Part shown: one piece after another, positions 1-25,151 of the stretch
Position numbering within the stretch: position 1 is the stretch's first letter
Layout of the letters: each line of letters begins with the position of its first letter
Origin: a virus
Direction: 5' to 3' (one strand)
Virus record (IMG/VR): IMGVR_UViG_3300010885_033611
Coordinates: 1 to 25,151 of that record
Length of the DNA: 25,151 bases
Made by a program: the position numbers and the translations under genes
Notes under the pieces: model-generated
Database searches by the model: none
What the model saw: the letters and a program-made list of their open reading frames with translations, nothing else
Told to the model about the DNA's origin: nothing

Positions 1-159
1 ACCTGCACCGTCAACCAGATGTCCGAGAAGTTCCTCGCCCTCGAGGCCGCGAACGACCAGGCGACGATCGACGCCTTGATGAAGCTCCTTCGCCCCCGCT
101 TCGCCCGCTACAACCCCGGTTTCATCGGCAAGCCCGAGCGTCGCCGCGCCGCCTACTAG
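1..159 (+). CDS. C-terminal fragment of an unknown protein
   Basis: An open frame runs from the window edge to a TAG at 157-159, giving 52 residues. Codons are C/G-ending like the genes that follow, so this is probably the end of a real gene of the same operon. The visible part has a helical stretch (SEKFLALEAANDQATIDALM) followed by a basic, Arg-rich tail ending RRRAAY. No family is recognisable from this fragment. The start lies outside the window. Confidence 0.6.
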   Translation, partial: TCTVNQMSEKFLALEAANDQATIDALMKLLRPRFARYNPGFIGKPERRRAAY

Positions 160-163
160 TCGC

Positions 164-196
164 AGGGCTAGGCCCTCGCGGGGTTCGCCGCCCCGC
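164..196 (+). promoter_or_regulatory. Two adjacent hairpins, copy 1 of a repeated intergenic element
   Basis: Five bases after the stop at 159 lies AGGGCTAGGCCCT (164-176), a 5-bp stem with a TAG loop. It is followed by GCGGGG (178-183) and CCCCGC (191-196), a 6-bp stem with a 7-base loop starting TTCG. The same arrangement occurs at 1617-1652. There is no U-tract, so a standard intrinsic terminator is not supported. A partial terminator, RNA-processing site or antitermination site are all possible. Confidence 0.4.
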
Positions 197-245
197 TCCG
201 ACTCTCTCTCGGCCACTCGGCCACCACCCCCCAAGGTAACCCGTC

Positions 246-596
246 ATGACCTACTCCCTCGAATCCTCCACGCCCGCCCACTACGCCGAGCTCCTCGCGG
301 CGGCCCTCAATACCGACGACTCGCGGAACTGGGAGCCCTCGCCCAGTGTCATCGGCGACGTCGCCTTCTCCGAGATTCGGACGATCGGCGCGACCATCGC
401 AACCCAGACGGTCACCCTCTACCCGGAGTTCGTCCGCGGCCGCGCGAAGGGCTCGGTCTCCTCGACGATCACGTGGACGGACTCCGACAACAAGTTCGAG
501 ACGAAGACCGGGACCGTCTGGTTCTGGTTCGACGAGAACTGCGACGTGATCGCCCTCCGCCTTGCTATCGCCCACGCCTTCCAGGCCCTCAAGTAA
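246..596 (+). CDS. Hypothetical 116-residue protein
   Basis: I do not recognise this protein. It starts at ATG 246 with AAGG at 233-236 upstream. It has alternating hydrophobic stretches suggesting a beta-sheet (TVTLYPEF near residue 56, then SSTITWTD and TGTVWFWFDE) and a C-terminal helix (LRLAIAHAFQALK). There is no signal peptide or membrane segment. It lies just upstream of the exonuclease gene, 11 bases away, so it is probably co-transcribed with it. A role as a small accessory to recombination is only a guess from position. Codon use matches the neighbours. Confidence 0.75.
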   Translation: MTYSLESSTPAHYAELLAAALNTDDSRNWEPSPSVIGDVAFSEIRTIGATIATQTVTLYPEFVRGRAKGSVSSTITWTDSDNKFETKTGTVWFWFDENCDVIALRLAIAHAFQALK

Positions 597-607
597 GACC
601 CCCGACG

Positions 608-1624
608 ATGCAACCCTACACCTACCTCGCATCCTGCACCCCTGTCGCCCCCTACCCCAAGGACTCCAACGAGTGGCACGCCACCCGCGCGGAGACCATC
701 GGAGCTTCCGAGGTCGGCGTCGTCCTGGGCGTCTCTCCCTACGGCGGCCTCCTCGGCCTTGTCCTCGACAAGCGCGACGCCCTCGCCGGTAACCCTCGGA
801 TCTGGGACTCGGACGCCATGGCCCTCGGCCGCCTCGCCGAGGACTTCATCCTTCAACACGCGGAAGGGCTCCTCGGCCAGAAGGTCGTCGCCGGTGTCGC
901 CGTCCGCGATCAGTTCGTCCCCGTCTCCGCCACCCCCGACGGTCTCGTGATTGACGACCAGGGCGTCGTCGTCGCAGTCGTCGAGGCCAAACTCGACCGA
1001 GCCCGCCTCGACTGGGAGGAAGTGTTGACCAACGGGTTCGCCCACTTGGACGGCCGCGACGCTCGGTTGGCCTATTGGTGGCAGGTTCAGACGCAGCTCC
1101 GAGTCACCGGGGCCGACAAAGGCTACCTCGCAGTTTGGACCGTCTACGCCTTCCACTTGATCCCCATCGACCCCGACCTCGAGGCGTTCGCGGTCATCGA
1201 CGAGGCGGCGTCGACGGCGTTCGCCTGGGTCAACCATCCCGACCAACTTCTCCCAGTGGCGACCGACGCGGACGCCCTCTCGACCCTCGCTCGGACGATC
1301 AACCCTGCAAGCGAGGGCCCGCTCGAGGTTGACGGCGAGGTGGCCGAAGCGATCGAGACCTACGCTCGGATCAACGCCGAGATCAAGGCCTTGGAGGAAC
1401 GCCAGGACGAAGCGAAGCGGGTCATCCTCGAGGCGCACCGCTCGGCCTCCAAGCTCGCCACGGCGGGCGGGTTCAAGTCCTCGTTCTCGGACGCCTCCGA
1501 GCGGGTCTCGTTCGACTCCAAGGCGTTCGGCGAGGCCCACCCCGAGCTCCTCGCCCAGTTCCAGAAGACGACCAAGGTCTCCGCGTCGTGCCGAGTGACC
1601 GCACCAAAGGCCAAGAAGGGCTAG
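608..1624 (+). CDS. YqaJ/lambda-exonuclease-like recombination nuclease
   Basis: This 338-residue protein carries the ordered motifs of the YqaJ viral recombinase family (PD-(D/E)XK fold). These are GASEVGVVLGVSPYGG at residues 32-47, GRLAED with E78, SATPDG with D111, VEAKL with E126 and K128, and a Gln motif (YWWQVQTQL, Q159/Q161). D111, E126 and K128 are the expected metal-binding and catalytic set. The family degrades one strand of linear duplex DNA from ends to give a 3' overhang for a partner annealase, here the RecT gene about 400 bases downstream. The frame stays open 45 codons upstream of ATG 608, but that part overlaps the previous gene and is Arg-rich shadow, so 608 is preferred. 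The C-terminal third is a helical extension with a charged segment (residues 258-285). Confidence 0.9.
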   Translation: MQPYTYLASCTPVAPYPKDSNEWHATRAETIGASEVGVVLGVSPYGGLLGLVLDKRDALAGNPRIWDSDAMALGRLAEDFILQHAEGLLGQKVVAGVAVRDQFVPVSATPDGLVIDDQGVVVAVVEAKLDRARLDWEEVLTNGFAHLDGRDARLAYWWQVQTQLRVTGADKGYLAVWTVYAFHLIPIDPDLEAFAVIDEAASTAFAWVNHPDQLLPVATDADALSTLARTINPASEGPLEVDGEVAEAIETYARINAEIKALEERQDEAKRVILEAHRSASKLATAGGFKSSFSDASERVSFDSKAFGEAHPELLAQFQKTTKVSASCRVTAPKAKKG

Positions 1625-1652
1625 GCCCTCCCTGCGCGGTTCGAGGCCGCGC
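1617..1652 (+). promoter_or_regulatory. Two adjacent hairpins, copy 2 of a repeated intergenic element
   Basis: The same 13 bases as at 164-176, AGGGCTAGGCCCT, are found at 1617-1629, here including the exonuclease stop codon. They are followed by GCGCGG (1634-1639) and CCGCGC (1647-1652), a 6-bp stem with a 7-base loop again starting TTCG. Both copies sit at gene ends in front of a short untranslated leader, which suggests a common role in transcript ends or stability. Confidence 0.4.
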
Positions 1653-1691
1653 TACGCCCCTCCCCCCAACCCTCCAACCGAGGAGATGAAG

Positions 1692-1964
1692 ATGCCGAAG
1701 AAGACCTACCGCCGAAAGAAACTCGACACTGCGATGCGCTACCTTGTGGGAGCGATCGCCGAGCTCGTCTCGACCGTGGCCCACCCCGACTCGACGCAGA
1801 CTGCAAGGCAAGATGCACGAAAGGCCCTCGAGCGACTGGGCGGAAGGATGCCCCGGTTCCCCGCCGAGGGGCCCGAGAAGGTCCTCCCGTCGTGTTCCTC
1901 GGTAGGTACCTACGACCCGTTCAACGACCCAGACCCAGACGAAGACCCGATGAAAGGTTGGTAG
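1692..1964 (+). CDS. Hypothetical 90-residue basic protein
   Basis: This is a small protein of unknown family between the exonuclease and RecT genes. Two ATGs are possible, 1686 and 1692. GAGGAG at 1680-1685 touches the first but stands 6 bases from the second, so 1692 is chosen. The N-terminus is strongly basic (MPKKTYRRKK), followed by an amphipathic helix that includes YLVGAIAELVSTVA. A second helical stretch (QDARKALERLGG) precedes an acidic, aspartate-rich C-terminus (FNDPDPDEDP). A basic start with an acidic end could fit nucleic-acid binding or a partner of the recombination proteins, but nothing in the sequence proves it. Confidence 0.7.
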   Translation: MPKKTYRRKKLDTAMRYLVGAIAELVSTVAHPDSTQTARQDARKALERLGGRMPRFPAEGPEKVLPSCSSVGTYDPFNDPDPDEDPMKGW

Positions 1965-2020
1965 TCGCCCTCCCCAAACAGTTCCCCCCAACGGTCGAGA
2001 GACCACACCTAGAGAGAGTC

Positions 2021-2911
2021 ATGACCCAGATCGCCCGCAGAGACAGTTCCGTTGAAGGTTGGTTGGCCTCACCCGCCACCCTCTCCCAGTTGAAGGCGGC
2101 CCTCCCGTCGCACTTCGCGCCCGACCGCATGGCCCGCCTTGCGTTGACGCAGCTCCGCACCGTTCGCGGCCTTGCCGACTGCACCCCCGCCTCCATCATG
2201 GCGTGCGTCATGACGGCCTCGCAGCTCGGCCTCGAGCCGGGTGTCCTCGGTTCGTGTTACCTTATCCCCCGCAAGGGCGAGGCCACGTTCTTGATCGGCT
2301 ACCAGGGCCTCCTCGACCTTATCCGTCGCTCGGGGAAGGTGACCTCCATCGCCTCGCGAGTCGTTTACGAGACGGACACGTTTGAGGTCGACTACTCGGC
2401 CGCGGTTCCGTTCGTCCACAAGCCCGACCTCCGCCGCAAGGACTCGCGGATCCTCGGGTTCTACACCCACGCGACCCTCACCGGCGGCGAGCATCTGTTC
2501 GAGTGGATGCCTCTCCACGAGGTCCAAGCGATTCGCGGCCGCTCCCAGTCTGGGAACTCGGGCCCCTGGGCGACCGACTTCGCCGAAATGGGGAAGAAGA
2601 CCGTCCTCCGCCGCGCCGCGAAGTACCTCCCCCGCTCGATCGAGTTCTCGGACGCCCTCGCGGCCGATGACCGCTCCGAGTTTGGTTCGGAGGCCCCGCC
2701 CGCTCCCGCTCCCGCTCCGACTGCGACGGTTGACCACGTCGAGGTCCGCCCTCCCGCGCCGCCGGCGGCCCCGTCGCCGTCCTCGGCCGCCCGTCTCCCC
2801 GCTCCGCCCCCGCCGCCGCGGACGCAGCTCGTCGAGGCAATCGACGCCGCGCCCCTGTTCGCCCCATCGCCCGAGGTCGTCCCGTTCGAGGACGACGGGT
2901 TTCCCCTGTAA
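2021..2911 (+). CDS. recT: RecT-family single-strand annealing protein with SSB-like C-terminal tip
   Basis: This 296-residue protein matches the RecT family. It has an N-terminal helical part (LPSHFAPDRMARLALTQLRT), the conserved QLGLEPG near residue 68, YLIPRKGEATFLIGYQGLLD (80-99) and RRSGKV with a following beta-strand. KTVLRRAAKYLP is at 193-204. RecT binds single-stranded DNA and anneals complementary strands, normally paired with an exonuclease as here. After about residue 222 the protein becomes a Pro/Ala-rich, low-complexity linker of some 65 residues. It ends in PFEDDGFPL, which resembles the acidic hydrophobic tip of bacterial SSB (DDDIPF type). ATG 2021 is chosen because it begins the RecT homology; the frame upstream overlaps the preceding gene and is out of character. 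Confidence 0.9.
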   Translation: MTQIARRDSSVEGWLASPATLSQLKAALPSHFAPDRMARLALTQLRTVRGLADCTPASIMACVMTASQLGLEPGVLGSCYLIPRKGEATFLIGYQGLLDLIRRSGKVTSIASRVVYETDTFEVDYSAAVPFVHKPDLRRKDSRILGFYTHATLTGGEHLFEWMPLHEVQAIRGRSQSGNSGPWATDFAEMGKKTVLRRAAKYLPRSIEFSDALAADDRSEFGSEAPPAPAPAPTATVDHVEVRPPAPPAAPSPSSAARLPAPPPPPRTQLVEAIDAAPLFAPSPEVVPFEDDGFPL

Positions 2912-2923
2912 GGTAGCCGCCCA

Positions 2924-3274
2924 ATGACCATCCCCGCCCCCTACCCCGTCCCGCAGTACCCAGACGCCCAGAAAGCGATCTCGGCGCGAGCTCGGTTCCT
3001 CTACGGTTCGATCAACCACCTCGCCCGACAGGTTGGGTTGTCCCGACAGGCCTTCCACGGCCGCGCGGTTCTCGCGACCTTCTCGACCTCGACCCACCCT
3101 TGGTTCGAGTTCCTTCTCCACCTCCCCGAGGGATGCCTCGCCGAGGGCGTCCCCGAGCTCGAGTTGACCCGCCCAGTCCCCGCGGCCTCCATCGCCTACG
3201 GTCTCGCGGCCTCCGACGACGCTTGGGTGAACCGCGCCCGCACCCGCGCCCGACGGGTCAAGGGGGAAGGATGA
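2924..3274 (+). CDS. Small protein with a possible helix-turn-helix
   Basis: This 116-residue protein starts 12 bases after recT. Residues 29-50 (SINHLARQVGLSRQAFHGRA) have the pattern of a helix-turn-helix, with Ala and Gly at the expected turn positions and Ser-Arg-Gln opening the second helix. That suggests DNA binding. The N-terminus is Pro/Tyr-rich and the C-terminus is basic (RARTRARRVKGEG). No full family match is recognised. It may be a regulator of the early operon or an accessory replication protein. Its stop overlaps the next start (ATGA), so the two are probably translationally coupled. Confidence 0.65.
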   Translation: MTIPAPYPVPQYPDAQKAISARARFLYGSINHLARQVGLSRQAFHGRAVLATFSTSTHPWFEFLLHLPEGCLAEGVPELELTRPVPAASIAYGLAASDDAWVNRARTRARRVKGEG

Positions 3275-3510
3275 AGGCCACCCTCCCCGAGCTGTTCCTC
3301 GTCGCCCAGTACGTCCTCGCCGCCTTCGACAAGGTCCCGACCTGGCACTGTCTCCCGACCCTCGTCGCCGTCGTCGTCCTCTACCTCTACAACGAGGGCA
3401 AGAAGATCAAGGCGCAATCCGCCGAGGATGCTCGCCGACTCTCTCGCCGCGCCCCGGTTCCCCCTGTTACTCTCCACCACCGCCACGTCCGAGCCCCCCA
3501 TGACCACTAA
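3271..3510 (+). CDS. Small membrane protein (79 residues)
   Basis: ATG 3271 overlaps the preceding TGA. AGGGGG a few bases upstream can serve as ribosome binding site. Residues 27-41 (HCLPTLVAVVVLYLY) form a hydrophobic segment followed at once by a basic cluster (NEGKKIK), fitting a single membrane helix with the basic side in the cytoplasm. Residues 5-19 are also fairly hydrophobic, so two helices are possible. The last 30 residues are Arg/His/Pro-rich and overlap the next gene, with poorer third-position bias. Function unknown. It is one of three small membrane proteins in this operon. Confidence 0.55.
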   Translation: MKATLPELFLVAQYVLAAFDKVPTWHCLPTLVAVVVLYLYNEGKKIKAQSAEDARRLSRRAPVPPVTLHHRHVRAPHDH

Positions 3511-3901
3511 CCACCACACCTACGACTTGACGCAGCTCGCGAAACGCGCCCGCTACTTGAAACACTGGGTCTGGGTCGACGGGATGCGTTGGTTCCGACC
3601 CCTCCCAGACGACTCCTCGGGTTTTTTCTTTTGTGGGATGATTGGAGCGAACGAGCCTGTCGAGGACGCCGTCCCCGACTTGACCTGCAACGATACGATC
3701 GGCGCGATCGCCGACCGCGTCCGCTACCTCTACGACCTCCCCGACCTCGTCTGCGTCTACGAGGAGTACACGGGCCTACACAAGGTCTACCTCCCTTCGG
3801 GTGTTGCAGTCGCCCGCTACTCCCCCGCCGGAGCTTGGGTTGGCCTCCTCGAGTTGTGGTCCTACCGCGCGGAGATGAAGTTGATCGGGAGGGCCCAGTG
3901 A
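3500..3901 (+). CDS. Hypothetical 133-residue protein upstream of the resolvase
   Basis: This is an aromatic-rich soluble protein (YLKHWVWVDGMRWFRPLPDD, then YLYDLPDLVCVYEEYTGLHK) with no family recognised. ATG 3500 gives a short overlap with the previous gene. An in-frame ATG at 3428 would add 24 residues with good C/G third positions but an 83-base overlap, so the start is uncertain. The gene ends in TGA within GTGA, the start of the RuvC-like gene, so the two are coupled. A TTTTTTC heptamer at 3622-3628 is discussed in the findings. Confidence 0.65.
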   Translation: MTTNHHTYDLTQLAKRARYLKHWVWVDGMRWFRPLPDDSSGFFFCGMIGANEPVEDAVPDLTCNDTIGAIADRVRYLYDLPDLVCVYEEYTGLHKVYLPSGVAVARYSPAGAWVGLLELWSYRAEMKLIGRAQ

Positions 3902-4395
3902 TCTACACCGGCGTCGACCCCGGCAAACAAGGTGCGATCGCCTCCATCTCCCGCGACGGCGAGGTCCTCGCGATCACGAAGTTCTCGGACGCGGAGACCG
4001 AGGGCCGGATCGCCCTCCTGGTATGCGACCACTTCGCGGCCCTCCCCGAGGGCGTCCACTCGGCAGTCATCGAGAGGGTAGGGGCTATGCCTCGACAGGG
4101 CCTCTCGTCGACCTTCGTCTTCGGTCGCGTCTATGGCGAGGCGTGGGCGGGCTTGATCCTGTCCCTCGAGGGTCGGGTCCGCCTCCAAGCGGTGACCCCG
4201 TCCGCGTGGCAACGCGACCTCGTCCTCCCGAAACGGTCCTTTACAGATAACCACAAGCGGACCCTCCGCGAGCTCGCCGAGAACCGGTTCGGGCGGAAGT
4301 TCGTCCTTGCCGAGGCCGACGCCGTATGGTTGGCCGAGTGGGCGCGGACGAAGGGGAACTGGGGAGTCGGCCTTTGCGCGGAGGTGCCGCGATGA
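3898..4395 (+). CDS. RuvC-like Holliday junction resolvase
   Basis: The 165-residue protein has an RNase H/RuvC-like layout. The first strand carries GVDPGKQGAIA with catalytic D7. A second acidic site is VIERVGAMPRQG with E59, followed by the helix SSTFVFGRVYGEAWAG. The C-terminal acidic helix is LAEADAVWLAEWA, with D141. Phage RuvC-like enzymes cut branched DNA during recombination or before packaging. The start is GTG 3898, which overlaps the previous stop and has GGGAGG about 5 bases upstream. The frame extends further upstream but is Arg/Pro-rich there and is a shadow of the preceding gene. With exonuclease and RecT nearby, resolution of recombination intermediates is the likely role. 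Confidence 0.85.
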   Translation: MIYTGVDPGKQGAIASISRDGEVLAITKFSDAETEGRIALLVCDHFAALPEGVHSAVIERVGAMPRQGLSSTFVFGRVYGEAWAGLILSLEGRVRLQAVTPSAWQRDLVLPKRSFTDNHKRTLRELAENRFGRKFVLAEADAVWLAEWARTKGNWGVGLCAEVPR

Positions 4396-4589
4396 CCTAC
4401 ACGACCGCTACCCGAGCGATCGAGGCCTCCCGCGCCAAGGGCGAGACGGTCGAGGTCGCAGTCACCCCCGAGAACTGGGAGACCCTCCTCGAGGCCGCCT
4501 CCGACCGTTGGGTCGAGGAGGGCCGGTTCTTCTTCGCTTGCGCCGAGCGGGGCGACGACTGGATCGTTGTCATTGCCCGCCGCCCCTAA
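4392..4589 (+). CDS. Hypothetical 65-residue protein
   Basis: ATG 4392 overlaps the resolvase stop (ATGA), so translation is probably coupled to it. The protein is small and acidic, with a helix-strand pattern: TRAIEASRAKGETVEVAV, then WETLLEAASDRWVEEGRFFF, and a final hydrophobic strand WIVVIARRP. No family is recognised. Codon use matches the neighbours. It could be a resolvase accessory, by position only. Confidence 0.65.
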   Translation: MTYTTATRAIEASRAKGETVEVAVTPENWETLLEAASDRWVEEGRFFFACAERGDDWIVVIARRP

Positions 4590-4611
4590 CCCTCCCCCCC
4601 AAGGATTGACC

Positions 4612-4935
4612 ATGCTCCAACGCTACCAGGACCTCGCCCTGCGACTCGCGTCGCGTCTCGTGCAAAGGGAAGACCTCGACGAGACCGATCTCCGCGTGTT
4701 GAAGGCCTACTTCATCCTCGCGGCCGATGACGACGCACCCCCGCCCGGGCCCCGTGACCAAACGGCTACCCAGACGGAGGCGGTGTCTCCCCCCAAGGGA
4801 GTCGCCGCGGCCCTGCTACCGTGGGGGACGCTCCTCGGCAAGGCCCAACCCAAGGTCGAACCCGACCCCCTACTCCTCGCGGTCATGACGGCGTTTTTCG
4901 TCTGGGTTGCCTACCTGCTATGGCGGCGGTCGTGA
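4612..4935 (+). CDS. Tail-anchored membrane protein (107 residues)
   Basis: ATG 4612 has AAGGA at 4601-4605 as ribosome binding site. An N-terminal helical part (ALRLASRLVQREDLDETDLR) is joined by a Pro/Thr/Gln linker to a C-terminal hydrophobic segment at residues 86-104 (PLLLAVMTAFFVWVAYLLW) ending RRS. This fits a cytoplasmic domain held by a C-terminal membrane anchor. No family recognised. Possible roles include membrane anchoring of replication or exclusion of other phages, neither shown here. The stop overlaps a GTG start (GTGA) of another small membrane protein. Confidence 0.65.
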   Translation: MLQRYQDLALRLASRLVQREDLDETDLRVLKAYFILAADDDAPPPGPRDQTATQTEAVSPPKGVAAALLPWGTLLGKAQPKVEPDPLLLAVMTAFFVWVAYLLWRRS

Positions 4936-5069
4936 GTTCCTACGCAATGCACCTCGCAGGGTACCTCGACGAGAGGACCCCCAACGACTGGTTGACGGTG
5001 GCCTACCTCGGTTTCGTCTCCGTTGCGATCGTCTGGGCGTTGTTCGGACCGTCGGGAGGTGACGAATGA
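4932..5069 (+). CDS. Very small membrane protein (45 residues)
   Basis: GTG 4932 overlaps the previous TGA (GTGA), the same coupling as at 3898 and 5593. An in-frame ATG at 4920 (49 residues) is the alternative. Residues 20-38 (WLTVAYLGFVSVAIVWALF) form one clear membrane helix. The tail GPSGGDE ends in GACGAATGA, overlapping the methylase ATG. It is coupled on both sides, which supports a real gene. Function unknown. Its size would allow a holin-like or regulatory role, but the lysis genes lie elsewhere. Confidence 0.55.
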   Translation: MSSYAMHLAGYLDERTPNDWLTVAYLGFVSVAIVWALFGPSGGDE

Positions 5070-5596
5070 CCTTCCAACTTCGCAACCCCTCCCGCGTCTC
5101 GGTTGCCACCTCCGACACCTGGGCGACCCCGCAGTGGGTCGTCGACTGGGCGGCCCATCGCCTCTCGTTCGACGGGTTCGACTTCGACCCGTGTTGTCTC
5201 CCCGAGACCGCCAAGGCCCCATCCTTCATCTCTCCCGACCTCGGCGACGGCCTCGTTGACCCGTGGCGCGGTCGTCGGATCTGGGTCAACCCTCCCTATT
5301 CCAACCAGGGGGCGTGGTTGCGCCGGTGCGCCGCCGAGTGTCGCACTGGTCGCACGATCGTTGCCCTTGTCATGCCCTCCTTCGACTCCGCCTATTGGAG
5401 GTCCGCCGTCTGGGAGGCCGCGAGCGAGATCTGGATGCTCGAGGGCCGTATCGCCTTTGAGGTCGACGGCGAGGCCCGCCCCGGTGGCAACGTCCGCTCG
5501 TGCATTGTCGTCTATCGGCCGCCCAGTTGGAACGGCCGCCCCTTCGTTGACTATGTTCGCCCTCTCCCCCCCTACTCCCCCAAGGTTGCACAGTGA
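5066..5596 (+). CDS. Phage Dam-type DNA adenine methyltransferase
   Basis: The 176-residue protein fits the phage N-6-adenine methyltransferase family (the DNA_N-6-adenine-Mtase, Dam, of phages). Motifs are DTWATPQWVV (17-26), FDFDPC (38-43), the catalytic NPPY motif in WVNPPYSN (73-80), EGRIAF (126-131) and a terminal GNVRSCIVVY (141-150). It would transfer methyl from S-adenosylmethionine to adenine N6. No restriction enzyme partner is seen, so it is probably an orphan modifier that protects phage DNA from host restriction or marks replicated DNA. The start ATG 5066 overlaps the previous stop. The stop overlaps GTG 5593. Confidence 0.88.
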   Translation: MTFQLRNPSRVSVATSDTWATPQWVVDWAAHRLSFDGFDFDPCCLPETAKAPSFISPDLGDGLVDPWRGRRIWVNPPYSNQGAWLRRCAAECRTGRTIVALVMPSFDSAYWRSAVWEAASEIWMLEGRIAFEVDGEARPGGNVRSCIVVYRPPSWNGRPFVDYVRPLPPYSPKVAQ

Positions 5597-6057
5597 AACC
5601 CTCCTACCAGATGACCCGCGCCCAGTTCCTAGGCGAGACCATGGCCCGCACGATCGCCCAGTCCTTCAAGTGTGACTGGTACCCCAACCTCGAAACCGCC
5701 TCGGACGGGTGGGGCGAGTTCGCCCTTGTCCGCGAGGGCGAGTTGAAGGCGTTCCTCCGCGTGTTCCCCTTCTCCGAGGAGACCGACTGCGGGGCCGACC
5801 ACTTCTTGGACCTGCGAGACGCCAACCGGTGCGCCACGACCTACCGCGCCCTCGGCGTCAAGCTCCTGGTCGCCCGCCGAGCTCCGAGCGCAATCCAGAT
5901 CGCCGTCCTCGATGGAGAGACCGTCAACGCGATCCACGTCCACCCGACCGAGCGGAGCCGCTACGGTTGGATCCTCGACGCCTCGGAGTTCCGCCGGTCA
6001 GTCCCGCTCCCCGACGGGAAGGGGTGGGCCGACTACCGCACCGCAGGGGAGGGCTAA
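5593..6057 (+). CDS. Hypothetical 154-residue protein coupled to the methylase
   Basis: The start is GTG 5593, overlapping the methylase TGA, with CAAGG at 5581-5585 as ribosome binding site. The protein has a compact alpha/beta look: a first helix (QFLGETMARTIAQSF), strands GEFALVREGEL and KAFLRVFPFSEE, helix ANRCATTYRALGVK and strand IQIAVLDGETVNAIHV. No known family is recognised. The C-terminal YGWILDASEFRRSVPL could be a nucleic-acid contact region, but this is speculation. Strict coupling to the methylase suggests a shared function, for example modification or protection of DNA. Confidence 0.7.
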   Translation: MKPSYQMTRAQFLGETMARTIAQSFKCDWYPNLETASDGWGEFALVREGELKAFLRVFPFSEETDCGADHFLDLRDANRCATTYRALGVKLLVARRAPSAIQIAVLDGETVNAIHVHPTERSRYGWILDASEFRRSVPLPDGKGWADYRTAGEG

Positions 6058-6060
6058 CCG

Positions 6061-7458
6061 ATGTCCTACGGCGTGAACCACTACTCCTACCAGAACATCA
6101 TCGACCCCAATCGTCCCAAGCCCGTCAAGGCCCCTACGAGGGCCGCGATGACGGCCGCCCAGAAGGCCGACGCCCTCGCCCGAATCATGGCACTGGCCGA
6201 GGAGCTCGCCGCCGAGGATGCGAAGGAGGCCGCCCGCGTTGAGGCGTCCAAGAACTCAGTTGAGAAGCGAGAGGCCGCGAGGGCGAGAAACGAGAAGTAC
6301 CAAGCGAAGCTCGAGGCCGACCCCGCACTGGCCGAGGCCCGAAGGCAAAACAAGGCGAACTCCAAGAAGGCGGCCAAGGAACGCGCGAAACAGGCCCAAG
6401 AAGGCGGGGGCTCCTTTGCTCCGCGCCCGATACCCAACCCGCACCGGCCCCCCACCATGCCGACCGCGAAGGACCTCTCGGAGGAGGCGCGTCGAATCGA
6501 GGAGAAGAACGCCGCCGCGAAGGTGCGACTCGAGGAGACCTTGGCGAAGCTCGCCGAACGCAGGGCGAACAAGGCGGAGCAAAGTCGGATCCGAGATGCG
6601 AAGCGGAAGGAGGCCCGTCACGCCGCGAAGGCCCTCCGCCTCGAGGAGGAGGCGAAGGCCGTCGAGGCCGAGCTGCAAGTGTTGATCGTGACCGAGGCCG
6701 ACCTCGTCGCCTTCCAGGCCTACATGACTCGCTCCCAGTCGAACCGGGAACGCTACTACTACCTCATCGGCAAGCCCCTAGACGACGCCGAGGAGCTCCA
6801 GAAGGAGAGGACCGTCAAGGCCCGCCTCGTTGCCAAGATCCGCGCCAACCCGAAGTTCCTCGACAGTTGGAAGTCGCACCGCGACGCAGGGTTCGCCGAC
6901 TACGCCGACAAGCTCGCCGTCCGAGCTGCGAACCAGAAGGCCCGCCGCAAGGCCGACGCCGAGAAGCGGGAGGCGGAGCTCGTTCGCCAGGGCGTCGAGA
7001 TAGACGCACAGCTCCACGCCATCGCCGACACCCCCGAGAAGCGGGTCCTCCTCGAGCGATACCTCCGCCACTCGGTCCGGTTGAACAACAAGGAGCGGCG
7101 GAAGGACAACTACGCAGAACTCGAGGGGCGGCGGCTCGAGGTCGCAGTCGTCAAGTTGAAGGACCGCCTCCTTCGCCGTCTGCGGGTCGAACCGACCTAC
7201 CTCCACGACTGGGACGAGCGGGTCCGAGTGACGAAGGCCAAGTACGAGGCGCAACTGCTCGCCAACGTGAAGAAGGACCCGGAGAGGTACGCCGACTACC
7301 GAGCGAGGAACAATCTCTCCAAGAAGGCCGCTCGAGCTCGCAAGAACGCAGAGAAGGCCGCGGCCGCCCCCACGGTCGAAACGGAGTCCCAGTTGTTCGA
7401 TCGTTTGATGACGATCTACAACGAGGCCCGCGTCGAAGCGGAACGGAGGGCCAAGTGA
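6061..7458 (+). CDS. Large charged coiled-coil repeat protein (465 residues)
   Basis: This is an Ala/Lys/Glu/Arg-rich helical protein with no family recognised. Residues 30-115 and 140-210 look like coiled coil, separated by a Pro-rich break (PRPIPNPHRPPTMP, 121-134). Residues about 200-305 and 310-420 look like a diverged tandem duplication: both run from a helix with E-L-x spacing to a conserved (K/R)FLDSW or TYLHDW segment, with a basic Arg/Lys-rich patch after it. A second repeat, K-Y-x-A-x-L followed by D-P, an Arg/Asn-rich stretch and SKKAA, occurs near 79-105 and again near 394-424. The many basic patches suggest DNA or RNA binding. The stop overlaps the next ATG (TGATG), coupling it to the nuclease-like protein. 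Confidence 0.75.
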   Translation: MSYGVNHYSYQNIIDPNRPKPVKAPTRAAMTAAQKADALARIMALAEELAAEDAKEAARVEASKNSVEKREAARARNEKYQAKLEADPALAEARRQNKANSKKAAKERAKQAQEGGGSFAPRPIPNPHRPPTMPTAKDLSEEARRIEEKNAAAKVRLEETLAKLAERRANKAEQSRIRDAKRKEARHAAKALRLEEEAKAVEAELQVLIVTEADLVAFQAYMTRSQSNRERYYYLIGKPLDDAEELQKERTVKARLVAKIRANPKFLDSWKSHRDAGFADYADKLAVRAANQKARRKADAEKREAELVRQGVEIDAQLHAIADTPEKRVLLERYLRHSVRLNNKERRKDNYAELEGRRLEVAVVKLKDRLLRRLRVEPTYLHDWDERVRVTKAKYEAQLLANVKKDPERYADYRARNNLSKKAARARKNAEKAAAAPTVETESQLFDRLMTIYNEARVEAERRAK

Positions 7459-8012
7459 TGTTCGACCCCCACGACCCGAAACACAATGTCTTCGCGACCC
7501 GCGCCACTCGGCCAAGTCGCACCCGCGCCGAGCGGGAGGCGGAGGCCGCTCGAGGCAAGGCCAACGAGAGGTTCATCGCCGCGCAGCTCGCGGACTACGC
7601 GACCGAGAAGTCGGGGGTCCCCGTCGTCTACCAGGAGAACCCCGACCCGTTCGCGCCGATCGACGGTTGGTTGTTCTGGAAGGGCCACCGGTGTCGCCTC
7701 CTCGAGGCCAAGGCCCGCACCCCCATGCGGGTCCCCGACGGGTTCCACCGCGTCGAGGTTCGCAAGATGACCGCCCTCCAACGAGGCTCGTTGCAACAGG
7801 GGATCCCGGCCCTCCTCGCGTTCGGGTTCGAGGCCCGTATCGAGGTCCTTCGCGTCGACGCCACCTCGGAGGCGTGGATCGCGGAGCTCGGCCGCGCCCA
7901 GTTGTCGGAGGGCGACGAGGCCTACCTAGTCCCCTTCGACGCCTGGACAACTATCGAGCGCAAAGGTTGGGTGACCGACCCCAACCCCCACGCCTACTCG
8001 TCGCCGCCGTAG
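7458..8012 (+). CDS. Probable PD-(D/E)XK nuclease
   Basis: The 184-residue protein has the core of a PD-(D/E)XK nuclease. A basic N-terminal helix carries ERFIAAQLADYA (E37), followed by NPDPFAPIDGWLFWKG with D69, then RLLEAKAR with E83 and K85. After the core comes KMTALQRGSLQQGIPALLAF (103-122), a K/Q-containing helix and strand typical of this fold. I do not recognise the subfamily; Hjc-like or VRR-NUC-like enzymes are candidates. ATG 7458 overlaps the previous stop (TGATG). It is the last gene of the plus operon, and its final 19 bases overlap the end of the minus-strand membrane protein gene. Confidence 0.7.
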   Translation: MFDPHDPKHNVFATRATRPSRTRAEREAEAARGKANERFIAAQLADYATEKSGVPVVYQENPDPFAPIDGWLFWKGHRCRLLEAKARTPMRVPDGFHRVEVRKMTALQRGSLQQGIPALLAFGFEARIEVLRVDATSEAWIAELGRAQLSEGDEAYLVPFDAWTTIERKGWVTDPNPHAYSSPP

Positions 8013-8302
8013 ACGACCCGCTCGATGGAGCGGAGGCGGGCGTCGAGGCCGCGGACGTCGTTGGAGAGGGTTTGGAACTGGGAGGCCGTGGGTTGGGCGG
8101 CGACCTGTTGCTGAAGTAGGCGAACGTCGGCCCGCATAGCGACCCACTCGGCCTTCGCGCCCTGGTAGAGCATCCCAAGGAGGCCCAAGATCAACGCCGC
8201 GAGGATCGAGGTCACCGCCCAGACCACCTTCCAGAGGGTTGGGAGGCTAACCGATGTCCGCGAGACGAGGGCCTCGATTGACCCGGTGGGCGGGTTACCC
8301 AT
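7994..8302 (-). CDS. Membrane protein of the lysis module (holin accessory or spanin-like)
   Basis: The 102-residue protein has one membrane helix at 24-46 (LWKVVWAVTSILAALILGLLGML), followed by a coiled-coil-like tail (MRADVRLLQQQVAAQ, then FQTLSNDVRGLDARLRSIERVV). A membrane helix with a long helical tail is seen in inner-membrane spanins and in holin-associated proteins, but no sequence family was identified. ATG 8302 overlaps the stop of the holin candidate (ATGGGTAA). It is the last gene of the late operon and runs into the converging plus operon. Confidence 0.6.
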   Translation of the reverse strand: MGNPPTGSIEALVSRTSVSLPTLWKVVWAVTSILAALILGLLGMLYQGAKAEWVAMRADVRLLQQQVAAQPTASQFQTLSNDVRGLDARLRSIERVVYGGDE

Positions 8303-8540
8303 CGGAACGGCCCGCCTTCGCGGCGTCGGCGTCGAGAGCTCGTTCAACCGCGTTCTTCCGTTCGACGTTCCCTGCGAGGAGGCCGGAGACGACCGACCCC
8401 AGTCCGATCCACATCGCGACAGGGACGGCCGCGAGGCCACCGGTTGCGGCGACGGCGACGACTGGGATCAAGGCCCCGATGATCGCGCCGAGGGCGAGGC
8501 CTCCGTTGATCCGACCTTTCGAGTGGGTAAACTTGACCAT
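8295..8540 (-). CDS. Holin candidate (81 residues, two membrane helices)
   Basis: This is a small protein with two Gly/Ala-rich hydrophobic segments, residues 13-33 (GGLALGAIIGALIPVVAVAA) and 36-57 (LAAVPVAMWIGLGSVVSGLL). It has a basic N-terminus (MVKFTHSKGR) and a charged C-terminus. Size, layout and position directly after the endolysin fit a class II holin, which would form membrane holes to release the endolysin. AGGA lies about 7 bases before ATG 8540. A structural membrane protein is the alternative. Confidence 0.6.
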   Translation of the reverse strand: MVKFTHSKGRINGGLALGAIIGALIPVVAVAATGGLAAVPVAMWIGLGSVVSGLLAGNVERKNAVERALDADAAKAGRSDG

Positions 8541-8548
8541 GGGGGATC

Positions 8549-9127
8549 CTACGAGTTGGGGAGGGTCCTACCTACGAACTCGGGGTCGAACCAACCGACC
8601 GTCCGAACGATGTCCGTAGAGTAGCTCCACTTGTGGAGTTTGGAGTAGACGCCGTCGCCTTCGCGAGAGCCCGCCCCGTTGGTGTTGCCCTCTACGGTGT
8701 GAAACCCCTCGGCGTCAACGGCGACGACGATTCCGGTGTGACCCTGTACCCAGGTTCCCTTGCGGGCGGAGACCGCTCCCGCTCCATCCTTGGCCCGTAC
8801 CCAGATCATGCCGGGACGGACCTTGGTCTGGAAGTCGCCCTTCTCGGGGGTCGTGAACCCCTCGGGGAGCATCCTCCGCGTTCCCTTGTGCCACTGGGTA
8901 ATCGCCGACCCGCTACACCACAGGGGCGCGACGGTGAGGCCCTTAGCCTCCTTGACGCAGTAGGCGACGAACGCCGCACACCATGGCGACCCCGGCGAGA
9001 GGCCGACCGTCTTCTGGTACCTCTCGACGTCGGGGCCTCGGTTCATCCCCCCGACCTCGCGGACTCGTTTCGCGTCCTCGGCCTTTGCGACCTCGATCAA
9101 CTTCTCGGCGGGGGTCTGTTCGGTCAT
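8549..9127 (-). CDS. CHAP/NlpC-P60-type endolysin
   Basis: The 192-residue protein has the cysteine-peptidase layout. GSPWCAAFVAYCVKEA carries the likely catalytic C50, VQGHTGIVVAVD carries H130, and TVEGNTNG gives the third residue (E146 or N148). This is the pattern of CHAP or related amidase/endopeptidase domains, which cut peptidoglycan peptides or the glycan-peptide bond. There is no signal peptide, so export would need a holin, and a holin candidate follows 8 bases downstream. No separate cell-wall-binding domain is seen. ATG 9127 is preferred; the upstream frame is Pro/Arg shadow. A tail-associated hydrolase is less likely given the neighbours. Confidence 0.8.
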   Translation of the reverse strand: MTEQTPAEKLIEVAKAEDAKRVREVGGMNRGPDVERYQKTVGLSPGSPWCAAFVAYCVKEAKGLTVAPLWCSGSAITQWHKGTRRMLPEGFTTPEKGDFQTKVRPGMIWVRAKDGAGAVSARKGTWVQGHTGIVVAVDAEGFHTVEGNTNGAGSREGDGVYSKLHKWSYSTDIVRTVGWFDPEFVGRTLPNS

Positions 9128-9128
9128 C

Positions 9129-9515
9129 CTATCCTCGCTTGGAACGGCCCTTGGAGGCCTTGGTAGCGGACTTGAGGGCCGCAGGTGCGGGAACCTCGAC
9201 GGCGGCCTTCTTCGGGGCCTTCTTGGGGGCCGCCTTGGGGGTCTCGGGGAGCGGGTCAATGCGGAGGCCCTCGGTCGGGCGGGACTTGTCGAGCTTCACC
9301 GAGGCCTTCATCTTCGGGGTTGGCGACGCGCCCCGCTTGCGAAGGACGACGCAGACCTCCTCGAGGACGGCGAGGAGCTGCGACTCGTCCCAGAACGAGG
9401 TCCCGACGGAGACAGTGTGGGAGTTGATGTCTCGGAGGAGGAACCCATCGCGGGTAGCCTCCACCTTGGAGTCGACGAGGGCGCGAAAGACGGAGGCGGC
9501 GGAGATGATCGACAC
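9129..9515 (-). CDS. Hypothetical protein with Lys/Ala/Pro-rich tail (128 residues)
   Basis: The first 80 residues look folded (FRALVDSKVEATRDGFLLRD, then TSFWDESQLLAVLEEVCVVL). From about residue 90 the protein turns into a low-complexity basic tail with repeats of KAAPKKAPKKAA type and KASKGRSKRG at the end. The frame can begin at TTG 9527, but GTG 9515 has TTGGAG 6 bases upstream and is preferred. No family is recognised. It lies between tail genes and the endolysin, so it may be a minor tail or lysis-related protein. The basic tail might bind DNA or the cell envelope. Confidence 0.6.
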   Translation of the reverse strand: MSIISAASVFRALVDSKVEATRDGFLLRDINSHTVSVGTSFWDESQLLAVLEEVCVVLRKRGASPTPKMKASVKLDKSRPTEGLRIDPLPETPKAAPKKAPKKAAVEVPAPAALKSATKASKGRSKRG

Positions 9516-9543
9516 TGGGAGCTCCAAGCGGAGGGTGAGGGGA

Positions 9544-10014
9544 CTAGGGGAGGTCGATTTCGAGGAGGCGGGTCTCGTAGACCGAGAGGCCGTAGACGTT
9601 GACGTAGGGTTGACCCGCGGTTTTCGTGATCGTGATCTGGTAGGAGACGTAGGCGTTTCCGAGCAACGTCGTCGAGAGGACCGTAGACTTCGCCTCGGCG
9701 GTCGTTCCGTACACTTGAGACGCCGACCATCCCCCCGTTAGGGCGACAGTGACCGTCCCCTTCTCGGCGTACCCCACGATCTGGAACTTCGCCGTGATGA
9801 TGTCGGATAGGGCCGCTTGCCCGCGGTAGACGATGACCGCGCCGGCGTCAGTCGTCGAGTAGTTGGGAACCGATACCAGGAGACGGCGGGAGGTCGCGTA
9901 GACGAAGCGGTCTCGACGAAGAAACCCGTCCATCGTTCCCCCGCGGATCACGTCGGGGAAGGTCTGCAAGCTAGGTGCGCCGGGGTCGTTGACTGGAATG
10001 GTGAACGAAGACAT
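9544..10014 (-). CDS. Small beta-rich tail-associated protein (156 residues)
   Basis: This is a Thr/Ser/Tyr/Val-rich protein with alternating strands (RRLLVSVPNY, GAVIVYRG, GTVTVALTGG, YVSYQITITKT, YVNVYGLSVYETRLLEIDLP). It resembles small tail-tip or fibre-type beta proteins. Its ATG overlaps the stop of the larger tail gene upstream (TAATG), so the two are coupled. No specific family is recognised. A minor tail or receptor-binding subunit is the best guess from composition and position. Confidence 0.65.
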   Translation of the reverse strand: MSSFTIPVNDPGAPSLQTFPDVIRGGTMDGFLRRDRFVYATSRRLLVSVPNYSTTDAGAVIVYRGQAALSDIITAKFQIVGYAEKGTVTVALTGGWSASQVYGTTAEAKSTVLSTTLLGNAYVSYQITITKTAGQPYVNVYGLSVYETRLLEIDLP

Positions 10015-11420
10015 TAGATCAACCTCGCGGAGTAGGCGATGACCCAGTGGGCGATACCGAACTCGATCCGGATGGTGTAAACTCCCGCGCCGCCCAAACC
10101 CACCGAGTCGAAGGAGAACTCGGGGAACTCGAAGACGACCTGGGTCCCCTTCTGGATGTCAGACTGCGGGAGGGCGTCGCGCATCCCCCACTCGAGCTCG
10201 GCCGCAAACACTCCGATCAAGGCCCGCGACTGGTTGACCGTCGGGGTGAGGGAGTAGGAGGGCGTAAACCCCGGAGACCGGAACGGCTCGACGATCTGGC
10301 CGCCGAAGATAGACGCGCCCGTCGAGTCGAGGATGTCGTAGCGGATAACCGCGCTCGTCGCGTTGACGTTGAGAGGGAAGACCGTCATCGCGATCTGTAC
10401 CCGTCCGGTGACGTCAGTTTGGACGCAGAAGGTCGATGTCAAGGCGTCGGGCGCGGCGGTGACAACTCGGCCCAACTTGTAGGGGTCGCACTGGTTGTTT
10501 GCGAGCTCGGGGCGGAAGGTCGGGATCGCTTGCGACTGGGCGGAGTTGACCGACGACAACGCGAGGGCGTGGTAGTGGTTGAACTGGTCGGGCGGCGTGT
10601 AGTCTTCCGCCTCGATGACGACGTAGGAGATGGAGTAGAGCCGCGGGGCTCCGAGCTCCCAGACCCTCGCCGAGGAGGCGTCCTTGTCGTTTTGTGTGTA
10701 GACGGTCATCGGGACCGGGTAGATCGCGTTGGCGGGGAAGATGACCCCGTTCGCCGAGTCCGCGGGGTGCGGGTCCTTGCGGACGAACCCCAACTGCCAT
10801 TCCAGATCGATGTCTGGGTTCGCCGCCTGGATAACGAAGGCGTTGTCCTCCCAGACCAACAACTCGTACTTCTCGCCCGTCGTGATTGGGTAGGCCCCCG
10901 CACCCCCGACTTGAAGGAGGCCGATTGTGTTCCCGGATAGGTAGTTGACGTCGACGAGGCCGAGGTCGAAGACCTTGTCGGATTGGAACCCGATGAAGAA
11001 CGCCTGGTAGCCCGAGTACCCCCCGGAGTAGGCGGTGAACTCGATCGTCAACGGGGTCCCGCCAAGGTTCGCGGGGGCGTCGACGGTCACCGTCCGGTTG
11101 TTCGAGAGGGATTGAATGTAGAAGACCCCAATCCGGTCCTCGGCGGACTCGTGGGCGTTGACGGTGTCGTATTGGATGCGGAAGTTGATCCTCGAGGCGT
11201 TCGCCCCGCAGTTGACCCAGACCACAGTCCCCGCGGGCTCGTGGTAGGAGGCCCACCGAGGGGGCTTGTCGCGCCGCCACGGTATCGAGGCCCCCCGAGT
11301 GAGCTCCGAGGGGTAGGATCGGGCGTTCTGCGTCAACCCCTGCGCGAGGAACGCCGAGTAGGGTTGGTAGATCGTCCCAGTGTCGCCGGAGTTGTAGTCG
11401 TCGATCTTCTTCCACGCCAT
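10014..11420 (-). CDS. Large beta-rich tail protein, possible receptor-binding protein (468 residues)
   Basis: This 468-residue protein is rich in Thr, Val, Tyr, Asn and Gly with many short strands (RINFRIQYD, RTVTVDAPANLGGTPLTIEF, YELLVWEDNAFVIQ, ISYVVIEAEDY). It shows no helical scaffold or membrane segment. It follows the hub gene in tail order, where distal tail, adhesin or fibre proteins lie. I do not recognise a family. ATG 11420 is chosen because MAWKKIDDYNSGD reads naturally and the 17 codons upstream fall inside the neighbouring gene. Confidence 0.7.
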   Translation of the reverse strand: MAWKKIDDYNSGDTGTIYQPYSAFLAQGLTQNARSYPSELTRGASIPWRRDKPPRWASYHEPAGTVVWVNCGANASRINFRIQYDTVNAHESAEDRIGVFYIQSLSNNRTVTVDAPANLGGTPLTIEFTAYSGGYSGYQAFFIGFQSDKVFDLGLVDVNYLSGNTIGLLQVGGAGAYPITTGEKYELLVWEDNAFVIQAANPDIDLEWQLGFVRKDPHPADSANGVIFPANAIYPVPMTVYTQNDKDASSARVWELGAPRLYSISYVVIEAEDYTPPDQFNHYHALALSSVNSAQSQAIPTFRPELANNQCDPYKLGRVVTAAPDALTSTFCVQTDVTGRVQIAMTVFPLNVNATSAVIRYDILDSTGASIFGGQIVEPFRSPGFTPSYSLTPTVNQSRALIGVFAAELEWGMRDALPQSDIQKGTQVVFEFPEFSFDSVGLGGAGVYTIRIEFGIAHWVIAYSARLI

Positions 11421-11421
11421 G

Positions 11422-13932
11422 TTAGACCATCCAAGGGTAGGAGAGATCGAAGTCGTTGATAACGCTACCACCGTAATCTGCTTGGAAGGCGTCCCACATG
11501 GCCGTCAACCCTTCGGGGGACTTGATCCAAACGGTCGTTCCGTCTGCGATGACGATCACGTCGCCGGGAATCGCCCCCGCAAAATGAGGGTCGCCGAAGA
11601 TCAAGTAGTTGTTGGCGACGTCGACGTCCGCAAGCTCGTTTGTCAACGAGTAGGGGGTTCCGTACTGGTCGAGGAGCTGCAACGGAAGCTTTTCGGGTGC
11701 GAACTTGACTCGAGTTTGCAAGAACGAGGCGGCGTCGGATGTCGGAGCTCCTGGGCGAGCGAGAGCGGGCGTCGGAGTGTAGGCGTTCGCCTCGATCCTG
11801 ATCGTGAAGTCGTCGATTACCTCGAGGACGCGCCCAGACGAGGAGACAAGCGAGATCCGGTTGCCCGCGGTGAGGTACCCGTAGAGGAACAACGTGTAGG
11901 TCGTTGTCGGGGTCTTCCACGACCTCGCGGCCTTGAGGACGTACCCAGTCGCGTTGAGGACCCCCATGGTCCCTTGCGCCGAGGGGACGTAGTCGGAGGA
12001 GAAGGCGATGAACTCGCCCACCTCGAGGTCGTAGACGTCGTCGCGGTAGGTGACCTCCACGATCGCGGCCGCCTTCGAGAACCGGGTCACAAGGTTGACC
12101 GCGTCCCGCATAGCCTGGGAGTTGGCGAGCTCCGTTGTCGACCCGTAGGGAACGACGAAGTTCCCCAGTTGGACCGTCTTCCCCGACGAGGTCAACAGGG
12201 CGTCCGCGTTGGAGACGCGGTACTTCTCGCGGGTTATGTCCTTGTCGAGGATCGACTTCGCCCAGTCGATCTCGCAGGTTTGGATCGAGTTGTTCCGGTC
12301 GAAGTTGAGGGAGATCTGCGGTTCTGCGAGGCCCTGGTCGTCAATCTCGGTAGGCCATACTCCGGGGGTTACCCAACGGTTGAACCGCAACCGGCCGCGG
12401 TCGTAGACCATGTAGGCCCCTGTCCGCTTCAAGACCCAATCGAGGACGTCGCCGACCGTCTTCGCGGCGGCGTGTTTGTAGGGCCACGGCTTGTAATCGC
12501 TATCGAGGATCGGAAGGGCCGCGTTGATGTCATCCCCGAGGACCTCGTTCAACTCCCCGAGGTCGACAATGTCCGCGATGTTATCCCACCCGAACGGCAA
12601 CCAAGCGGACATCCCCGCCGACCGAACGCCCTCCGCTCCCGTCGTGTCGGCGTTGAAGGTCCCGAATAGCAGGTCGATCACGGCGTTCGTTGCGAAGTAC
12701 CCACTGTTCCCCACGAAGGAGGTCTCGGCGAACCACTCGAGGACGTTTCGGCCGTCGCCGCGGTACTCGTTGAGGAACGACCCGTTGGGGGGCGTGCCCG
12801 ACCCTTGGCCGATTCCAACGTTGACCACGAGGTTCGAGCCGATGTTGTTCGCGTAGACGCCGTCGTGGAAGAAGATCGGGACGTTGAGGTTGTAATCCCG
12901 CTCGGGGGTCTCGGGGTTGTAGTCCGAGTCGCCGGAGGCTTGTAGGGTGTAGTCCACCCCGTTCCCTTGGTCGTAGACTTGATCGACCTTGTAGAGGCCT
13001 CCCGTTGCATCCTTCCGCAGTTGAACGACCCCGACCCTCGTCTTGTAGGGTCCGTCAAGCCAGTCCCAGAGGGGGCCCGAGACGTCCGCGCGGTAGTTCG
13101 CTTGGAGCTTCACCGTTCCGCCCTGGTTCACATACTGTCGGTCGTCACTTTGCAGAGACGAGAGGAAGTAGACCGACATTGTCGCAGGTCGGAAGGGAGT
13201 GTTCCGAATCATCCCCATGATGGAGGAGCAAGTCACCTTGATCTGGTTCGACCCACCCGCCGAAGTGTCGGTCGAGACCTTGGAGACCATCCCCCGGAAG
13301 ATGACCTCCTCGTCGGCCGTCGAGCTGGCCGACAGAGGCGCGGTCGAGATCACGACTGGGAGCTGTTCGATCCCGCCCCGCGAGTATCGAGTTCCCACGT
13401 AGTCTCGAACCAAAACGATCGGGGAGCCGATGACCTGTCCGGTCCCTTGATCTTGCATCGCGATCGGGATGTTCGGGGAGTCCCAGATCCGCGTTGCGGT
13501 GAACAAAACCGCCGAGGTGATCCCAGTGACGATGAAGGTCGACCCCGAGATTCGGACGATGTCGTCTACTTGGAGGTTGGTTGTGTCGTCGCAGTAGATC
13601 GTCGCCGCCGGGTCGGGGGTGACGTAGTAGGACGTTCGGACGATCCCGTTGTTCGAGCTGTTCCGAAGGTAGTTCGACGTCCGCGAGAGCATGATGGAGA
13701 GCGTCTCGGGGAGAGACAGGACCGAGAAGGTCGTCGTCGGGTCCGAACCCATTGAACCGAAGACTGGGATCTCCGACGAGAACTGCGTACCCATGTCCGC
13801 GACCACTCCGTCGATCGTCCCCTTGGGTAGGTAGGCGAGGCCCGCCCTCGACGTGAGGGTGAGGCCGTCCGTGAGGTCGTCAAACGGACCGATCCCGTAG
13901 ATTCGAACGATTAGGACGCGGTCGGAGGCCAT
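11422..13932 (-). CDS. Large tail-tip / baseplate hub-like protein (836 residues)
   Basis: This is the longest gene of the tail module after the tape measure. It starts MASDRVLIVRIYGIG at ATG 13932, overlapping the previous stop (TAATG). It contains several beta-rich domains, among them VDDIVRISGSTFIVTGI and DVYDLEVGEFIAFSSDY, both typical of tail hub proteins that bind ring-like partners. The C-terminal part includes PGDVIVIADGTTVWIKSP. No peptidase or lysozyme motif was seen. By position it matches the tail-associated hub of siphoviruses, which closes the tube and carries adhesins. The assignment rests on order and length, not on a firm family match. Confidence 0.7.
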   Translation of the reverse strand: MASDRVLIVRIYGIGPFDDLTDGLTLTSRAGLAYLPKGTIDGVVADMGTQFSSEIPVFGSMGSDPTTTFSVLSLPETLSIMLSRTSNYLRNSSNNGIVRTSYYVTPDPAATIYCDDTTNLQVDDIVRISGSTFIVTGITSAVLFTATRIWDSPNIPIAMQDQGTGQVIGSPIVLVRDYVGTRYSRGGIEQLPVVISTAPLSASSTADEEVIFRGMVSKVSTDTSAGGSNQIKVTCSSIMGMIRNTPFRPATMSVYFLSSLQSDDRQYVNQGGTVKLQANYRADVSGPLWDWLDGPYKTRVGVVQLRKDATGGLYKVDQVYDQGNGVDYTLQASGDSDYNPETPERDYNLNVPIFFHDGVYANNIGSNLVVNVGIGQGSGTPPNGSFLNEYRGDGRNVLEWFAETSFVGNSGYFATNAVIDLLFGTFNADTTGAEGVRSAGMSAWLPFGWDNIADIVDLGELNEVLGDDINAALPILDSDYKPWPYKHAAAKTVGDVLDWVLKRTGAYMVYDRGRLRFNRWVTPGVWPTEIDDQGLAEPQISLNFDRNNSIQTCEIDWAKSILDKDITREKYRVSNADALLTSSGKTVQLGNFVVPYGSTTELANSQAMRDAVNLVTRFSKAAAIVEVTYRDDVYDLEVGEFIAFSSDYVPSAQGTMGVLNATGYVLKAARSWKTPTTTYTLFLYGYLTAGNRISLVSSSGRVLEVIDDFTIRIEANAYTPTPALARPGAPTSDAASFLQTRVKFAPEKLPLQLLDQYGTPYSLTNELADVDVANNYLIFGDPHFAGAIPGDVIVIADGTTVWIKSPEGLTAMWDAFQADYGGSVINDFDLSYPWMV

Positions 13933-14777
13933 TATGTGTTCCCCCGGAAGAACATTCCCGACGTCGACCACAGGCGGGGCTCGTCGTCCGCCTGGGCGTA
14001 GTCCGCCACCGCCGACCGCTCGGCGATAAGAGGCATACGCGCCTCGTTGTAGGTCGTCGGGGTCGTCCCTGCGGTGTCCGCCGGTTGACGGTAGAGGCGG
14101 AAGGTGACCCCAGTCGCCGCGGCCGCGAGGAGGCCCTCTAAGGTGTTGTTCGGGTCGAGAGGCTCCCGACCCGCCGCCGTGTAGTAGGGTTCGATCGAGG
14201 CATACCACCGGGTCAAGTTGGCCGCGGGGAAGATGGACGACAAGAACTCGAGGTTGGCGACCTTGCCCCAGTTGACCACGTCGGTCGAGAGGCCCGACAT
14301 CTCCGAGGAGCTCGCCGCCGCTCGTTGGGCCGTTGTCCGCCGGAGGTCACCCGCGACTCCGCAGGGTACCCAGACCCCGTCGGGGTTGAAGGCCGTCTGG
14401 GTCGTCGTAACTCCGCCCCCGATCGAGATGATGAACGAGTCGAACCCGTAGACCGCCGCGTTCTCGTCGGTCCCGAAGTCAAGGATCAACGGTCCGCCGT
14501 AGGCCGTCGCAAGCGTCCACAATAGGGGCGAAGTCGAGGGGATCGTGTTCGCGGTGAACTGGTAGGTAGCAACGGGCGCGAACCCCCCGAGAACCGCTTG
14601 GAGAGCACTACACACCCGCCCCGCGATGGAGTCCGCCGAGGCGATGTTCGAGGTCTTGTCGTCGAGGCCGAACCCGTACCCGAGGACAGGCTCCACGTCG
14701 ACGGCCGCACCTCCGCTAAGAGAGGCGGTAAACTTCGGGAGGGGGACCTCCCAGGTGATCAAGGGGAAGTTGGCCAT
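13932..14777 (-). CDS. Distal tail-like protein (281 residues)
   Basis: This gene follows the tape measure directly, the position of the distal tail protein (Dit) or equivalent in siphoviruses. The N-terminus MANFPLITWEVPLPKF and the many Thr/Ala/Gly-rich strands (PVATYQFTANTIPS, FDSFIISIGGGV) suit a structural tail protein. The C-terminus PRLWSTSGMFFRGNT overlaps the hub start. No sequence family is recognised. If it is not Dit, a minor tail protein linking tape measure and hub is the alternative. Confidence 0.6.
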   Translation of the reverse strand: MANFPLITWEVPLPKFTASLSGGAAVDVEPVLGYGFGLDDKTSNIASADSIAGRVCSALQAVLGGFAPVATYQFTANTIPSTSPLLWTLATAYGGPLILDFGTDENAAVYGFDSFIISIGGGVTTTQTAFNPDGVWVPCGVAGDLRRTTAQRAAASSSEMSGLSTDVVNWGKVANLEFLSSIFPAANLTRWYASIEPYYTAAGREPLDPNNTLEGLLAAAATGVTFRLYRQPADTAGTTPTTYNEARMPLIAERSAVADYAQADDEPRLWSTSGMFFRGNT

Positions 14778-14786
14778 TGGTTGATC

Positions 14787-16592
14787 CTACTGGTAGCCCG
14801 CGGCCATGTAACGGTTCGACGCGAGACTTTGAGCTCGAGCGAAGGACCGAGCGATCGATTCCTCGTCCGCGAAGGCCGCGTCAACTCGGAGGTTGAAGTT
14901 GGTCTGGTTGTTTGTGACCGCCGCAGGGGCCGCCGTGGCCGCGGTCGCGGTCGCCGCCTTCTTCCCAGAGGCCCCTAGAACGGCCGCCGTAGCATAGGCC
15001 GCCATACCCGCCGCGGTGAGGCCCGCAGCTCCGGCGAAGTTGCCCTTGAAAGTCTCGATCGAGGCCATTGCTAGGGCCTCGTCGCCGAGGGCCGAGATAA
15101 CCGCGCCGATCGCCTTGCGGCCGATGTCTGCGATCTTCTCGCCGCTCGCGATACCGACTGCGACCATTTTCGCGTTCTGGGCGACGTACTTGTCGTAGAA
15201 CGCCGAGTGGCCCTCCTCTACCTTCTCGGTCGCGGTGCCCACCGTCTCCTCGGTAGTCGTGATCGCCTTGACGACCCCGTCCCAGATCTCCCCGACCTCG
15301 CCCGCGACAGTGCGCCACGAGTCAACGAACCCCTCGCTCGGGTTGAACCCGGTTGTGACACCCTTCCACCAATCGCCGGTCGCTTGCATGGTCGCGTCGA
15401 GTTCAATCTTCGCCGCCGCGGCCGACGCCTCGGCCCGCTTCCGAGCCTCCGCGACTGCGTCTGCGACTGGGTCCGCCTTCGGGGGCGCGGGAGCTCCGCC
15501 GCCCGTCGAAGGGGGCTTGGGTTCCTTGCCGATGTAGCGGTCGTAGAGCTCGTTGGCCTTCTCCCAGAGGAGCGAGAGGTCGGCCTCCGCCGAGTCGTAG
15601 GCCAGTTGGAGAGCTTCGGGCATGAAGGAGTAGGCGTTCTTCCCCGACTCCGCGAACCGCTTTGCGATCGATGAATAGAGCTCGCCCGTCTTCGTTGCGA
15701 CTCGGTCGGCCATTTCGCGCTCGGCGACCATCTTCCAGGACGCGCCGTACTGGGAGAGGTCGAGGTTCGCCACTTCGCGCTTCGCTTGTGCCTCGATACC
15801 GGCCCGTTGCTTCTCGACCTCCTTTCGGATCTCGGTGTCGCGAATGATGTCGCCCACTTTGATGAAGGAGGCCTTCAACGCTTGCATCTCCGCCTGGGCG
15901 CGATCGTTGGCCGACATCGCGAGGGCCGTCTCGTCGCCGATCACACCTTGGAGGCTCGTCGAGAGGTCTTGGTAGGCCTTCGAGAGGTTCTCCACGTTGG
16001 TGACCGCGGCCGCCGAGGCGTAGTTGTCCTGGGCCCGTTTGAGGGCGTCGAACTTTTCCGCGTCCGCGGCCGTGATCTGGCCGAGCTTCTCCATTACCCA
16101 GTAGAGCGTGTCGAAGGCGACCTTCAACATGGGGAACCCGTAGGTCACGAGGACCTCGACGATCTTCGCGAGGCCGTCGAAGACCGTGATCAACTTCTTC
16201 CCCATCTCCTCGGCCGACCCGCCGCCGAGGACCGCCTTCGCGAACGCACCGGAGATCGCGTCGAGGGACTTCTCCACGTCGTCCCAGACCTTCATCCCCT
16301 CGTCGCCCATCGACTTGAACAACTTCTCGACAGAGTTGAGGAAGAAGTCGGCCGCCATCTTCGCGCCGCCCAATGCGATCCCTGCTCCGCCGAGGGCCGC
16401 GATCGCCTTGGGTCCGCCGATCCTCTCGACGATCGCCCCGGCCGCCTGGTCGGCCTTGTCGGTCACCTCGCGGAGCTGGTCGGAGAGCTTCTTCCCCGAG
16501 GCCTCCATCTTCGCCATTCCGTCGCGGCCCTTGTCGAGGGCTCCGACGAGGCCACTAGAGTCGCCGTCGATCTCCGCTACGGTACGCGCCAT
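14787..16592 (-). CDS. Tail tape measure protein (601 residues)
   Basis: This is a long helical protein with the expected features. It has a coiled-coil N-terminus (AALDKG/KMEASGKKLSDQLRE type), a Gly/Ala hydrophobic segment near residues 60-85, a second hydrophobic stretch (LVTYGFPMLKVAFDTLYW), a Pro-rich break (PKPPSTGGGAPAPP) and a Gly/Ala-rich part at about 517-559. It lies right after the tail chaperones and before the tail-tip genes, as in most siphoviruses. Tape measure length sets tail length; at roughly 0.15 nm per residue, 601 residues would give a tail of about 90 nm, at the short end for siphoviruses. The start ATG 16592 lies 4 bases after the chaperone stop. Confidence 0.85.
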   Translation of the reverse strand: MARTVAEIDGDSSGLVGALDKGRDGMAKMEASGKKLSDQLREVTDKADQAAGAIVERIGGPKAIAALGGAGIALGGAKMAADFFLNSVEKLFKSMGDEGMKVWDDVEKSLDAISGAFAKAVLGGGSAEEMGKKLITVFDGLAKIVEVLVTYGFPMLKVAFDTLYWVMEKLGQITAADAEKFDALKRAQDNYASAAAVTNVENLSKAYQDLSTSLQGVIGDETALAMSANDRAQAEMQALKASFIKVGDIIRDTEIRKEVEKQRAGIEAQAKREVANLDLSQYGASWKMVAEREMADRVATKTGELYSSIAKRFAESGKNAYSFMPEALQLAYDSAEADLSLLWEKANELYDRYIGKEPKPPSTGGGAPAPPKADPVADAVAEARKRAEASAAAAKIELDATMQATGDWWKGVTTGFNPSEGFVDSWRTVAGEVGEIWDGVVKAITTTEETVGTATEKVEEGHSAFYDKYVAQNAKMVAVGIASGEKIADIGRKAIGAVISALGDEALAMASIETFKGNFAGAAGLTAAGMAAYATAAVLGASGKKAATATAATAAPAAVTNNQTNFNLRVDAAFADEESIARSFARAQSLASNRYMAAGYQ

Positions 16593-16596
16593 GGGG

Positions 16597-17315
16597 TTAG
16601 CCCTTCATCTTGGAGGCAAGCTCGGCCAACCGTTGGGTCGCCCGCTCCTTGCGTTCGTTGTAGTTCTTCTCGCCCTCTTGAACCTCGTGTTGGACCAACT
16701 CGGCGAGCTCGAGCTGCGAGTGGGTCAAGTCCGAAAGGGCGATCGCAGGACTACCCCGCTCGATCCACTTGTGCAACCTCAACGCGCCCCAGAACCCCGC
16801 AGGTTCGCGAAGGAGGACGGGGCAGGTCACCGGCAGTGCATCCTTGCCCTCGTAGCATAGACCCTGTCTGTAACCCATCGTACAACCCCTACGGTGACGC
16901 ACCTCGTCGGGACACTCCCAACACCGCATCGAGTGGGACGTGATTAGCCGGGCGAAGTCTCTCCACTCGACCCGGCTATGGTTTTTGGGTAGCCGACCGT
17001 CGCGACCTCCGAGGCGATCGCCGAAACGTCGTTCCACGGGATCCGAGTCACCCACGCCCGCCGCTCGGCCTCGGTACCCTCCGAGGGGAACGCAGGTTCC
17101 ACGCCCTCCGACCCTTTGAGACACGCGATGAGGAGGTCGAGGTGGATCTGGATGATGGAGGCAAGGCCGTCGACCTCGTCCTTTCGATCCATGCTCCGAG
17201 AGACCGCCTGGAAGTACCGAGCCCCCTCGAGGGCGTTCGGCTCCCGACACTGTAAACGGACCTTGGTCCGGTAGATCTCGACTTCGACCCAATGACTCTC
17301 AACGAATGTCAACAT
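16597..17315 (-). CDS. Tail assembly chaperone GT (-1 frameshift fusion product)
   Basis: Reading begins as G at 17315, shifts to -1 on CCCAAAA (16989-16983) and ends at 16597. The fusion would be 111 G residues plus 128 T residues, 239 in all. The T frame is open across the slip point. Its first ATG (16929) has no ribosome binding site, so frameshifting is the best explanation for its expression. The T part holds a Cys cluster (CWEC, then further Cys at positions 16, 26 and 36 of MRCWECPDEV onward) that may bind zinc, and a charged helical C-terminus. Family knowledge: in siphoviruses the G and GT proteins coat the tape measure during tail assembly and are made in a fixed ratio. Confidence 0.8.
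16929..16989 (-). promoter_or_regulatory. -1 ribosomal frameshift signal: slippery heptamer and pseudoknot-like stems
   Basis: On the minus strand C CCA AAA (16989-16983) matches the X XXY YYZ rule in the G frame. Four bases later come two interleaved 8-bp stems. Stem 1 is TAGCCGGG (16978-16971) with CCCGGCTA (16952-16945). Stem 2 is TCGAGTGG (16970-16963), inside the stem 1 loop, with CCACTCGA (16936-16929). The layout is that of an H-type pseudoknot, although no base separates the two 5' arms, so a few end pairs would have to open. The stem 2 3' arm covers the T-frame ATG. Confidence 0.75.
16944..17315 (-). CDS. Tail assembly chaperone G
   Basis: The 123-residue protein sits between the tail tube gene and the tape measure, the fixed place of G-type chaperones. 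It starts MLTFVESHWVEVEIYRTKVR at ATG 17315 with a very strong ribosome binding site (AAAGGAGGGG, 17330-17321). The middle is helical (DGLASIIQIHLDLLIACLKG). The last residues after K111 (TIAGSSGETSPG) are made only when no frameshift occurs. The protein would bind the tape measure with GT and recruit tail tube subunits. The sequence alone does not match a named family; order and the frameshift signal give the assignment. Confidence 0.8.
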   Translation of the reverse strand: MLTFVESHWVEVEIYRTKVRLQCREPNALEGARYFQAVSRSMDRKDEVDGLASIIQIHLDLLIACLKGSEGVEPAFPSEGTEAERRAWVTRIPWNDVSAIASEVATVGYPKTIAGSSGETSPG

Positions 17316-17320
17316 AGCGG

Positions 17321-17330
17321 CCCCTCCTTT
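17321..17330 (-). promoter_or_regulatory. Strong ribosome binding site of the G gene
   Basis: AAAGGAGGGG on the minus strand, 5 bases before ATG 17315, is the longest anti-Shine-Dalgarno match seen in the window. It fixes the G start and fits the high G output expected relative to GT. Confidence 0.7.
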
Positions 17331-17356
17331 GCGGTTCGGGGTAGTGGTGGAAAAGA

Positions 17357-18430
17357 CTACAAGACGTTCAAGAAGGCCCAATACATGAGATGACCGCTCG
17401 AGCTAGGGATGCCCTGGAACTTGATCGTGTTCGTCCGGTAGGAGTTGGTCTCCCCCGGAGTCGGGAACGCCGCGACCTGCGGGTTGGTGAGCGAGAAGAT
17501 GATGGAATAGTCCCCGACAAAGAGATTCAACACCAAACTATCGGGAAAGATCGTGTTCGCTTGAGCGGCGGTCCAATCGGGTTGGGTATCCTCTGCAAAA
17601 TCGGCCACGTCGAGCTCGATGGAGGGCGAGGCCGCAAGGTTGATGAACCCCAGACCGAACCCGTAGGTCTCGCGGAAGTCTGCCACGTCGTTGATCGCCC
17701 AACCCGTGTCGATCGTCACCTTGGACACCGCGTTGACGCTATCGAGCATGTCTGGAAGCGAGACCGTACAGTTCACCCCGACGATCGGGGCTTGGAGGTC
17801 GGGAGCAACGTAGACGGGTTCGACGCCGAGAAAGGACGTCACCGGCCGCCACTTGCCCTTGATCGTCCACTCGACCATGACCTTCTGACCGTACTCCCAA
17901 GAGATCTTCGGAACGCAGACGCAGTCGTAGGCCTCGAACCGCTTTCCGCTCGTCTCCTCGTAGGCGATCGAGAAGGGTTGAACCGCAAACTCTAGATCCC
18001 GGGTTGCGGAGGCGACAAAGTTCGGTTGCACGAACATTTCCGTGTAACCCGACTGGGTGATTCGGAACGGACAAGCCGCGAACAGGGGCGCGAGCTGCGT
18101 CTGGTCCGCAAGGGTGTTGTATTCCGCTCCGAGAGCCCAGAACAACTCCGTCGTGAGGGTGATGTCCCAACCGAGGCCGCCCGTCTTCGAGGACTGGTTG
18201 CCGCCCCAAGGCGTCAGAACGTCCGCCCGTTGGATGATACCCGCACCGCGGACCGAGAACTTGGGGGTACCGACCACGCGGACGGCGTTGGTCCCAACGT
18301 ACCCAGTCCCAGGGGGCGCAACCGCGGGCGTCGGGTCATCGTACTGGCCGAGGGCCGACTGCGTCTTGATGTAGACCGCCGAGAGGTTGGACGCGAGAAG
18401 GTACTGGGGAGTCGTAGTTACTGCGGGCAT
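17357..18430 (-). CDS. Major tail tube protein
   Basis: The 357-residue beta-rich protein lies between the tail terminator and chaperone genes, where the tail tube subunit is expected. It starts MPAVTTTPQYLLASNLSAVY at ATG 18430, with AAGG just upstream. It has many strands typical of tube proteins (TGGLGWDITLTTELFWALG, VMVEWTIKGKWRPVTS, LVLNLFVGDYSIIFSLTN). A two-fold pattern of similar beta-domains is possible at this length, as in some tube proteins of 300 or more residues. The C-terminus is HLMYWAFLNVL. The assignment rests on position and composition; no family signature is certain. Confidence 0.75.
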   Translation of the reverse strand: MPAVTTTPQYLLASNLSAVYIKTQSALGQYDDPTPAVAPPGTGYVGTNAVRVVGTPKFSVRGAGIIQRADVLTPWGGNQSSKTGGLGWDITLTTELFWALGAEYNTLADQTQLAPLFAACPFRITQSGYTEMFVQPNFVASATRDLEFAVQPFSIAYEETSGKRFEAYDCVCVPKISWEYGQKVMVEWTIKGKWRPVTSFLGVEPVYVAPDLQAPIVGVNCTVSLPDMLDSVNAVSKVTIDTGWAINDVADFRETYGFGLGFINLAASPSIELDVADFAEDTQPDWTAAQANTIFPDSLVLNLFVGDYSIIFSLTNPQVAAFPTPGETNSYRTNTIKFQGIPSSSGHLMYWAFLNVL

Positions 18431-18434
18431 GGGG

Positions 18435-19067
18435 TCACCTTGCGAGGGAGCGGCGTTGGTAAACTTGGATCGACGCGCGGACGGTCTGTTGGATCACGGT
18501 CTGTCCGGTCTCGTCGGTACCGATCACAAAATCTTGTGGGGTCACCCCCGAGAAGGGGCTCGAGTTGTAGATCCCTGTCCCCGGCCAGTTCGGCGTCGTT
18601 CGGTTGCGGGCGTCGAGGTTCGGGAACCCCCATACGGGAGAGGTGAGGATCAACACAATCCCTTCGACGTAGGCGCGGAGGGCCGTCTCGTAGGTTTCTT
18701 GGGTAAACGGGATCGCAGGGTCGCCCTCGGCCGCCTCCACGAGAGGATGCACCCCGTAGGCGTCGTAGAACCCCCAGTCGGAGGTCACCGCAATCTCGAG
18801 CTCGTGGACTTGATCCATCGCTCCGAGGGCGTCGGTCACGACCGAGTCCGTCCGAACGACCGAGAGCCCGATCGCCGGTTGCTTCTCCGCGGTGAACAGG
18901 GCTCGACGAGACGTGAAACAGTTCCCCGCCACGGGAGCGGGGAGACCCGGCGCACCCATGGCCTTCAACCATGCGGAGTCGCAGACGGTCGCCCAGTTCG
19001 CCACCACTAGGTCGATCGCCGCGTTGGCGACGATCTGGGGGCCGTAGCTTGTCGAGGGGTTACTCAC
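18435..19067 (-). CDS. Tail terminator / completion-like protein (210 residues)
   Basis: The start is GTG 19067, overlapping the previous stop (GTGA). The protein contains TYETALRAYVEGIVLILTSP and VIQQTVRASIQVYQRRSLAR, an alpha/beta pattern like tail terminator proteins, which cap the tube at the head end. It lies directly before the tail tube gene, as in lambda-like order. No exact family was recognised, so a head-tail joining protein remains possible. Confidence 0.65.
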   Translation of the reverse strand: MSNPSTSYGPQIVANAAIDLVVANWATVCDSAWLKAMGAPGLPAPVAGNCFTSRRALFTAEKQPAIGLSVVRTDSVVTDALGAMDQVHELEIAVTSDWGFYDAYGVHPLVEAAEGDPAIPFTQETYETALRAYVEGIVLILTSPVWGFPNLDARNRTTPNWPGTGIYNSSPFSGVTPQDFVIGTDETGQTVIQQTVRASIQVYQRRSLAR

Positions 19068-19705
19068 AGTCCGATCTTCCCACCGTTGAGGGCGAACCTC
19101 CGAGCGAACTCGGAGTCGAGGATACCCACTTTACCACCCATGGCCGACGCTTGCACGCCCAATGCGTAGCGGAGGTCGGCGATGAAGGGCTCGCCGAAGT
19201 TGACGAGGGGACGCTTGGGAGTGGGGACCGAGGCGACCCCCTTCTGGTTCCTACTCGTGCGGCGAACGTAGGCCCCTGTCCCCGAGTTGTGGTTCGCGGC
19301 GTAGGGTACCGCCGAGCCCATGACGACCGAGTTCCCGCGGACCTCCCAGACGTACTCGGGGTGATTGACCATCGCGAACGACGGGTAGAGACGCTCCCCC
19401 GACCCCGCAGCTCGACCCGGCGACTTCTCCCACCGCAGGATGTGTCGCGCCTCGATCCGCTTGGTACCCAAGGCCCACCGCTTGATCGGGAGCCAGTATT
19501 TCTTCTCGGCGTAGGTGTACCGAGGCCACGTCGAACCCGTCGACGCACCCTGCGTCATGAACATTTCTTGGCGCGACCGCGCCCAGACCCGCGAGAGGGG
19601 CGAGTTCCGGTTGCCCCAGAACTTCGACCAATCGCCCGCGTTGCGAATCGCGAGCTCGAGGGCCTCGACCCCGTCCTGGGCGTTGTTCTTGAGGGTGAGG
19701 AACAT
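19064..19705 (-). CDS. Mu gpG-like virion morphogenesis (head-tail completion) protein
   Basis: The 213-residue protein shows the pattern of the phage virion morphogenesis (Mu gpG/HK97 gp10-like) family. It has a basic N-terminal helix, WPRYTYAEKKYWLPIKR, RIEARHILRWEKSPG, then NSVVMGSAVPYAANHNSGTG, where 'VGS..YA..H..G' is the usual signature. The C-terminal part includes PKRPLVNFGEPFIADLRYAL. Such proteins act at the head-tail junction or in tail completion. The position between connector and terminator genes agrees. Its end overlaps the next start. Confidence 0.75.
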   Translation of the reverse strand: MFLTLKNNAQDGVEALELAIRNAGDWSKFWGNRNSPLSRVWARSRQEMFMTQGASTGSTWPRYTYAEKKYWLPIKRWALGTKRIEARHILRWEKSPGRAAGSGERLYPSFAMVNHPEYVWEVRGNSVVMGSAVPYAANHNSGTGAYVRRTSRNQKGVASVPTPKRPLVNFGEPFIADLRYALGVQASAMGGKVGILDSEFARRFALNGGKIGL

Positions 19706-19715
19706 ACGGCCTCGA

Positions 19716-20198
19716 CTACATCCGATCGACGGCGGCGTTGATCGCTACCCTCGACCGAGAGTTCAGTGACTTGAGGTAGATCTCCGCCGCATAGGTCGCG
19801 TTGGAGCGGAGGATGTTCGGCGAGTTCGGACCGTTCGGGCGTTGGGCCCCCATGTCCGCCGGCGTCTTCCGTAGGACGTCCTTCAACCCGTCCGCCTGGG
19901 CGTCGAGGCGGTCGGCCATGGTCTGGTCGTTCTGGTTTCGGAGGCGGATTACCTGCGCGGCGAACCGGAGGAGGACGTACCGTTGGCACACCCGGTAGAG
20001 GGCGTAGGTCGGGTGATCGTTGACCGCTTGGACCGCGACCCCCATACCCGTCAAGAACGCCGACAGCTCCGCGCCCCAGTCGAGGATGATGTCCTCGGCC
20101 TGTAACTGCGTCGGAGCGGAGTCCGTCGAGAAGGCGATTCGAGGAAGGAGACGCCCGATGTCTGCGGGCACTACGTCGAAGGTGAAGATCTCGGCCAT
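19716..20198 (-). CDS. Head-tail connector / adaptor-like protein (160 residues)
   Basis: This is a mainly helical protein next to the capsid gene, at the place of gp6-type adaptors. It starts MAEIFTFDVVPADIGRLLPR at ATG 20198 with GGGAGG 6 bases upstream. Helices include DIILDWGAELSAFLTGMGVA, YALYRVCQRYVLLRFAAQVI and RLDAQADGLKDVLRK. Connector proteins sit under the portal and receive the tail. No sequence family is certain, but helix content, length and order agree. Confidence 0.65.
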   Translation of the reverse strand: MAEIFTFDVVPADIGRLLPRIAFSTDSAPTQLQAEDIILDWGAELSAFLTGMGVAVQAVNDHPTYALYRVCQRYVLLRFAAQVIRLRNQNDQTMADRLDAQADGLKDVLRKTPADMGAQRPNGPNSPNILRSNATYAAEIYLKSLNSRSRVAINAAVDRM

Positions 20199-20255
20199 GG
20201 TTGCCTCCCTTGAAGGGGACTAGAGCGAGGGGTGGAACCCTAGCCCCCGTCGAGG

Positions 20256-20279
20256 GAGGCCGCCCCGTAGAGCGGCCCC
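20256..20279 (-). terminator. GC-rich hairpin downstream of the capsid gene
   Basis: On the minus strand GGCCGC (20277-20272) and GCGGCC (20263-20258) form a perfect 6-bp stem around an 8-base loop. It can be extended by a G-U and a G-C pair to 20279/20256. There is no U-tract. It lies in the 91-base gap between the capsid stop and the connector start. It may reduce read-through or protect the capsid mRNA end, so that capsid protein is made in excess. Confidence 0.4.
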
Positions 20280-20289
20280 TAGAGCTCCG

Positions 20290-21306
20290 TTAGGAGATGT
20301 CGTAGGCGTAGCGGGCCCACTTGTTGGCCGAGCCGCCGAGGACCTGTACCGCGTAGTCGGACTCGATGTACATCGCGATACCGCGGGGGTTCTGCGAGTC
20401 GTAGGAGATGACCTGTCCGAGGGCCGCGTTCGGGTCGGGCGTGAAGGTCTGGATGAACCCCGAGTCGCCGTTCGCCTCGGCAACTTTGTAGATGGAGACG
20501 AGGCCGTCAACCATAACCGGAGTACCCGTCTGGGAGGCCGCCGAGGGGAGGAACTGCGGGAGGCAGACGAAGTCGACCGGGCAGATCAGCTTCGAGGCGA
20601 AGAACGCCTTCAACTGCGACCAATCGGCCGCGCCGGTGCGGGCCTGGGCAAGTGCGCCGGAGACCGTGGCCGCCGCGATCGAGTAGCCCATCTGTTGAAC
20701 TTCGTTCTTCTGGAGAAGGGCGTTCGCCGTGTTGAGGTTACAGACCGCAACCCAACGACCGGTGAAGATGTCCGCGCCGTCCGCCGCCGAGGCAAGGAGG
20801 AGGGAGTTGAAGGTCGACTGGAGCGAGGCCGAGGCCGCGCTACCGTTCGGGACCGAGAGGCCCGAGCCGTAGTTGTCCGAGTTCGAGAGGGCCGAACCGA
20901 CGACCGCCGCGTGGTGCTGCGCGCCCTGCGTCTGGAGTTTCATCGCGAAGACCGCCGTGATGTCCTCGGCGCGAGCCGCGAACTCCTGGATCTGCTTCAA
21001 CGTGAAGACCTGGTGACCCCAACGGTAGACCGAGGAGTTGTAGGAGCCGCTCGCGATGCGGAGGCCACCCGGGACGGCGGGGGTGTCAAGCTCGATCGGC
21101 TTGATGCCCTGCGCGCCCGTCGTGACGAGGGCGTCGTTCTCGGCGAAGTAGTGGTAGAAACCGGCGCGCGTCATGACCTTGACGATCGGGGAGAGCTCGA
21201 GCGAGACCGCCGAGTCCGAGCCGCCACGGTAGAGGGAGATCCGTTGAAGGATTCCAGGACGCAACGCGCCGGAGTTGACGCCAGTTGAGGGGAAAGCGAA
21301 GGACAT
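20290..21306 (-). CDS. Major capsid protein (HK97-type)
   Basis: The 338-residue protein is in the standard place after protease and decoration genes. It carries features of an HK97-fold capsid: helix/strand N-terminus (ILQRISLYRGGSDSAVSLEL), a long helix with FTLKQIQEFAARAEDITAVF, a GADIFTGRWVAVCNLNTANA strand-helix and PRGIAMYIESDYAVQVLGG near the end. Ala/Gly/Ser content is high, as usual for capsids. The start ATG 21306 has GAGG about 7 bases upstream. No exact subfamily is recognised, and the protein lacks an obvious N-terminal scaffolding domain, in line with the separate protease-scaffold gene. Confidence 0.8.
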   Translation of the reverse strand: MSFAFPSTGVNSGALRPGILQRISLYRGGSDSAVSLELSPIVKVMTRAGFYHYFAENDALVTTGAQGIKPIELDTPAVPGGLRIASGSYNSSVYRWGHQVFTLKQIQEFAARAEDITAVFAMKLQTQGAQHHAAVVGSALSNSDNYGSGLSVPNGSAASASLQSTFNSLLLASAADGADIFTGRWVAVCNLNTANALLQKNEVQQMGYSIAAATVSGALAQARTGAADWSQLKAFFASKLICPVDFVCLPQFLPSAASQTGTPVMVDGLVSIYKVAEANGDSGFIQTFTPDPNAALGQVISYDSQNPRGIAMYIESDYAVQVLGGSANKWARYAYDIS

Positions 21307-21347
21307 AGGCTACCTCGATCGAAAAGGGGCGCGGAGGCGCGAGTGGG

Positions 21348-21800
21348 TTACGGGGCGGGGACGACTGCGCGGTACGGCGAAAAGCGGAGGATGAACTGCT
21401 CGTCGGCCGAGCAATCGGTCAGAGCCATACCCCAAACGTAGGTTCCGTCGGCCGGCATACCGTTCGTCTTGAACGCGCCCTTGACCGAAGCGGATCCGTC
21501 AATCACGACGGTGTCGCCCGCCGAGATGCCACCCGCGTCCGAGGCGCGAGCCTGGACGGCGACGCCGAGCTGGTCGATGATCTCGAGCGAGCCCGCGACG
21601 GGGGACGAGGGGTAGGTGCCCGGAGTGATCGAGTCGGTACCGACCGCGACGATCGCGTAGGGGGCATAGGTCTCATCTTCCGCGAGCTCGACGGCACCCT
21701 CGCCGGCAAGAGAGAGGCCGCAACCTTCCGAGTTCGTGAGGTTGCTCGCGATCTGGTTGACCGGAGCGAAGTTCTTGTAGGTGACGTATCCAAAGGCCAT
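21348..21800 (-). CDS. Capsid decoration protein-like (150 residues)
   Basis: This gene lies between the protease and the major capsid gene. The protein has the pattern of phage head decoration or capsid cement proteins: Gly/Ala-rich strands, GISAGDTVVIDGSASVKGAF and YVWGMALTDCSADEQFILRF near the C-terminus ('GD.VVIDG ... G.AL'). AGGAG lies 6-7 bases before ATG 21800. Decoration proteins bind the capsid surface and stabilise it. The alternative is a small head protein of unknown role. Confidence 0.75.
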   Translation of the reverse strand: MAFGYVTYKNFAPVNQIASNLTNSEGCGLSLAGEGAVELAEDETYAPYAIVAVGTDSITPGTYPSSPVAGSLEIIDQLGVAVQARASDAGGISAGDTVVIDGSASVKGAFKTNGMPADGTYVWGMALTDCSADEQFILRFSPYRAVVPAP

Positions 21801-21843
21801 GACGTACTCCTAGCCCGCGAGGGGCGTTGGTGGGTTGGGTAGC

Positions 21844-23079
21844 TTAGAACCGGCCCTTAGTGGCGCGGGTCTCGATGACAGTGGCGGGGGTCTCGCCGAA
21901 CGTGATCCACGAGGCGGCAAAGGCCGGGTGACACTTCTCCTTCTCGGAGAGCTCGGTGATCAACTTCCACTGGGTATCCTCCGACAGGGTCGCGAACTTC
22001 TCGGGGCGGCCCATGACCTCCGAGAGGGTGACCTCCGCCGAGTTGCGGCCCATCGGGGCGATCGTGCGAGCAAGAGGGGCCGAGGGGCGAGCGGCCGGCG
22101 TCGAGAGGTCCTTGAGAAGGGCCTCGAACTTGCCACCGCCAACGATGAAGGCGTCGGCGAGCATGGACTCGGTCTGGGCGGAGACCTTGCGGTTGCCGAG
22201 GGCGACCTTGACGTTCGCCAGGGCGACCGCGCGACGGGCGGCCGAGAGGTCCGACTTGAGACGCTTGACCTCGGAGAGCATAGCGTCCTCCTCGACCTTC
22301 TTCTCCTCGATCTCCTGGGCGGCCTTTTGGAGTTCCAGAGCCGCGCCCTCGAGGGCCTCGGGGTCGGCCTCGGGGGCCTCGTCCGCAAGCTCGGGGTTCG
22401 CCGCGTGGGCGGCGTTGTGGAGCTCGGGGAACAGCTTGGAGATCAGAGCGGCGATCGCCGCCTCGTCCATACCGTTCTCGGCGCAGTAGGCGGCGCATTC
22501 TTCCATAGACATCTTCATCGGGTCACCTTCGGAGAGAGAGACCCCGCGCATTTCCGCGACGGGGACCTGTTGGGCTTTGATCTGGGGTACCGTGACGAAC
22601 GAAACTTCGCCGATCGCGAACGGGTAGACCGGGGCCTCGTCGAGCTCCGTTCCCGCCCAGGCGCGAATGTTCGGAGAGACGTAGGGAATCTCGCCGTCGT
22701 CGAACGCCGCCGCCCACTTCGGGGAGGTGAGGTCGAGGCCGCCGTAGAGCATCTCCGAGGAGGGTTGGGCGATGCCATGGGCCGCCGCCTCCGACTGCGA
22801 CAGGGTGACGACTCGGCGGAGGTACCCCGCGGCCGTCCCGTTCTTGTCGTGTTCGATCGCAACCGGGGGCGCGAACGAGAGGAGCCAACGTTGGACCGAC
22901 TCGACCGCGTCCTCCCAACGGAACCGCAGCTCGTCGGGGTTGGTCTCCTCGGCGTCGAAGTCCCACTTCATCCCGTGGGCGTTGATAACGCCGCGAGGGA
23001 TGAGGGAGACCCACCGGAGGCCGGAGTCGTCGCCGAGGTCAACGGCCACTGTTCGCATTTTGGGTCGGGAGTAACGCAT
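21844..23079 (-). CDS. Mu-I-like prohead protease fused to a scaffold domain
   Basis: The 411-residue protein has an N-terminal protease part resembling Mu gpI. It carries VAIEHDKNG with H77, AAGYLRRVVTLS, a later IPYVSPNIRAW with S135, and AIGEVSFVTVPQIKA (156-170). H77 and S135 are the likely catalytic residues. After residue 230 comes an acidic stretch and a coiled coil (about 242-290), the usual scaffold part, then a C-terminal region with TLSEVMGRPEKFATLSED. Such proteins guide capsid assembly and then self-cleave. The start is uncertain: ATG 23079 is used, with GTG 23094 or ATG 23058 as alternatives; no clear ribosome binding site helps. Confidence 0.78.
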   Translation of the reverse strand: MRYSRPKMRTVAVDLGDDSGLRWVSLIPRGVINAHGMKWDFDAEETNPDELRFRWEDAVESVQRWLLSFAPPVAIEHDKNGTAAGYLRRVVTLSQSEAAAHGIAQPSSEMLYGGLDLTSPKWAAAFDDGEIPYVSPNIRAWAGTELDEAPVYPFAIGEVSFVTVPQIKAQQVPVAEMRGVSLSEGDPMKMSMEECAAYCAENGMDEAAIAALISKLFPELHNAAHAANPELADEAPEADPEALEGAALELQKAAQEIEEKKVEEDAMLSEVKRLKSDLSAARRAVALANVKVALGNRKVSAQTESMLADAFIVGGGKFEALLKDLSTPAARPSAPLARTIAPMGRNSAEVTLSEVMGRPEKFATLSEDTQWKLITELSEKEKCHPAFAASWITFGETPATVIETRATKGRF

Positions 23080-23094
23080 GGGCCGAGATTGCAC

Positions 23095-23175
23095 CTTGCT
23101 AGCCCCCTTGCCTAGCCCTCGGAGGCCGCTAGGGGTGCCGCTAGCGTTCGTTTCGGCGCACTACCCGCACCCCTA
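23095..23175. promoter_or_regulatory. Operator-like cluster of inverted repeats
   Basis: The divergent intergenic region holds four CTAG cores at 23099, 23112, 23129 and 23141, arranged nearly symmetrically. It also holds a perfect CGCTAGCG palindrome (23139-23146) and a perfect 9-bp inverted repeat, TAGGGGTGC (23130-23138) with GCACCCCTA (23167-23175). It lies between the starts of the winged-helix gene (plus) and the protease gene (minus). No convincing -35/-10 pair was found. Binding by the adjacent regulator is inferred. Confidence 0.5.
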
Positions 23176-23190
23176 TCGACAGGCCTCCCC

Positions 23191-23460
23191 ATGCTAACCC
23201 GACGACAACGGATCCTTCTCGATCTTTTGACCCAGTGCCACCGCTTGGACTTCCACCCAAGCCCGCCGCACCTTGGGGGCCTCCTCGTTCGGGCGACCGA
23301 GTGGCCCATGGGGACCTCCCCCGCCGCCGTTCGCGCCGAGCTCGTGCGACTCCTCGAGGCGGGGGCTATCCTCCACGTCGAGAAGGGGTCGGGCGCGGCC
23401 CCGGCGAAGTACGCCCTCGCCGACTGCGACTGCGACCGTTGCAAGTCTCACCGCTTGTAG
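23191..23460 (+). CDS. Small winged-helix-like DNA-binding protein, opposite to the late operon
   Basis: This is an 89-residue protein on the plus strand inside an otherwise minus-strand head module. Residues 4-15 (RRQRILLDLLTQ) and 42-56 (TSPAAVRAELVRLLE) fit helices 1 and 3 of a winged helix, followed by GAILHVEKGSGAAPAKYALA, a hairpin wing. The C-terminus has three Cys (CDCDRC). Codon choice is like the phage genes, so it is probably real. AGG near 23181 is only a weak ribosome binding site. It ends 13 bases inside the 3' end of the MuF gene. Likely a transcription regulator of the adjacent promoter region; an exact family is not recognised. Confidence 0.65.
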   Translation: MLTRRQRILLDLLTQCHRLDFHPSPPHLGGLLVRATEWPMGTSPAAVRAELVRLLEAGAILHVEKGSGAAPAKYALADCDCDRCKSHRL

Positions 23461-25151
23461 ACTCCAATGTAGCCGCACCGACAGTCCGAGCGGCCCTCGC
23501 AGTTCGGGTCGGGTAGCGGCGGGAGCTTCAACTGGTCGCCGACCACGAACGAGGCCACGTCGTAGCGGTTCCCGTCCGCCTCCGCGCACACCTCGCAACG
23601 GTTGGCGTCGGGGATGGAGGTTCGAATGACCTCGTTCGGGACTGGGAGGTTCGCACCGGGGGCCGCCGCATAGGATGACATACGAGAGGCCGAGGCGACC
23701 ATGTTCCGCGAGCCCGCCGCCTCCTTGACGAGACCGGCGATCGTGATCCGAGTCGCGAAGTTGTCGAGGTCGCCGCCCGCTAGGATCGCCGCCTCGACTT
23801 CACCCTGTACCCTGTCCGCCATGACCTCGCCCGCCTTCTGCGTCGCCGCCGCCGCCGTGGCGAACTGGGCGTTGGCCGCCGTAGTCGCCGCCGCCGCGAG
23901 TTGCGCGGACTCCGCCGAGGTAGTCGCGCCCGCCGCCGCACCCGAACGGACCGACCGCTTGATCTCGTCCGTCACCTCGGCCTCGGTCGCCGCCCGAAGG
24001 CCACCCGCCGCCGCCGTCAAGGCCGCCTGGTACTCGGCGACGTAGGTCGCCCAGATCCGATCCCGCTCCCCCGCTTGCCAACCGTCCGCGAGACCACCGA
24101 TCACTGCAATGCGATGACGACCTGCGATCTCGTCGATCTTCACCGCGAGCTGGGCGTCGAGGTCGTTACGAGTCTCCGCAAGGGTGACCCAACCTACTAC
24201 CGTCTCCTCGGGTCGGAGTTCTCGGTAGGTTGTGAACTCGCGGCCGTCGCCGCCGATGACGAGGACCCCTTCCCCTTCTCCGTCGCCGAGGTCACCGCCG
24301 AGCTCGCCCAACGTCGAGGCGGTGCGGTGGGCGCGGGTGGCATAGCCTACCAGGAGCGACCGAACCCAACCCCGAGCCGCGTCGCCGCCCCGCAGGGCGT
24401 AGGCGTGGAAGGAGGGGCCGCCGTCCGCGAAGGACTTGGACGACAAGTGCCGCGGGTAGACCTTGGAGAAGTAGTCCGCGAGGCCGAGGACACGCGACCA
24501 GGCTAACCGCTTGCCCGCCGCAAGGTCGCGGGCGATCATGAGGGCCTCGGAGTCGGTCGTCCGAGACTTGCCCGCGATGCGGTGCGCGAGGATAGCCGCC
24601 GCCGCCGCCGCCATGACCTTGTCGGGAACGACCACCTCGGGATGTTCGCCCAGTGCCGCCGCGATGCTCGAGGCCTCCGACGCCGAGAGGGATGGAGACA
24701 CCGGCGCAAAGGCCGACGCTTCACCGATCGCCGCCGGGACTTCGACGTTGCCCTCGAGGACGACCTGCGGGACGGCGTCTGCGGGGACGCCCTCGACCGT
24801 TGCCACTGGGACCGCCGCCACTGCCTCCGCCGCGACGGGGGCCGCGAGAGAGAGGCGCGTCTGGGCGTCAACGAGCTGTCGCGCCACTGGTTCGGCAAGG
24901 CCCGAGATCGTTAGAAGGATGACCGCCGCCTCGGGGGCGAGAGGCGTCGCCGAGTTCGGGGAGAGCATACCGAGGACCGTCGTCGCAGTCGTCGCCGTCG
25001 CAGCTCCAACCGGTTCGGGGAGGTCGGCCACTACCTCGACGGGGAGCTCGGGCGCACCGATCACACGACGCGCCCACTTCTCGTCGTCGGGGCCGCGAGT
25101 GAGGAGACCCGCTTGGATCCCGTTGACGTAGGCCGCCCAACCGTCGAACCC
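23448..25151 (-). CDS. Portal/MuF-type head protein, 5' end outside window
   Basis: The frame is open to the window edge, giving at least 567 residues. The first 37 visible residues (GWAAYVNGIQAGLLTRG, then RRVIGAPELP) resemble the end of a portal protein. A long Ala/Val/Pro-rich segment follows. The helical module near 200-265 includes LADYFSKVYPRHL and RGGDAARGWVRSLL, a pattern I recall from phage structural polyproteins. The C-terminus fits the MuF minor head domain: SIPDANRCEVCAEADG with C519/C522 and later C551, C557 and C559 (DPNCEGRSDCRC). MuF-type proteins act in head assembly and DNA entry. Whether this is one fused portal-MuF protein needs the sequence beyond the edge. Confidence 0.7.
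   Translation of the reverse strand, partial: GFDGWAAYVNGIQAGLLTRGPDDEKWARRVIGAPELPVEVVADLPEPVGAATATTATTVLGMLSPNSATPLAPEAAVILLTISGLAEPVARQLVDAQTRLSLAAPVAAEAVAAVPVATVEGVPADAVPQVVLEGNVEVPAAIGEASAFAPVSPSLSASEASSIAAALGEHPEVVVPDKVMAAAAAAILAHRIAGKSRTTDSEALMIARDLAAGKRLAWSRVLGLADYFSKVYPRHLSSKSFADGGPSFHAYALRGGDAARGWVRSLLVGYATRAHRTASTLGELGGDLGDGEGEGVLVIGGDGREFTTYRELRPEETVVGWVTLAETRNDLDAQLAVKIDEIAGRHRIAVIGGLADGWQAGERDRIWATYVAEYQAALTAAAGGLRAATEAEVTDEIKRSVRSGAAAGATTSAESAQLAAAATTAANAQFATAAAATQKAGEVMADRVQGEVEAAILAGGDLDNFATRITIAGLVKEAAGSRNMVASASRMSSYAAAPGANLPVPNEVIRTSIPDANRCEVCAEADGNRYDVASFVVGDQLKLPPLPDPNCEGRSDCRCGYIGVYKR

Follow-up and report, generated by a model that had tools for sequence, protein, structure and literature searches.

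Genes G and T of the uncultured tailed phage analysed here very probably encode tail assembly chaperones, G and the fusion GT, by way of a lambda-type programmed -1 frameshift that is most likely stimulated by a downstream hairpin. The frameshift is strongly supported by a slippery heptamer kept in every relative compared, by the lack of a T start codon in several of these relatives and by the predicted fold of G. The signal is a genuine, conserved one of the lambda G/GT type with a hairpin as its probable stimulator, found in a phage lineage for which the GenBank phage collection gave no match. As a mechanism it is familiar since the work on lambda, and the locus adds a case of this kind.

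In the proposed mechanism, most ribosomes would translate G and terminate at 16944. In a minority, tRNA-Pro on CCA and tRNA-Lys on AAA would slip one base back to CCC AAA, after which these ribosomes would read on into T and produce GT as a fusion about 239 aa long. The imperfect hairpin of 9 + 4 bp, located 4 nt past the heptamer, most likely acts as an obstacle to the ribosome and makes slipping more frequent. We infer that frameshifting takes place here at a rate which the hairpin would increase. The outcome would be an unequal G:GT ratio in which, by analogy with lambda, G would coat the tape measure protein and GT would recruit the tube protein.

Gene order around G and T

The source record is a 25,151-base IMG/VR virus sequence, referred to at its full length as the window. 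Its structural genes lie on the minus strand, as do all features of the G/T region described below. Gene G (16944-17315) is read from an ATG at 17315 through 123 codons to a TAA at 16946-16944, which gives a short zero-frame product of 123 aa. Its Shine-Dalgarno sequence, AGGAGGGG, was read directly at 17321-17328. The annotation of G as a tail assembly chaperone draws on this ORF and its Shine-Dalgarno sequence, on homologues in viral contigs, on the predicted fold and on matches of homologues to PHROG 344. The T coding region (16597-16986; 129 aa) runs in the -1 frame from K111 of the fusion to a TAA and is conserved from the slip site on; its end at 16597 is closely followed by the next ORF, which starts with an ATG at 16592. 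The original prediction that the G and T frames overlap, with T in the -1 frame, was borne out by direct reading of the ORFs.

The ORFs flanking G and T, of 357 and 601 aa, have the order and size of tube and tape measure genes and match no family. Position makes the ORF upstream of G (17357-18430) a probable major tail (tube) protein, and position together with its length of 601 aa makes the ORF downstream of T (14787-16592) a probable tape measure protein. Searches of Pfam, PHROGs and NCBIfam gave nothing significant for the window's own G and T or for the flanking tail ORFs.

The slippery heptamer

The heptamer C CCA AAA occupies 16989-16983 in the context TAC CCA AAA ACC of the G frame, where CCA AAA encodes P110 and K111; in the -1 frame the tRNAs would meet CCC AAA, and this frame stays open from the heptamer to 16597. 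In-phase X XXY YYZ heptamers are infrequent in the minus-strand ORFs, with 6, this one among them, in 5,064 codon positions, an approximate count since one ORF was entered out of frame. The relatives used for comparison are 46 IMG/VR loci found by searching with T and G. All 46 have an in-phase X XXY YYZ heptamer at the homologous place near the end of G. The perfect C CCA AAA of the original prediction thus holds in its letters in the window and in its phase throughout the relatives. Most of the relatives carry C CCA AAA; C CCC CCT is found in L064-L069 and L080, and A AAT TTT in L046. Selection for slippage predicts that the tandem-slip pattern is kept while the letters change, and the observed variation fits this.

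The most efficient heptamer classes in Escherichia coli include V_VV.A_AA.R and H_HH.U_UU.Y (PMC4066793). C CCA AAA belongs to the former and A AAU UUU to the latter, by E. coli rules that may not be those of the host.

The downstream hairpin

After a 4-nt spacer the heptamer is followed by stem 1, predicted by folding, with its 5' arm UAGCCGGGU at 16970-16978 and its 3' arm GCCCGGCUA at 16945-16953. The stem had been described as 8 bp long; these pairs are present in the window, and the length becomes 9 bp when the closing U-G is counted. In the minimum free energy fold it is continued across a C-C mismatch by a 4-bp inner stem, GAGU (16965-16968) with ACUU (16955-16958), whose pairs are not individually kept among the relatives. 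The extended hairpin has an energy of -21.7 kcal/mol. Compared with dinucleotide shuffles, its minimum free energy in the window has z = -3.1, and compared with T recoded synonymously, z = -2.7. Values of -2 to -3.6 against synonymous recoding were obtained for the window, L038, L041-L043, L045, L022 and the L064-L080 group, and a similar hairpin is present in most relatives.

One pair of stem 1 (columns 27-48 of the alignment), between the third positions of codons Arg5 and Ala12, is the main one free to vary. Among 28 sequences it is G-C in 14, U-A in 4 and A-U in 2, and unpaired in 8. On the tree, the A-U sequences L039 and L045 stand apart from each other, and those with U-A fall in one clade. 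The pair has the highest clade-level pairing, rank 1 of 120, among third-position pairs with at least three Watson-Crick types. Covariation of the stem as a whole is small and nearly all of it comes from this pair. The third base of the Arg13 codon also pairs in stem 1, within the 3' arm, and this codon is CGG in 27 of the 27 sequences compared, while most other invariant arginines vary more and use 3-5 codons. Frame overlap does not explain the frozen CGG, because in about half of the 27 sequences G has already ended before Arg13.

In lambda the heptamer alone is usually said to suffice. The same might apply here, with the hairpin a side effect of conservation in two coding frames that overlap. 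It is in keeping with this reading that the heptamer is kept in every relative and the hairpin is not, and that several stem pairs are forced by conserved residues (Ser-Arg-Val and Ala-Arg-Leu). The synonymous-recoding controls, the CGG codon frozen beyond the G stop and the three switches at the variable pair argue against it, and we consider it unlikely. The hairpin is instead a probable stimulator, judged from sequence comparison, and one that is not universal in the relatives.

Several relatives depart from this pattern. In one clade (L051, L054, L055, L059 and L061-L063) the hairpin is weak, with z about 0 against recoded controls and a U-C mismatch in stem 1. The same clade has its G stop, TAA, one codon after the heptamer (CCA AAA ACC TAA), a correlation seen in a single clade; this early stop is perhaps a different stimulator. 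The hairpin of L049 lies in between, and that of L046 is a different one, in another register. A second downstream hairpin was considered and is not consistently kept in the relatives, and a search of Rfam gave nothing beyond one chance hit. As a separate observation, L022 is near L070-L078 in both G and T, yet its junction, including the hairpin arms and the late G stop, is like that of L042. This pattern points to an exchange at the frameshift signal, by recombination or local conversion.

The interleaved stem

A second stem is interleaved with the first one, its 5' arm UCGAGUGG lying at 16963-16970 and its 3' arm CCACUCGA at 16929-16936. Its 8 bp are exact in the window, and the first U of UCGAGUGG is a base shared with stem 1. 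The frameshift could be the same one as proposed above and be stimulated, at least in the small clade of the window, by an H-type pseudoknot of stems 1 and 2. Both stems are exact in the window, and an 8-bp Watson-Crick match between the stem 1 loop and the 41 nt downstream arises in 0.36% of mononucleotide shuffles. When the contig is divided into 7,170 overlapping 60-nt windows, a pair of interleaved 7-bp stems turns up in 6, some of which are probably this site. A rough calculation gives the knot -21.2 kcal/mol, which makes it as stable as the extended hairpin (-21.7 kcal/mol) over the same part; on the same rough scale, the hairpin with another small one following it is more stable, at -26.5 kcal/mol.

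The 5' arm of stem 2 also pairs within the extended stem 1 hairpin, in GAGU/ACUU, which had been overlooked in the original prediction. Stem 2 and the extended hairpin compete because both use the bases of the inner stem. The linker of 9 nt between the 5' arm of stem 2 and the 3' arm of stem 1 is, moreover, long for an H-type pseudoknot.

The relatives weigh against the knot as well. Apart from the window, all 8 pairs of stem 2 occur only in L037 and L038, which are nearly identical here. In the next relatives, L039 and L040, two central pairs are lost and unrepaired. Other relatives have 2-6 of the 8 pairs, up to three of which are dictated by the conserved Trp8 and Ser17-His18, and the 3' arm is not conserved. 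Outside the group of the window, L037 and L038, no other interleaved stem beyond chance was found in any relative. We therefore regard a pseudoknot stimulator as quite improbable, and it is possible that stem 2 is a local addition in the clade of the window and not the signal.

The earlier reading of two interleaved 8-bp stems, 4 bases after the heptamer, is accordingly retained in part. Both stems exist in the window and the downstream structure is supported as a hairpin; across the relatives stem 1 holds in most clades and stem 2 fails, so the H-type arrangement does not stand. Nor can the signal be called unusually complete, the pseudoknot not being borne out by the relatives.

A slim chance is given to a broader scheme in which the family swaps its stimulator. 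The hairpin would serve in most members, the clade of the window would have gained an alternation of hairpin and pseudoknot, and the L051-L063 clade would have lost the hairpin as its G stop moved to one codon after the heptamer. If this were true, the G:GT ratio could be adjusted by stem 2 competing for the bases of the inner hairpin stem. A heptamer followed by a hairpin remains the preferred reading of the signal.

The T region and the predicted GT fusion

The predicted GT fusion consists of G residues 1-110 followed by 129 residues of the T frame from K111, and its junction reads ...ATVGYP-K-NHSRVEWRDFARLITSH... Conservation of the T protein sets in at the codon directly following the slip, and 42 of the 135 columns in the alignment of the relatives are invariant. 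In six relatives (L041, L043, L044, L047, L048 and L079) the T frame lacks any ATG, GTG or TTG up to and including the first 35 conserved residues. T could therefore be made only as a fusion in these six. Start candidates in the other relatives are weak, lie in differing places and lack a consistent Shine-Dalgarno sequence. The original prediction had T without a ribosome binding site of its own; these six relatives lack any upstream start in the T frame, and no start that is consistent exists in the family as a whole.

A separate T gene with its own start inside G, that is, an ordinary overlap, is very improbable. In its favour, the T frame of the window has no stop for 103 codons upstream and includes a GTG, 22 codons before the slip, with a Shine-Dalgarno-like tetramer. 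The six relatives without a T-frame start before or near the conserved part, the inconsistency of candidates elsewhere and the kept phase of the heptamer, which would not be preserved if T were initiated separately, led us to reject this possibility. Transcriptional slippage on the five A of CCCAAAAAC is rejected as scarcely credible, since a run of five is short for polymerase slippage and relatives have CCCCCCT or AAATTTT at this place, the tandem-codon pattern being what persists. Programmed -1 frameshifting of the ribosome is retained as the route to GT.

The T domain contains four invariant cysteines, C22, C25, C35 and C55 counted from the slip (CWEC...GC...TC; T residues 22-55, window 16923-16822). 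They look like a metal-binding knuckle. A structure model of T (pLDDT 78) gave no credible match in the PDB.

Identity of G

PHROG 344 (tail assembly chaperone) was matched by 3 of 12 G homologues, with a best E value of 0.0019. The predicted structure of G (pLDDT 82.5) was compared with solved chains, and the top matches were 3fgx (Z 6.1), 3klu (5.5) and 2ob9, the HK97 tail assembly chaperone (5.3). The phage-like-element protein 5ir0 followed with Z 4.9, and matches from rank 5 on begin at 3.0. G thus resembles the HK97-type chaperone 2ob9, as well as 3fgx and 3klu, in predicted fold over 90-96 residues at 6-16% sequence identity, with Z of 5-6 being modest on the scale of the tool. A sequence-profile search of solved structures with G returned nothing, including no match to 3fgx, 3klu or 2ob9. 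Several of the viral structure models resembling G are annotated as tail assembly chaperones. Taken together, the modest scores, the frameshift and the gene order firmly identify G as a tail assembly chaperone.

Comparison with known frameshift signals

In lambda, G/GT is produced by a -1 tandem slip near the end of a gene lying between the tube and tape measure genes (PMC5009743; Xu, Hendrix and Duda 2004 cited there). Lambda T is made only as a fusion, and the short product is in excess at 30:1 (PMC5009743). The present locus is alike in the predicted tandem -1 slip near the gene end, in a T that would be made only as a fusion, with the short product in excess, and in the order and size of its flanking ORFs, which are putative tube and tape measure genes. 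The lambda heptamer is G GGA AAG, unlike the C CCA AAA found here. Further differences from lambda are the hairpin 4 nt downstream and a T with four invariant cysteines, and neither the region nor T has detectable sequence similarity to known phages.

An HK97-like cluster gave a 6-7% shift in a reporter (PMC3711429). In IS3-family elements and dnaX, a heptamer is accompanied by a downstream hairpin, or in IS3 a pseudoknot, as a stimulator (PMC4066793, PMC3711429). The present signal is similar in its heptamer and downstream hairpin. It differs from them in that the genes and products are unrelated and in that no conserved upstream Shine-Dalgarno stimulator is seen, no such element being consistently kept across the relatives.

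The phage group

Comparison of DNA and protein with 50,697 phage records gave no match for the region, T or a capsid-like ORF. A search with T in GTDB 220, with one genome per species, found no relative, and no host is therefore assigned. For this unmatched phage group the locus provides a firm functional anchor in its tail chaperone, along with tube and tape measure genes assigned by position. It also provides a natural set of signals varying in heptamer, hairpin and stop position, which can be used to ask what share each element has in the G:GT ratio.

Elsewhere in the window, a CHAP-domain endolysin is encoded at 8549-9259 (PHROG 9589, E 3e-18). The stretch 19064-19705 weakly matches Phage_tail_S or a tail completion or neck protein, and 23448-25064 has a faint Mu F-like match. 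Together these last two matches hint that a phage otherwise without matches carries a head and neck module of the Mu-like type.
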